DNA of 51,016 nucleotides. Source: Nitrospirota bacterium. Its GTDB lineage: Bacteria > Nitrospirota > Leptospirillia > Leptospirillales > Leptospirillaceae. Below, piece after piece: positions 1 to 51,016 of the stretch; position 1 is the first letter of the stretch, and each line of letters starts with the position of its first letter. The notes under the pieces are model-generated. The model did not search any database, was not told the origin of the DNA, and saw only the letters and a program-made list of their open reading frames with translations. A program made the translations under genes and the position numbers. The DNA lies in contig JAMCWM010000050.1 in the NCBI GenBank assembly GCA_023481175.1, forward strand, positions 1 through 51,016, in the 5' to 3' direction.

Positions 1-50
1 CCTGAAAAGTGAATGCCGGGTCCGGGTAGCACCGGGCTTCAGAAAGGCAT

Positions 51-120
51 GAGCGGGTTGCGGTGAAAGTCGCACGGCCCGTTCTTGGAGGGCTCGGGGT
101 TGGCGACAGCTCCCGGCTAC
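51..120 (+). mobile_element. 3' end of a group II intron (domains V and VI)
   Basis: Bases 51-84 form a textbook 34-nt group II intron domain V. The seven-base arm GAGCGGG pairs fully with CCCGTTC (including the AGC catalytic triad with its G-T wobble), an upper stem TGCG/CGCA closes the loop GTGAAAGT, and the two-base CG bulge is in place. Bases 85-120 would be domain VI and end in CTAC, matching the usual AY 3' terminus, so the intron boundary is probably after base 120. The rest of the intron, including any reverse transcriptase, lies to the left of the window; a stop at 10-12 could be its end. The intron points right and is antisense to the peptidase it abuts. The domain V call rests on direct pairing; the exact 3' splice point is inferred. 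Confidence 0.75.
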
Positions 121-1091
121 TCGACAAAGTCGACCTTCTCCGGCGTGTCCGAGGGGCGATGATAGTGTTCATAGCGGAAATTGGCGGTATCCGTCACCAT
201 GATGGCCGGAACTCCTTCTTCCCAGAGGATCTGGTGATCGCTCCGGGCAAACTGCCTGGGAAGGTCCGGGAGGAAGGTCCGGAGAAGGGGCCCGACGACC
301 GGAAGGTCTCCCGGCTCCCTGATCTGGACGACCTTCTCTTCTCCTGTCAGGAAGGCGAGCCTTTCTCTGAAGAGCCGGGCGACCTCCCGGGAGTTTCGGC
401 GGTGGATCACCGCGGTGAAGTCTCCGGGCGATCCGCGCCTCCGTATTCTTCCCACCGCCCGGGGATAGAGGAGCCCGGCCCCCACGGGGAAGGACTGGGT
501 CCGGAGTCCGGTCCTGACGGAGCCCATCGTCTCGAAGACGACCGCTCCCCGGATCGCGTATTCCCGAGCCAGATCCGGGACGAGGGCGCGGGAGCCCACC
601 AGCCCGTCTTCCTCCCTGTCGAAGGCCGCGAGAAGGAGAGTCCTTTCGGGATCGAGCCTGCCTAGAAGCCCTGCCAGAACAAGAAGAGCGGCGACGGAGG
701 CCCCGTTGTCGTTCGCCCCGGGAGAGTTCGGGACGGTATCGTAGTGGGCGCCGACCAGCACTGCCTCCTGTCGTCGTCTTCCCCTGCGAACGGCCAGGAT
801 GTTGGTTCCGGAGAGGACGGGCGGGAGCCGGGAAAAAGGGGATCGTTCCGGAGCATCGGGGCAGAACTCTCCGGTGGGGGCCCCCGAGTTGACATGGACA
901 AAGGGGCGCCGTTCGACGCTCCACCCTTCTTCTTCCAGGGTCTCCGCGATCATCCGTTCCGCCTCCCGGATCTTGTCGGGAAACGAGTCCCTGTGGCGGG
1001 GGGCCGGCAGGGTTTCGACAAGGTGCCTGAGGCGGGCCGGATCGATCCCGGAGAGAAACTCTCGCAGCAGGTCAGGAAGGCCGGCGGCCAT
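117..1091 (-). CDS. M28-family zinc metallopeptidase, C-terminus cut by intron
   Basis: A 324-residue M28 (aminopeptidase Y/S-like) exopeptidase that would remove N-terminal amino acids with two zinc ions. The metal site is visible: GAHYDTVP gives His116 and Asp118, GANDNGAS gives the bridging Asp128, FDREEDG gives the Glu160/Glu161 pair, and the late YEHYHRPSDT gives the final His near residue 310. No signal peptide is visible, so it is probably cytoplasmic. The ATG overlaps the stop of the upstream Ppx-like gene as ATGA, implying translational coupling. The stop codon TAG is made of bases belonging to the group II intron end, so the natural C-terminal helix, usually some 20 residues after the DTPEKVDF motif, has probably been lost; the catalytic residues remain. 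Confidence 0.85.
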   Translation of the reverse strand: MAAGLPDLLREFLSGIDPARLRHLVETLPAPRHRDSFPDKIREAERMIAETLEEEGWSVERRPFVHVNSGAPTGEFCPDAPERSPFSRLPPVLSGTNILAVRRGRRRQEAVLVGAHYDTVPNSPGANDNGASVAALLVLAGLLGRLDPERTLLLAAFDREEDGLVGSRALVPDLAREYAIRGAVVFETMGSVRTGLRTQSFPVGAGLLYPRAVGRIRRRGSPGDFTAVIHRRNSREVARLFRERLAFLTGEEKVVQIREPGDLPVVGPLLRTFLPDLPRQFARSDHQILWEEGVPAIMVTDTANFRYEHYHRPSDTPEKVDFVE

Positions 1092-2641
1092 CAGGAGTCC
1101 CCGCGATCATTTTTCGGGAATGGTTTCGGCTCCGAAAACCACTGGACGGACAGGGGATGGCCAAGTCCGATGTCCCGGCTTTCCGTCACCGACAGGGAAA
1201 GGGATTCGTCCGATTCCTCGAGGTTCCGGGGCAGGATCCTGAGAACGGGAGCCCGGTAGGCCAGGGTGGCCGTCTCTCCGCCGGAAGCGAGGAGGATGTC
1301 TCGGGCCAGGACGAGAAGGGGAGAGAGGAGGCCCAAAAGGCGCTGGTCTTCCTTGGTCAGGTGACGCAGGTAGGGGTGGGGCTTCTTTTTGGAACGTCCG
1401 GTCCGGTCTTCCGTCTGGCTCAGAACGAGGCCGCAGAGGAGCCGGTCCCGTTGGGACAGCCCCGGAAGATCTCCGTGGAGAAGGAGATCCCAGAGCTCCC
1501 GTGTGTTGGGGGAGGGATTGTAAAAAACGGGGAGCAGGGCCAGGGTTCCCACCATGTCGCAAAGAAGTGCGAGCCGCCCCGACGGGAGGGAGGACGGGAG
1601 AAGAAGCCGGAGAAGTTCGTGAAGAGTCTCCCTCAGGGGCTTCGAATCCCGGATGCGCCCGTAACGGCGGGCGAGGCGCCGGAGGGTCGCCCGGCCCACC
1701 GGACCCTCCTCCCTGTCGTTGGTCTTCTGGTAGTACTCCATGAAGAGTCCCTGGCGGAGACCGTAGTGGGAAAAGGTCAGGGTCGGGGCCCGGGAGAGGG
1801 CGGTGATCGCGGCGATGACGGCGAGTCCCGCGGGAAGGATGTCGGCCCGGTCTGCCCCGATGTTGAAGGTCCGCGCCTGCTCGGCTGTCAGGCGCCGCCC
1901 GGTCCGTTTGGTGATCCGGACCACCTCCCGGGAGGGGATTTCATAGTGGTGGATATCGGGCAAGAAGGGATAGGAGCGGATTTTTTGCGAGATGCGCGCC
2001 AGCTGACGGGCGGTTCCTCCCACCCCGATCAGGGCTGGGTAGGGGCGGTCGAAAAGTCCGGACTCCTCGAGGGAGGTTGCGATGAAGCGTTCCATCTTCT
2101 TCCATTCCGCCTGGGAGGGCCGGCCCCGGTTTTCGATGAACATTTCGGTGAGCCGGACGGCTCCCAGGGGAAGAGTCAGGATTTTCCGGGGATGATGGTC
2201 CTTGAGGTCGATGAGCTCGGCGCTCCCTCCCCCGATGTCGAAGACGAGGGCGTCCGGCTGGTCGAAGCCGTTCTGGACTCCGAGACAGCTGTACCGCCCT
2301 TCCTGCTCCCCGTCGAGGACCTCGACCTCTCCTGCCAGGGAGGAGGAGAGACGCGAAAGAACCTCGTCGCGGTTTCTGGCGTCCCGGACGGCCGAAGTGG
2401 CGACGCAGCGGATTTCCTCCGCCTGGTGAAGGGCGATCCTCCGGCGAAACTCTTCGAGAGCCCGGCAGGCTCGCTCGATGGCATCCGGGGTGATCGCAAG
2501 CTTCGGGTACATCCCCGACGCGATCCGGGCGGAACTCTTGTAGCGGGCAACGGTCCAGAAATCGCCGCCCCGGACGGCCACGATCTCGAGGCGCATGGAG
2601 TTCGATCCGATGTCGATGAGGGCGATTTTCTGGAGGCTCAT
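1091..2641 (-). CDS. ppx: Ppx/GppA-family exopolyphosphatase / pppGpp phosphatase
   Basis: A 516-residue ASKHA-fold phosphatase expected to release phosphate from polyphosphate or from pppGpp. Motifs: the phosphate-1 loop DIGSNS at 10-15, ATSAVRDARN at 81-90, the catalytic region GEQEGR around 111-116, and the phosphate-2 loop FDIGGGS at 134-140. The C-terminal 200 residues fit the HD-like domain of long Ppx proteins. The frame is open for 63 further codons upstream, but the ATG before SLQKIALIDIGSN is chosen because the family starts there and the upstream part runs into toxin-gene debris. No strong ribosome binding site is seen. It is the first gene of a two-gene unit with the M28 peptidase. 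Which substrate it prefers cannot be told from sequence. Confidence 0.85.
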   Translation of the reverse strand: MSLQKIALIDIGSNSMRLEIVAVRGGDFWTVARYKSSARIASGMYPKLAITPDAIERACRALEEFRRRIALHQAEEIRCVATSAVRDARNRDEVLSRLSSSLAGEVEVLDGEQEGRYSCLGVQNGFDQPDALVFDIGGGSAELIDLKDHHPRKILTLPLGAVRLTEMFIENRGRPSQAEWKKMERFIATSLEESGLFDRPYPALIGVGGTARQLARISQKIRSYPFLPDIHHYEIPSREVVRITKRTGRRLTAEQARTFNIGADRADILPAGLAVIAAITALSRAPTLTFSHYGLRQGLFMEYYQKTNDREEGPVGRATLRRLARRYGRIRDSKPLRETLHELLRLLLPSSLPSGRLALLCDMVGTLALLPVFYNPSPNTRELWDLLLHGDLPGLSQRDRLLCGLVLSQTEDRTGRSKKKPHPYLRHLTKEDQRLLGLLSPLLVLARDILLASGGETATLAYRAPVLRILPRNLEESDESLSLSVTESRDIGLGHPLSVQWFSEPKPFPKNDRGDS

Positions 2642-2771
2642 GATTTGATTGTGCCACAGGACAGGACGACTTCCAAGGAGAAGAGCCCCAGCGAGTCCTA
2701 AGGAGGTCCGGCACGACAAGGTGCAGGGGCGACTGGGGGGAATTCCCCGGTTATCTGCGGGCAGGAAAGAT

Positions 2772-3329
2772 TCAGGCTTGCAGTAACCGTCGTTGCCGCA
2801 GTGTCTGCATATCGCGGCGGCCGTCGGCAATCACCATGACATAGACATTTTCGGCCAAGACCCGGTAAATGATGCGGTAGGGTTTGAAGTGGAGAGGGCC
2901 CTCCACCCTCCGGGTCTTTCGACTCTGCCCTTACGGGCCTGGTAACGCGCTTCTTGTGAAGCGTCTCCCCTTGACAATGTGCGCACCGGCTCCCGCCTTT
3001 CGGCAACGGCCGGATCCGTTTCGTCCTTACCCTATGGTTGTCTGCAACTCGACCTTTCAGAGCCTGGAACTTTTGAAGCCTCCCAGGGTGAGTCTTGACG
3101 ACCTGTTTGCAACGTAGCACGCAAGCGGGCTGAGTCTGGTCAACCGGCCTGCCGATCCTGCCCTTCTTTTAGGGAATCGGTGAGCCTGTCGGCTTCCATG
3201 GCATCGGGCGTCCGGATCTTTCAAGTCCCCACGACAGCGTCCGCTTAGTGGAGGGTAGTAAACGTAGTCGTACAACTCTTTCAGGTCCCCGGACGTATCG
3301 TCGGTCAGAAATACCTGGAAAGCCCTCAG
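2772..3329 (-). pseudogene. RelE/ParE-type toxin gene split by an insertion
   Basis: Two pieces of one toxin of the ParE/RelE mRNA-or-gyrase-targeting superfamily are separated by about 360 bp. The N-terminal piece (3329 down to about 3255) reads RAFQVFLTDDTSGDLKELYD and directly follows the antitoxin; its expected ATG, which would overlap the antitoxin stop, reads CTG. The C-terminal piece (2894 down to 2772) contains FKPYRIIYRVL, VYVMVIADGRRDMQ and LRQRRLLQA before TGA, the standard end of this family. The intervening DNA (2895-3254) has no recognisable gene, and shares a 15-bp run (3227-3241) with the end of the HEARO-like RNA at 3910-3924. The toxin is therefore inactive and was broken by a mobile element or its remnant. 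Confidence 0.8.
2895..3254. mobile_element. 360-bp insertion in the ParE gene, IS200/IS605-like remnant
   Basis: This segment separates the two halves of a ParE-type toxin gene. It encodes nothing recognisable in six frames. On the + strand it ends with the 15-mer at 3227-3241 that recurs exactly at 3910-3924 at the 3' end of the HEARO-like RNA, which suggests it is the right-hand end of a related IscB/TnpB-type element. No terminal inverted repeats or target duplication were found, which fits the IS200/IS605 group because those elements make neither. The identification is an inference from the shared end. Confidence 0.4.
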
Positions 3330-3595
3330 CGATTCTTGCTCCGGTCTCGAAGTCGCTGGACAACATCACCGGCGGGTTGAACTTTGCCTTCCTCAACCTG
3401 GTGCGTGCCGAGCGCAAGAATCTTCAGAAGAGCCATAGTCTCTTGGGTTTGCTCATAGCTTTCGATGTCCTGCATCACGACCTTGGCTTCGCCATTCTGG
3501 GTGATGACTTCCTCTTGCCCCGACATGTTGCGCACGATTTTAGCGGCATGGGCCTTCAGGTAACGGATCGGTTTTATCTGGCTCGATAGCTTCAT
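3326..3595 (-). CDS. Phd/YefM-family antitoxin
   Basis: An 89-residue type II antitoxin starting MKLSSQIKPIRYLKAHAAKI. The N-terminal half carries the Phd/YefM DNA-binding and dimerisation pattern (S-Q-I-KP-I-x-YLKAHAA, then IVRNMSGQEEVITQNGEAKVVMQD), and the C-terminal half is the polar tail that would clamp the toxin. The frame is open 24 codons further upstream but family starts agree with this ATG. It normally represses its own operon. The toxin gene that follows is broken, so this is an orphan antitoxin that may be neutral, or may protect against a related toxin elsewhere. Confidence 0.85.
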   Translation of the reverse strand: MKLSSQIKPIRYLKAHAAKIVRNMSGQEEVITQNGEAKVVMQDIESYEQTQETMALLKILALGTHQVEEGKVQPAGDVVQRLRDRSKNR

Positions 3596-3648
3596 AACCG
3601 TCCTGATTTTATGAAAAATGTAGTCCTTAAACAGGTCAACTGTCAATC

Positions 3649-3753
3649 TGAACTCCTGTCCGCCCATTCCCCCTCTTGGCCTATGGCCCGAGAAGGGGAA
3701 TGCGGACCATATTTATTTTTGTTTTTTTCTCGACCCACACTATAATATTTTCC
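3649..3753 (+). promoter_or_regulatory. Conserved hairpin and promoter-like leader of HEARO-like RNA copy 1
   Basis: This block is shared with the DNA before copy 2 (31905-31997): CTGAACTCCTGTCCG-type start, a CATTCCCC...GGGGAATG hairpin with an inner GGCC stem (3665-3702), then GCGGAC, TCTCGACCC and TATAAT (3741-3746). A TTGTTT hexamer lies 16 bp upstream of the TATAAT. The spacing and sequence fit a sigma-70-type promoter that would start transcription at or near ATGCGAC. The conservation is seen directly; promoter activity is inferred. Confidence 0.5.
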
Positions 3754-3924
3754 ATGCGACGTGCTACAAGGCACGTGCCCGCAAAGCGGGCAACGAGGGC
3801 CGGAAGGGACCGAAGTCAAAGCCTCCTACGATCCCGATAAGAGGCGAAGGTCCAAACGCCTTCGCGCGTCCTCGGCGAAAGAGGAATTTTCGGTCGCGAG
3901 ACCGGAAGCCCCCACGACAGCGTC
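3754..3924 (+). ncRNA. HEARO-like structured RNA (IscB omegaRNA class), copy 1, no nuclease
   Basis: A structured RNA unit beginning ATGCGAC. Visible helices: ACGTGC/GCACGT (3759-3776), TGCCCGC-AAA-GCGGGCA (3776-3792), and TCCTC-GGCGAAA-GAGGA (3869-3885). Conserved single-stranded or pseudoknot-like blocks are ACGAGGGC, CCGAAGTCAAAGCCTCC and GACCGGAAGCCCC. The second helix differs from copy 2 by a compensatory C-G to T-A change (3780/3788 versus 32024/32032). The pattern matches my recollection of HEARO RNAs, the guide scaffolds that sit upstream of IscB genes in IS200/IS605-like elements; no IscB frame (PLMP, RuvC or HNH motifs) follows here. It runs directly into a TnpB-type element end. 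An unnamed repeat-borne RNA family is the alternative. Confidence 0.6.
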
Positions 3925-3998
3925 TTCTCCGCGCCTGTTCGCCGGGGCAATCCGGCGTGTTCGTCGTCTGACCGTTCAGACGGCGAGTCGATCCCCGT
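3921..3998 (+). repeat. Element end A, hairpin-bearing right end of a TnpB-type element
   Basis: This 78-bp block is a diverged copy of 4358-4435. Shared features are CGTCT-CTCCGC at the start, a CCGGG-CAA-CC block, and CGGCGARTCGATCCCCGT at the end. Between them each copy has a short hairpin of different sequence: GTCTGA-CCGT-TCAGAC here and CCGA-CCTC-TCGG in the other, so the fold rather than the sequence is kept. In TnpB elements the right end doubles as the 3' part of the guide RNA, which would explain this. Here the end is detached from any tnpB and is fused to the HEARO-like RNA. The 3' flank differs between the copies immediately after CCCCGT, marking the element boundary. Confidence 0.45.
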
Positions 3999-4250
3999 GA
4001 AGAACCAGGGAGTTGGCAGGAAGGAATCCCTGAAATTCGCGGAGGGGAGGATGTCGACCCGCAAAATCTCGGTCTCTCGGGAAGCGCCGGAAAACTCCGT
4101 GGGGCAGTCCGGAGAGACAGGGCGTGTCTTGTATTTGTGACATCAGGCAAGATATATTCGAATCATAGGGATCGGACATCAGCGGTTCATTTTCAACGCG
4201 AAGTTCTCGGAAGACCGGTATTGCCGGACCCAGGCCAAAATGGTGGTTCT
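3999..4250. other. Gene-free mobile-element debris
   Basis: No open frame in this stretch resembles a known protein. It contains an AT-rich patch (about 4130-4160) and lies between two hairpin-bearing element ends, so it is most likely further remains of IS200/IS605-type insertions. Nothing more specific can be supported. Confidence 0.4.
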
Positions 4251-4357
4251 CCTTCCGGAGTCCCCGTTCCCGTGGATCAGGAGACCTTCCGGTGCCGGCC
4301 TGCGGATTCGAAGCGAACACGGACCATAAAGCCGCCATCGACACACCAAGGGCCGGC
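4251..4357 (+). pseudogene. TnpB C-terminal remnant with frameshift
   Basis: Two reading frames join into the C-terminal zinc-ribbon and RuvC-III region of an IS605-family TnpB: VDQETFRCR (about 4273-4299) in one frame, then ACGFEANTDHKAAID in the next. Intact relatives read through ...RCRACGFEA.ADHNAA.NI..., so one base is missing at about 4299-4301. The Asp of the DHKAA block corresponds to the third RuvC catalytic residue. The first CxxC pair and everything upstream are unrecognisable, so this is a dead fragment. It is followed at once by element end B, in the order expected for a TnpB element. Confidence 0.6.
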
Positions 4358-4435
4358 CGTCTCCTCCGCACCAGTTGGCCGGGACAACCCGACAGGTTTG
4401 TTCCCCGACCTCTCGGACGGCGAATCGATCCCCGT
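4358..4435 (+). repeat. Element end B, hairpin-bearing right end after TnpB remnant
   Basis: Second copy of the block at 3921-3998, directly downstream of the TnpB remnant, ending CGGCGAATCGATCCCCGT. The hairpin at about 4405-4416 (CCGA-CCTC-TCGG) is in the same place as the unrelated-sequence hairpin of copy A. This is the expected position of a TnpB omegaRNA 3' end / transposon right end. The sequence after CCCCGT is unrelated to that after copy A and would have been the guide or target flank. The omegaRNA role is inferred from position. Confidence 0.45.
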
Positions 4436-4579
4436 TGCCAAAAGGTGATCCGGCAGGGTGAAATCCTGAGCCTTTTGGGCCGGGGCGGAAGCTGGCCTGG
4501 GAAAACTGATCAGCGGCCATCGGCCCTTCCATGCGACGGCGGGGCACAGCCTTTTTTGCCACCATCCGAAAGGACCGGA

Positions 4580-5332
4580 ATGTCGGAATATTCCCTTCCT
4601 GCCAAGGAACGCAAGCAGGACGTCGTTCAGAACATGTTTACCTCGGCGGCCAACGCCTACGATCTCAACAATTCCGTTCTGAGCCTTGGCCAGCATCACC
4701 GTTGGAAACGCCTGACGATCGACCTCCTGAAGATCGAGAAGGGCCATGTCGTTCTGGATCTGTGCGGGGGGACGGCCGATCTGTCCCTTCTGGCGGCCGA
4801 AAAGTCGGGAGGGGACGGTCTTGTCATGACGGTCGACCTCAACATGGCCATGCTCCGGGTGGGACTCTCCAAGGCGCGCTCCGGGGTCATCGACGGCCTC
4901 AAGGAAAGAAAGAGCCGGGCCCGCCCGGTCATGATCCAGGCCAACGCGGAAAACATTCCCCTTCCCGAGGGTTCGGTGGACCGGCTGACGGTGGGATTCG
5001 GACTTCGCAATGTGACCAATCTCGACGTGGCCCTGTCGGAGATCTACAGGGTCCTGAAACCGGGCGGACGTTTTGCCTGCCTGGAGTTTTCCCATCCCGT
5101 CAATGCCGTCTGGGATGGTCTGTACCGTTTCTATTCCTTCTACATCCTGCCAAAAATCGGAAAATGGATATCACATGACAATACGGGGATCTACGAATAC
5201 CTGCCCGCGTCGATCGCGAAATTTCCGGACCAGGAGATCTTCAGCGAGACGATCAGGAAGACCGGCTTTAAAAATGTCGTCTACCGTAACCTGTCGGGAG
5301 GAATCGTTGCGATCCATTTGGGAGAAAAGTAA
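4580..5332 (+). CDS. ubiE: UbiE/MenG quinone C-methyltransferase
   Basis: A 250-residue class I SAM methyltransferase that methylates the ring of demethylmenaquinone or a polyprenyl benzoquinone intermediate. The SAM motif VLDLCGGTADLS sits at 58-69, and family-specific blocks follow: VGFGLRNVTNLDVALSEIYR, FYSFYILPKIGKWIS and EYLPASIAKFPDQE. The frame is open 96 codons upstream through transposon debris; the ATG preceded by AAGGA is chosen. Its stop overlaps the start of the next gene by one base (TAATG). With ubiC- and ubiA-like genes downstream, a benzoquinone product is more likely here than menaquinone. Confidence 0.9.
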   Translation: MSEYSLPAKERKQDVVQNMFTSAANAYDLNNSVLSLGQHHRWKRLTIDLLKIEKGHVVLDLCGGTADLSLLAAEKSGGDGLVMTVDLNMAMLRVGLSKARSGVIDGLKERKSRARPVMIQANAENIPLPEGSVDRLTVGFGLRNVTNLDVALSEIYRVLKPGGRFACLEFSHPVNAVWDGLYRFYSFYILPKIGKWISHDNTGIYEYLPASIAKFPDQEIFSETIRKTGFKNVVYRNLSGGIVAIHLGEK

Positions 5333-6903
5333 TGGAGACAATGGAACTGCCCATGGTGGCGGGAACCGGCCTCCGGCCGCCGAGCCGGTACCGCCGGGTG
5401 CTCTTCGTCTGGCTTCCCGTCCGTCCTATCTTTCCTGTAGGAATCGGCTATCTTGTGAACTGGATCCACAGGGAGCATCCGGAGGTGACGCTCGAGGTTC
5501 TTGACCTGACCCGCTTTCCGGAGCCCGACCAGATGGGCGCCCTGACTTCGAAGATCGCGGAATTCTCTCCCGATCTCCTGGCCTATTCCTGGCGGGACGT
5601 CCAGATATTCGCCCCCCACGAAGGGGACAACTCCCTCCGGCGGGCCTTCGAATTCTATTACTCCCCCAGTCTTCTCACCCGGGCCTATGCCGCCTGGGAC
5701 GGTCTTCGCATGGTCTGGAAATATCGGTCGGAATTCCACAAGAAGCTCCGGTTCATCAAGGAGGGGGTCCGGTGCGCTCCGAAGGCCAAAGTCATGGTGG
5801 GAGGAGGGGCTTTTTCCGTCTTTGCCGAACAGATCATCCGTCTTCTTCCCGAAGGGGTTCTCGGGGTGGTGGGAGAGGGCGAGGAGGCCATGATCAAGAC
5901 CCTTGAGGGCCGGCCGGTCGATGACGAACGGGTCATCTATCGCAAAGGATCCCGGATCGTCCTGGGGAAAAAGGCCGGGGCCGTGGAAATTCGGCGCGCC
6001 CCCTTCGATCTCGGATACCTCGAGTCTGTTTTTCCCGGACACGAGATGTACCACGGGAAAACGGTCGGCATCCAGACCAAGCGGGGCTGTCCCTACGGGT
6101 GCTCTTTCTGTCTTTACACCTACATCGAAGGCAAGCGGGTCTATTATCGCGATCCGGAGGATGTGGTGGACGAGATCCGCCAGTACCGCGACCGGTGGGG
6201 GATCCGCAACTTCTGGTTCGCCGACGCCCAGTTCATCCCCGGCGTCAAGGCGGTTCCGGAGGCCATCGCCCTTCTGACGGCCCTCAGGGACAGCCGTCTC
6301 GACATCACCTGGAGCGGCTACATCCGCACCAGTCTCATTTCTCCCGAGATGGCCCGACTTATGGTGGAATCGGGAATGGGGGACCTCGAGGTGGCCATCA
6401 CCTCGGGTTCCCAGGAGATCCTGGACTCCCTCAAGATGGGATTCCGCCTCGAGGGTCTGATGGAAGGATGCCGCAACCTCAAGGCCGCCGGCTATCGGGG
6501 AAAGATCATCCTGAACTACTCCCTGAACGCCCCCGGAGAGACGCCCGAGTCCCTGGCCCTGGCGGTCGAAAGCTACGAGAGGATCTGCGGGATCTTCGGC
6601 CCGGAAAATGTCTATCCCATGGTCTTTTTTCTGGCGGTCCAGCCACACACGAGTTTCGAGAAGCGCCTCATGAGGGAAGGATGGCTCGAGGAGGACTACG
6701 ATCCCATTTCGCTCAATCCCTGGACGATCAGAAAGCTTCTCTACAATCCCGGACCTCTGGGAGAGCTGATTGCGAAGGCCTGTCTTCTGGCCTGGGACAT
6801 CGAGCCCATGGCGATGGGACGCGTGGTGATGCGGGAAATCAAGAAATCCCTCGCAGTCGCCGGTGCTTCGGCCAATGGATCGGTCGTGGCCCGGGCCTCG
6901 TGA
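5332..6903 (+). CDS. B12-binding radical SAM enzyme in the quinone cluster
   Basis: A 523-residue enzyme with an N-terminal cobalamin-binding-like Rossmann region (about 20-190; VMVGGGAFSVFAEQ and GVVGEGEEAM resemble the B12-domain signature) and a radical SAM domain with the 4Fe-4S cluster motif CPYGCSFC (Cys253, Cys257, Cys260). The C-terminal 150 residues are extended. Such enzymes carry out radical methylations, cyclisations or rearrangements. It overlaps ubiE by one base and the ubiC-like gene by four (GTGA), so it is almost certainly made with the quinone enzymes and may modify the quinone ring or head group. Its actual reaction is unknown. Confidence 0.8.
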   Translation: METMELPMVAGTGLRPPSRYRRVLFVWLPVRPIFPVGIGYLVNWIHREHPEVTLEVLDLTRFPEPDQMGALTSKIAEFSPDLLAYSWRDVQIFAPHEGDNSLRRAFEFYYSPSLLTRAYAAWDGLRMVWKYRSEFHKKLRFIKEGVRCAPKAKVMVGGGAFSVFAEQIIRLLPEGVLGVVGEGEEAMIKTLEGRPVDDERVIYRKGSRIVLGKKAGAVEIRRAPFDLGYLESVFPGHEMYHGKTVGIQTKRGCPYGCSFCLYTYIEGKRVYYRDPEDVVDEIRQYRDRWGIRNFWFADAQFIPGVKAVPEAIALLTALRDSRLDITWSGYIRTSLISPEMARLMVESGMGDLEVAITSGSQEILDSLKMGFRLEGLMEGCRNLKAAGYRGKIILNYSLNAPGETPESLALAVESYERICGIFGPENVYPMVFFLAVQPHTSFEKRLMREGWLEEDYDPISLNPWTIRKLLYNPGPLGELIAKACLLAWDIEPMAMGRVVMREIKKSLAVAGASANGSVVARAS

Positions 6904-7433
6904 AGCGGGGACTGGGGACGTCGCCTGTGGAAACGATTCTTGAAGGGCCTGTTCCGGAAGGATTTTTCCTTCTTCCGGGTCCGTTTCGGATGCTCCTGGG
7001 ACTCGACGGAACGCTGACCCGATCCCTCACCTTCCTCTCGGGGGAGGGGGTGGAGGTCGAACCCGTTCTCCTTCCGGATGCTCCTGACGGAATCCGGAAG
7101 GTCTATCTCCGGGTTCCCTCTTTCGGGCGTCTTGTCTTTGCGCGAACGCGCCTTCTTCCGGGCCAGGGGCTGGGTGAGGATCCCTGGATCGCCACCCTCA
7201 TGCGGGGAGATCTTGCGATCGGACAGTCGATGGAGGCCCGGTATGGGCCGCTCCTCAAGGACGAATTCTCCGTCTTCTCCGTCCTTGCTCCCTTCGATCC
7301 CCACGGGCCGCAGGAGAGGGGGGAAATCTGGGCACGTTCCTACCGGATGCGGACCCGGGAGGGACTTTCCCTGAGAATCGAGGAGTTCTTTCTTCCTCCC
7401 CTTCTCCGTCTCGCGGGAGCCGGATTCCCTTGA
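6900..7433 (+). CDS. ubiC: UbiC-like chorismate pyruvate-lyase
   Basis: A 177-residue protein resembling chorismate lyase, which splits chorismate into 4-hydroxybenzoate and pyruvate, the first step of ubiquinone-type quinones. Family-like blocks: GTLTRSLTFLSGEGVEVE near the start, then the Arg-rich strand REVxL-type YLRVPSFGRLVFARTRLLP, and the ending RIEEFFLPPLL, equivalent to the VSEYFLP-type end of UbiC. The GTG start overlaps the radical SAM stop (GTGA), and the stop overlaps the ubiA start (TTGA). Sequence similarity is weak by eye, so the call leans on the C-terminal motif, size and position beside ubiA. Confidence 0.65.
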   Translation: MKRGLGTSPVETILEGPVPEGFFLLPGPFRMLLGLDGTLTRSLTFLSGEGVEVEPVLLPDAPDGIRKVYLRVPSFGRLVFARTRLLPGQGLGEDPWIATLMRGDLAIGQSMEARYGPLLKDEFSVFSVLAPFDPHGPQERGEIWARSYRMRTREGLSLRIEEFFLPPLLRLAGAGFP

Positions 7434-8296
7434 AAGGACGCCTTTCAGCCACGCTGGACCTGATCAGGCTCGGACGGCCTGTCGGCTGGGTTCTCCTCTT
7501 CCTTCCCGCGGGGTGGGCTCTCCTCCTGGCCAGTCCCGGGGAGGTCCCGTGGAAGTGGGTCGCCATTTTTCTGGCGGGATCCTTCCTGACCCGATCGGCG
7601 GGTTGCGTCATCAACGATATCTTCGACAGGGAACTCGACCGGAAGGTGGCCCGGACGAAGGGACGCCCCCTGGCCGACGGTCGTCTGACGGTCGCCTGGG
7701 CACTCGGGGTCTTTCTCTTCCTGACCCTTCTTTCGGCGTCCCTCCTCCTGTTCTTTTCCTGGATGGCCATCGTGGTTGCTGTTTTAGGTTTCGGCTCCGC
7801 GGTGGTCTACCCCCTGATGAAACGCGTCTTTCCCCTTCCCCAGCTCTTCATGGGGATCCCCTTCGGGGCGACGGCGCCGCTCATGGCCTGGATCCAGCTC
7901 ACGGGAAGGATCTCCCACCCCGGCATTCTCCTGGCCCTGGCCGGTCTCTTCTGGGCCACCGCCTACGACCTGATCTATGCCGTGGCCGACCTGCCGGACG
8001 ACCGGTTGGCCGGGATCCGTTCCGGGGCCGTCACCTTCGGAGGCTCCCTCTGGGCCGTCTTTCTGTTTTTTTCCGCTTTGGCGGCGTTCCTTCTGGGGGT
8101 GGCGGGCCGCTCCCTTCCCCAGTCCGGATGGCTTATCCTCTCCCTTGTCCTCTTCCTTTCCGCCACAGTCTGGCAGTCGCTCAAGCTGCGGGCGGGGCTG
8201 ACCGGGGAGGAACCCCTCCGCCTGTTCCGCTCCCATGCCGTCCTGGGGGCTCTCGTCCTGGCGGGGTTCTGGACTTCTTCCCCGACCCTTGTCTGA
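7430..8296 (+). CDS. ubiA: UbiA-family 4-hydroxybenzoate polyprenyltransferase
   Basis: A 288-residue integral membrane prenyltransferase with about nine membrane helices. It attaches the polyprenyl tail to 4-hydroxybenzoate. The first Asp-rich motif is NDIFDRELDRK (62-72) followed by TKGRPLADG; the second is YDLIYAVADLPDDRLAGI near 180. The phenylalanine/proline-rich PFGATAPLMAW is also typical. Start is TTG within the ubiC stop (TTGA). In this context it would take 4-hydroxybenzoate from the UbiC-like enzyme and pass the product to the B12-radical SAM enzyme and UbiE. Confidence 0.9.
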   Translation: MKGRLSATLDLIRLGRPVGWVLLFLPAGWALLLASPGEVPWKWVAIFLAGSFLTRSAGCVINDIFDRELDRKVARTKGRPLADGRLTVAWALGVFLFLTLLSASLLLFFSWMAIVVAVLGFGSAVVYPLMKRVFPLPQLFMGIPFGATAPLMAWIQLTGRISHPGILLALAGLFWATAYDLIYAVADLPDDRLAGIRSGAVTFGGSLWAVFLFFSALAAFLLGVAGRSLPQSGWLILSLVLFLSATVWQSLKLRAGLTGEEPLRLFRSHAVLGALVLAGFWTSSPTLV

Positions 8297-8347
8297 GGAA
8301 GACAATCGGGTGCCTGCCGTGCCGTGGGCCCCTTCATGGAGGATTCG

Positions 8348-8920
8348 ATGCGTTCAGGAAAAAGATCAGTGTTATTGGGATTTTGTCTGGCCATCCTTGT
8401 TCTGGCTCCGGCCCTCTCCTTTGCCGCCTCTTCCCTCAGGGTGACCAGCACCGCCTTCAGAAACGGCGGTCGGATCGGGGAGAAATACGTCTTCTCCGGA
8501 TTCGGGTGCAAAGGACGGAATGTCTCTCCCGAAATCCGCTGGGGATCCCTTCCCCGTGGAACGAAGAGTGTCGCCGTCACCGTCTACGATCCGGATGCCC
8601 CGACCGGATCCGGCTGGTGGCACTGGGTGCTCTATAATATTCCGCCTTCGGTCCATGAACTTCCGGAAGGGGTCGGGACGAAAGACGGCCGCCGTCTTCC
8701 GCCGGGAGCCCTCCAGGCTGTGACGGACTTCGGAGCCCCGGGCTATGGGGGTCCCTGTCCGCCGAAAGGGGACCGCCCCCATCATTACATTGTCACCGTC
8801 TATGCCTTAAAGACCGCAAAGCTCGGGGTATCGCCGGGAGCCTCTCCCGCCCAGGTCGGCTACTTTCTCCACTTTGCGACCATAAGGAAGGGAACCCTTG
8901 TGGGGCGTTACGGGCGATAG
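8348..8920 (+). CDS. Secreted YbhB/YbcL (PEBP) family protein
   Basis: A 190-residue phosphatidylethanolamine-binding/Raf-kinase-inhibitor-like protein. A signal peptide (basic RSGKR, then hydrophobic VLLGFCLAILVLAPALS, cleavage near SFA-AS) sends it to the periplasm. PEBP ligand-site motifs are visible: YDPDAPTGSGWWHWVLYNIP and GYGGPCPPKGDRPHHYIVTVYAL. The second in-frame ATG is chosen because GGAGG lies five bases before it; an ATG four codons earlier is possible. It is separated from ubiA by 51 bp and may be independent. Function of bacterial PEBPs is unknown. Confidence 0.85.
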   Translation: MRSGKRSVLLGFCLAILVLAPALSFAASSLRVTSTAFRNGGRIGEKYVFSGFGCKGRNVSPEIRWGSLPRGTKSVAVTVYDPDAPTGSGWWHWVLYNIPPSVHELPEGVGTKDGRRLPPGALQAVTDFGAPGYGGPCPPKGDRPHHYIVTVYALKTAKLGVSPGASPAQVGYFLHFATIRKGTLVGRYGR

Positions 8921-8925
8921 GAAGC

Positions 8926-8953
8926 GGGGGGAGGAACGATCCTCCTCTCCCGA
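8926..8953 (+). terminator. Stem-loop after the PEBP gene
   Basis: GGGGAGGA-acga-TCCTCCTCTCCC forms a GC-rich hairpin just after the stop codon. It is followed by a mixed AT-rich run (ATTTTGATTTG) rather than a clean T tract, so it is a likely but not ideal intrinsic terminator. Confidence 0.5.
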
Positions 8954-8982
8954 ATCCGGATTTTGATTTGCCAATTTGCGAC

Positions 8983-9009
8983 TTGCGATTTTTGATTTCT
9001 TGGGATAAT
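8983..9009 (+). promoter_or_regulatory. Possible promoter for the small membrane proteins
   Basis: TTGCGA (8983-8988) and GATAAT (9004-9009) are separated by 15 bp within an AT-rich patch that contrasts with the GC-rich surroundings. A second candidate -10, TACAAT, lies at about 9051-9056, just before the ribosome binding site. Either could drive the two tiny genes that follow. Confidence 0.4.
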
Positions 9010-9077
9010 CTCTAGGAATCGGCGACGCACCTCTTTGCCGCCCGAACTATTACAATATCCTGACTGGAGGTTCCAGA

Positions 9078-9206
9078 ATGGCTCCCATTCAAACCGTTGG
9101 AAACTGGACTGCGCTGGAGTGGACAATTCCGATCGCCCTTGGGTTTGCGATTGTTGCTGGCTGGTTTATGGCCATCTCCTCCATCTATTCCAACCCCGAC
9201 AAGTAG
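9078..9206 (+). CDS. 42-residue single-helix membrane protein
   Basis: A short gene starting MAPIQTVGNWTALEWTIP, with one hydrophobic helix (about IPIALGFAIVAGWFMAISSI) and a short polar tail SNPDK. A perfect GGAGG sits seven bases before the ATG, which strongly supports translation. Small one-helix proteins of this kind are often accessory subunits of respiratory oxidases (CcoQ- or CydX-like), but no specific family is recognised. It is followed after 33 bp by another small membrane protein. Confidence 0.65.
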   Translation: MAPIQTVGNWTALEWTIPIALGFAIVAGWFMAISSIYSNPDK

Positions 9207-9239
9207 GTTTTCGTGCCGGTCTCCTTCTAGGAATTCCTG

Positions 9240-9425
9240 ATGCGGGTCATCACGGAAATCAAAAAGATGTGGACCGATGCCCGGCCGATATTTTTCATAT
9301 TGGCCGGTGTCATCGGTCTTTTTCTTCTCCTCTTCGGTTCCATGATGTGGGGCCTCCTGGGGAAGGATTCCTTCAGCAAATATTCCCATCCCTCCTCGGT
9401 CCCCTCCGTCGATACCCAAAAATAA
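9240..9425 (+). CDS. 61-residue single-helix membrane protein
   Basis: Begins MRVITEIKKMWTDARPIF, with one long helix (IFFILAGVIGLFLLLFGSMMWGLL) and a serine-rich C-terminal tail ending VDTQK. AGGAA lies eight bases upstream of the ATG. It pairs with the 42-residue protein just upstream and is probably cotranscribed with it. No family is recognised. The basic N-terminus predicts the tail is on the periplasmic side. Confidence 0.6.
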   Translation: MRVITEIKKMWTDARPIFFILAGVIGLFLLLFGSMMWGLLGKDSFSKYSHPSSVPSVDTQK

Positions 9426-9831
9426 TCCCCGGCTCTGTGAAAGTTGAGGATTCTTCGGCGAATTCCCTTCCCATGGGGGAGATTTCCGAGTTTTTCCTTG
9501 TCCCTGTCGATACCTCTCCTTTTGACCAGCTGAATCGACCTCCGTTGTCTGGAAGGAGATGGACAAATATTTGCCCATGCGGGACCTGTCTTCGTGCCCT
9601 CTTTTGGCTTGAGGACGGGTGCCGGTGCGTTTGATTCTCTTGTACAGAGCTTTGACAGGTCGAAGAGAATTGTCCCCGACTCTCCCCCGGAACTTTCTCG
9701 CTATCCGGGTGCGATGGTTGAATTTCAATGGCTTTCCCGGTTACTCTGTAAGGATGTGCGCCTGTGGTCTCAAGGCGCACCGGAGTCTCCGGAGAGAAGA
9801 AATCCAAGCGATCTTCAGAAAGGATAGTGTC
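9426..9831. other. 405-bp gene-free region with GTGCGCCT hairpin
   Basis: No supportable gene. The frame of the next gene stays open backwards here but without family similarity. A perfect 8-bp hairpin GTGCGCCT...AGGCGCAC with a 9-base loop lies at 9756-9780, and a smaller CCGGAG-T-CTCCGG palindrome follows at about 9780. Both sit 50-75 bp before the MFS start and could be a leader structure or an operator. No clear promoter is seen. Confidence 0.4.
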
Positions 9832-11205
9832 ATGGCAGGTGGCGGGGAAGGATTGAGTACGGTCGAGAAAAAAACTTTGGCCGGTCTCAGCCTGATTTTT
9901 GCGATAAGAATGTTCGGTCTCTTCATTGTGCTTCCGGTGATCAGCCTCTATGCGCGGACCCTTCCGGGAGCCGATCCCCTGTGGCTAGGACTGGCCCTGG
10001 GAGGATACGGCCTTTCCCAGGCGCTCTTCCAGGTTCCCTTCGGAATGCTGTCCGACCGTTTCGGCCGCAAGCCGATCATCATTATCGGACTTCTGATCTT
10101 TGCCGGCGGATCGGTCTTTGCGGCGACGGCCCATTCGGTCCTTGCGCTCTTCGTCGGACGTCTCCTTCAGGGGTCCGGAGCCGTGGCCTCGGTGGTGATC
10201 GCCCTGATGGCCGACCTCACCCGGGAAGAGTACCGGACCCGGGCCATGGCGGGAATCGGGATCTCGATCGGACTTTCCTTCGCCGTCGGGATGGTCGTGG
10301 GGCCGATCGTGGGGGCCCATTACGGAGTCTCTTCCCTCTTCTGGCTCACGGCCGTCCTTTCCCTTGTGGGGATCGCGATCCTTCTGCTGATCGTTCCCAA
10401 TCCCGTCGGCGCGGTCCACAAGAACGAGATGGAGCTCTCCTTCTCCCAGCTGGGATACGTGCTCAGGAATCCGGCCCTTCTCCGCATCGACATTTCCGTT
10501 TTCACCCTGCACCTTTTCCTCACGGGGGTCTTCGTGAGCTTCCCGGTCCTGCTCCACAAGTACATGGCGGCCCAGAGCATGTGGAAGGTCTACCTGCCAG
10601 TGATTCTCGGAGGCATGTTCCTCATGGTTCCGGGCATGATCGTGGCCGAGAAGCGCAAAAAGCTCAAGGTGGCCTATCTGATCGCCATCGCCTTCATCGT
10701 CCTGAGCTTCGTGATCTTCCTTCTGGGCTACAAAAGCGAATTCGGCCTGATTGCGGGTCTCGCGGTATTCTTTGTCGGATTCAATCTCCTGGAGCCGCTC
10801 ATGCCTTCCATCATGACCCGTTTTGTCCGGACCCGGACGCGGGGGACCTCTTCCGGGGTCTTCAACATGAGCCAGTTCCTGGGGGCATTTCTCGGCGGAG
10901 CCCTGGGCGGGGCCCTGGTCACTGTCTCGAACGAGGCCTTCTTCATCGGGATGCTGGTCATCGCCATCCTCTGGTTCTTCATTGCGATGGGTCTCACGGA
11001 CCCGAATCTCCTCGAAACCTTCGAGCGCACTGTGGAGAGGGAGCTCTCCGATCCCATGCCCCTTGTCCGGCAGATGGGAGACATGGCCGGTGTGGTCGAC
11101 TGCCGATACCGGGAGTCGGAGAGAGTTCTCTGGGTCAAGTATCTCCGGGACCGTATCACACCGGAAGATCTCGAAAGAAAGCTGGCAGGATTGCTCGAAG
11201 CCTGA
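9832..11205 (+). CDS. YajR-like MFS efflux transporter with C-terminal YAM domain
   Basis: A 457-residue major facilitator with 12 predicted helices. The N-domain has the motif A region GMLSDRFGRKPIIIIGL between helices 2 and 3, and motif C-like GMVVGPIVGAHYG in helix 5. After helix 12 there is an extra soluble domain of about 65 residues (MGDMAGVVDCRYRE, then ERVLWVKYLRDRITPEDL), matching the ferredoxin-like YAM domain of YajR. Such proteins are proton-driven exporters of unknown drugs or metabolites. The ATG with AAGGA seven bases upstream is chosen over an upstream open extension. Confidence 0.85.
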   Translation: MAGGGEGLSTVEKKTLAGLSLIFAIRMFGLFIVLPVISLYARTLPGADPLWLGLALGGYGLSQALFQVPFGMLSDRFGRKPIIIIGLLIFAGGSVFAATAHSVLALFVGRLLQGSGAVASVVIALMADLTREEYRTRAMAGIGISIGLSFAVGMVVGPIVGAHYGVSSLFWLTAVLSLVGIAILLLIVPNPVGAVHKNEMELSFSQLGYVLRNPALLRIDISVFTLHLFLTGVFVSFPVLLHKYMAAQSMWKVYLPVILGGMFLMVPGMIVAEKRKKLKVAYLIAIAFIVLSFVIFLLGYKSEFGLIAGLAVFFVGFNLLEPLMPSIMTRFVRTRTRGTSSGVFNMSQFLGAFLGGALGGALVTVSNEAFFIGMLVIAILWFFIAMGLTDPNLLETFERTVERELSDPMPLVRQMGDMAGVVDCRYRESERVLWVKYLRDRITPEDLERKLAGLLEA

Positions 11206-11223
11206 CAATCAGGAAAGGTCCCT

Positions 11224-12249
11224 GTGACGCCCATCCAGCGATTTCGCCTTGCTCTCGTCCTGTTTTTCCTCCTGACCGGAGGGGGAACGCTCGGATATGT
11301 GGAGATCGAGGGATGGGGATGGGTGGACTCCCTCTTCATGACGGTCATCACCCTGTCCACCGTCGGTTACCAGACGGTCCATCCGCTCGACAGGGCGGGC
11401 CTTTTTTTTACCATGGCCCTGATCGTCGTGGGAGTCGGCACCTTGGGCTACGCGATCGCCACCCTGTCGGAGATCATTCTGGAAGGACATCTGCAGAGTT
11501 TCTGGGGAGGCCGCAAGATGGAGCGGATGATCGAAAAGCTTGAGAATCATGTGATTGTCTGCGGGTACGGTCGGATCGGTTCGCTGACGGCGGCCTCCCT
11601 GGCCGGGCGGGGCATTCCCTTCGTCGTGGTGGAGGAAAATCCCGATCTCGTCAAGGAGGCCGTCGCGAAGAAATTCCTGGCCGTGATGGGAAATGCGACC
11701 GAGGAAGGGGTCCTCAGGAAAGCCGGCATCGACCGGGCCCAGGCGCTTTTGGTGACGTTGTCGACGAGGGTCGCCGACGCTGCCTATGTCGTCATGAGCA
11801 GCCGGATCGACCACCCGGCTCTCACGATCATCGCCATGGCGAACGACTCCCGGACGGAGTCGAAGCTCATGAAGGCCGGGGCCAACAAGGTCGTTTCCCC
11901 CTTCATTCTCGGAAGTAACCGCATGGTCATGGCCCTCACCCAGCCGACCCTGCTCGACGTGATGGATATCGTGACGACTCGTGACGGAATGGGGCTCACC
12001 TTCGAAGAGATTGTCGTTCCGGAGATGTCCCCCTTCTGTGACCTGTCGATCGCCGAGATCGGGAAAAAATTCGGGATCCGATCCCACATCATCGCCATCC
12101 GTCCTCACGGAGGCAAAAACTTCGTTCTGCCGACGGCCCAGAGCATTTTGCGGGCGATGGACCAGATCGTCATGATCGGCTCCCGGGACGAATTCGACCG
12201 GATCAGGTCGTTGATGGCGGGGGAAGAGGGAGCCGGGGTCCGGACGTGA
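11224..12249 (+). CDS. RCK-gated potassium channel (MthK/Kch type)
   Basis: A 341-residue two-helix potassium channel. The selectivity filter STVGYQT is at 45-51 between the two membrane helices (about 8-25 and 59-85). A Rossmann RCK_N/TrkA_N domain follows with VCGYGRIGS at 112-120, and a TrkA_C domain (ADxxIxEI-like CDLSIAEIGKKF) ends the protein. It would conduct K+ under ligand or nucleotide control, useful for charge balance in an acidophile. GTG start with AGGAAAGG upstream; 18 bp after the MFS stop. Confidence 0.9.
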   Translation: MTPIQRFRLALVLFFLLTGGGTLGYVEIEGWGWVDSLFMTVITLSTVGYQTVHPLDRAGLFFTMALIVVGVGTLGYAIATLSEIILEGHLQSFWGGRKMERMIEKLENHVIVCGYGRIGSLTAASLAGRGIPFVVVEENPDLVKEAVAKKFLAVMGNATEEGVLRKAGIDRAQALLVTLSTRVADAAYVVMSSRIDHPALTIIAMANDSRTESKLMKAGANKVVSPFILGSNRMVMALTQPTLLDVMDIVTTRDGMGLTFEEIVVPEMSPFCDLSIAEIGKKFGIRSHIIAIRPHGGKNFVLPTAQSILRAMDQIVMIGSRDEFDRIRSLMAGEEGAGVRT

Positions 12250-12269
12250 CCAACCAGGGGAGGCAATAG

Positions 12270-13508
12270 GTGAAGCTTGAGGAAGGGGTCCATCCGATAC
12301 CGTTATCGAATGCCCAATGGGTGGCTCGGGGAAGCCGGGTGCTTGTGGGAAACGTCCTCCGTGAAGAGCTGGTCTTCCGGAAAGGGAGAGGCGCCTGGCT
12401 CTACGATGTGGAGGGTCGCCCCTTCCTCGACTTTCTGGGAGGGGTGGCCATCCATGTTCTGGGCCACTGCCATCCCCGGGTCACGGTCTCGGTCCAGAAG
12501 CAGGCCCAACGCCTTCTTCATACCTCCAACCTCTATTACCATGAACCCCAGATCCTTCTGGCGGAATTTCTTGTCAGGGAGACCTTCGCCGACAGGGTCT
12601 TCTTCGCCAACTCCGGGACGGAGGTGGTTGAGGCGGCCATCAAGCTTGCGCGACGCTACGGAGCCAAGACCGGCCGTTACGGCCTTATGGGAATGGAGGG
12701 CAGTTTCCACGGACGGACCCTGGGGGCCCTGACCCTGACGGGCCAGAAAAAGATCCGGGAGGGAATCGGGCCGCTCCCGGAAGGGTTCGACTGGGCACCC
12801 TTCAACGACTTCGAGGGCGTCGCAAGGAAGGTGACGCCGGAGACGGTGGCGATCTTCGTGGAGCCGGTCCAGGGTGAGGGAGGGGTCGTTCCCGCCGATC
12901 CCGCTTTTCTCAAGGCCCTCCGGAGATTCACGAGGGATCGGGACATTCTTCTTGTCTTCGATGAGATCCAGACCGGAATCGGGCGGACCGGGACCCTCTT
13001 TGCCTATGAATCCTACGATGTCGTTCCCGACATCCTCCTCTCGGCCAAGGCCCTGGGAGGAGGGCTGCCCCTGGGCGCCCTTCTCACGACCTCGCCGCTT
13101 TCGGAGTTCCTTCCTCCCGGCTCCCACGGCTCGACCTTCGGGGGCAATCCCCTGGCCTGCGCGGCGGGTCTGGCCGTACTCGAGGCCCTGTACGAAGAAG
13201 GCTATCTTCCGGTGGGAGGGCAGCGGATCGCCGAAAATCTCTGGGAGGAGCTCGCCTCCCTGAAGGAACTCTATCCGGAATGGATCCGGGAGATTCGGGG
13301 CCGGGGGATGATGATCGGGCTCGTCCTGCCCGGACAGGCGGGAGAGGTCAAGGACCGATTCCTCCAGGAGAAGATCCTGGTCAACGCCACAGGGCCCGAG
13401 GTGATCCGGCTTCTTCCCCCCGTCAATCTCTCCCTGGAGGAGATCGCCACCTTCATTCAGTCTGCGGACCGCGTCTTCGCGTCCATGGGAAAACCCGGAG
13501 GTTCCTGA
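12270..13508 (+). CDS. argD: Acetylornithine aminotransferase
   Basis: A 412-residue class III PLP transaminase that converts N-acetylglutamate semialdehyde to N-acetylornithine, and in many bacteria also acts in the succinylase diaminopimelate route. PLP lysine is Lys260 in SAKALGGG; Asp231 in LLVFDEIQTG binds the pyridine nitrogen; ANSGTEVVEAAIKLAR (113-128) binds phosphate. GTG start follows GGGAGG. It opens a long co-directional arginine/lysine block. Because the lysine genes here include dapL, the succinylase role is unnecessary, so arginine synthesis is its likely job. Confidence 0.92.
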   Translation: MKLEEGVHPIPLSNAQWVARGSRVLVGNVLREELVFRKGRGAWLYDVEGRPFLDFLGGVAIHVLGHCHPRVTVSVQKQAQRLLHTSNLYYHEPQILLAEFLVRETFADRVFFANSGTEVVEAAIKLARRYGAKTGRYGLMGMEGSFHGRTLGALTLTGQKKIREGIGPLPEGFDWAPFNDFEGVARKVTPETVAIFVEPVQGEGGVVPADPAFLKALRRFTRDRDILLVFDEIQTGIGRTGTLFAYESYDVVPDILLSAKALGGGLPLGALLTTSPLSEFLPPGSHGSTFGGNPLACAAGLAVLEALYEEGYLPVGGQRIAENLWEELASLKELYPEWIREIRGRGMMIGLVLPGQAGEVKDRFLQEKILVNATGPEVIRLLPPVNLSLEEIATFIQSADRVFASMGKPGGS

Positions 13509-13510
13509 TC

Positions 13511-14443
13511 TTGAGCAAAAGCCATCATCGCTCCTTCCTGACTCTACTTGAACGGACCCCCCACGAGTTGCGGACCATCATGGACCTCTCACGCCGGATC
13601 GACGCCGATCCGGAAGAATTCCGGGACCCGCTCTCCTGGAAGACGGTCGGTCTTCTCTTCGAAAAGAGCTCGACCCGGACGCGTCTCTCCTTCGAGGCCG
13701 GGATCCGTCAGCTCGGCGGAGGAAGCCTTTTCCTGGGAGGAGATATCCAGCTCGCCCGGGGGGAGACGATCGAGGATACGGCCCGGGTCATGAGCGCCTA
13801 TCTCGACATGCTGGTCATCCGGACCTTTGGCCACGACCGGATCGAAGCCTTTTCCGCCGCGGCAAAGATCCCGGTGGTGAATGGCCTGACCGATGGCCAC
13901 CACCCCTGCCAGGCCCTGTCCGACTTTTATTTCATGGAGAAGGTCTTCGGATCCCTTCCCGGACTCCGGATGACCTACGTGGGAGACGGCAACAACATGG
14001 CCCGCTCCCTGGCCGAAGGGGCGGCGCTTTTGGGGGTCCGCCTGACCCTGGCCTCTCCCCCCGACTATTCTCTTCCGGAGACCGAAGTCGAGAATCTCGA
14101 CCGGATCGCGCAAGGCAACGGCGGAAGCGTCGGGACCCTTTCGGATCCGATCGAGGCCTCAAGGGGAGCGCAGGTCCTCTATACCGACGTGTGGACAAGC
14201 ATGGGACAGGAGGCGGAGTCGGCGATCCGGGAAAAGGCCTTCCGGGGATACTGCATCGACCGGAACCTGCTGGCCTTGGCCGATCCGGAGGCGATCGTCA
14301 TGCATTGTCTGCCGGCTTACCGGGGAAAGGAAATCAGCGCGGAGGTCATCGACGGACCCCGCTCGCGGGTCTTCGAGCAGGCAGCCGCACGGCTACCGCT
14401 CCAGAAGGCGATCATGATGTTCTGCATGGGAAGGGAGCGCTAG
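13511..14443 (+). CDS. argF: Ornithine carbamoyltransferase
   Basis: A 310-residue transcarbamylase making citrulline from ornithine and carbamoyl phosphate. Carbamoyl phosphate loop STRTR is at 54-58, HPCQ at 131-134, the ornithine-binding DVWTSMG at 226-232, and HCLPAYRG from 265. Start is TTG, preceded by GGAGG nine bases upstream, which lies inside the end of argD; no better start exists close to the family N-terminus. Two bases separate it from the argD stop. Confidence 0.93.
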   Translation: MSKSHHRSFLTLLERTPHELRTIMDLSRRIDADPEEFRDPLSWKTVGLLFEKSSTRTRLSFEAGIRQLGGGSLFLGGDIQLARGETIEDTARVMSAYLDMLVIRTFGHDRIEAFSAAAKIPVVNGLTDGHHPCQALSDFYFMEKVFGSLPGLRMTYVGDGNNMARSLAEGAALLGVRLTLASPPDYSLPETEVENLDRIAQGNGGSVGTLSDPIEASRGAQVLYTDVWTSMGQEAESAIREKAFRGYCIDRNLLALADPEAIVMHCLPAYRGKEISAEVIDGPRSRVFEQAAARLPLQKAIMMFCMGRER

Positions 14444-14446
14444 GAG

Positions 14447-15679
14447 ATGGAACAGAAAAAGAAAGAGGGAACAGACCGGCCTTCCCGGGTTGTCCTGGCC
14501 TACTCGGGAGGCCTCGACACATCGGTGGCGATCGTCTGGCTCAAGGAGACCTACGGATGCGACGTGATCTGCTACTGCGCCGACCTGGGGCAGGGGGAAG
14601 ACCTCGCTGCCGTGGCAGAAAAGGCTCGAAAAAGCGGGGCGTCCGACGTGGTGGTGGTCGACCTCAGGGAGATCTTCGTCCGGGACTATCTCTTTCCCAT
14701 GATCCAGGCCGGGGCCGTTTACGAGGACGGCTATCTCCTGGGAACCTCGATCGCCCGTCCCCTGATCGCCAAGGTCCAGATGGAAATCGCCCGGGAGCGG
14801 GGGGCCGATTCGGTGGCCCATGGGGCGACGGGAAAGGGCAACGACCAGGTGCGCTTCGAGCTCGCCTACTACTACTTCAATCCGCGGATCCGGATTCTGG
14901 CGCCCTGGAGACTCTGGAACTTCTCTAGCCGCTCCGAACTCATCAACTATTCGAAGAAGCACCATATTCCGGTGACCGCCACCCTTGAGAAACCCTACAG
15001 CGTGGACCGGAACCTCTTCCACACGAGCTACGAGGGCGGGATCCTCGAAGATCCCTGGCTTGCGCCTCCGGAGGAGATCTTCCAGCTCACCCGGGATCCC
15101 CGCACGGCCCCCGACGAGCCGGAAGAGGTGACGGTCTCCTTCGAAAAAGGGGTTCCGATCGCCATCAACGGCGATCTTCTCTCTCCGCTTGATCTCATGG
15201 AAAAGGCCAACAGCCTGGGCGCCCTTCACGGGATCGGACGAATCGACCTGGTGGAAAGCCGTTTTGTGGGCATGAAGTCCCGCGGCGTCTACGAGACGCC
15301 GGGGGGAACCCTTCTCCACGCCGCTCACCGGGCCCTCGAAACGCTGACGCTCGACCGGGAGATCCTGTCCATGAAGGCCCAATTCATGCCGCAGTATGCC
15401 CGCATGATCTATAACGGGTTCTGGTTTTCTCCGGAGCGTCTGGCCCTCGCCGATCTCATCGCCTCCACGCAGCAACGGGTGACGGGGGATGTCCGCCTCC
15501 TTCTCTTCAAGGGGGGAATCCGGATCATGGGGCGGCGGTCCCCCTATTCGCTCTACCGCAAGGATCTGGCCACATTCGAAACCGACAGCGTCTACCGCCA
15601 GGCCGACGCGGACGGCTTCATCCGGATCCAGGCCCTGAGACTCAAGCTTTTTTCCGACCAGGAAGGAACCTCCCTGTGA
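14447..15679 (+). CDS. argG: Argininosuccinate synthase
   Basis: A 410-residue ATP-dependent ligase joining citrulline and aspartate. The PP-loop signature AYSGGLDTSV is at 18-27; GATGKGNDQVRFE and the late block ERGADSVAH are typical. Starts three bases after the argF stop with GGAG in the junction, and its end overlaps the argH start by four bases (GTGA). Confidence 0.95.
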   Translation: MEQKKKEGTDRPSRVVLAYSGGLDTSVAIVWLKETYGCDVICYCADLGQGEDLAAVAEKARKSGASDVVVVDLREIFVRDYLFPMIQAGAVYEDGYLLGTSIARPLIAKVQMEIARERGADSVAHGATGKGNDQVRFELAYYYFNPRIRILAPWRLWNFSSRSELINYSKKHHIPVTATLEKPYSVDRNLFHTSYEGGILEDPWLAPPEEIFQLTRDPRTAPDEPEEVTVSFEKGVPIAINGDLLSPLDLMEKANSLGALHGIGRIDLVESRFVGMKSRGVYETPGGTLLHAAHRALETLTLDREILSMKAQFMPQYARMIYNGFWFSPERLALADLIASTQQRVTGDVRLLLFKGGIRIMGRRSPYSLYRKDLATFETDSVYRQADADGFIRIQALRLKLFSDQEGTSL

Positions 15680-17106
15680 CGGGGGAGGAGTCGGGGGCGC
15701 TTCCCGGAAAGCCCTGGGGGGGACGATTTTCGGAGCCCACCGACCGGGATGTGGAGGCCTTCACCGAATCCATCTCCTTCGACCGGCGTCTTTGGCATGA
15801 AGACATCGAGGGATCCCGGGCCCATGCGCGCATGCTCCGGCGGATCGGCCTCCTTTCGGAGGAGGAGCTCGGTCAGATTCAGGCCGGTCTCGACAAGGTG
15901 GCGGCGGAGTTTTCCTCGGGCTCTCTTCCCTTCCGGATCGAGTGGGAAGACGTCCACATGCATGTGGAGAAGCGGCTGGTCCATCACGCCGGGCCGGCCG
16001 GGCTCAAGATCCATACCGCCCGGAGCCGGAACGACCAGGTGGCCCTCGACCTCCGCCTCTTCGTCCGGCGGGAGGCCCGTGAAATTTCGACCTCCGTCGA
16101 GGCCCTTCTCCGGAGAATCCTTGTCCGGGCCCGGGAATACAGGGACCTTCTCCTGCCCGGCTACACCCATACTCAGCAGGCCCAGCCCATCTCGGGAGGG
16201 TACTATTTCGGCGCCTATGCGGAACGTTTCTTGCGGGACCGCAGGCGCCTCCTGGCCGTGGTGGAGAGCGCAAACCTTTCCCCTCTGGGCTCGGGCGCCC
16301 TGGCCGGCACCACCCTGCCGATCGACCGGGAGGGAGTGGCGGCGGAGCTGGGCTTCTCCGGCATCACCCACAACGGCCTCGATGCGGTGGGGGACCGGGA
16401 CTTTGTGGCCGACCTTCTCCATGCCCTCTCCCTCCTGATGGTCCACCTGTCCGGTTGGGCCGAGGAATGGGTCCTTTGGTCGACGCGGGAGTTCGGCATG
16501 ATCCGCCTTCCCGACCGTCTTCTGACAGGGTCTTCGATGATGCCCCAGAAAAAGAATCCGGACATTCTCGAGCTCGTCCGGGGCAAGGCCGGAAGGGTTT
16601 TTTCGGATTACGGAGGCCTTCTGGTGCTCCTCAAGGGGCTCCCCCTCTCCTACAACAGGGATCTTCAGGAAGACAAGGAGTTCCTTTTCGATGCCGTCGA
16701 CACGACGAAGGCCTGTCTCTCGATGATGAGCCTCGCCGTGGAGGGGATGCGCTTCGAGGAGCCCCGGGTGGAGGAGATCCTGAAAGGCACCGAGCTTCTC
16801 GCCACGGACATCGCCGAGGACCTTGTCCGATTCGGGGTGCCCTTCCGGGAGGCCCACGCCATCGTCGGCCGCATCGTTGCGCTGGCCGCGGGCAAGGGGA
16901 TTCCGCTCGAAGAGCTGTCCGACGCCGACCTTCGGACCTTTTCCGACCGCTTCCCCGCAGGATATGCGGGAACGCTCACCCTTCGGGGCTCGGTCGAGAG
17001 ACGCTCCCATGTAGGAGGTCCGGCCCCCGAAACCGTCTCTCGACGGATCGACGCCCTCTGGAAGGAGCTCTTCGGGGAGGAGCCGATGCCAGGAGCCTCC
17101 CGGTGA
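15676..17106 (+). CDS. argH: Argininosuccinate lyase
   Basis: A 476-residue fumarase-superfamily lyase that releases arginine and fumarate. The signature loop GSSMMPQKKNPD is at 285-296 and carries the catalytic Ser; TARSRNDQ (114-121) and GYTHTQQAQP (162-171) are the other conserved blocks. GTG start overlaps argG (GTGA), and the stop overlaps the following lipoprotein (GTGA), so the four arg genes are tightly coupled. Confidence 0.95.
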   Translation: MTGEESGALPGKPWGGRFSEPTDRDVEAFTESISFDRRLWHEDIEGSRAHARMLRRIGLLSEEELGQIQAGLDKVAAEFSSGSLPFRIEWEDVHMHVEKRLVHHAGPAGLKIHTARSRNDQVALDLRLFVRREAREISTSVEALLRRILVRAREYRDLLLPGYTHTQQAQPISGGYYFGAYAERFLRDRRRLLAVVESANLSPLGSGALAGTTLPIDREGVAAELGFSGITHNGLDAVGDRDFVADLLHALSLLMVHLSGWAEEWVLWSTREFGMIRLPDRLLTGSSMMPQKKNPDILELVRGKAGRVFSDYGGLLVLLKGLPLSYNRDLQEDKEFLFDAVDTTKACLSMMSLAVEGMRFEEPRVEEILKGTELLATDIAEDLVRFGVPFREAHAIVGRIVALAAGKGIPLEELSDADLRTFSDRFPAGYAGTLTLRGSVERRSHVGGPAPETVSRRIDALWKELFGEEPMPGASR

Positions 17107-17381
17107 GAAGGAAACGGACCGCTCTGGGGCCGCTCCTTCTCCTGGGGGTTCTGATGCTCCCGGCCTGCGGAATCCAGGGCATGCCGATCCCCCCTGAGCA
17201 GGTGCCTCCGGAGACCGCGCCCGAGCAGCCGGAAGCAAAGACTCCTCCCTCCGCTCCCGGTCAGTCCGGCAGGCCTTCCTCCGGAAGGGGGGGCGAGACG
17301 AAGGAAGGGCAGGGAGGCGCGTCCCAGGGGAGCGGCGAGGTTCCGGAAGGGGGCTTCCCGGACGAAGGGGGGGGCCCGTAG
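17103..17381 (+). CDS. lptM: Small LptM-like lipoprotein
   Basis: A 92-residue lipoprotein: basic start RRKRTALG, hydrophobic stretch PLLLLGVLMLPAC with a lipobox before Cys near residue 22, then GIQGMPIPPEQVPPE, resembling the short LptM/YifL proteins (CGLKGPLYLPE-like) that are commonly encoded between argH and lysA/dapF. The rest is low-complexity Pro/Gly/Ser. LptM assists LptD maturation in the outer membrane; that role here is inferred from the motif and position. GTG start overlaps argH. Confidence 0.7.
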   Translation: MRRKRTALGPLLLLGVLMLPACGIQGMPIPPEQVPPETAPEQPEAKTPPSAPGQSGRPSSGRGGETKEGQGGASQGSGEVPEGGFPDEGGGP

Positions 17382-17385
17382 CGAT

Positions 17386-17406
17386 GATCCCCCGGGGTTG
17401 TCCGGG
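17386..17406 (+). terminator. GC hairpin after the LptM-like gene
   Basis: CCCCCGG-GGTTGT-CCGGGGG is a strong seven-base-pair stem directly after the stop codon. No T tract follows, so it may attenuate rather than end transcription between the arg and lys parts of the block. Confidence 0.4.
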
Positions 17407-17428
17407 GGCGGTCCAGGAGGAGCGACTG

Positions 17429-17437
17429 TGGTAGAAT
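17429..17437 (+). promoter_or_regulatory. Extended -10 promoter element before lysA
   Basis: TGGTAGAAT is an extended -10 element (TG, one base, TAGAAT). No good -35 is visible, which extended -10 promoters tolerate. It lies about 90 bp before the lysA ATG in the only sizeable gap of the arg-lys block. Confidence 0.4.
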
Positions 17438-17528
17438 CCTCTTTCCGCCGGAAGGAAGGGCAGGGAGGTTTCAAGGCCTCCCTTCGGATATTCGACAAGA
17501 GATCCAACTTTTTCGGGAGCATGACAGC

Positions 17529-18770
17529 ATGGAGACATTTCACTACAAGAACGACAGGCTCATGGTGGAAAACCTTCCGGTGGAGGAGATCGTCGCGAAG
17601 GAAGGATCCCCCCTCTATATCTACAGCAGGGCCGCCCTGGTCGAGCGAATCTCGGCCTACCGGGAAGCCTTTGCCCAACACCCCACCCTCGTGGCCTATG
17701 CGATGAAGGCCAACGGAAACCTCGCCATTCTCTCCCTTCTGGGACGCCAGGGGGCGGGAATCGACGTGGTTTCGGGAGGAGAGCTCTTCCGGGCCCGCAA
17801 GGCCGGAATCCCCGGGGACAAGATTGTCTTTGCCGGCGTGGGAAAGACCGAAGAGGAGATCGCCTATGCCCTGAAGGAAGGAATCCTGATGTTCAACGTG
17901 GAGAGCCAGGCCGAGCTTGACCATATCAGCGCCGTGGCGGTCCGCATGGGAACGAAGGCCCCGGTGGCGCTCCGGGTCAATCCCGACGTCGACCCCAAGA
18001 CCCATCCCTATATTTCGACGGGCATGAAGAAGTCGAAGTTCGGCATCCCCGTGGAGGTCGCGGTGGCCGAATACCGTCGGGCCGCGACCCTTCCGGGGAT
18101 TCGGATCGTCGGGATCCACCAGCACATCGGCTCCCAGCTGACGGAAATCTCTCCCTTTCGGGACGCCTTCGACCGTCTTCTGGCTTTTTACGGAGAGCTC
18201 AAAAAGGCGGGGGTCGAAGTCACCCATCTCGATCTGGGCGGAGGCCTCGGCATCCGGTACAGTAACGAGGCTCCCCCGACCCCGAAGGATCTGGCCGACC
18301 TGGTCCTGCCCAGGGTCCGAGATCTCGGGGTGACGCTGGTGCTCGAGCCAGGGCGCTCCATCGTCGGGAACGCCGGCATCCTCGTGACCCGGGTCCTTTA
18401 TAAAAAGCAGACGGCCGTCAAGACCTTCTTCATCGGGGATGCCGGGATGAACGATCTGTTGCGCCCCTCCCTTTACGGGGCTCATCATGATCTTCAGCCC
18501 GTGAAGAGGACGGCGCGGCCGGAGGTGAAGGGGGATCTGGTGGGGCCGATCTGCGAAACTGGAGACTTTTTGGCGACCGACCGGCAGATGCCGGAGTTCG
18601 CCGCCGGGGACCTGATCGCGGTGATGAGCGCGGGGGCCTACGGATTTTCGATGGCCTCGAACTACAATGCCCGTCCCCGTCCGGCCGAGGTGCTCGTCGA
18701 GGGGGACACCTACCGGGTCATCCGGGACCGGGAGAGTTTCGAGGACCTTGTCAGGGGTGAGAGGATTTGA
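17529..18770 (+). CDS. lysA: Diaminopimelate decarboxylase
   Basis: A 413-residue fold-III PLP enzyme converting meso-diaminopimelate to lysine. PLP Lys60 lies in YAMKAN; HQHIGSQL near 198, the glycine loop LDLGGGLGIRY near 233, EPGRSIVGNAG near 274, and the active-site Cys of GPICETGDFLA near 342 are all present. ATG with GGGAG upstream. The next gene overlaps its stop (TTGA). Confidence 0.95.
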   Translation: METFHYKNDRLMVENLPVEEIVAKEGSPLYIYSRAALVERISAYREAFAQHPTLVAYAMKANGNLAILSLLGRQGAGIDVVSGGELFRARKAGIPGDKIVFAGVGKTEEEIAYALKEGILMFNVESQAELDHISAVAVRMGTKAPVALRVNPDVDPKTHPYISTGMKKSKFGIPVEVAVAEYRRAATLPGIRIVGIHQHIGSQLTEISPFRDAFDRLLAFYGELKKAGVEVTHLDLGGGLGIRYSNEAPPTPKDLADLVLPRVRDLGVTLVLEPGRSIVGNAGILVTRVLYKKQTAVKTFFIGDAGMNDLLRPSLYGAHHDLQPVKRTARPEVKGDLVGPICETGDFLATDRQMPEFAAGDLIAVMSAGAYGFSMASNYNARPRPAEVLVEGDTYRVIRDRESFEDLVRGERI

Positions 18771-19225
18771 GCAGGGCTCCCCTTGGCGATTCCCCCGAGG
18801 ACCCGGACGAGGAGGAGATCCCGCTGGCTCCGCACCGGAAGGAGGGGAAGGGCTGCTTTCTCGTCCTGATCGTCCTGTCGGCGATTCCGGTGGTCTTTTT
18901 CCTTCTCACCTTTCTCGGCGGAAACTACCTGACCTATGTCTACATGCGGTACTTTGCCGTCGACCGCGGCCTTTCCGAGAGGCGCCCCCCCGAGGTGGGG
19001 GTGGCGGAATTCCGGGAGGATCTCCGGATCCTCGACCGCTTTTACGATGCGGGAAATGCCGGGAAAATTCCCGGACGCGACGTCGTGAACCTCTCGTCCG
19101 AACTCAAGGAGATGCTCTCCTATCCGGGTCCGGTTCGTCCGGAGGTATTGGGTCTGGTGGTTGGACATGCCAGGGAGGTCATGCAACAATACCGTATTGG
19201 CCCGAACAAGGGGGAGGGGCGGTAG
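18767..19225 (+). CDS. Unknown single-helix membrane protein between lysA and dapA
   Basis: A 152-residue protein starting at TTG overlapping the lysA stop. The acidic N-terminus (PEDPDEEEIPL) is followed by a basic patch and one strong membrane helix (CFLVLIVLSAIPVVFFLLTFLG), then a soluble, mostly helical C-terminal part outside the membrane. No family is recognised. Its tight coupling to lysA and position before dapA indicate co-expression with lysine/peptidoglycan precursor synthesis; the function is unknown. Confidence 0.75.
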   Translation: MSRAPLGDSPEDPDEEEIPLAPHRKEGKGCFLVLIVLSAIPVVFFLLTFLGGNYLTYVYMRYFAVDRGLSERRPPEVGVAEFREDLRILDRFYDAGNAGKIPGRDVVNLSSELKEMLSYPGPVRPEVLGLVVGHAREVMQQYRIGPNKGEGR

Positions 19226-19269
19226 CGCCTCCGGTTCGTCCGAAGATTTGGAAGAGGGGAGGAGAAACG

Positions 19270-20175
19270 TTGTTTTCCGGTTCGATGGTGGCTTTGGTCA
19301 CACCATTTTTCAAGGACCAGGAGGGGAGGGGAGGGCCGCTGGACGAAAAGGCTCTCCGCCGGCTGGTCGACTTTCATGTCCGGGAAGGAACCCGGGTCAT
19401 CGTTCCGGTCGGAACGACAGGCGAATCGGCGACGCTCACCCACGAGGAGCACGAGCGAGTCATCCGGATCGTCGTCGAACAGGCGGCCGGACGGGTTCGG
19501 GTGATGGCAGGTACGGGGTCGAACAGCACGGCGGAGGCGATCGCCCTGACCCGGGCCGCCAAGGAGGCCGGGGCCGACGGGGCCCTCGTCATCACCCCTT
19601 ATTATAACCGTCCGACCCAGGAAGGCCTCGTCCGCCATTACGAGACCCTGGCCTCCCATGTCGAGTTTCCCATGGTGATCTACAATGTCCCGGCCCGCAC
19701 GGGGGTCAACATGCTTCCCGAGACCATCGCGCGGCTCGCCGGGATCCCCGAATATGTGGGGGTCAAGGAGGCTTCGGGAAACATGGGACAGGTCGTCGAT
19801 CTCTTCCACCGGCTGGAAAACCGGATGGCCGTTTACTCCGGGGACGATCCCCTGACCTTTCCGATCCTGGCTTTGGGGGGCCACGGGACGATCTCCGTGT
19901 CGGCCAATCTGGTCCCGAGGATGATGGCCGAACTGTGCGACCTGGCTCTCTCGGGAAACCTGGCCGGGGCGAGAGACCGCCACAACAGACTGGTTCCCCT
20001 TCACCGGGTCCTGGGCCTTGAAACCAATCCCATTCCGATCAAGACCGCCATGGAGATCGCCGGAATCATCGACGGGGCGATGCGGCTTCCTCTGGTTCCC
20101 ATGGATCCTGAAAACCGGAAAAAGCTGGCCGCCGTCCTGTCGGAGATGAAGATCGGCAAGGAGGAATCCCGGTGA
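19270..20175 (+). CDS. dapA: 4-hydroxy-tetrahydrodipicolinate synthase
   Basis: A 301-residue TIM-barrel aldolase that condenses pyruvate and aspartate semialdehyde. Schiff-base Lys166 is in GVKEASG, catalytic Tyr139 in IYNVPARTG, and the threonine pair in VPVGTTGES (46-53). Start is TTG preceded by GGGGAGGAG; an ATG five codons later (before VALVTP) is a possible alternative but is less well placed relative to the ribosome binding site. Overlaps dapB by four bases. Confidence 0.93.
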   Translation: MFSGSMVALVTPFFKDQEGRGGPLDEKALRRLVDFHVREGTRVIVPVGTTGESATLTHEEHERVIRIVVEQAAGRVRVMAGTGSNSTAEAIALTRAAKEAGADGALVITPYYNRPTQEGLVRHYETLASHVEFPMVIYNVPARTGVNMLPETIARLAGIPEYVGVKEASGNMGQVVDLFHRLENRMAVYSGDDPLTFPILALGGHGTISVSANLVPRMMAELCDLALSGNLAGARDRHNRLVPLHRVLGLETNPIPIKTAMEIAGIIDGAMRLPLVPMDPENRKKLAAVLSEMKIGKEESR

Positions 20176-20984
20176 CGGGGGGACGTCGCAAGGTGGCTCT
20201 CGTCGGGGCCGGTGGCCGCATGGGGCAGGAAATTGCGGAGATTCTCCATTCCGATCCCGTCCTTTCCCTCGGAGCGGCCATCGAATCGGAGGAATCCCGT
20301 CTGATCGGGCTTCCCGTGACATCCGCTCCCGATCTGGTCTATGACGCCGATCTGGCCCGGGGTGCGATGCATTGCGATGTCGGCATCGACTTTTCCTCGC
20401 CCGAAGGGCTCAGACGATCGGTGGAAGGTTTCGTCGCCGCAAAAAAACCCCTCGTGATCGGGACGACCGGCCTTACTCAGGAAGACCGGGATTTTGTCCG
20501 GGAGATGGGATCCCACATTCCCATCCTCTGGTCCCCCAACATGAGCCTGGGCGTGAATCTTCTGGCCATCCTGGCAGGGCAGGCCGCCCGGGCCCTCGGG
20601 GAATTCGACGCCGAGATCCTCGAAATCCACCACCGGCACAAGAAGGACGCTCCCAGCGGGACGGCCCTCTTCCTGGGCGAGGCGGTGGCCTCGGCCAGAA
20701 ACGGGGCCCTCTCCCAGTCGGGGGTCTTCGTCCGGCATGGCCTGACGGGGGAGCGGGAGCCAGGCTCCATCGGGGTGATGGCCCTTCGGGGCGGAGATGT
20801 GCCGGGGGATCATACCGTCTTCTTTCTCGGCTCGGGTGAACGCCTCGAGCTGACCCACCGGGCCGAGAGCCGGGAGGTCTTTGCCCGGGGAGCCGTCCGG
20901 GCGGCGGCATTTCTCCTGGGGCGGCCGACGGGATTCTACACGATGGCCGACGTTCTTCTCTCCGGGGAGGCGGAAGACCGGTGA
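20172..20984 (+). CDS. dapB: 4-hydroxy-tetrahydrodipicolinate reductase
   Basis: A 270-residue NAD(P)H-dependent reductase. The nucleotide loop VGAGGRMGQ is at 11-19 and the substrate/catalytic block HHRHKKDAPSGTA at 153-165. GTG start overlaps dapA (GTGA) and its stop overlaps the following FAH gene (GTGA). Product tetrahydrodipicolinate feeds DapL encoded downstream. Confidence 0.95.
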   Translation: MTGGRRKVALVGAGGRMGQEIAEILHSDPVLSLGAAIESEESRLIGLPVTSAPDLVYDADLARGAMHCDVGIDFSSPEGLRRSVEGFVAAKKPLVIGTTGLTQEDRDFVREMGSHIPILWSPNMSLGVNLLAILAGQAARALGEFDAEILEIHHRHKKDAPSGTALFLGEAVASARNGALSQSGVFVRHGLTGEREPGSIGVMALRGGDVPGDHTVFFLGSGERLELTHRAESREVFARGAVRAAAFLLGRPTGFYTMADVLLSGEAEDR

Positions 20985-21805
20985 GCCGGCTCCTTCCCGA
21001 AGGCCTCTCTCCCGGCGACCTCTTTGTCCGCTATCTTGTCCGGGGAGGAAAGGGACCGGAGGAAAGGGAGGGATGCCTTCTGCCCGACGGTCTCCTTCGA
21101 TCCTTGGACGGAGGCCGGGACCGGGCGGAGGAGGTGATCTGGCTCCCTCCGGTCCGTCCGGGAAAGATCGTGGCAGTGGGCCTGAACGACCGGGGCCATG
21201 CCCTCGAGATGGGGAAGCCTCTTCCGGAGGAGCCCCTGCTCTTTCTCAAGGCACCCTCCGCACTCGGAGCTCACAAGGGGTGTGTCGTCTATCCGGCCGT
21301 TTCGTCGCGGGTGGACTTCGAGGGGGAAATCGCCCTCGTGATCGGGGACCGGGCGGACCATGTCTCGGTGGCCAATGCCGCCCGCCATCTCTTCGGGATC
21401 TGTGCCGCAAACGACATCACGGCCCGGGACCTCCAGCGCCGGGATGTCCAGTACACCCGGGCCAAGTCCTTCCCGGGGTTCTGTCCGGTCGGACCGGCGA
21501 TTCTCGTAGGCGGCCGACCCGACGGGCGCCGTGTCAGGACCTGGCTGAACGGAGTCCTTCAACAGGACGGCCGGGAATCCGACCAGATCTTCCGCTGGGA
21601 GTCCCTGATCAGCTACATCAGCCACATGATGCCGCTCGATCCGGGAGATCTCGTCCTGACCGGCACCACCCGCGGCATCGGTCCCATGTCCGTCGGAGAC
21701 ACGGTGACGGTCGAGGTGGAGGGATGCGGTCCCCCCCTCGAAAGCCGGATCGTCGCCGACCCCTCTCCCGGCCTCGGAACCGTCTGGCCGGGTCCGTCAC
21801 GATAG
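20981..21805 (+). CDS. Fumarylacetoacetate hydrolase-family protein
   Basis: A 274-residue FAH-fold enzyme. Metal ligands are visible: Glu114 and Glu116 in DFEGEIALVIGD, and an Asp in ANDITARD (about 145-150); the N-terminal GLNDRGHALEMG matches the GLNYxxHAxE pattern of the family with Tyr replaced by Asp. Family members are hydrolases, decarboxylases or isomerases of 2-oxo diacids, often acting on oxaloacetate or aromatic breakdown products. Encoded inside the dap operon with overlapping start, so a housekeeping or metabolite-repair role linked to oxo-acid intermediates is possible but unproven. Confidence 0.85.
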   Translation: MSRLLPEGLSPGDLFVRYLVRGGKGPEEREGCLLPDGLLRSLDGGRDRAEEVIWLPPVRPGKIVAVGLNDRGHALEMGKPLPEEPLLFLKAPSALGAHKGCVVYPAVSSRVDFEGEIALVIGDRADHVSVANAARHLFGICAANDITARDLQRRDVQYTRAKSFPGFCPVGPAILVGGRPDGRRVRTWLNGVLQQDGRESDQIFRWESLISYISHMMPLDPGDLVLTGTTRGIGPMSVGDTVTVEVEGCGPPLESRIVADPSPGLGTVWPGPSR

Positions 21806-21816
21806 CCACCACAAAA

Positions 21817-21848
21817 CCGCCCGGGCCGCCTGTTTCGGCCGGGGGCGG
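21817..21848. other. Strong stem-loop between the FAH gene and dapL
   Basis: CCGCCCGGGCCG pairs (with small mismatches) with CGGCCGGGGGCGG around a CCTGTTT loop. The hairpin is flanked by AAAA on the left and AAAAT on the right, so it has a terminator-like T run only on the minus strand. On the plus strand it may be an RNA-stabilising or attenuating structure inside the operon. Confidence 0.45.
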
Positions 21849-21899
21849 AAAATATCACAAACCGGGATCCGGAGCGGATCCCCAAGGAGACCTTTGCCC

Positions 21900-23081
21900 A
21901 TGGATTTTCGAACCAGGCTCGCCAAGCGCATCACCGCCCTTCCGCCCTATCTCTTTGCCCGCATCGACGAAAAGAAGCGGGAAGCCCTGGCCCGCGGGGT
22001 CGACCTCATCAACCTGGGGATCGGGGATCCCGACAGCCCGACACTCGAACCGATCGTGTCGGCGGGCCAGAAGGCCCTGGCGAAGCCCGAACACCACCAG
22101 TACCCTTCCTACGAGGGCATGCTCTCCTTCCGGAAGGCGGTGGCGGACTGGTACCAGAGACGCTTCTCCGTGACGCTCGACCCGGCCACCGAGGTCGTGG
22201 GGCTGATCGGCTCGAAAGAAGGCATCGGCCATCTTCCCCTGGCCTTCGTCGAACCCGGAGATGCCGTCCTGATCCCCGAACCCGGCTATCCTGTCTACCA
22301 CGCGGGAACCCTTTTCGCCGGGGGCGAGAGCCATTTCATGCCCATCCTCGAGTCGAACGGCTTCATGCCGGATCTCGACAGCATTCCCGAATCGGTGCTC
22401 AGGCGGGCGAAGATCCTCTTCATCAACTACCCGAACAATCCCACCGGCGCCACGGCGACCGACGCCTTCTTCCGCAAGGCGATCGACCTGGCCGCCCGCT
22501 GGGGCCTCATCGTGGCCCACGACGCCGCCTACTCCGAGATCTACTACGACGGGAAGGCTCCCAAGAGTTTCCTCTCCTACCCGGGGGCGAAGGAGGTCGG
22601 GATCGAGTTCCACAGCCTTTCCAAGACATACAACATGACCGGCTGGCGCGTGGGATTTGCCGTCGGAAACCCCCAGGTCCTCTCAGGGCTCCTGAAAGTC
22701 AAGAGCAACATGGATTCGGGGATCTTCCAGGCCCTTCAGGAGGCCTCCATCACCGCCCTCCAGCTTCCCGAGCCGATGCTGGACTCCCTCCGCTCCCTTT
22801 ACCAGAAGCGCCGTGACGTTCTGGTGCCGGGTCTCAACAGCGTCGGACTGCGCGCCTTTTCTCCCGGGGCCTCCTTCTACCTCTGGGCCGGTCTTCCGAA
22901 GGGGATCACCTCGGAGCAGGCGACCCTGGCCCTTCTCGACAAGGCGGGAATCGTCGCGACTCCGGGAAACGGATTCGGGCCGTCGGGGGAGGGGTATGTG
23001 CGCTTTGCCCTGACCGTCGGAACGGACCGCCTTTCCGAGGCGATCGAACGGATCCGGACCCACCGGATTTTCGAGGTTTAG
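21900..23081 (+). CDS. dapL: LL-diaminopimelate aminotransferase
   Basis: A 393-residue class I/II PLP aminotransferase that converts tetrahydrodipicolinate directly to LL-diaminopimelate, skipping the acylated steps. PLP Lys242 lies in HSLSKTYNMTGWR; NYPNNPTGA is at 176-184 and GIGDPDSPT at 40-48. ATG is chosen with AAGGAG ten bases upstream; a TTG two codons earlier is possible but too close to the ribosome binding site. Together with dapA, dapB and lysA it gives the short pathway; the epimerase dapF is not in the window. Confidence 0.9.
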   Translation: MDFRTRLAKRITALPPYLFARIDEKKREALARGVDLINLGIGDPDSPTLEPIVSAGQKALAKPEHHQYPSYEGMLSFRKAVADWYQRRFSVTLDPATEVVGLIGSKEGIGHLPLAFVEPGDAVLIPEPGYPVYHAGTLFAGGESHFMPILESNGFMPDLDSIPESVLRRAKILFINYPNNPTGATATDAFFRKAIDLAARWGLIVAHDAAYSEIYYDGKAPKSFLSYPGAKEVGIEFHSLSKTYNMTGWRVGFAVGNPQVLSGLLKVKSNMDSGIFQALQEASITALQLPEPMLDSLRSLYQKRRDVLVPGLNSVGLRAFSPGASFYLWAGLPKGITSEQATLALLDKAGIVATPGNGFGPSGEGYVRFALTVGTDRLSEAIERIRTHRIFEV

Positions 23082-23097
23082 GTTCCCGGGGTCTCCC

Positions 23098-23556
23098 ATG
23101 GGAGGATTCTTTGCCGTCTCTCTGGGAGGGAACCTCCGGAAGACCCGGAGGGCCTTTGACCGGGCTCTCCGTCTCCTCCTGTCGAACCGGAACCTCGCTC
23201 TCACCGGCTGCTCTCCCGTTCTCCGGACCGACCCTTGGGAGATCGTTGCGCCGGCCTTTCTGAATCGGGTGGTCACCGGCTATTCCCGTATCGGGGCTCC
23301 CGGGCTCTGGGAACTTCTGGTCCGGACCGAACGCAGGGAGATCCGCCGTGGGAAGGGCAAGCTCTGGCCCCGGACCCTGGACCTCGATTTTCTTCTCTTT
23401 GAGGGGCCCCTTTCCCAACGCAAAGATCTTCTTCTTCCCCATCCGCGTCTTTCGTCCCGGCCGGACCTCCTTCGGCTCCTCGAGACCGCGAATCGCTCTC
23501 CCCGTTCCGCGCTTCTCCATGTCGGGAAAATCCGGCCGTCCGCCGGCTCTCCCTGA
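23098..23556 (+). CDS. folK: Folate pathway pyrophosphokinase (HPPK)
   Basis: A 152-residue 6-hydroxymethyl-dihydropterin pyrophosphokinase. The magnesium and ATP site RTLDLDFLLF (Arg92, Asp95, Asp97) and the LPHPRL block after it are conserved. The N-terminal pattern normally read as LGSNLG is here SLGGNLRKT, and the protein is somewhat Arg-rich. ATG 16 bp after dapL, so probably the last gene of the operon. Confidence 0.8.
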   Translation: MGGFFAVSLGGNLRKTRRAFDRALRLLLSNRNLALTGCSPVLRTDPWEIVAPAFLNRVVTGYSRIGAPGLWELLVRTERREIRRGKGKLWPRTLDLDFLLFEGPLSQRKDLLLPHPRLSSRPDLLRLLETANRSPRSALLHVGKIRPSAGSP

Positions 23557-23579
23557 AGGACAGAGTGGAAGAAAAGGTC

Positions 23580-23585
23580 TATAAT
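23580..23585 (+). promoter_or_regulatory. TATAAT -10 element before the outer-membrane protein gene
   Basis: A perfect TATAAT lies 75 bp before the GTG start of the next gene and just after folK. No clear -35 is present at the standard spacing; the best match, TGAAGG, is about 20 bp upstream. Confidence 0.45.
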
Positions 23586-23660
23586 GCGCCAAAGTCGCGG
23601 GGAAGATCCCGGGAAGGCCCTCTCTTTCCGGAGGGGAAGGGATCCGGGAAGGAGCAGGGG

Positions 23661-24452
23661 GTGCAGGGAAGGGGACGATGGCAAAGCCAGCGGCAAAGGA
23701 TCGGGGGAATCCTTCTGGCCTTCGCAATGGCCTTTGTCCATCCGGCCGCCTCACCGGGCCAGACCTTCGAGATCACGGGGGGAGAGACGGTTTTCTCCCA
23801 GAACAGCCAGTATTACTTCGGCGAGGTCGGGGACTTCTATCCCCTGGGACTGCCCGGGGGATCCCGAACCGGACAATCCGCCTCGCCGGATGTGGGGACG
23901 GCCGCAACCGGAGGACTGACGCTCCATCTCTTTGTGGAAGTCTTCTATTTCTCTTACGAAACCCCGGGCCCTCCCATGACGACGCAAAATGCCTATAACG
24001 GACTCAATCCCGCAGCGGGGCTCAGGGTTCCGCTCAAGAACGGATTCTGGGAGGGGGATGTGGGAATCGCCCTGGCCGAAGCCTTCCAGACCGCCACCCC
24101 TGTCGAGTCTCTGGCGGGAGTCTACCTCCAGACCGAGTATTACCAGGGCCTGGGTCCGGGGGCCTTCGATTTTTTCGCCAACTATATCGGCTACATCCAG
24201 TACATCTACGGCCAGGCCCGCTACTTCTCCCCCGTGGGGGAGACACATCGCCGGACCGTGACTTTTTTCCTCGGTCCGGAGCTGATCGGACAGGGGAACA
24301 ATAACTACAATGCCGGTCAGGGAGGGGTCGTCCTGGGAGTCGCCCTTCCCCGGCTCCACTCCTACCTCACCTTCGACGGAGGGCTTCTCCGTTCCTCCGT
24401 GTCGGACGGCTGGGGGGGGTATCAGGGATTTTCCTGGTATGTTTCATTCTGA
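23661..24452 (+). CDS. Exported, probably beta-barrel outer-membrane protein
   Basis: A 263-residue protein with a signal peptide (Arg-rich start, then IGGILLAFAMAFVHPAASPG) and a mature part rich in Gly, Tyr, Phe and alternating hydrophobic strands (for example VEVFYFSYE, GVYLQTEYYQGL, YIQYIYGQARYFSP), ending in an aromatic residue (YVSF), the usual signal for barrel insertion. GTG is chosen because AAGGAG lies seven bases before it; the frame is open upstream. No named family is recognised. Its last 14 bases overlap mutY. Confidence 0.7.
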   Translation: MQGRGRWQSQRQRIGGILLAFAMAFVHPAASPGQTFEITGGETVFSQNSQYYFGEVGDFYPLGLPGGSRTGQSASPDVGTAATGGLTLHLFVEVFYFSYETPGPPMTTQNAYNGLNPAAGLRVPLKNGFWEGDVGIALAEAFQTATPVESLAGVYLQTEYYQGLGPGAFDFFANYIGYIQYIYGQARYFSPVGETHRRTVTFFLGPELIGQGNNNYNAGQGGVVLGVALPRLHSYLTFDGGLLRSSVSDGWGGYQGFSWYVSF

Positions 24453-25602
24453 CGGCCCGCTTTTGGAGGAAGGCGTTCCCGTCCGGCTTGCCCTGCCGCT
24501 CCTTTTGAAATGGTACGATGCGAACAGGCGCGATCTTCCCTGGAGGAGGGACCGCGATCCCTATCGGGTCTGGGTCTCCGAGATCATGCTCCAGCAGACC
24601 ACCGTGAAGACCGTCCTCCGGTATTTCGAACGCTTTCTCGGGGGGGTCCCGACTGTCGTCGATCTGGCCCGGGCAGAGCTGTCGGATGTCCTGAAGCTCT
24701 GGGAGGGACTGGGGTATTACCAGAGGGCCAGAAATCTTCACCGGGCGGCCGGGATCGTGGCCCGGATTCCCGGCGATCCGCGGTGGCCCCGGTCCGTGGA
24801 AGAATGGCAAACCCTTCCTGGGATCGGCCGCTCCACCGCCGGGGCGATTTTTTCGATTTCGACGAATCGTTGGGCCCCCATTCTCGACGCGAATGTCCGC
24901 CGGGTCACCGGGCGTTTCTTTGGCCTCCCTCCCGGAATCCCTGGGCGGGAGGCCCGCCTTTGGGCGGCCTCCGACACATGGGGAGCCGAAAATCCGCGTC
25001 CTGGAGACACCAACCAGGCCCTGATGGAGCTGGGGGCCGTTCTCTGCCAGCCCTCCGTTCCCTCCTGCGGCCAATGCCCCGTGGCCTCCCTCTGCCGGTC
25101 CCCGGGCGGGGAGGGCCCGTCCACGGGAGCCCTTCTCCGTCCGCAGCCAGGATCCCTTGCGAAAAAGAAACCGGTGCGGCTGCGGGAGCGGGTGGCGCTG
25201 GTTCCCGTCTCGGGTCCCCTCCGTTTCGAGCCACGTGACGAAGGGAGGCTTCTCGAGGGGCTTCTGGAGATCGCGGGCTTTTCCTCAGCGGGTCTCTCTC
25301 CGGGAGAGGGCGTGGGGGAGGGGGCTTTTTTCGGGTGGCGGGTGGTCGGGGAACTCTTTTCGGTGCGTCATGTCTACTCCCACTTCCGGGAAGAGGTGCG
25401 GGTCCTCCTGGTGACTCCTCCGGCGGAGACGAGGGGCGGTCGGGAGGCGGGTGAGGCGGAAGGGCGGGGAGTCTGGGCCACCCTTCCGGAGGCGGAGGAT
25501 CTGGCCCTGACCGGGGTGGCCCGGAAGATCGTGGAACGGCTCCGGACAGTGATCTCCCTACAGGGATCCCTCTCCTCCGGCGGGATTCAGCTGTCTCCCT
25601 GA
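24439..25602 (+). CDS. mutY: A/G-specific adenine DNA glycosylase
   Basis: A 387-residue base-excision repair enzyme removing adenine opposite 8-oxoguanine. Catalytic Glu48 lies in VSEIMLQQT, the helix-hairpin-helix in LPGIGRSTAGAI (126-137), catalytic Asp150 in APILDANVRR, and the 4Fe-4S ligands are Cys203, Cys210, Cys213 and Cys219 with MutY spacing. A C-terminal NUDIX-like domain (about 250-370, with FSVRHVYSHF) recognises 8-oxoG. The ATG within the previous gene is used because it gives the family N-terminus. Oxidative damage repair suits an iron-oxidising lifestyle. Confidence 0.92.
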   Translation: MFHSDGPLLEEGVPVRLALPLLLKWYDANRRDLPWRRDRDPYRVWVSEIMLQQTTVKTVLRYFERFLGGVPTVVDLARAELSDVLKLWEGLGYYQRARNLHRAAGIVARIPGDPRWPRSVEEWQTLPGIGRSTAGAIFSISTNRWAPILDANVRRVTGRFFGLPPGIPGREARLWAASDTWGAENPRPGDTNQALMELGAVLCQPSVPSCGQCPVASLCRSPGGEGPSTGALLRPQPGSLAKKKPVRLRERVALVPVSGPLRFEPRDEGRLLEGLLEIAGFSSAGLSPGEGVGEGAFFGWRVVGELFSVRHVYSHFREEVRVLLVTPPAETRGGREAGEAEGRGVWATLPEAEDLALTGVARKIVERLRTVISLQGSLSSGGIQLSP

Positions 25603-26501
25603 TCCATTGTTCCCGGGCCGGTTCTTTTTGTTCCCTCCGAGGCCGGACTCTCATCGAGAAGCGTGATATCGACCGATGTCGTGAGGGTCGAGGAGCCCTC
25701 CCCCCGGTAGGAGCCTTCCGTGGGAAGCGTCAAAAAGGGATCGGCCGAGGAGACGAGGGCGATATGCCGGTCGGCGGTCAGAAGTCCCTCGCTCGGGTCG
25801 AGTCCCCGCCAGCCGATCTCCGGTAGATAGACTTCGGCCCAGCCGTGCAGGGAGGGCGAAAGGGGGACTGTCGGCAAATGGTAGCCGCTCGTGAACCGGG
25901 CGGCGATGTTCAGGGAGCGGCAGGCCTCCATGGCGAGATAGGCGAAATCCCGGCAGGACCCGGATCCCTCCTCCAGGGTTTCTTCGGGGGAGCGGGGAGG
26001 GCCCTCTTCCCGGATCTGGCAAAGGAGAATCTCCGGGATGTGGCGGGCGAGGGCGATCAGAAAGGGAAGGGTCTCCATCCGGGAGATTTCCCGGAGATGA
26101 TCCAGGAATCTCCGGAACAGGGGGCCCCGTCCCGCGGCGCTTCCCGGGTTCAGATACGGGTCAAGAAGAGAGGAAAGGCGGGAAGGGTAGGACAAGGGAA
26201 GGGAAAAGGACCGGGGGTCGTGAAACAGAAAGTCGAAGGGGTTCGAGCGAAAGGTCCTCACCCGGGAAATCGCTTTCAGCGCCAGCGTTTTTTGGGAGCC
26301 ACCGAACCAGAGGCGGTCGAGATCGTTTCCGTCGAGGTCCGAAATGCGGTCGATCCGTTCGGGCTCGGGTGCGGTTTCGAGGCAGAAGGACTGAAGGGAC
26401 TGGGAGGCATCGGTCCGGGGCCGGAGGCGAAGGAGAACCGGCTCGAAAAAAACCTGTTTTTCGAAGGCGAAGTCCATCGAATGGACAACGGAAAAGAGCA
26501 T
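25587..26501 (-). CDS. Transglutaminase-like cysteine protease of the Anbu operon
   Basis: A 304-residue protein with a bacterial transglutaminase N-terminal beta region (about 1-110) and a catalytic core: GSGSCRDFAYLAMEACRS holds the nucleophile Cys, LHGWAEVYLPEIGWRGLDPSEG holds the His and Asp. It would be a cysteine peptidase or amide-processing enzyme. Last gene of a four-gene minus-strand operon, starting four bases after the Anbu stop; its 3' end overlaps mutY by 16 bases in convergent orientation. Confidence 0.88.
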   Translation of the reverse strand: MLFSVVHSMDFAFEKQVFFEPVLLRLRPRTDASQSLQSFCLETAPEPERIDRISDLDGNDLDRLWFGGSQKTLALKAISRVRTFRSNPFDFLFHDPRSFSLPLSYPSRLSSLLDPYLNPGSAAGRGPLFRRFLDHLREISRMETLPFLIALARHIPEILLCQIREEGPPRSPEETLEEGSGSCRDFAYLAMEACRSLNIAARFTSGYHLPTVPLSPSLHGWAEVYLPEIGWRGLDPSEGLLTADRHIALVSSADPFLTLPTEGSYRGEGSSTLTTSVDITLLDESPASEGTKRTGPGTMDQGDS

Positions 26502-26505
26502 GGCG

Positions 26506-27240
26506 TCAACCGGGACGGGTCAGCTTGGAGAGGGCTTCGTGGATCCATTCGTCGGGAAGGGCCTCGACCGACGCCCGGAGCCGTTCCTGCCACCATTGGG
26601 GCAGATGCTGGAGGTCCTTCCGGTTGTAACGGTGATGGACCAGTTCCCGCGTCCTGTGGAGATAGAGGACCACGTCGATCGGGAAGTCGACGTCGACCGC
26701 ACTGATCCGGGTCGAGTCGAAGGAAAGGTAGGCGAGCTTGAGCGCCGATTCCATGGAAGAGGAATGGCGGAGGACACGGTCCAGGATGGGTTTTCCGTAG
26801 GAGCTCTCGCCGATCATGAAGTAGGGGGTGGATTCGCTGACCTCCACCCAGTTCCCTTCAGGGTAGAGAAGATAGAGCTTGTGTTCCTTGTCTTTTTCGA
26901 GCTGACCCCCGACGATGGTGAAAAGATTGAAATCGAGACCGCTTTCCCGAAGGGCGGCCTTGTCCTCCGAGGCGACGCGACGGACCTGGGTCGCAAACAG
27001 GTTGACGATCTGGTAGAGCTTGTCGTAGCCGACCGTGCTTTCCTCCAGGACCTCCTCGAAATAGGTCATGGCCTTGTCCCGGACTGAGCGGAGGCCCGAG
27101 GTCATGAGAAAGAGGGGACGATCCCCGATCCGGTGGATCGTCACTTTCCGGGCCGTGGTATGTTCGAGGCCGGAGGTGATCCGTGTGTCGGCGATGCCCA
27201 CCAGCCCTTCCCTGATCTTGATGGAGACGCAAAATGTCAT
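26506..27240 (-). CDS. Anbu (HslV/proteasome-related) peptidase
   Basis: A 244-residue Ntn-hydrolase. The start MTFCVSIKIREGLVGIADTR is the Anbu signature: Thr2 would be the catalytic nucleophile once Met is removed, with the conserved Asp18 in ADTRITSG and Lys32-type region RKVTIH. Anbu assembles as a helical, not ring-shaped, peptidase. The frame is open far upstream, but ATG with AAGGA is clear. It is flanked by its usual partners (alpha-E, permuted ATP-grasp, transglutaminase), which together are thought to make and break an unknown peptide or amide-linked product. Confidence 0.9.
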   Translation of the reverse strand: MTFCVSIKIREGLVGIADTRITSGLEHTTARKVTIHRIGDRPLFLMTSGLRSVRDKAMTYFEEVLEESTVGYDKLYQIVNLFATQVRRVASEDKAALRESGLDFNLFTIVGGQLEKDKEHKLYLLYPEGNWVEVSESTPYFMIGESSYGKPILDRVLRHSSSMESALKLAYLSFDSTRISAVDVDFPIDVVLYLHRTRELVHHRYNRKDLQHLPQWWQERLRASVEALPDEWIHEALSKLTRPG

Positions 27241-27254
27241 GGAATCCTTCCGAC

Positions 27255-28244
27255 CTACTGACCCAAGGTTTTCTGTGAGGCGAATCCGCCTGCGGACGCT
27301 TTCGGAATCGCGAAGAAGGTATCGCGTATCGCATCGTCGGTCCGGTTCAGCTGAAGCTGCAGCGAATCGATGAATTCGTGGAGACCTTCCTTCATTATCT
27401 CTTCGATATCCGAATAATTCAAACGGGCCGTGAGCTGGCCGAGCCGCTGTTCCGCCACATTCCCGTACTGGTTTTCCGGGGTTCCCGTGATCGCCCGGAG
27501 GGACTCCCGGGCCCTGAAGAGGCAAAAGGCGATCGCCCGGGGAAAGAAGCGGTCGAGGATCAGGAAATTCGCCACTTTTTCCGGGGTGATGCGGCGATGG
27601 CGTTTCCGGTACATTTCGAAGGAGCTGGCGGACCTGAGGAGGGCGGCCCACTGCACCCCGTCGATCGCGCTTCCCACCCAGTCGGGAGAGGGCAGGAGAA
27701 AGAAGTACTTCACGTCCAGGATGCGGGAGGTCTTGTCTGCCCTCTCGAGCATCTTTCCGAGCCGGAGAAAGTGCCACGGCTCGCTCCGGGTGAGTGTGGC
27801 TCCGGCGACGCCGTCGAACAGGTGGCTCTCCATCTTTACCGAGGTATAAAAGGCATGGGGGTTCCGGAGAATGACATCGCTTTCCGCCGCCTCCCGGACA
27901 AGATGGTAGAACCGGTTCGCCTGCTCCCACATCTCGGACGAGATGATCTCGCGGATGGAACGGGCATTTTCCCGGGCCGACCAGACGCAGGAAAGAATGG
28001 AGTTCGGGTTGTTCCGGTCGACGGTCAGGAAGCGGATGACGGACTCCTTCGTCGCCTCCTCGTAACCGGCCTCGAAGAGGGCCATGTCTCCGCTCGTCGT
28101 GATCAGGGGGCTCCACTGGGCCCCTTCCAGAACCTCGCTGTCGAGCATGAGGTTCAAGTTGACATCGATGAAGCGCGCGACATTTTCGGCCCGTTCGAGG
28201 CTCCGGCTCATCCAGTAGATGGAATCGGCGACGCGGCTCAGCAT
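27255..28244 (-). CDS. Alpha-E domain protein
   Basis: A 329-residue almost all-helical protein of the alpha-E family: MLSRVADSIYWMSRSLERAE at the start and repeated acidic/aromatic helices including HFLRLGKMLERADKTSRILD. Alpha-E proteins always accompany permuted ATP-grasp enzymes and transglutaminases and are thought to help in peptide-bond formation; no reaction is known. It starts 24 bases after the ATP-grasp stop and ends 14 bases before Anbu. Confidence 0.9.
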   Translation of the reverse strand: MLSRVADSIYWMSRSLERAENVARFIDVNLNLMLDSEVLEGAQWSPLITTSGDMALFEAGYEEATKESVIRFLTVDRNNPNSILSCVWSARENARSIREIISSEMWEQANRFYHLVREAAESDVILRNPHAFYTSVKMESHLFDGVAGATLTRSEPWHFLRLGKMLERADKTSRILDVKYFFLLPSPDWVGSAIDGVQWAALLRSASSFEMYRKRHRRITPEKVANFLILDRFFPRAIAFCLFRARESLRAITGTPENQYGNVAEQRLGQLTARLNYSDIEEIMKEGLHEFIDSLQLQLNRTDDAIRDTFFAIPKASAGGFASQKTLGQ

Positions 28245-28268
28245 GGGGGCTCCTTTCGGGAGAGGAGA

Positions 28269-29705
28269 TCAGTCCTTCAGGACCCAGGTGTCCTTGCTCC
28301 CCCCGCCCTGGGAGGAGTTGACGACCAGGGAATCCTTCTTGAGGGCCACTCTGGTGAGCCCTCCGGGAGTGACATAGAGTCCCTTTCCGTAGAGGATGTA
28401 CGGACGGAGGTCGACATGACGGCCTTCCAGGCGATCCTCCACCAGGACCGGCGTCCGCGACAGGGACAGGGTTTCCTGGGCGATGTAGTTTCTGGGATTG
28501 GCCAGAATCCGCTCCCGGAAGACCTCCTGTTCGGCCCGGGACGATCGCGGCCCGATCAGCATGCCGTATCCTCCCGAGTCGTTGGTGGTCTTGACCACCA
28601 TGGTCCCAAGATTCGAAAGGACATGGTCCCTCTCCCGGGGATCGGCACAGATCCAGGTGGGAACATTCCGGAGAATGGGCTCTTCCTTCAGGTAGTAGTC
28701 GATCACCTTCGGGATCCAGGCATAGACCGCCTTGTCGTCGGCGATCCCCGTTCCCGGAGCGTTGGCCAGGGCCACCCTTCCCGACCGGTAGACCTCCATG
28801 ATGCCTGGGATTCCGAGGAGAGAGTCGGGGCGGAAGACCGTCGGATCGAGAAAGTCGTCGTCGATTCTCCGGTAGACGACGTCGACTCGCTTGTGTCCCC
28901 GGGTGGTTCGCATATACAGGAGGCCGTCCGCCACGAGGAGGTCGGCCGGCTCTACCAGCTCGATGCCCATCTGCTGGGCGAGAAAGGAGTGCTCGAAGTG
29001 GGCCGAGTTGTAGATGCCGGGACTCAGGAGAACGACGGTGGGAGAGTCCGTATGTGCGGCCAGAGATTCCAGGGATTCCAGCAGGCGAAGGGGATAGTCG
29101 TCGACGGAACAGATGCGCGATGTGCCGAAGGCGGCCGCAAAGGTCCGTTTCAGGACATGGCGGTTTTCGAGGACGTAGGAAATTCCGGACGGACACCGGA
29201 GATTGTCTTCCAGCACGAAAAACTCTCCCGACCTGTCCCGGACCAGGTCCGAGCCGGTGATGTGGCACCAGATTCCGCCCGGGACACGGAGACCTCGGCA
29301 TTCGGGCCGATAGGCGGGCGAGGACAGAATCAGCTCTTCGGGAATGATCCTGTCCCGGAGGATTTTCTGGTCGCCGTAAAGATCGTCGATGAAGAGGTTG
29401 AGTGCGGTGATGCGCTGTTTCAGGCCCTCCTCCACCACCTTCCATTCCCTGGCTCCGACCACGCGCGGAATGATGTCGAAAGGCATGATTTTTTCGAGTC
29501 CGCGGTCATCGCTGTAGACGGTAAAGGTGACCCCCATCCGGTAGAGGGCCGTCTCCGCCGCCTTCTGGAGACGGCCCAGTTCTCCGGCCGGAAGGGAATC
29601 CAGAAGTTCGAAGAGGAGCCTTGCGGAAGGACGCGGGATTCCGGGAGAGGCGACGAGTTCGTCGTAAAATAACCCTGGATCGTAGTTTGCCAGAAGCGAA
29701 TTCAT
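28269..29705 (-). CDS. Circularly permuted type 2 ATP-grasp protein
   Basis: A 478-residue ATP-grasp ligase of the permuted type 2 group (DUF404/DUF407 style). Conserved blocks are YDELVASPG-IPRP near the start, FDIIPRVV, ITALNLFIDDLYGDQKIL, FFVLEDNLRCPSGISYVLEN and VVKTTNDSGGYGMLIGP, the last being the ATP-binding loop. These enzymes are predicted to ligate amino acids or peptides. First gene of the Anbu operon; ATG has AAGGAG eight bases upstream. Promoter not clearly visible in the 256-bp gap before the divergent GNAT gene. Confidence 0.9.
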   Translation of the reverse strand: MNSLLANYDPGLFYDELVASPGIPRPSARLLFELLDSLPAGELGRLQKAAETALYRMGVTFTVYSDDRGLEKIMPFDIIPRVVGAREWKVVEEGLKQRITALNLFIDDLYGDQKILRDRIIPEELILSSPAYRPECRGLRVPGGIWCHITGSDLVRDRSGEFFVLEDNLRCPSGISYVLENRHVLKRTFAAAFGTSRICSVDDYPLRLLESLESLAAHTDSPTVVLLSPGIYNSAHFEHSFLAQQMGIELVEPADLLVADGLLYMRTTRGHKRVDVVYRRIDDDFLDPTVFRPDSLLGIPGIMEVYRSGRVALANAPGTGIADDKAVYAWIPKVIDYYLKEEPILRNVPTWICADPRERDHVLSNLGTMVVKTTNDSGGYGMLIGPRSSRAEQEVFRERILANPRNYIAQETLSLSRTPVLVEDRLEGRHVDLRPYILYGKGLYVTPGGLTRVALKKDSLVVNSSQGGGSKDTWVLKD

Positions 29706-29961
29706 GAAGGCGTCTCCTTGACCGTCGGGCGTGAGTGTCGAATCCTTTTCTCACCCTGTCTTGCAAGCCGGATGCCAGTCGGGAGGCCCGGACCGGATGG
29801 TCTTCTCCGGAGGCACCCCCTTCCATAATGGCAAGGAAGGGACAAAAAAGAAAAGATGCGGAAAAGGGGACGTCCATTTTTGTCCGTTTTCTTTTCCGGG
29901 AAGTTCCGGTCAATCCGCAGGCCCCGCCCCGGGGAAAAAATGTCGTGGTCAGGAGGACTCC

Positions 29962-30448
29962 GTGAATCCAAACATGATCGACACCTCCCGTCCGGAGGAC
30001 ATTCCGGTCCTCGCGGACCTTCTGGCCGACCTTTTTTCCATGGAGACCGACTTTAGGGTCGATCGGGACCTCCAGTCCCGGGGACTCCGGATGATCATCG
30101 AATCCCCTGAAAGGGGAACCATCCTTGTCGGCAGGACCAGCGCCGGGACGATCAATGGCATGGTCACCGTCGGCTTCTGGTTTCGACCGCGGAGGGGGGG
30201 GCATTTCCGGACAGATCGAGGACCTGGTGGTCCGAAGCGGAGACCGCAACCGGGGTCTGGGATCCCGACTTCTGGAGGAGGCCCTCTCGTGGGGACGGGC
30301 CCGGGGAGTCGTTCGCTTCCAGCTCGGGGCAGACATCCGGAACAGTCCAGACCTGTCCTTCTATCGTCGCCTTGGATTTAGGATGTCCCGCATGAGGATG
30401 CTGTACCGGTCCAAAGGCCAGAAGAAATGGGATATTCTTGCTTTATGA
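29962..30448 (+). pseudogene. GNAT acetyltransferase gene with frameshift in a G8 run
   Basis: The N-terminal part (MIDTSRPEDIPVLADLLADL, ending around VTVGFW) and the C-terminal part (GISGQIEDLVVRSGDRNRGL, then the acetyl-CoA loop GLGSRLLEEA and FYRRLGFRMS) belong to one GNAT N-acetyltransferase of about 160 residues but lie in different frames. The switch is at eight consecutive G (30194-30201); seven G would restore the frame. Start GTG has AGGAGG five bases upstream, so the gene looks otherwise healthy. It may be a recent mutation, a phase-variable homopolymer or a sequencing error. Confidence 0.8.
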
Positions 30449-30669
30449 TAGGTGGCAACACAAAGCAGATTTCCGTCACCCGGAACACTGAACTCCTCAA
30501 CGTACACCATCGGTCAGAAATTCGGGAAATAATGATATAGGAAAATTCCATTTTTCCTTTTATAATCAAACATTATGATGAAGCATAACATCGGCCAGAA
30601 TACCCCGTCTTGCTCCCCCCATTCGCATTGGGCCGACACGCCCGGAAAAACCGTTGGAGGAGAGTTTTA
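30449..30669. other. AT-rich gene-free region with a TATAAT box
   Basis: No gene is supportable. The stretch is markedly richer in A and T than its neighbours and contains TATAAT at 30561-30566, about 105 bp before a short leader-like ORF. No convincing -35 precedes it. The low GC hints at recently acquired DNA. Confidence 0.4.
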
Positions 30670-30708
30670 ATGCCACCGCTGAACCCCCTCTTGGCAAGGA
30701 CCGCCTAA
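30670..30708 (+). CDS. 12-codon leader-like ORF
   Basis: MPPLNPLLARTA followed by TAA. A strong GGAGGAGAG lies before the ATG at 30656-30664, unusually good for so short a frame. The second half of the ORF is the left arm and loop of a perfect 10-bp hairpin (30683-30716), so ribosome movement would melt or permit that hairpin. This arrangement is typical of leader peptides that control a downstream gene, here the BNR-repeat protein. Prediction only. Confidence 0.35.
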   Translation: MPPLNPLLARTA

Positions 30709-30716
30709 GAGGGGGT
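30683..30716 (+). terminator. Perfect 10-bp hairpin overlapping the leader ORF
   Basis: ACCCCCTCTT (30683-30692) pairs exactly with AAGAGGGGGT (30707-30716) around a 14-base loop. It is followed by ATTCTGCCTTAAAGG rather than a T tract, so as an intrinsic terminator it is imperfect. Its left arm resembles the CATTCCCCCTCTTGGC arm of the hairpins that precede the two HEARO-like RNAs, so it may instead be one more copy of that repeat hairpin. Confidence 0.45.
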
Positions 30717-30780
30717 ATTCTGCCTTAAAGGCCTTAAAAAGGATAAAGAGGGGAATTTCCGTGCGGGGAAGGGATCGAAA

Positions 30781-31908
30781 ATGAAGGCCCAGGAAGGGAA
30801 GATGCTCGCTGAATCAGGCAAGGCCAGACGGGGAACCCGGCTGGGGCCCTTCCTCCTGCTTCTTTTCTTCGCCGCCTGCCAGGCTCCGGCGGCCCTTCTC
30901 TGGCTGCTGGCCTTCATCCCTTCCGGGTCGGAGCCGGCGGCTGTGGCCTGCCCCTCCCCCCAGAGCTGCATCGCCGTTGGCCAGGCCGGACTTTTCCTCG
31001 TCTCCCAGAACGGCGGCCAGCAGTGGTTGCCGGCCAACAGCGGTCTGGGTGCGGCGCTCGCCAATTTCAACCTGACTTCGATCGCCTGTCTTTCCGGCGG
31101 CCAGTGCACCATTGTTGGCAATCAGGGCCTGATCCTCCAGAGCACCAACGGGGGGCAGAGTTTTTCCATCACCAATGTGACCACCAACGGCAACCTGACC
31201 TTCAACGAGGTGGTCTGCCAGAATTCGGGAACCCCCGCCTGCGCCATCGTGGGGGACAACAACACCCTCCTTCTCCAGTCCAGTGCCGGGGCCGCCTGGA
31301 CTCCTGACCTCAACGTCCTGACTGCGGCCATCGGGCCCGCCAACTTCAATCAGGTCTCTCTTCTGGGTTCCTCGCTCTGGATCGCCGCATCGACCACGTC
31401 GGGAACCGGCATGAACGCCCTCCTGTACTCCGGGGACGGGGGCCAAAGCTGGAGGCTTCTCGTCGTTCCCCAAGCCCTGGCGTCCCAGGGGGTGAGCGGA
31501 GTGGGGTGCCTTTCGGTCTCCACCTGCTATGTCGACGGGACCGGAGCCCTTCTCGAGACGACAGACGGAGGAGCGACCTGGTCCTCGTCCCTTCTTCTGG
31601 GGGCGGGGGGGGCCCAGATGCCCCCGTCGCTCACGGGAATCTACATCGGTCCGGGGAGCACCATTTACGCCTACGGGCAGAACGGAGCTCTCTACCAGCT
31701 CACATCCCTCTCCGGGGGGGCAGTGTCGGGGGAGGCGGCCGTTCCCCAGATCCTTCCTCCGGCGGCCTCCCAGCTCAAATTTACCGGCATGGTCTGCCCC
31801 CAGGCCCTCACCTGCTACATCGCGGGAAATTCCCTTGCCATTTCGGGAGGAATCTTCTACGCTAGCCCCAGCGGTTCATCGGGGGCCGGATCGGCAGGGG
31901 TTCCCTGA
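30781..31908 (+). CDS. Exported BNR/Asp-box (Ycf48-like) repeat protein
   Basis: A 375-residue protein with an N-terminal signal anchor (LGPFLLLLFFAACQAPAALLWLLAFI) and a beta-propeller-like body. Asp-box repeats are visible as STNGGQSFS, SGDGGQSWR and TTDGGATWSS, separated by Cys-containing strands such as AVACPSPQSCIAVG and SIACLSGGQCTIVG that repeat five times and may form disulfides. Related to photosystem II assembly factor/sialidase-like propellers; the role is unknown but extracytoplasmic. GGAAGGGA precedes the ATG. The TGA stop lies inside the CTGAACTCCTGTCCG repeat that leads copy 2 of the HEARO-like RNA, so the C-terminus may have been trimmed by it. Confidence 0.7.
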   Translation: MKAQEGKMLAESGKARRGTRLGPFLLLLFFAACQAPAALLWLLAFIPSGSEPAAVACPSPQSCIAVGQAGLFLVSQNGGQQWLPANSGLGAALANFNLTSIACLSGGQCTIVGNQGLILQSTNGGQSFSITNVTTNGNLTFNEVVCQNSGTPACAIVGDNNTLLLQSSAGAAWTPDLNVLTAAIGPANFNQVSLLGSSLWIAASTTSGTGMNALLYSGDGGQSWRLLVVPQALASQGVSGVGCLSVSTCYVDGTGALLETTDGGATWSSSLLLGAGGAQMPPSLTGIYIGPGSTIYAYGQNGALYQLTSLSGGAVSGEAAVPQILPPAASQLKFTGMVCPQALTCYIAGNSLAISGGIFYASPSGSSGAGSAGVP

Positions 31909-31997
31909 ACTCCTGTCCGGGCATTCCCCTTCTTGGCCCGCAGGGCAAGAGAGGGTCAAGCGGACTATTTCCTTTCTCGACCCATGCTATATTTTCT
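31905..31997 (+). promoter_or_regulatory. Conserved hairpin and promoter-like leader of HEARO-like RNA copy 2
   Basis: Same order of elements as before copy 1: CTGAACTCCTGTCCG, a CCCCTTCTTGGCCC-GCA-GGGCAAGAGAGGG hairpin, GCGGAC, TTTCTCGACCCA and a TATATT -10 (31988-31993), ten bases upstream of ATGCGAC. Strong identity to 3649-3753 over about 90 bp shows the two are copies of one mobile unit rather than chance. Confidence 0.5.
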
Positions 31998-32152
31998 ATG
32001 CGACGTGCCGAAAGGCACGTGCCTGCTCCGCAGGCAACGAGGGCAGGAATTGTCCGAAGTCAAAGCCTCCGGAGAGGACGTGAGGTCCATATCATCGGGC
32101 ATCCTCGGCGAAAGAGGATGCAAAGGACGCGAGGCCGGAAACCCCTTCTACA
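31998..32152 (+). ncRNA. HEARO-like structured RNA (IscB omegaRNA class), copy 2, no nuclease
   Basis: The best preserved copy. Helices: ACGTGCC-GAAA-GGCACGT (32003-32020, GNRA tetraloop), TGCCTGC-TCC-GCAGGCA (32020-32036), GGAC-GTGAG-GTCC (32076-32088) and GCATCCTC-GGCGAAA-GAGGATGC (32099-32121). Between them lie ACGAGGGCAGGAATTGTCCG and AAGTCAAAGCCTCCGGAGAG, and the 3' part reads GGACGCGAGGCCGGAAACCCC. The covarying second helix and GNRA loop show selection on RNA structure. This fits the HEARO RNAs linked to IscB, as I recall their consensus, but what follows is an unrelated lipoprotein gene, so any guide RNA here would have to use an IscB encoded elsewhere or be inactive. Confidence 0.65.
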
Positions 32153-32167
32153 GCACTCTGTGCTCGG

Positions 32168-32190
32168 AAGAGGTTTTTTCAGCCTCTTTT
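32168..32190 (+). terminator. Possible terminator after RNA copy 2
   Basis: AGAGG-TTTTTTCAG-CCTCT with TTT following forms a short hairpin ending in a T run soon after the structured RNA. The stem is only five base pairs. Confidence 0.35.
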
Positions 32191-32232
32191 CATGATTTAT
32201 AACTTTTTTAATGTTTTGTGAAAGGAGAAATA

Positions 32233-32541
32233 ATGAAAAAATTATTGGCCTTTTCTCTGTTTGCCGGACTGCTTGCAACGGGCGGGTGTGTTTCCCTGAA
32301 CTCAAGTGCGATTTCAGATTCTAATGGGATCGCGGGGCAGACTGTTCACGTGACCGTGAGCGGCGATCCCGGCATCCTTCATCTTTCAGCTCCGAAAGAT
32401 CTGACCGTCCAGGCCGATAAAGCCCTTCTTTCCCAATGCTCCAGCGGACGTTTGACAAATGTTCAGACTCAATTGAGCACGAGAGACTTTTTAGGTTTTG
32501 TTCAGCTTTACAAGGTCCGTGCGACAGCGGTATGCCAGTAG
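32233..32541 (+). CDS. Small lipoprotein of unknown function
   Basis: A 102-residue lipoprotein: MKKLLAFSLFAGLLATGGC gives a clear lipobox, followed by a mature part of about 83 residues, predicted mostly beta, with a second pair of cysteines (SQCSSG and the penultimate Cys) that could form a disulfide. AAAGGAG is well placed. Codon use and base composition are AT-richer than the rest of the window, pointing to transfer. No family recognised. Confidence 0.7.
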   Translation: MKKLLAFSLFAGLLATGGCVSLNSSAISDSNGIAGQTVHVTVSGDPGILHLSAPKDLTVQADKALLSQCSSGRLTNVQTQLSTRDFLGFVQLYKVRATAVCQ

Positions 32542-32564
32542 TATGGTTTAAGGCTCCATTGGAG

Positions 32565-32598
32565 CAGCCTTCGATCGAATGGAAGGCTGTTCCTTTTA
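32565..32598 (+). terminator. Intrinsic terminator after the small lipoprotein gene
   Basis: CAGCCTTC (32565-32572) pairs with GAAGGCTG (32582-32589) around a nine-base loop, followed by TTCCTTTTA. Good match to a Rho-independent terminator 25 bp after the stop. Confidence 0.65.
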
Positions 32599-32809
32599 CG
32601 GATAATTGGAGAAGTATCTGTCAGATTAAAGATTTGACGCTTGCTTTCAAAATGCCAATGTTCCCTTTTCGTGATGAATAATAATAGACATCGATGTCTT
32701 GCTAAGTTTCTTTCCGGTATCGCTCTGTCGCTGGTTCCGGAGGAAATCGAAACGCCCTTCAACACCATAGGGGAACATAGCCTTCGAAAAAATCAAAAAG
32801 GAGGTTGAT

Positions 32810-33388
32810 ATGGGAATGGCATTGAAGCGTTTTGGCGCGGGGATGGCCTTGGTGGCGCTTACGACGGTCCTGTCGGGATGCTACGGCCAGTTCGCCCTGG
32901 TTCGCATCCTGTACAAGGCGAACGGGAGCGTGGAGAACAAGTGGGCCCGGTCGGGACTGACCGCGCTCATGGTGATTCTTCCCGTTTACGAGTTTGCAGG
33001 TCTCGGAGACGTGATCATCTTTAACCCCATCGAGTTCTGGACCCACGTCAATCCGGTGACCAACAAACCTTCCGTCGCCTCCTCACGGACCCAGGGCCCC
33101 GGGGTCGACCCCTCGAAGGACCCCGACGGGTGGCTCTCCCGCACGGGGAAAGCCGGTTCGAAAACCCTCCTCGCCTGGCATTATGACGCCGCGACGAAGA
33201 AGCTCTCGGCGATCAGGATCGCCTCCGTAAAAGACAGCAAACCCTCCGTGACGCTCTACCGGTCGGCTCTGCCTTTTGCGGGCCATCTTGGCGAAACCCC
33301 CCGGGTCGAGGCGGTGACCTTCGAGCACGGCCGTCCCGTCACGACAGTGAATGGCGGAGATTTCGTTCCGGGAATGGTTCGCCTCTAA
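32810..33388 (+). CDS. DUF3332-family lipoprotein
   Basis: A 192-residue protein with a lipoprotein signal (ALVALTTVLSGC) and the DUF3332 core right after it: CYGQFALVRILYKANGSVENK, then a hydrophobic stretch LMVILPVYEFAGLGDVIIFN and IEFWTHVNP. Family members are envelope proteins of unknown function found in Gram-negative bacteria. AAAAAGGAGG six bases before the ATG is the best ribosome binding site in the region. The C-terminal 90 residues are soluble and beta-rich. Confidence 0.8.
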   Translation: MGMALKRFGAGMALVALTTVLSGCYGQFALVRILYKANGSVENKWARSGLTALMVILPVYEFAGLGDVIIFNPIEFWTHVNPVTNKPSVASSRTQGPGVDPSKDPDGWLSRTGKAGSKTLLAWHYDAATKKLSAIRIASVKDSKPSVTLYRSALPFAGHLGETPRVEAVTFEHGRPVTTVNGGDFVPGMVRL

Positions 33389-33420
33389 AAGGGGATCCAG
33401 GAGGATCGATACGGAAATGA

Positions 33421-33449
33421 GGGGGGAGCCCGTCGGGTCCCCCCTCTTT
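33421..33449. terminator. Intrinsic terminator between convergent genes
   Basis: GGGGGGA-GCCCGTCGGG-TCCCCCC followed by TCTTTAATTT, located just after the DUF3332 gene and just before the end of the convergent YtxH-like gene. Likely serves the plus strand and possibly both. Confidence 0.7.
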
Positions 33450-33461
33450 AATTTGTGGGAA

Positions 33462-33761
33462 TCAGGCTCCAGGGGGGGGGGAAGGCGTCCGGTCTTTTTC
33501 GATGGAGGCGCGGAAGGCCTTCCAGCCTTCCCGGACCGCTTCGGCATAGCGCTCCTTCTTGGCCGGAATGTCGTGCTTGAGGTATTCGAGGCCTTCTTCG
33601 AACTCCTCCTCCGCCTCATCCCTCAAGGAACGTGTCTTGTCGGCGATTTTCCGGCGGGTTTCGGCGCCCGAGGCGGGAGCGAGAAGAACCCCGGCAATCG
33701 CGCCTAAAGCCAGACCTGTCAAAAAGAGGGCAAGTCCTGTATCATTCCTGTCACTGGCCAT
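33462..33761 (-). CDS. YtxH-domain membrane-associated protein
   Basis: A 99-residue protein with an N-terminal glycine-rich membrane helix (ALFLTGLALGAIAGVLLAP) followed by the YtxH signature APASGAETRRKIADKTR and a charged coiled-coil tail ending in prolines. YtxH proteins are stress-associated and bind or span the inner membrane; no biochemical role is established. Its start overlaps the previous minus-strand gene by 11 bases, so the two are coexpressed. Confidence 0.85.
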   Translation of the reverse strand: MASDRNDTGLALFLTGLALGAIAGVLLAPASGAETRRKIADKTRSLRDEAEEEFEEGLEYLKHDIPAKKERYAEAVREGWKAFRASIEKDRTPSPPPGA

Positions 33762-34197
33762 GATGTTCCTCCTTGGTGGTGGGGGATGGAGAGGTGAGCT
33801 TCGGGTTCTGGGACGGCCGTCTCAGGACTTCCCTGGCCCGGGAAAGGCCGGCGGCGATTCCCCCGACAACCCTGAAGAGCCCGGCTGCAGCTTGAAATGG
33901 ATTTCCGGTCGCTTTCAGGACCGGCGAGAGAAGGGACAGGAAAGGGTTTCGGGAAAGGGATCCGATCCCCTCCTCGATTGTCCGGTAATGTTCCGTCGTT
34001 CTTCGGACCACCGGCTCGATTTCCTCGGCCATCCTCCGGAGGCTTTCGACAAGCGGGACAGTGACCGTCTCGAGTTCGCGCGTCGAGGATTCGATGCGGT
34101 CGAGCACCTTTAGCGCCCGGAAAAGGAAGGCAAGGATTCCGGCGACCAGAATGGCTGCTAAAATCACCAGGAAAAGAAGGGCCGTTCGGGTATCCAT
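33751..34197 (-). CDS. DUF948-like membrane protein
   Basis: A 148-residue protein with an N-terminal helix (ALLFLVILAAILVAGILAFLF), a long amphipathic region (ALKVLDRIESSTRELETVTV) typical of DUF948/methyl-accepting-like coiled coils, and a C-terminal hydrophobic patch. It precedes and overlaps the YtxH-like gene; such pairs occur together in many bacteria as general stress envelope proteins. Family assignment is by pattern only. Confidence 0.6.
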   Translation of the reverse strand: MDTRTALLFLVILAAILVAGILAFLFRALKVLDRIESSTRELETVTVPLVESLRRMAEEIEPVVRRTTEHYRTIEEGIGSLSRNPFLSLLSPVLKATGNPFQAAAGLFRVVGGIAAGLSRAREVLRRPSQNPKLTSPSPTTKEEHHGQ

Positions 34198-34236
34198 GGG
34201 CGCACCTTAATTTTGTGGGCGTCTATTTTCGGGATG

Positions 34237-34252
34237 GACTAATGAATCAGTC
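34237..34252. promoter_or_regulatory. GACT...AGTC inverted repeat in a divergent intergenic region
   Basis: GACT-AATGAATC-AGTC lies in the 121-bp gap between the divergent membrane-protein operon and the ABC importer operon. It could be an operator for one or both. No promoter hexamers of good quality were found around it. Confidence 0.3.
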
Positions 34253-34318
34253 ATCATGGTACCGGAATAGGAAATTTTTTCAAGGTTTTATCCTGCAAGC
34301 CGTTGCGAGGGGACACGC

Positions 34319-36037
34319 GTGACCTCCACCTTTTTCCGGAGGATGTCCTTCCTCCTTCCGACCCTTCTCGTGGCGGCGATCCTGTCGGGTGTCGTCCTCC
34401 TCTTCTCGCGCACGCCTCCCTCCGGCGTTCCCGTCATTCCCCGGGAGGATCTGGCCGACCTGCCGGGAGACATTCTCCATTCCCTTTTTCGTCTTTTTCT
34501 GGCCTACCTGATTTCTCTCGCCTTCGCCTACCTCTACGGATTTGCCGCAGCCCTGACCCGGTGGGGGCCTCGCCTCCTGATCCCGGTCCTCGACATCCTC
34601 CAGTCGATCCCGGTGCTGGGATTCTTCCCGGCGGTCGTCCTGATGATGATTCCCCTCTTCCCGACCCCCAAGACGGGTGTGGAGGCCGCCTCTGTGGTCC
34701 TGATCGCGACCAGCATGGCCTGGAACATGGCTTTTGCCGTCTACGAGTCGGTCCGGACCGCGCCGCCCGATCTTCTCGATCTTTTCCGTGGCATACGGGC
34801 GCCCTCCTGGCTTTGGGTCGCACGCTTCCTCGTCCCCCTGACTCTCCCCAAGGTGGTCTACAACTCCGTCCTGTCCTGGACGGCCGGGTGGTATTTCCTG
34901 ATCGCCTGCGAGATGATCGCCCTGGGCCCGGTCCACTACGAACTGCCGGGTCTTGGAAGCTTCCTGGTCTCGAGCACGGAAAAGGGCCACTTCGGCGAGG
35001 CTCTTCTGGGGATCGGCGCCCTGGTCTTCACCGTCATGGTCCTGGATGTCCTTGTCTTTCGCCCGTCCCTCGTCTGGTCGCACAACTTCCGGATCGGAGA
35101 GGTGGAGGGGCCCTTTTCCAGGGTCTCCTCCCCCGTCTACGATTTTCTGGCCTCCTCCGAAGGGTTGGCCCGCGTGCGATCGAGTCTGCTCCGAAGCGCA
35201 GGATGGCTGGTCCGGATTCTCTGGCGGGACGGGAGTCACCCGAAAGAATCATTCGCCCTCTCCCCCGTCCTCCGTTTTGCCTTGCGGGCCGGAGGAGGAT
35301 TTCTGGTCGGGCTTGTCATCGCGCGAAGCCTGTTTGCGGGGTCTCACGTCGTCTCGGGGTGGATCCGCCAGGGGATTCCGTGGATCTCCCTGGAAGAGCT
35401 TCCGGCCGACCTGGTGTTTTCCATCCTCCGGCTGGTGGCGGGCTACCTTCTGAGTCTTCTCTGGACCATCCCCCTCGCCTGGTGGGTCTTCCGCAACCCC
35501 CGGCTGTCGCGGGTCGTCTTCCCTCTGGCGGAGGTCATGGCCTCGGTTCCGGCTACCGCCCTCTTTCCTTTCGTCATCGTCCTCGTGGTTCAGGAGTTCC
35601 ACAGCATGAATCTGGCGTCGGTCATCCTCCTGATGTCCGGGATGCAGTGGTATCTCCTTTTCAATCTTCTCTCGGGCGTGGGGACTTTTCCCTCCGAACT
35701 GCGCGAAGTCTCCCTGACCTTCGGGATCCGGGGGACCCTCTTTCTCCGGAGGGTCTTTCTCCCCTTCCTGATGCCCTCTCTGGTGACCGGTTCCATCACG
35801 GCCTTCGGAGGGGGGTGGAATGCCCTGATCGTTTCCGAATATGTGGTCTATGCCCAAAAGGACTATGGGGTGAGGGGGGTGGGGGCCTTCCTCGATCGGG
35901 CGACCTACCAGGGGAGCCATCCGGTTCTCATCTTGGCCGCACTCCTACTCATGACAGTGGCGGTCGTCGCCGCGAACAGGCTTTTCTGGGTTCCCCTTTA
36001 TGAACGCGTGACGCGAAGGTACGGATATGACACCTAG
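34319..36037 (+). CDS. Fused double permease of a nitrate/taurine-type ABC importer
   Basis: A 572-residue protein made of two BPD-type permease domains in tandem (about 50-260 and 370-565), each with five or six helices and an EAA-like loop ([19 protein letters not shown] in the first, [19 protein letters not shown] in the second), joined by a soluble linker. Normally such permeases form homodimers; the fusion allows the halves to specialise. GTG start with GAGGGG upstream. No substrate-binding protein is encoded nearby, so the substrate is unknown; bicarbonate, nitrate, sulfonates and metal chelates are all possible for this family. Confidence 0.85.
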
Positions 36038-36791
36038 CCGGAACGGCTTTCTGAGCCTTAAGGGCATCGCCCGGGACTTCACCCGGGAAAACCGCTCCTA
36101 CCGGGCGATCGACAACCTCTCGCTCGAGGTGGAGGAGGGAGAGTTCGTGGCCATCGTCGGTCCCTCCGGCTGCGGAAAGTCCACCCTGCTACGGATTCTC
36201 CAGGGGCTGATTTCTCCGACCGCGGGGGAGCTTCTTTACAAGAACCGCCCCCAGGAGGGAGTGAATTCGGACATGGCCATGGTCTTCCAGGGATTCGCCC
36301 TTCTCCCGTGGCTTTCTGTCCGGGACAACGTGGCGCTGGGTCTCGTCGCCCGGGGGCGAAAGCCCCAGGAGATAGACCGGACGGTGTCCTTCTACATCGA
36401 CAAGGTGGGGCTTGAAGGGTACGAAGAAGCCTATCCCCGGGAGCTGTCCGGGGGAATGAAGCAGCGGGTGGGTCTCGCGCGGGCGCTGGCGATCGAGCCC
36501 CGGATCCTTCTCATGGACGAGCCTTTTTCCAATCTCGACGCACTGACCTCCGTGACCCTCCGGGACGAAGTCCTGATGCTCTGGAAGGATCCGGAGATGC
36601 CCGTCCGGACGATCATCATGGTGACACACATTATCGAAGAAGCCATCCTGATGGCCGACAGGGTGGTGGTTCTCTCCCGGCGCCCGACCCATGTGGTCCG
36701 GGAGATAACGGTGGATCTTCCCCGTCCGAGAAGCCGGAAGCATCCGGAGTTCGAACGGCTCTCGGACGAGATTTTCTCTCTCATTTCCTAG
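36027..36791 (+). CDS. ABC importer ATPase, nitrate/taurine type
   Basis: A 254-residue ATPase with Walker [10 protein letters not shown] (45-53), signature [16 protein letters not shown], Walker [13 protein letters not shown] and the switch His in MVTHIIEEA. It overlaps the permease gene by 11 bases and is the energising subunit of that importer. The usual C-terminal AAA-associated domain of this family is missing; it is encoded separately by the next gene. Confidence 0.92.
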
Positions 36792-36838
36792 GGGCAGGCA
36801 AAGAGTCATGACAGGTCATACGACAAGGAGGAAGGGTG

Positions 36839-37321
36839 ATGGAAGGCGAACCTGAGCCTTATACGGGAATCAGTCGGATTATCGGTCTTCTCAAGATTCT
36901 GAAGGAGAAGGGAGGGGCCTCCGATCTCTACCAGCTCGGAGTGGACCTTCACCTCGAATTGGGAGAGGAGCTTCAGATCGTGAAGGCCGCCGAATCCCTG
37001 GGATTCGTCGTCACCCCCGAAAGCGACATCGCGCTCACCCCCCTGGGGGAGGAAATTCTGGAAAAGGACATCAATGGCCGGAAAACCCTCATTCGGGAGC
37101 GGCTTTTGACTCTTCCCCTTTTTGAGAAGGTTCTCGGATGGCTCGAAGGGGAAGAGGAGGAAACTCTCTCCATGGAGAATCTCAAGGAGCGGATCGGGGA
37201 GGCCTTTCCCAACGAAGACGTGGACACGGCCTTTTCCATGCTTGTCAACTGGGGGCGCTACGCCGAGCTGTTCGGATACAATGCCTCCCGGGAAGAGCTC
37301 TATGTCGACCGGGGAGTCTAG
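36839..37321 (+). CDS. AAA-associated (C-terminal ABC) domain protein
   Basis: A 160-residue soluble protein matching the AAA-associated C-terminal domain that is usually fused to nitrate/taurine ABC ATPases: ISRIIGLLKILKEKGGASDL at the start, LALTPLGEEI-type block ALTPLGEEILEKDINGRK, and SMLVNWGRYAELFGYN near the end. As a winged-helix-like regulatory domain it probably gates the transporter. ATG with AAGGAGG seven bases upstream; a GTG codon immediately before it is an alternative. The split from the ATPase gene is real, as 47 bp separate the two. Confidence 0.85.
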   Translation: MEGEPEPYTGISRIIGLLKILKEKGGASDLYQLGVDLHLELGEELQIVKAAESLGFVVTPESDIALTPLGEEILEKDINGRKTLIRERLLTLPLFEKVLGWLEGEEEETLSMENLKERIGEAFPNEDVDTAFSMLVNWGRYAELFGYNASREELYVDRGV

Positions 37322-37334
37322 GACCCCTGACAGG

Positions 37335-37577
37335 TCAGTCCCGGGGGGCGGAGAGGAGTTTCTTTTTCTCTTCTTCAAGATCGGAAATCCGCCGCCGGAA
37401 GGCGGCGATCTGGGAGTCGATCTCGGAGAGCCGCTCGACCGGAGAGAGAACCTGTCTGTCGGTACTCTCGGAGAGCCGGCGCTTGCGGTCGGAAAGATAG
37501 TAGGCCGTTCCAAGAAGAGTCAGAACAGTCAGGATGATCGTGGCATAGAGAAAAAGGTGATAGAGAGACTGGTCCAT
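37335..37577 (-). CDS. Small membrane protein with coiled-coil tail
   Basis: An 80-residue protein starting MDQSLYHLFLYATIILTVLT, with one N-terminal membrane helix and a charged coiled coil (LSEIDSQIAAFRRRISDLEE) ending KKKLLSAPRD. It lies convergent to the AAA-associated gene. No family recognised, though short helix-plus-coil proteins of this type are common beside dprA. The start after an in-frame upstream extension is chosen for the helix position and AGGACA upstream. Confidence 0.6.
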   Translation of the reverse strand: MDQSLYHLFLYATIILTVLTLLGTAYYLSDRKRRLSESTDRQVLSPVERLSEIDSQIAAFRRRISDLEEEKKKLLSAPRD

Positions 37578-37675
37578 GGTTTGTCCTGTCGTCGTACGGG
37601 GAAGGCGCAAGGTTCCGTGAACAGCCTTTATTGTACCCCGACTCCGCAGAAAGAAAAAATCCCCGGAGCAAGCCT

Positions 37676-38533
37676 TTGACCTCCCTTCTTCCCTGGGGAC
37701 TCGCCCATCTGGCGGAGCTCGAGGCCCTGTCCCGCCGTCGCCGTCTCCGGACCCACCCGGGGGTCGATCTCCCTGTCGCCCGGGACCGGATCCTGGGACG
37801 CCTTGCCCCGGGCGACAGGGACCGCCTGACCGCCCGCCTGCTGATCCTTCTTGACAATTCCGAACGCCTTGGGCTTAAGATGAGTCATCCCGGAGCTTCG
37901 GGATGGCCGGATCTCCTCTCGGAAATCTCCGCCCCGCCTTTCATGCTCTGGATGAAAGGCGACCCCGCGGCCCTGGCTCCTCCGGGGATCGCCATCGTGG
38001 GTGCCCGAGAGGCCGGTCCTGACGCCTTGAGGGCGGTGACAAACCTTTCGCGGGAGATCGCCTCTCTCGGGATGTGCGTGGTGTCCGGGCTTGCGCGTGG
38101 CGTGGACGGAGCGGCCCATCGAGGGGCGCTCGAGGGGTCCGGCCGGACGATCGCCGTTGTGGGGACCGGGCTCGACCGGGTCTATCCCGACTCCCACCGT
38201 TCCCTTGAAAGGGCCATCCTCGAGGGAGGCGGTCTGGTTCTTTCGGAGTTTCCTCCGGGGGAGGCCCCGGAGGCCTGGCACTTTCCCCAAAGAAACCGCC
38301 TGATCGTGGGACTTTCGGTGGCGGTGGTGGCCGGTCCCCACCGGCGCCGGTCCGGAACATACATCACCGCCCGCATCGCCCTTGAGGAGGGCCGGGAACT
38401 TCTGGTCTTTGACCGGGACGCCCGCGGGTGGGAACGGGAGGGACCGGGGCTTCTCGAGTCCGAAGGCTCCCGGAGAATCGGGGGGGCGGAGGAGATCCTC
38501 TCCGCGATCCTACCGGAAGGGAATACGACATGA
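37676..38533 (+). CDS. dprA: DNA-processing protein DprA
   Basis: A 285-residue DprA/Smf protein that loads RecA onto incoming single-stranded DNA. The Rossmann-like core is intact: IAIVGAREAG, VVSGLARGVDGAAHRGAL, GTGLDRVYPDSH, LSEFPPGEAP and FPQRNRLIVGLS. The C-terminal winged helix of some homologues is absent. TTG is the preferred start because GGAG precedes it; the frame opens 15 codons earlier at another TTG. It sits upstream of topA, the classical arrangement. Confidence 0.9.
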   Translation: MTSLLPWGLAHLAELEALSRRRRLRTHPGVDLPVARDRILGRLAPGDRDRLTARLLILLDNSERLGLKMSHPGASGWPDLLSEISAPPFMLWMKGDPAALAPPGIAIVGAREAGPDALRAVTNLSREIASLGMCVVSGLARGVDGAAHRGALEGSGRTIAVVGTGLDRVYPDSHRSLERAILEGGGLVLSEFPPGEAPEAWHFPQRNRLIVGLSVAVVAGPHRRRSGTYITARIALEEGRELLVFDRDARGWEREGPGLLESEGSRRIGGAEEILSAILPEGNTT

Positions 38534-38559
38534 CGACCTATACGAAAGGTTTTTGAAAA

Positions 38560-41157
38560 GTGGGTGTTCGAAAAAAAGAGGCAACCTCCGTTCCTGAAAA
38601 ACCGAAGGTCAGGACGCCCCGGAAAAAGGCCGCGGAATCTCCAGAGTCCCGGTCCGAGGAGCATGCTCCCTCCGGAAAGAAGGTCTCGGCCGCTCCGAAG
38701 GGGACTCTCATCATCGTCGAGTCGCCCACGAAGGCCCGGACGCTGACCCGGATCCTCGGCAGCGACTACAAGGTCAAGGCCAGCGTCGGTCACCTGAAGG
38801 ATCTCCCCCCCTCCCGGATCGGGGTCGACCTCGACAACGGCTATGAACTCCAGTTCGTGGTCTCGGAGGGGAAGAAGAAGGTCCTCGACGAAATCCGCCA
38901 GGCGGCCCGTTCGGCGCGGGAGATCTACCTGGCCTCCGATCCCGACCGGGAAGGGGAGGCGATCGCCTACCATATCGCGAGCGAGCTGACTGGACTCAAG
39001 AAGCCGATCCGGCGGGTTCTTGTCCACGAACTGACCCCCCGGGGAATCGAGGCGGCCCTGGCCGAGCCCGGCGAGATCGACCTCCACAAAGTTGATGCCC
39101 AGAAGGCCCGGCGGGCTCTCGACCGGATTGTGGGCTACACCCTCTCCCCTCTCCTCTGGGAACGGGTGCGGAGGGGCCTCTCCGCGGGACGCGTGCAGTC
39201 GGTGGCGGTCCGCTTGGTCTGCGACCGGGAAAGCGAGATCCGCTCCTTTGTCCCGGTGGAGTATTGGACCATCACCCTCGAGATGCGCCCCTCCGATCCG
39301 TCCCGGTCGTCAAGCGTCTTTGCGGCCCGTCTCGACCGGATCAAAGGAAAGAAGGCGGAGATCGGCACTGCGGCCGAAGCTCGGGAGACGGTCGACCGGA
39401 TCCTGTCCGAAGGGTTCAGAATCGCGGGCCTCTCAGCCGACGAAAAGCGCCGCCAGCCCTCCCCGCCGCTCACGACGAGCCGTCTCCAGCAGGAAGGAGC
39501 CCGCCGGTTCAGATTTTCGGCCAAGAAGACCATGCAGCTCGCCCAGAAGCTCTACGAGGGTGTCGAACTTCCCGGTCAGGGCCAGACGGGGCTCATCACC
39601 TACATGAGAACCGACTCCGTCCGGCTTGCGCCGGAGGCCCAGGAGATGGCCCGGAGCTTCATCGCCAAAAACTATCCCGGGGCCCTTCCCGCGAAGAGTC
39701 CCGCCTACCGGAACAAGAAGGGGATCCAGGATGCCCACGAGGCGATCCGGCCCACCGATGCCGTCCGGACTCCCGACTCCCTCGAGGGGATCCTCGACCG
39801 GGATCTCCTGCGGGTCTACCGGCTGATCTGGCAGAGCTTCCTCGAGAGCCAGATGGTGCCGGCACGCTATCTTCTGACGACCGTGACGATCGAAGGCGAC
39901 AAGGAGGACACCTTCCGGGCGACCGGCCGGCGCATGCTCGATCCGGGCTTTCTCGTCCTGAGGGGAGAAGGAGTCCGCTCCCGGAAAAAAACCGAGGTCG
40001 GAGAGGAAGAGGGAGAGGAAAAGGACGAGGAGGAGACCGAGCTTCCGCTCCTTCACGAGGGCGAGGCGGTCGAGGCGGCGGCTCCCCCGGTCTCCCTGCA
40101 GCACTTCACCGAGCCCCCTCCGCGCTACAACGAGGCCTCCCTGATCCGTGAGCTCGAGGAGAAGGGGATCGGACGCCCCAGCACCTACGCCACGATCATG
40201 TCCACGATCCTCGACCGGGAATATGTGGAAAAGAGGGAGAACCGTTTCCACCCCACCGAGCTGGGGGAGACGGTCAACCGCCTCCTGGTCGACTCCTTTC
40301 CCGACCTCCTCAACGTAGCCTTCACGGCTCGCATGGAAGAGGAGCTCGATTCGGTGGAAGAGGGGGAAAAGATCTACCGCGACGCAGTGGACGACTTCTA
40401 CCGGCCCTTTTCGAAGGAGCTGTCGAAGGCGCGCGGGGGCGGCATGGCGAATCTCAAAGCCCAGAGCGAGCCGACCGAGATCCCCTGTCCGGCCTGCGGG
40501 ACGCTCATGGTGAAAAAATGGGGGCGCCACGGCGCCTATCTGGCCTGCGGAAACTATCCGGCTTGCAAGACCACTCGCAATATCGTCGAGACGGAAAACG
40601 GGCCGGCTCCCGAGGCTCTTCCCGAGGCAGCCGGAGAGATCTGTCCGGCCTGCGGAAAGCCGATGGTGGTCCGCAAGGGTCGGTTCGGGACCTTCTTGGC
40701 CTGCAGCGGATATCCGGCCTGCAAGACGACGCGGCCCTGGCCCCCGAAGGGTGAGTCGGGCCCTCCCGTTCCCCTTCCGGCGGAGATCCCTCCTTGTCCG
40801 GCCTGCGGCGGAGCCATGGTGGTCAAGACCGGGCGCTTCGGAAGCTTTCTCTCCTGCGCAAACTATCCCAAATGCAAGACCACGCGTCCCCTCCCTACGG
40901 GCATTGCCTGTACCCGTCCGGGATGCGGCGGGGAAATCACGCCCCGCAAGGGAAAAAGGGGAACCTTCTACGGATGCAGCCGCTATCCGGAGTGCGACCG
41001 GACCTATCCGGGACGTCCGGTGTCCAGGCCCTGTCCCCAGTGCGGCCATGCCTTCCTGATCGAAAAGAAGAAGGGCAAGGCCGCCTTCCTCTCCTGTCCC
41101 GAAAAGGGATGCGGGTACGAAAGCGAGGATGGCGAGGAGCCGGGGATCACGGCGTGA
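38560..41157 (+). CDS. topA: DNA topoisomerase I with five zinc ribbons
   Basis: An 865-residue type IA topoisomerase that relaxes negative supercoils. A Lys/Pro-rich leader of about 47 residues precedes the Toprim domain (IIVESPTKA; DPDREGE at 127-133); active-site Tyr348 is in LITYMRTDS. The C-terminus has five four-cysteine zinc ribbons, four close to CPACG...CxxYPxC and the last CPQCG...CPEKGC. An acidic low-complexity insertion (EEEGEEKDEEETE) lies about residue 475. GTG start with AAAGG upstream. Its stop overlaps trmFO (GTGA). Confidence 0.95.
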   Translation: MGVRKKEATSVPEKPKVRTPRKKAAESPESRSEEHAPSGKKVSAAPKGTLIIVESPTKARTLTRILGSDYKVKASVGHLKDLPPSRIGVDLDNGYELQFVVSEGKKKVLDEIRQAARSAREIYLASDPDREGEAIAYHIASELTGLKKPIRRVLVHELTPRGIEAALAEPGEIDLHKVDAQKARRALDRIVGYTLSPLLWERVRRGLSAGRVQSVAVRLVCDRESEIRSFVPVEYWTITLEMRPSDPSRSSSVFAARLDRIKGKKAEIGTAAEARETVDRILSEGFRIAGLSADEKRRQPSPPLTTSRLQQEGARRFRFSAKKTMQLAQKLYEGVELPGQGQTGLITYMRTDSVRLAPEAQEMARSFIAKNYPGALPAKSPAYRNKKGIQDAHEAIRPTDAVRTPDSLEGILDRDLLRVYRLIWQSFLESQMVPARYLLTTVTIEGDKEDTFRATGRRMLDPGFLVLRGEGVRSRKKTEVGEEEGEEKDEEETELPLLHEGEAVEAAAPPVSLQHFTEPPPRYNEASLIRELEEKGIGRPSTYATIMSTILDREYVEKRENRFHPTELGETVNRLLVDSFPDLLNVAFTARMEEELDSVEEGEKIYRDAVDDFYRPFSKELSKARGGGMANLKAQSEPTEIPCPACGTLMVKKWGRHGAYLACGNYPACKTTRNIVETENGPAPEALPEAAGEICPACGKPMVVRKGRFGTFLACSGYPACKTTRPWPPKGESGPPVPLPAEIPPCPACGGAMVVKTGRFGSFLSCANYPKCKTTRPLPTGIACTRPGCGGEITPRKGKRGTFYGCSRYPECDRTYPGRPVSRPCPQCGHAFLIEKKKGKAAFLSCPEKGCGYESEDGEEPGITA

Positions 41158-42572
41158 CGGCCCCCGGTGTCGTGACCATTGTCGGCGGCGGACTCTCTGG
41201 CACGGAAGCCGCCCTTTCCCTGTCCCGGGCGGGGGTTCGGGTCGTCCTTCTCGAAATGCGTCCCGAAACGCCGACCGGCGCCCACCGGACCGGGAACCTT
41301 GGCGAGCTTGTCTGTTCGAATTCTCTCAAATCCCTCGACCCGGAGACGGCCCACGGTCTTTTGAAAGAGGAGCTCCGGACGATGGGCTCCCTCGTTCTCG
41401 AGGAGGCGATGAAGGCCCGCATACCCGGGGGAGGGGCCCTGGTGGTCGACCGCGAGAGCTTCTCCCGCTCCCTCACCGCCCGGGTGGAGGCCGATCCGAA
41501 CATCACCCTCCGGCGGGAGAGGGTGGACCGGATCCCTCCGGAGCGTCCCCTGATCCTGGCCACGGGCCCCCTGACTCACCCCGATCTCACCGGTGACCTT
41601 CTCGAGAGGATCGGAAGCGACCGACTCTCCTTCTATGACGCGATCAGTCCGGTGGTGGACACCCAGTCCCTCGATCTGTCAAAGCTTTTCCGGGGAGACC
41701 GCTACGGGACACCGGGGGTCGGAGACTATCTGAATGTTCCCCTCGATCCGGAGAACTACCGGCAGCTGGTCGAGGACCTTCTCCACGGCGAGAGGGTGCC
41801 TCCCCACGAGGGCGTGGAAGACCGTCCGGAGGTACTCCGGGCCTTCGAGGCCTGCCAGCCGGTCGAATCCTTGGCCGAGTCGGGGCCGGACACCCTGGCC
41901 TTCGGGCCCATGCGGCCGGTGGGCCTCGTCGATCCCCGGACCGGGCGGATCCCCCATGCCGTCGTCCAGCTCCGGGCCGAAAATCGGGAGGAGACGGCCT
42001 TCAATCTGGTGGGATTCCAGACCAAGCTCCGCTACTCCGAGCAGGACCGGATTTTCCGGAAACTTCCGGGCTTTTCGGAGGTCCTCTTCCTGCGATACGG
42101 CTCGCTCCACCGGAACACCTTTCTCGACGCGCCGCGGGTCCTGGGCCCGGACCTCGCCCTGAGAAAGATTGCGGGGGTCTATCCCACCGGCCAGATGGTC
42201 GGGGTGGAGGGATACACCGAATCGGTCGCACTGGGCCGTCTCACGGCCCTTTTTCTCTCCCCTCGTCCTCCCGAAATTCTTCCTCCGGCCACGACGGCGG
42301 TCGGGGCCCTTCTCCGGGCCCTCATCCCCTCCGCCTACCGTCCGGAAGGGGACCCTCCCGGTCCGGGGGAGACCGGGCCCTTTTCCCCGGTCAACCTGCA
42401 TTTCGGGCTCTTCCCTCCTCTGCCGTCCCGCGTCCGCGGGGGAAAGGGCGAGAGACGAAAGGCCATCGTGGCCCGGGCCCGACGGGATTTTGCCGCCTGG
42501 TGGCAAAAGTCGATGGAGAACGTCGTGTTGGAAGACCCCGGCACTTTCCATCTCCGGTCGGGACGGGATTAG
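41154..42572 (+). CDS. trmFO: Folate-dependent tRNA U54 methyltransferase TrmFO
   Basis: A 472-residue flavoprotein that makes ribothymidine at position 54 of tRNA using methylene-tetrahydrofolate. The FAD loop is IVGGGLSGTEAALSL (9-23), followed by LLEMRPETPTGAHRT and ELVCSNSLKS with the conserved Cys. The late GVEGYTESVA block is also typical. GTG start lies in the topA stop. Coding continues to the family C-terminus, but Pro/Gly-rich segments make it longer than the common 440 residues. Confidence 0.93.
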   Translation: MTAPGVVTIVGGGLSGTEAALSLSRAGVRVVLLEMRPETPTGAHRTGNLGELVCSNSLKSLDPETAHGLLKEELRTMGSLVLEEAMKARIPGGGALVVDRESFSRSLTARVEADPNITLRRERVDRIPPERPLILATGPLTHPDLTGDLLERIGSDRLSFYDAISPVVDTQSLDLSKLFRGDRYGTPGVGDYLNVPLDPENYRQLVEDLLHGERVPPHEGVEDRPEVLRAFEACQPVESLAESGPDTLAFGPMRPVGLVDPRTGRIPHAVVQLRAENREETAFNLVGFQTKLRYSEQDRIFRKLPGFSEVLFLRYGSLHRNTFLDAPRVLGPDLALRKIAGVYPTGQMVGVEGYTESVALGRLTALFLSPRPPEILPPATTAVGALLRALIPSAYRPEGDPPGPGETGPFSPVNLHFGLFPPLPSRVRGGKGERRKAIVARARRDFAAWWQKSMENVVLEDPGTFHLRSGRD

Positions 42573-42627
42573 TCCGGTGGGGGGCACGGGATCGGGGGAT
42601 CGGAGAAGCGATCGCGAACGGAAGGGA

Positions 42628-43542
42628 ATGGAAAAGCGGCTGTCGGGCGATCCTCTGGTCTCCTCCTACCGTCAGGAGTTGATCCAGGCGGGACGCTCTC
42701 CCCGGACGCTTTCGTCGGTCGAAAAGGATCTCTCCCTTCTGGCCGGCCTCGTGGGCGAGGCTTACTGGGGCGGGGAGGGCGTCCTCTGGGAGCGTCTCGA
42801 CCGTCCCCGGGCCCTCCGGTTCGTGAAGCGCCTCCTGGACCGGGGCTACGCCCCCTCGAGCATCGCCCGGACTCTCTCGAATCTCCGGGGATTTTTCCGG
42901 TACCTGAAAAAGAACGGCCATGTGGGGGAGGATCCCTTCCGTCTGGTTTCGGGACCCCGCGTTCCCCGGGTTCTTCCGGCCGTCCTTTCGGAAGAGGAAG
43001 CCGCCTCCCTCGTGGCTGTTCCGGCCGGGGAGGAAGATCCCGAAGTCCGGCGTGACCGGGCCCTGCTGGAGCTTTTTTACGAAAGCGGACTCCGTCTTTC
43101 CGAGCTTTGCGGATTGGCGTGGGGAGACTACGAGGAAGGATCCGGCGCGCTTCTGGTCCACGGAAAGGGGGGGCGCGATCGCCGAATTCCGGTCGTAGGG
43201 GAGGCCCGAGCCGCCCTTACGGCCTACCGGACAGTTCTGGAGAAGGCCGGTTCTCTGCTTCCTTCCTCCCCGATTTTTTCCGGAAAGGCTGGACGGAGGC
43301 TCTCCGTCTGGCAAGTTGGCCGGATCGTCAGGAAGCGGTCCCGGGAGATCGGACTGGACCGGAAGGTGACTCCCCATGCCCTTCGACATTCCTGCGCGAC
43401 CCATCTGCTGAACCGTGACGCCGATCTTCGGGAAATCCAGGCCCTTCTGGGCCATGCCTCCCTCGGAACGACCCAGCGGTACCTTCACACAGGACTCGAC
43501 GAGTTGGCGAAAAAACTTGCAAAGGTCCGGAAGGACACGTAG
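42628..43542 (+). CDS. xerC: XerC-type tyrosine recombinase
   Basis: A 304-residue site-specific recombinase. Catalytic set: Arg156 (SGLRLSEL), Lys180 (HGKGGRDR), His250 and Arg253 (HALRHSCATHLL), His276 (LLGHASLG) and Tyr285 (TQRYLHT). The N-terminal SAM-like domain is complete. Position after topA-trmFO indicates the chromosome dimer resolution enzyme rather than a phage integrase. ATG is preceded closely by GGAAGGG; an earlier open frame is not similar to the family. Confidence 0.9.
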   Translation: MEKRLSGDPLVSSYRQELIQAGRSPRTLSSVEKDLSLLAGLVGEAYWGGEGVLWERLDRPRALRFVKRLLDRGYAPSSIARTLSNLRGFFRYLKKNGHVGEDPFRLVSGPRVPRVLPAVLSEEEAASLVAVPAGEEDPEVRRDRALLELFYESGLRLSELCGLAWGDYEEGSGALLVHGKGGRDRRIPVVGEARAALTAYRTVLEKAGSLLPSSPIFSGKAGRRLSVWQVGRIVRKRSREIGLDRKVTPHALRHSCATHLLNRDADLREIQALLGHASLGTTQRYLHTGLDELAKKLAKVRKDT

Positions 43543-43575
43543 GAGCCGACAATCACAATCTCTCCCGGAGGATCC

Positions 43576-44442
43576 ATGGACAGCGTGTTCGAAAAGGCCC
43601 AGGTCCTGATCGACGCCCTTCCCTATATCCGCACCTTTTATGGTAAGACCTTTGTCATCAAGTTCGGAGGGGGGGCCCTCGACGGAGGGGGAGAGGAGAG
43701 TCTCTCCTTCGCCCAGGACCTGGTTCTTCTCCAGCATATCGGGATCCGGCCGGTGGTGGTCCATGGAGGAGGTCCCCAGATCTCGCACCTCATGGGACGC
43801 CTCGGGATGAGTCCCGAATTTGTCGATGGGGTCCGGGTGACGGGGACCGATGCGATGGAGGTGGTGGAGATGGTGCTCACAGGCCGCATCAACCGCGAGA
43901 TCGTGACAATGGTCCACCGCCACGGAGGGAGGGCCGTGGGCCTTTCAGGCCGCGACGCCGGATTTCTCGTGGGAGAGCGGAAGAGCCATTCCGGGCGGGA
44001 TCTGGGTCATGTGGGGCGGATCGTGACGGTCAATCCCGAAATTCTGGACCTGCTCGACCGGCACCGCTTTATCCCCATCGTGGCCCCGGTCGGAGTGTCG
44101 GAGGAGGGGGTTCCCCTCAACATCAACGCCGATGAGGCGGCGGCGGTGATTGCCGGCGCCCTCAAGGCGGAAAAGCTCATCATGATGACCAACGCCCGGG
44201 GTGTTCTGGACGACCGGGGAGAGCTTCTCTCCTCCCTCGACCGGCGGGAGATTCTCTCCCTGATCGAACGGGGGATCATCGCCGGCGGGATGGTCCCAAA
44301 AATGGAAGGGTGCCTCCGGGCGCTGGCGGAGGGAGTGGGGAAAGTCCATGTGATCGACGGACGGATCGCCCATGCCCTGCTGCTCGAAATTTTCACCCCC
44401 GAGGGGATCGGCACCGAAATTGTCCGGAGTGCCGGAGAATGA
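43576..44442 (+). CDS. argB: Acetylglutamate kinase
   Basis: A 288-residue amino acid kinase phosphorylating N-acetylglutamate in arginine synthesis. FVIKFGGGALD (25-35) binds ATP, VVVHGGGPQIS (54-64) binds substrate, INADEAAAVIAGAL and GGMVPKME finish the site. The N-terminal helix (EKAQVLIDALPYIRTFYGKT) is the extension found in hexameric, arginine-inhibited enzymes, so feedback control by arginine is likely. Separated from the main arg operon by 29 kb and here follows xerC, where hslVU is often found in other bacteria. Confidence 0.95.
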   Translation: MDSVFEKAQVLIDALPYIRTFYGKTFVIKFGGGALDGGGEESLSFAQDLVLLQHIGIRPVVVHGGGPQISHLMGRLGMSPEFVDGVRVTGTDAMEVVEMVLTGRINREIVTMVHRHGGRAVGLSGRDAGFLVGERKSHSGRDLGHVGRIVTVNPEILDLLDRHRFIPIVAPVGVSEEGVPLNINADEAAAVIAGALKAEKLIMMTNARGVLDDRGELLSSLDRREILSLIERGIIAGGMVPKMEGCLRALAEGVGKVHVIDGRIAHALLLEIFTPEGIGTEIVRSAGE

Positions 44443-44963
44443 GGATCGCTCGCTTCCGGAACCTGTGGCTCGGGGCCCTGCTGGGAGGAACCCTGTTTTC
44501 CTGCACTCCCCACGAGAATCCCCCTCCTGTCTCGGGGGCGATCTCCGAGGGCCGAATCCTGGAGGTCGATTCGGGAGGAGCCCCGGGGCATCGGTCAACG
44601 GTTCCTGTCCTGGCTCTTCGCCTTGTCATCAAAAATCCCGGGGCAGAGGTGCGGCTTCTGGGATACCGCTACGAAACCTCCCGGGGCATCGCCTCCGAAG
44701 CCCTGATGGACCGCCGTCTCGTGGAAGAGAGCCGTTCGAAGCTCGGACGTCTGATAAGTCTTGGACTTCCTACCGTGTTTCCGGCGGGAAAAAGCACCTC
44801 CGGATGGGTCTTTTTTCGGACCTCCGATACGGGAGGCAAAATTCACCTTTCGCTCAAGGATGTCTACGGACGCTTCTCCGCCCTGGAGCTTCCTGTGGCT
44901 CCCTCCCTTCCGCCCCTTCCGGAGCCGGCTCAGGATAAGGCTCCGAAAGCCGCGGCTCCCTGA
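44439..44963 (+). CDS. Lipoprotein of unknown function
   Basis: A 174-residue lipoprotein with signal [18 protein letters not shown] and a mature domain that reads as an immunoglobulin-like or LEA14/WHy-like fold: [20 protein letters not shown] is the characteristic strand with xxNPN-like KNPG, and [16 protein letters not shown] follows. A Pro/Ala-rich tail ends it. ATG overlaps the argB stop (ATGA). Function unknown; the fold call is tentative. Confidence 0.75.
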
Positions 44964-45001
44964 AGAATCCGGTCAGAAAAACCCATAATATACGGACAAA
45001 A

Positions 45002-45457
45002 ATGAGAAAAGTTATTTATATCAAAAGAGTCGGGGAGAAGGGGGACGGCCCCCTTCCCTCCTGTGCGACGCCGGGATCGGCGGGGCTCGATCTCCGGGCC
45101 GCCATCAAAAATCCGGTGACGATTCCTCCGGGGGGGCGGCACCTTGTTCCCTCGGGCATCGCCGTCGACATCAAAGATCCGGAAATCGTTGGAATAGTGG
45201 CCTCCCGGTCTGGACTGTCGCTCAAGCACGGCATACGGGTGGCCCAGGGGATCGGCGTGATCGATTCGGACTATCACGGGGAGATCGGAGTCATTCTGGC
45301 CAACGATGGAACGGAGCCCTATACCGTCGTTCCCGGTGACCGGATCGCACAGCTTCTCTTCATGCCGGTCATCCTGGCCGAGCTCCGGCCAGTCGAACAC
45401 TTTTTCGGGGAGACCTCCCGGGGAGAGGGTGGTTTCGGCCATACCGGGAAATCCTGA
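45002..45457 (+). CDS. dut: dUTP diphosphatase
   Basis: A 151-residue trimeric dUTPase keeping uracil out of DNA. All five motifs are present: [42 protein letters not shown] and the C-terminal [10 protein letters not shown] arm. It starts 38 bases after the lipoprotein; the leader is AT-rich and holds a CATAATATA stretch that might be a -10. Confidence 0.93.
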
Positions 45458-45473
45458 GGAGCGGACGGGGAAC

Positions 45474-46985
45474 CTAGGGCTTCTGAGCGAACCGGGAGAG
45501 GGGGACGGCCACGATCCAGTCGTAGGAGTTTGCGGTGTAGGCCGTTCCTCCCACGATCGTGGGGCTCACGATTCCCATCCGGCCACCGATACGCAAATGT
45601 CCGGTTTCGTGGCCGGTCTTGGGATCGAGGCGATAGAGGCTGGCTCCCCCGGCGATGTAGAGGTGGCCTTCGTAGAAGGTGGGGGCGCTTCGGGCCGAAT
45701 TGATCCGGTGCCAGGACCAGAGCCGTTTTCCGGTGCGGAGATCGAAGGCGTCGTAACGTCCGTTCACGGGGGATCCGACATAGACGGTTCCCTCATGGAT
45801 CAGCGGAACGCCTCCCTTGAAGGCCGGAGGCTTGGGGCCTCGGCCCGTGGAGACGGTCCAGAGGGGCCGTCCCGTCATGGCATCAAAGGCCCGGACGACC
45901 GGCTCGAGAGTCGGCTTGCCATGAACAACCTTCGGGCGGGTGACCGTGTCCATGACGACAACGCCCTCTCCCACGGCGGGACTGACGTCTCCCATCCCCG
46001 TGTTGGCGGCGCCAGGTATGGTTCCGGTCCAGAGAGTCCGGCCCGATTTGGCATCGAGACAGAAAAGGCGGGGTGGCGAGGCCATCGCCAGATAGAGCCG
46101 GCCGTGCACATAGGCCGGGCTCGACATGTTGTCGTTTCCCCCTAGCCGGACCTTCCAGAGCGGTCGACCGGTCCTCCGGTCGAGGGCATGGACGGAGCCG
46201 GAGCCTGTGGCAAAATAGAGCGTCCGGCCATGGATGGCCGGCGTAGGCATGGCCTCCCCGACCGATCCCGCGTGCCAGAGGAGTTTTCCTGTTCTGCGGT
46301 CCAGGGCGTAGATGCCGTTGTAGCTCACATCCATCCCCCGGACGGCCGTCCCTGTTCTGGCAAAGGCCATGACATTCGCGAAGTTGAACCCGACGCCTCC
46401 GGCAGCCAGGTAGACGGTATTTCCGGCCACCAGGGGATTGCCCATGAGGTGATTTCCGACGGGGCTGGTCCTCCAGATCAATTGTCCGGTCCTGGCATTC
46501 AAGGCGTAGGCGAACATGTCGTCGCTTTCCGCATAGACAATCCCCCTGACCACCGTGACGCCCAGGGCATTTCCGTAGAATTGCGTCTGGACTGCGCCGG
46601 CCTCGGCTTCTCCATAGGTGTTCGTCCCGAAGGGAAAATGTCGATCCAGGGGCCAGGCTCGAGCCTCGGCGAAACGCCAGAAGACGCCGTTTCGGAACCA
46701 GGCCGGAGCTTTTTTCGGAATCCCGGCCTCGGCGTTGTGCCGGGCGTTTGCATTCATCTGGAGCCAGCGGTCGGGGCCAAACCGTTGATCGGGAGCGGTC
46801 GGGGCGTTTTGGGGGAGATAGATGCGGGAGAAAGGGCCTTCGGGGGCGACAGGAACGCTCCATCCGGATGAGGCCGATTCCGGCCCGGAAGACCAGGCCC
46901 AAGCGGAGTCGAGATGGCCCGGAAACGGAAGGGAGAGGAAACCGGGGGTCGCCAAAATGAAAAGAAGAAGCCTTCGGATAATCAT
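45474..46985 (-). CDS. Exported PQQ-like beta-propeller protein
   Basis: A 503-residue secreted quinoprotein-like propeller. Signal peptide MIIRRLLLFILATPGFLSLP; then at least five blades bearing the tryptophan-docking pattern: TGKLLWHAG, TGRPLWKVRL, SGRTLWTG, TGRPLWTVS and TGKRLWSW. PQQ itself may or may not be bound, as in BamB. ATG has GGGGAG eight bases upstream; the frame is open for 34 more codons up to an ATG that belongs to the repeat (47087) and is rejected. Periplasmic electron-transfer or scaffold role is possible. Confidence 0.8.
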   Translation of the reverse strand: MIIRRLLLFILATPGFLSLPFPGHLDSAWAWSSGPESASSGWSVPVAPEGPFSRIYLPQNAPTAPDQRFGPDRWLQMNANARHNAEAGIPKKAPAWFRNGVFWRFAEARAWPLDRHFPFGTNTYGEAEAGAVQTQFYGNALGVTVVRGIVYAESDDMFAYALNARTGQLIWRTSPVGNHLMGNPLVAGNTVYLAAGGVGFNFANVMAFARTGTAVRGMDVSYNGIYALDRRTGKLLWHAGSVGEAMPTPAIHGRTLYFATGSGSVHALDRRTGRPLWKVRLGGNDNMSSPAYVHGRLYLAMASPPRLFCLDAKSGRTLWTGTIPGAANTGMGDVSPAVGEGVVVMDTVTRPKVVHGKPTLEPVVRAFDAMTGRPLWTVSTGRGPKPPAFKGGVPLIHEGTVYVGSPVNGRYDAFDLRTGKRLWSWHRINSARSAPTFYEGHLYIAGGASLYRLDPKTGHETGHLRIGGRMGIVSPTIVGGTAYTANSYDWIVAVPLSRFAQKP

Positions 46986-47019
46986 AAGGGCTCCCCTTCG
47001 GTGACAGCGAAATAATCTC

Positions 47020-47137
47020 CGGAGATGAACGATCCCTCTCTCCGGAAACTTTGAATTCTGGCGCGTGCCTTGCGGCACGTGTCGCATAGAAACACTCTCG
47101 TATCGGTCGAGACAAGAAACAAAAATGATCCGCTTAA
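47020..47137 (-). ncRNA. Degenerate HEARO-like RNA unit, copy 3
   Basis: On the minus strand the order AAGCGGATCATTTTTG, TCTCGACC, GTGTTTCT and ATGCGACACGTGCC-GCAA-GGCACG matches the leader and first helix of copies 1 and 2 (GNRA loop GCAA here). After this the unit is shortened: the second helix and the GAGGGC block are missing and only CAGAATTCAAAG-TTTCCGGAGAG remains of the CAAAGCCTCCGGAGAG part. It is therefore a decayed copy, lying between the desaturase-like gene and the PQQ protein gene. Its ATG opens the false upstream extension of the PQQ frame. Confidence 0.5.
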
Positions 47138-47139
47138 GT

Positions 47140-48021
47140 TCACGCCACCCCTTCGATGGAGGAGATGCGAAGCGCCGCCATCATACGGGAAATGGAGTCC
47201 TCGATCGGACGCGAAAGCTCGGAAAGACGCTCTCCTGTTCTTCTGAGCTGCCGCATGAGAACCTTCTGGGGGAGCATCCGGTCGTAGCCCGGAGCCTCCC
47301 GGGCCATGAGGATGGCCTTGCGCCGGTAGTCGTGCATGGTGTTGTGGAGCGGCATCTTGTAATTGAGCGTGACATCCTCGATCAGGGGAAGGACCTTCTC
47401 TCCGAAGGTTTCGATGAAGGTGTCGACCATGTCGCAGAAAAAGCCGAAATGGCGGGATTCGTCCTTGGTCAGGTAGATCAGGAGACGGTTTAAAACCGGT
47501 TCCTTGACGACCCGGGAGAGGCTCTGGTAATAGAGCTGGGTGGCCTTTTCCTGGAGAAGTGTGTAGGTGAAGACCTGGACGGGATTCGAGAATCCGATGC
47601 TGAAGGGCTTCCGGTTCTCGATGATCAGTTTTTCCTCGAGGCGATCCCGGTCCGGCTCGATGCCCGCATGGTACTGGTAGAGGGCCAGGGCCTGGGCGTG
47701 GCGGTCTTCCTCGAGCCCCCATCGGACGGTAAAGTGAAAGAGTTCACGGTTGTGCATCGCCTCGTCCAAGGTTCCGGCTTCGATCGGAAAGAGGGACTGG
47801 TATTCGGCGAAATATCCGGGGAGATGGTCTTCGACGTAGGTGACGAAGACGACGGCTTCCTTCTGTCCCGGAGTGAGGAGTTCGGGTTTCAGCTCATTCC
47901 AGTGAAGGGACTTGAATCGGTTCCAGTTCGCATCGTCTGCGAGCCGGTTATAGTTATCCACATGCTGTCGTATTTTTGCGAGCGGCAATTGCACCCTGCA
48001 TTCCTTCCGTAGGTTCGTCAT
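47140..48021 (-). CDS. Acyl-ACP desaturase-like ferritin-fold protein
   Basis: A 293-residue di-iron, mostly helical protein. The two iron-binding repeats are EEDRHAQAL (a typical EExxH) and KDESRHFGFF (second ExxH), with a preceding EDHLPGY helix. This fits the FA_desaturase_2/acyl-ACP desaturase group, soluble enzymes that introduce a double bond into acyl-ACP. Ribonucleotide reductase R2-like relatives are the alternative. The ATG has no good ribosome binding site, so a slightly different start is possible. The neighbouring acyltransferases support a lipid role. Confidence 0.75.
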   Translation of the reverse strand: MTNLRKECRVQLPLAKIRQHVDNYNRLADDANWNRFKSLHWNELKPELLTPGQKEAVVFVTYVEDHLPGYFAEYQSLFPIEAGTLDEAMHNRELFHFTVRWGLEEDRHAQALALYQYHAGIEPDRDRLEEKLIIENRKPFSIGFSNPVQVFTYTLLQEKATQLYYQSLSRVVKEPVLNRLLIYLTKDESRHFGFFCDMVDTFIETFGEKVLPLIEDVTLNYKMPLHNTMHDYRRKAILMAREAPGYDRMLPQKVLMRQLRRTGERLSELSRPIEDSISRMMAALRISSIEGVA

Positions 48022-48170
48022 GAGGTCGGGTCCGGTCTCTCGTTCGGAACACGGACACAACCTCTCTTTCTGAGCAAAATGACTCAATCTAAACCAATAT
48101 ACTCCCAAAAAAAAGAAAATGCATCTTTTTGTTCTGAAGATCCAGGTTTTCCGAGGTCTTATGGGCCATT

Positions 48171-48920
48171 TCACCCTCGGGGGCGTCCTGCCTCGACGGA
48201 ATAGGGCGACCAGGGCGCCCTGTCCGGAGAAAGGAGCGAGGAGGCTTCGCGGATGGTCAGGACCCCTGAGGAGAGGGCATCGGCGATCCTGTTTGTCTGC
48301 ATCAGGCATTCCTCGATGATGGCGGCCGCCTCCGGAAGGGGAAGGCCGGAACAGTCCGAAAGATAGAGCGGGGGTGAACAGACGTAGGTGGCCTTGCCGA
48401 AGGGAAGGGGAATGCGGAAGCGGTCCCAGGAGTCGAGAACCTTGACGCGCGAGCAGGTCACCGAGAGAAGGTAGAGCGGTTTTTTCGAAGAGAGGGCGAG
48501 GTAGGCGACGCCCTCCTTCACGCGGTAAATGGGACCTTTGGGTCCATCGGGGGTGAAGACGATCGAGTCCTCTCCCGCCCGGTCGAGTCGGAGAAGTTCC
48601 TTGAGGGCCGCCGTGCTTCCCCGGCTCGAGGAGCCCCGGACGCTCAGGATTCCGAACCAGCGGAGCAGGGCGGCGATCAGGTCGCCGTCCTTCGACTGCG
48701 ACACGATCAGCTTGATCTTCCCCGGTTTCCCGAACCAGACGAATGGCATGAAAAGGCCCTGGTTGTGCCAGAAGGCGATCAGGACAGGTTTCCCTTCTCC
48801 CAGCCAGAGACGGTAGCCCTCGAAGCCGATGTAGCTTGCGGAGTTGGAAACCTTTATAAGCCGGAGAAGGAGTGAGGTCGTCCAGGAGGCAATCTCAAGC
48901 AGCCATTTTCCGGATTCCAT
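48171..48920 (-). CDS. DUF374-family lysophospholipid acyltransferase-like protein
   Basis: A 249-residue protein with an N-terminal membrane-associating helix and LPLAT motifs: IAFWHNQG (His52, the acyltransferase His), IVSQSKDGDLIAALLRWFG and VFTPDGPKGP (the substrate-phosphate block). DUF374 enzymes are thought to be lipid or lipid A acyltransferases. The second ATG is chosen as GAGAGGAG lies seven bases upstream; an ATG six codons earlier has no such site. It belongs to the same strand as the ornithine-lipid genes but is separated by 134 bp. Confidence 0.8.
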   Translation of the reverse strand: MESGKWLLEIASWTTSLLLRLIKVSNSASYIGFEGYRLWLGEGKPVLIAFWHNQGLFMPFVWFGKPGKIKLIVSQSKDGDLIAALLRWFGILSVRGSSSRGSTAALKELLRLDRAGEDSIVFTPDGPKGPIYRVKEGVAYLALSSKKPLYLLSVTCSRVKVLDSWDRFRIPLPFGKATYVCSPPLYLSDCSGLPLPEAAAIIEECLMQTNRIADALSSGVLTIREASSLLSPDRAPWSPYSVEAGRPRG

Positions 48921-49054
48921 GAGGTTGCTCCTCTCCATTCAAAAACGAGGGAAGGTTAAATATTCGAGCATGAATGATTTCTAAGATCTTCACCTGGAAT
49001 AATACCGGATGGAAAATGAAAAATCCACCCAAATGGAGAGGGTGAGGAGGAGAT

Positions 49055-49810
49055 TCAGGAGGAGGGAAAAAGGACTGAGGAAAGATGGGTCCAGGCCTTG
49101 CCGGAGAGTTCCCTCCGGGAGCATCCCGCAGGATCCAGGGAGCGGAGAAGGTGAACCCGGACAATGATACGGGGCTCGCCCAGGGTTCTCCAGAAGGACT
49201 TGGCAAAGCTTTCTCCGCCCGTATAGGAGATGGAGCTCAGGGAGCGATGGTCGGGGGATTCATAGCGAATGGCGATGGGGAGGACGGGACGCCCTGTCCG
49301 GATGGCCGCCTCGAAAAGTCCGGAACGGAATGGAAGGATCCGGTCTCCGCAGGTCGTCGTCCCTTCCGGAAAAACGGCTACGGAGCCATTGTTGTCGAGC
49401 GTCTTCTGCACCTGCTCCAGGGTCATGCGAAAGGAAGAGAGTCGCCTTCTGGCGATGAAAAAGGTCCCGGCCTTTCGGGCCGACGTGCCGACCACCGGCC
49501 AGAGGGCGATCTCCTCCTTGGCGATAAAGCGGGCCGGGAAGAGAGACCGGATGACCACGATATCCATCCAGGAGATGTGGTTGGCGACAATGAGCGCAGA
49601 CTCCTGTGTGATTGGTCCCCCTGAGACGACCATGTGAACTCCGAGTCGTGAAAGGAGGTCCCGGCACCAGGTGGCCAGAGAATCTCCGTCAGAGTCGGAA
49701 TGGTTTCGGGCGACAAAAAATCCTCGGGCCAGGTGCGTTGCCGCCCTGACCCCTCGCAGGGCTCTCCGAGGCGGGGAAAGGTGGTGAGGGAAGGCCTGAC
49801 TAAAGCTCAT
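49055..49810 (-). CDS. olsA: 1-acyl-glycerol-3-phosphate / lyso-ornithine-lipid acyltransferase
   Basis: A 251-residue PlsC-type acyltransferase with HX4D in ANHISWMDI (His78, Asp83) and the phosphate-binding FPEGTTTC (148-154), plus the RARF-type LFPARFIAKEEI. The ATG overlaps the stop of the upstream OlsB-like gene as ATGA, so the pair is translated together. That pairing makes OlsA (second acylation of ornithine lipid) the best reading; plain PlsC is the alternative. A predicted membrane-surface helix lies around residues 20-35. Confidence 0.8.
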   Translation of the reverse strand: MSFSQAFPHHLSPPRRALRGVRAATHLARGFFVARNHSDSDGDSLATWCRDLLSRLGVHMVVSGGPITQESALIVANHISWMDIVVIRSLFPARFIAKEEIALWPVVGTSARKAGTFFIARRRLSSFRMTLEQVQKTLDNNGSVAVFPEGTTTCGDRILPFRSGLFEAAIRTGRPVLPIAIRYESPDHRSLSSISYTGGESFAKSFWRTLGEPRIIVRVHLLRSLDPAGCSRRELSGKAWTHLSSVLFPSS

Positions 49811-50583
49811 GGCCGGAGGACGGGGCCCGTCCTGAAGAAATGGCGGGCGTAGGACCCGTTCATGGAGGAAAGGGGAAGCCAGACCGGAAAATCGGCGGTC
49901 CGGAAGAGGGGATCGTGGGACGGGTTTCCGATACACCGGGCTCCGAGACGCAGGTAGCCCTTCAGAAGAGGAGGAAGGTTGGGGAGCCGTTCGCTGCCTG
50001 TTGGCCGGAGGAGACAGGGATAGGGTCGGTGGGGGGTAACGGTGAGGGTCGGGTCTCCCCATCCATGGAGGCGAAGGTAGCTGAAGATCCGGTCCGGATC
50101 GAGATCGGGGTTGGCAAGGTCGAGGCTGGCGCATCCCATCAGGTACCGGATGTTTTCCCCGATCAGTGTCCGGGCCAGGGCGGACCAGAGCAGAGCGATG
50201 ACGCCTCCCGTCCGGTAGTCGGGATGGACGCAGGAGCGTCCAAGTTCCACGGTATGGGCGAGAAAAGGGGTCAGGGCAACAATATCAAATTCGGTTTCCG
50301 TGTAAAAGCTGCCGGCTTTCCGGGCCCCCTTCGGGTCGAGAAGGCGGTAGGTTCCTACACAATGGCCGGTCCGTGTGTCGGTGACCATCAGATGGCGAGC
50401 ATAAGAATCGAAGATGTCGCAATCGGGAGGGATATCGTCAAAAGGGGTCTCCGGAGGACAAAATCCGAAGGCCACCGCCCGGAGTTTCTGGGCCTTGAGA
50501 ATGTCTTCCGGAGAGCGGGCCCAGCAGACGGAGAGCGAGGTGCTGTCGGCAAACGAGGGACGGACGGCGCAGGAAACGGACAT
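49807..50583 (-). CDS. olsB: Ornithine N-acyltransferase-like GNAT protein (OlsB)
   Basis: A 258-residue protein of the OlsB/autoinducer-synthase-like acyltransferase group: RAVAFGF near residue 40, FDSYARHLMVTDTRTGHCVG, TYRLL, FYTETEFD, VELGRSCVHPDYRTGGVIAL and LLWSALARTL. The latter block holds the acyl carrier interaction motifs. It would transfer a 3-hydroxyacyl chain from ACP to ornithine, the first step of ornithine lipids, which replace phospholipids and help under acid or phosphate stress. GGGGAGG precedes the ATG; an open upstream stretch is ignored. Confidence 0.8.
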   Translation of the reverse strand: MSVSCAVRPSFADSTSLSVCWARSPEDILKAQKLRAVAFGFCPPETPFDDIPPDCDIFDSYARHLMVTDTRTGHCVGTYRLLDPKGARKAGSFYTETEFDIVALTPFLAHTVELGRSCVHPDYRTGGVIALLWSALARTLIGENIRYLMGCASLDLANPDLDPDRIFSYLRLHGWGDPTLTVTPHRPYPCLLRPTGSERLPNLPPLLKGYLRLGARCIGNPSHDPLFRTADFPVWLPLSSMNGSYARHFFRTGPVLRP

Positions 50584-51016
50584 GAAAACCTCCCCTGAAA
50601 GGTGGACGGAATGCATCCTCCACAGGTTATGTGGTCTGTATGACAATGAGATCGTTGGCAGGTTACAGGAGTGATACGGGGTCCCGTCCCCTGGTCTTCG
50701 CCAGACTGGAAACGCGGATCTCGCAACAAGACCGATCATCGGGTGGTTCTGTTATTCCGAGTTGACTCAAGGCTGGGCCAGGAGATGCTGATTTTTGTTT
50801 TGGCTTGTCCAGAGACGACTGATTTTGGGGGAGATGGCTGATCCTGGTCTTGCTGTTTTGGGATAAGGATGAATTCCATATTAAACTTAGGGCTTGTTAG
50901 GTTATTAATGTAATGTTTTCAATGACTTCCTTATGTTCAAAAAAAGGACTGGACTCTTTCATGCGACGATGAGATAATCGGCGCATGAGAATGCCCCCCC
51001 CGATCGAACAACAAAT
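50584..51016. other. Gene-free right end with a terminal hairpin
   Basis: No supportable gene. AT content rises strongly after 50880. At 50961-50986 ATGCGACGAT-GAGATA-ATCGGCGCAT forms a 10-bp hairpin with one mismatch. An ATG at 50984 (MRMPPPIEQQ...) runs off the window and could be the start of another gene, with GATAAT just upstream at 50973-50978, but ten codons cannot prove it. The stretch also must hold the promoter of olsB, not identified with confidence. Confidence 0.4.

Follow-up and report, generated by a model that had tools for sequence, protein, structure and literature searches.

The nuclease TnpB has been linked to the origin of Cas12, and a splitting of an omegaRNA ancestor has been proposed for the origin of tracrRNA (PMC10097598). 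In ISDra2, the guide RNA of TnpB is encoded by the 3' end of tnpB together with the right end of the element, and a pseudoknot forms between the right-end terminus and the 5' part of the scaffold (PMC10097598). TnpB can excise its guide RNA from the mRNA that encodes TnpB itself (PMC10278001), and transposon retention through TnpB cutting has been described for the family (PMC11870625). PATEs, which are short derivatives of such elements, are reportedly often moved by a transposase acting in trans (PMC7290912), and HEARO, the omegaRNA of IscB, is located upstream of iscB (PMC9956272). Titles and the beginnings of abstracts in the open-licence literature yielded no description of stand-alone TnpB guide RNAs in miniature elements, and no open-licence paper was found that combines Leptospirillum with TnpB or HEARO with Leptospirillum. 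Stand-alone guide RNAs and PATEs are said to be discussed by Meers et al. 2023 and Altae-Tran et al. 2021, and we therefore claim no new kind of RNA.

We analyzed a window of 51,016 nucleotides, a contig of a Nitrospirota bacterium of the family Leptospirillaceae. An earlier note had proposed that positions 31998-32152 encode a HEARO-like RNA, the second of its kind in the window. The repeat is longer than that, with a left end from about 31910, a right-end hairpin to 32173 and a T-run to 32179. Its parts, its surroundings and its relatives within the window are listed below.

31905..31909, + strand: target-adjacent-motif-like pentamer CTGAA left of the element, overlapping the propeller gene's stop codon
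31910..32788, + strand: inserted stretch that relatives lack at this place, consisting of the miniature element and a short lipoprotein-like gene
31910..31965, + strand: left end (LE), imperfect palindrome GTCCG...CGGAC, 79-90% identical, over the aligned part, to its counterparts in 7 full-length elements (L036-L042)
31988..31993, + strand: possible -10 element TATATT; TATAAT stands just upstream of the 5' hairpins in 4/14 hairpin copies
32003..32020, + strand: 5' hairpin 1, 7 bp, GAAA loop
32021..32035, + strand: 5' hairpin 2, 6 bp, triloop, containing the T-A pair 32024/32032
32035..32181, + strand: TnpB omegaRNA (reRNA) scaffold and right end, matched by covariance model R1 (78.1 bits, E 1.7e-17)
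32143..32173, + strand: right-end hairpin, inner stem AGCAC/GTGCT
32174..32181, + strand: TTTTTTCA in place of the family's GAGAGTTCA or similar; the T-run to 32179 after the hairpin is terminator-like by eye
32233..32541, + strand: short gene inside the inserted stretch, with a lipoprotein-like signal by eye
3745..3924, + strand: sister copy (copy 1), which has the 5' hairpins and the scaffold and has lost its right-end terminus; R1 match 3791-3954 (105.9 bits, E 3.8e-24)
3224..3255, + strand: third right-end hairpin, a fragment (R1 16.8 bits, E 0.0083)

The likeness of the two window copies described in the earlier note is evident, as their 82-nt cores are 84% identical and both carry the two 5' hairpins. 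A fourth R1 match, a weak one (13.2 bits, E 0.059), lies opposite copy 1 on the other strand. Adjoining copy 1 are a direct repeat of 109 nt (3921-4029 and 4358-4466, 71% identical) and a Phd/YefM-type antitoxin gene (PF02604, 3326-3667, - strand), and the window starts with a group II intron match (RF00029, 49-125, + strand, 52.6 bits).

By DNA search, related stretches occur in 14/41 genomes. Many of the matches comprise the left part only (about 60 nt) or the right part only (about 120 nt); several relatives have both parts, separated by 1-2 kb. Specifically, a Y1 TnpA (PF01797, 5.6e-37) and a TnpB (PF07282, 4.1e-19; PF01385) are encoded between the two ends in element L036, and in relatives tnpB extends into the right part with its last codons. 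Because homologous ends bracket TnpA and TnpB, and the counterpart of 32035-32181 is the 3' end of tnpB with the right end, we consider it likely that 31910-32181 represents a miniature, non-autonomous element of the IS200/IS605 type (MITE/PATE-like) carrying a stand-alone TnpB omegaRNA scaffold. By homology, it would derive from a tnpA/tnpB element through loss of both genes, with both ends retained, the right one including the omegaRNA scaffold. This reading draws on sequence comparisons, namely two homologous ends, a scaffold homologous to the tnpB 3' end and right end, pairing across the family, multi-copy spread and a homologous site in relatives that lacks the stretch. As to what defines a miniature element (both ends, no genes), the left end of the window copy is clear and the right-end hairpin is there, while the terminus is altered: the last TTCA is retained in TTTTTTCA and the preceding GAGAG is not. 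The inner stem of the right-end hairpin, AGCAC/GTGCT here versus AGCGC/GCGCT in several relatives, shows by eye a compensated change. A terminator scan did not call the hairpin at 32143-32173 and called an overlapping one at 32166-32190 instead (1 found, 0.7 expected by chance). Since the right-end terminus is now a hairpin followed by a T-run, the window copy has probably decayed or been altered relative to its family; with such a terminus it may be inactive or make a guide-less RNA.

To survey the spread of the scaffold, we used R1, a covariance model built from 11 scaffolds with tnpB upstream, of which 9 adjoin a TNB domain and 2 run into tnpB-like sequence; none of these 11 has the 5' hairpins. 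R1 matches 65 places in 11/21 family genomes, and the order-level search covers the same 21. A TnpB TNB-domain match adjoins 15 of the 65, at 82 nt in 13 of these 15; the other 50 are an upper bound for stand-alone copies, as some are preceded by a tnpB that is degenerate or cut off at a contig end. The upstream sequence was compared for 49 of the 65 matches, partial and duplicate ones being among those left out. It is tnpB-like (identity >=0.67) in 21/49 and not so (<=0.60) in 28/49, by cut-offs of our own and with a few upstream values exceeding their shuffled mean. Among the 28 matches without tnpB upstream, 21 start at the same scaffold boundary (first-part identity >=0.78), behind several different upstream sequences. 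This constant 5' boundary suggests that copies that lost tnpB kept the same RNA unit. The 60 nt upstream of the window copy are 0.50 identical to tnpB versus 0.39 when shuffled, a value that counts against our main reading. When 198 genomes from across the phylum were searched at the DNA level, 10 had matches, and every one of these belongs to this family. The hairpin pattern occurs in 2 stretches of the genome_contigs set, both from the Nitrospirae MAG YS4.bin12 (the source genome is possibly outside this set). It has no exact match in viral_contigs, and a virus origin was rejected on this ground.

We next compared the insertion site with its counterparts. All 8 loci that were read, in seven other genomes and at a second locus of the source assembly, lack the insert, and there the propeller gene and the gene after it, which is DUF3332 in the window, directly adjoin, end to start. 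The pentamer at these sites is CTGAA in 5/8, the others reading TTGAA, CTAGAA and CTGAG, and 9/14 short copies have (T/C)TGAAC at their left junction. The left junction CTGAA thus fits an element insertion; the right junction is not a simple one. At 879 bp, the insert exceeds the miniature element of about 270 bp, so the stretch did not arise by a simple single insertion, which counts against our main reading. The second locus in the source assembly (G000:C21:17814-19084; 6% contamination) holds the same gene pair, with a propeller gene of 81% identity, and perhaps reflects a mixed bin.

An alternative, which we regard as possible though unlikely, is that the locus is an ordinary dead MITE, whose scaffold is passenger sequence in the right end and whose stand-alone RNAs do nothing. 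The state of the copies fits this alternative, as the right ends of both window copies are damaged and many family copies are decayed. The constant scaffold boundary behind differing upstream sequences speaks against it. Pairing was examined in the scaffold across the family, in the stand-alone copies and in the 5' hairpins.

At the level of the family, the scaffold covaries. In 23 scaffolds picked as near complete, with decayed copies left out (alignment A4), 14/40 pairs show double changes, compared with a shuffle mean of 6.1 and 0/500 shuffles reaching 14. The paired cells amount to 88.3%, a share that is partly given by construction since the structure is the consensus of 11 of the 23 sequences; slid partners are 35-46% paired and give 6 to 12 double-changed pairs, 12 at slide -1. 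The 11 scaffolds with tnpB, taken alone, have 5 double-changed pairs, a number reached by 17/500 shuffles. Additionally, one scaffold hairpin loop is GNRA in 23/23 aligned scaffolds. Third codon positions of tnpB (11 scaffolds with tnpB) are 0.82-0.96 identical in five scaffold windows versus 0.43-0.81 upstream, and equal or exceed first and second positions in 4/5 of the scaffold windows. Because the scaffold covaries and third codon positions are conserved where it overlaps tnpB, these sequence data support selection at the RNA level for the family.

For the stand-alone copies, the picture depends on whether they are pooled. Twelve stand-alone scaffolds together have 369/452 cells paired, whereas random equal change gives a mean of 341 and 0/1000 runs with as many, relatedness being uncorrected and related copies not independent; as it stands, this result opposes the dead-MITE alternative. 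Their pairing is weaker than that of the 11 scaffolds with tnpB (81.6% versus 95.2% of cells), which favors it. Taken singly, the window copy (W2) has 29/38 cells paired against a null mean of 25.4, reached in 88/1000 runs, and for copy 1 (W1) the null reached the observed value in 843/1000 runs. The corresponding numbers of runs per 1000 are 653 for L047, 616 for L044, 570 for L045, 478 for L049, 170 for L048 and 109 for L055. Only 4/12 stand-alone copies were reached in fewer than 20/1000 runs, namely L050 (18), L043 (15), L071 (9) and L046 (2). With a pooled result of this kind and few single copies significant, selection on structure is supported for the stand-alone set and not for either window copy alone. 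This copy-by-copy test led us to weight the dead-MITE alternative up and to weight down both the main explanation and the decoy reading set out below. The region 32000-32181 itself folds better than 200/200 dinucleotide shuffles (z -3.59), as expected from the earlier description of a structured RNA; the selection on RNA structure claimed along with it is supported for the family and not significant in the window copy by itself.

The 5' double hairpin was found in 14 copies from three genomes (7 in the source genome, 2 in G002 and 5 in G019), which were recognised and aligned as A3, with L164 and L172 damaged. In each of the two hairpins 93% of cells are paired, an argument against the dead-MITE alternative. 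The double changes, on the other hand, fit that alternative: there are none in hairpin 1 and, in hairpin 2, only 32024/32032, in the window copy only, while the 14-copy alignment has 3 double-changed pairs, a number reached by 96/500 shuffles and no higher than the 3 to 4 of the slid controls (slides -1 to -3). The C-G to T-A double change reported in the earlier note can be read directly from the bases, 3780/3788 being C/G and 32024/32032 being T/A. Across the 14 copies, 11 have C-G at this pair, the window copy T-A and L172 U-G, and in L047 the pair is broken (C-A). As main evidence the single pair does not carry; it is consistent but thin, because the double change is confined to the window copy and the totals do not rise above the slid controls. 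Of the GNRA-type loops mentioned there, the loop of hairpin 1 is GAAA in the window copy and ACAA in copy 1. A formal sigma-70 promoter scan returned none at either window copy, so the -10 candidate is one read from the alignment; the empty scan is likewise what a dead MITE would give.

The mechanism that we favor for the miniature element with its stand-alone scaffold is as follows. TnpA from a full-length copy would move the intact mini-element. Intact stand-alone copies would be transcribed from their own start beside the 5' double hairpin, and the RNA would bind, in trans, the TnpB that a full-length copy supplies from another place. The sequence adjoining the element on its right might then serve as guide, and TnpB would cut the empty donor site, whose repair would restore the mini-element. 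The source genome has a long open TnpB frame of the matching type (L042). Aligned to 9yyg, a solved TnpB-like nuclease and AI-designed relative, it shows acidic residues at three RuvC places; the alignment to TnpB 8h1j covers two of the three, both acidic, and does not reach the first. We take these aligned acidic places in 9yyg and 8h1j to be the RuvC catalytic places. Nine Y1 matches in the source genome (89% complete) were compared, among which the sole cognate is a stretch of 71 residues with 77% identity; the remaining ones have at most 46% identity to the cognate TnpA or are unmatched. A search for targets of the flank (motif plus the first 11 nt of the flank, <=2 mismatches) gave nothing beyond background, with 4 forward matches and 1 reverse, one of them the own locus, versus 3 and 1 for the reversed control. 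This outcome and the Y1 comparison weigh against our main reading.

A bolder variant holds that the hairpin-headed copies form a self-transcribed class of their own among the TnpB guide RNAs that act in trans; as parasites of a parasite, they would take TnpB (and TnpA) from full-length elements. In this view the window copy, its right end turned into a terminator, would be a guide-less decoy that occupies TnpB and so restrains the nuclease. We consider this variant doubtful.

Still more doubtful is a function in cis, in which the RNA would be a leader of the downstream lipoprotein-like gene or would have been recruited as its terminator or sRNA. The neighbors named in the earlier note are indeed there, a BNR/YCF48-type propeller protein (PF14870) upstream and a short protein with a lipoprotein-like signal (by eye) downstream, and both the position just upstream of the gene and the terminator-like site at 32166-32190 fit such a role. 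However, sister copies lie at other places in the genomes, and the lipoprotein homologues L109-L111 (in G002, G009 and G003), taken with 213 to about 330 nt of upstream DNA, contain no R1 match at E<=1. The protein of 32233-32541 has no Pfam match at E<=0.01. DNA homologous to its gene occurs at other sites in G002, G003 and G009, and 32180-32790 has no second copy in the source genome.

Finally, that the feature is itself a HEARO, as first proposed, has a negligible chance: although HEARO is present in the source genome (5 matches, 3 above cut-off and one weak one in the window), model RF02033 has no match in 31900-32300 even at E<=10, and the homologous DNA of intact relatives, which carry tnpA/tnpB, runs on into tnpB as its 3' end rather than lying upstream of iscB. 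HEARO is also an RNA of IS200/IS605-type elements. Up to E 10, the window holds a single match to it, at 2959-3184 (- strand, 29.6 bits, below cut-off), so that IscB-type and TnpB-type guide RNAs stand side by side in one genome, less than 1 kb apart in the window.

The miniature element with a stand-alone scaffold remains our preferred reading. Multi-copy guide RNA units freed from tnpB and equipped with their own 5' module would show a separation of nuclease and guide, and would allow a test of miniature transposons that use TnpB in trans. Among known systems, HEARO (RF02033) is like the present case in that it occurs elsewhere in the source genome, and differs in its location, which is upstream of iscB instead of at the tnpB 3' end, and in its model, which the window feature does not match. 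The haloarchaeal sotRNA families RF02656 and RF02657 are likewise RNAs that overlap tnpB (PMC12558985), and neither matches at E<=10. The omegaRNA (reRNA) of ISDra2 TnpB resembles the window element in its multi-stem scaffold reaching up to the right-end terminus and in a TTGAT-like motif left of the element (PMC10097598); unlike it, the window element has no tnpB upstream, carries a conserved double hairpin before the scaffold and has an altered terminus. The PATEs and ends-only IS605 derivatives of Halanaerobium are also short and protein-free with both IS605 ends (PMC7290912), whereas here the omegaRNA scaffold is kept, signs of structural selection extend across the family, and a 5' module is common to 14 copies. 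Measured against these systems, the feature is real, ordinary in kind and unusual in form, most likely a TnpB guide-RNA scaffold that stands alone inside a miniature transposon and has its own 5' module.
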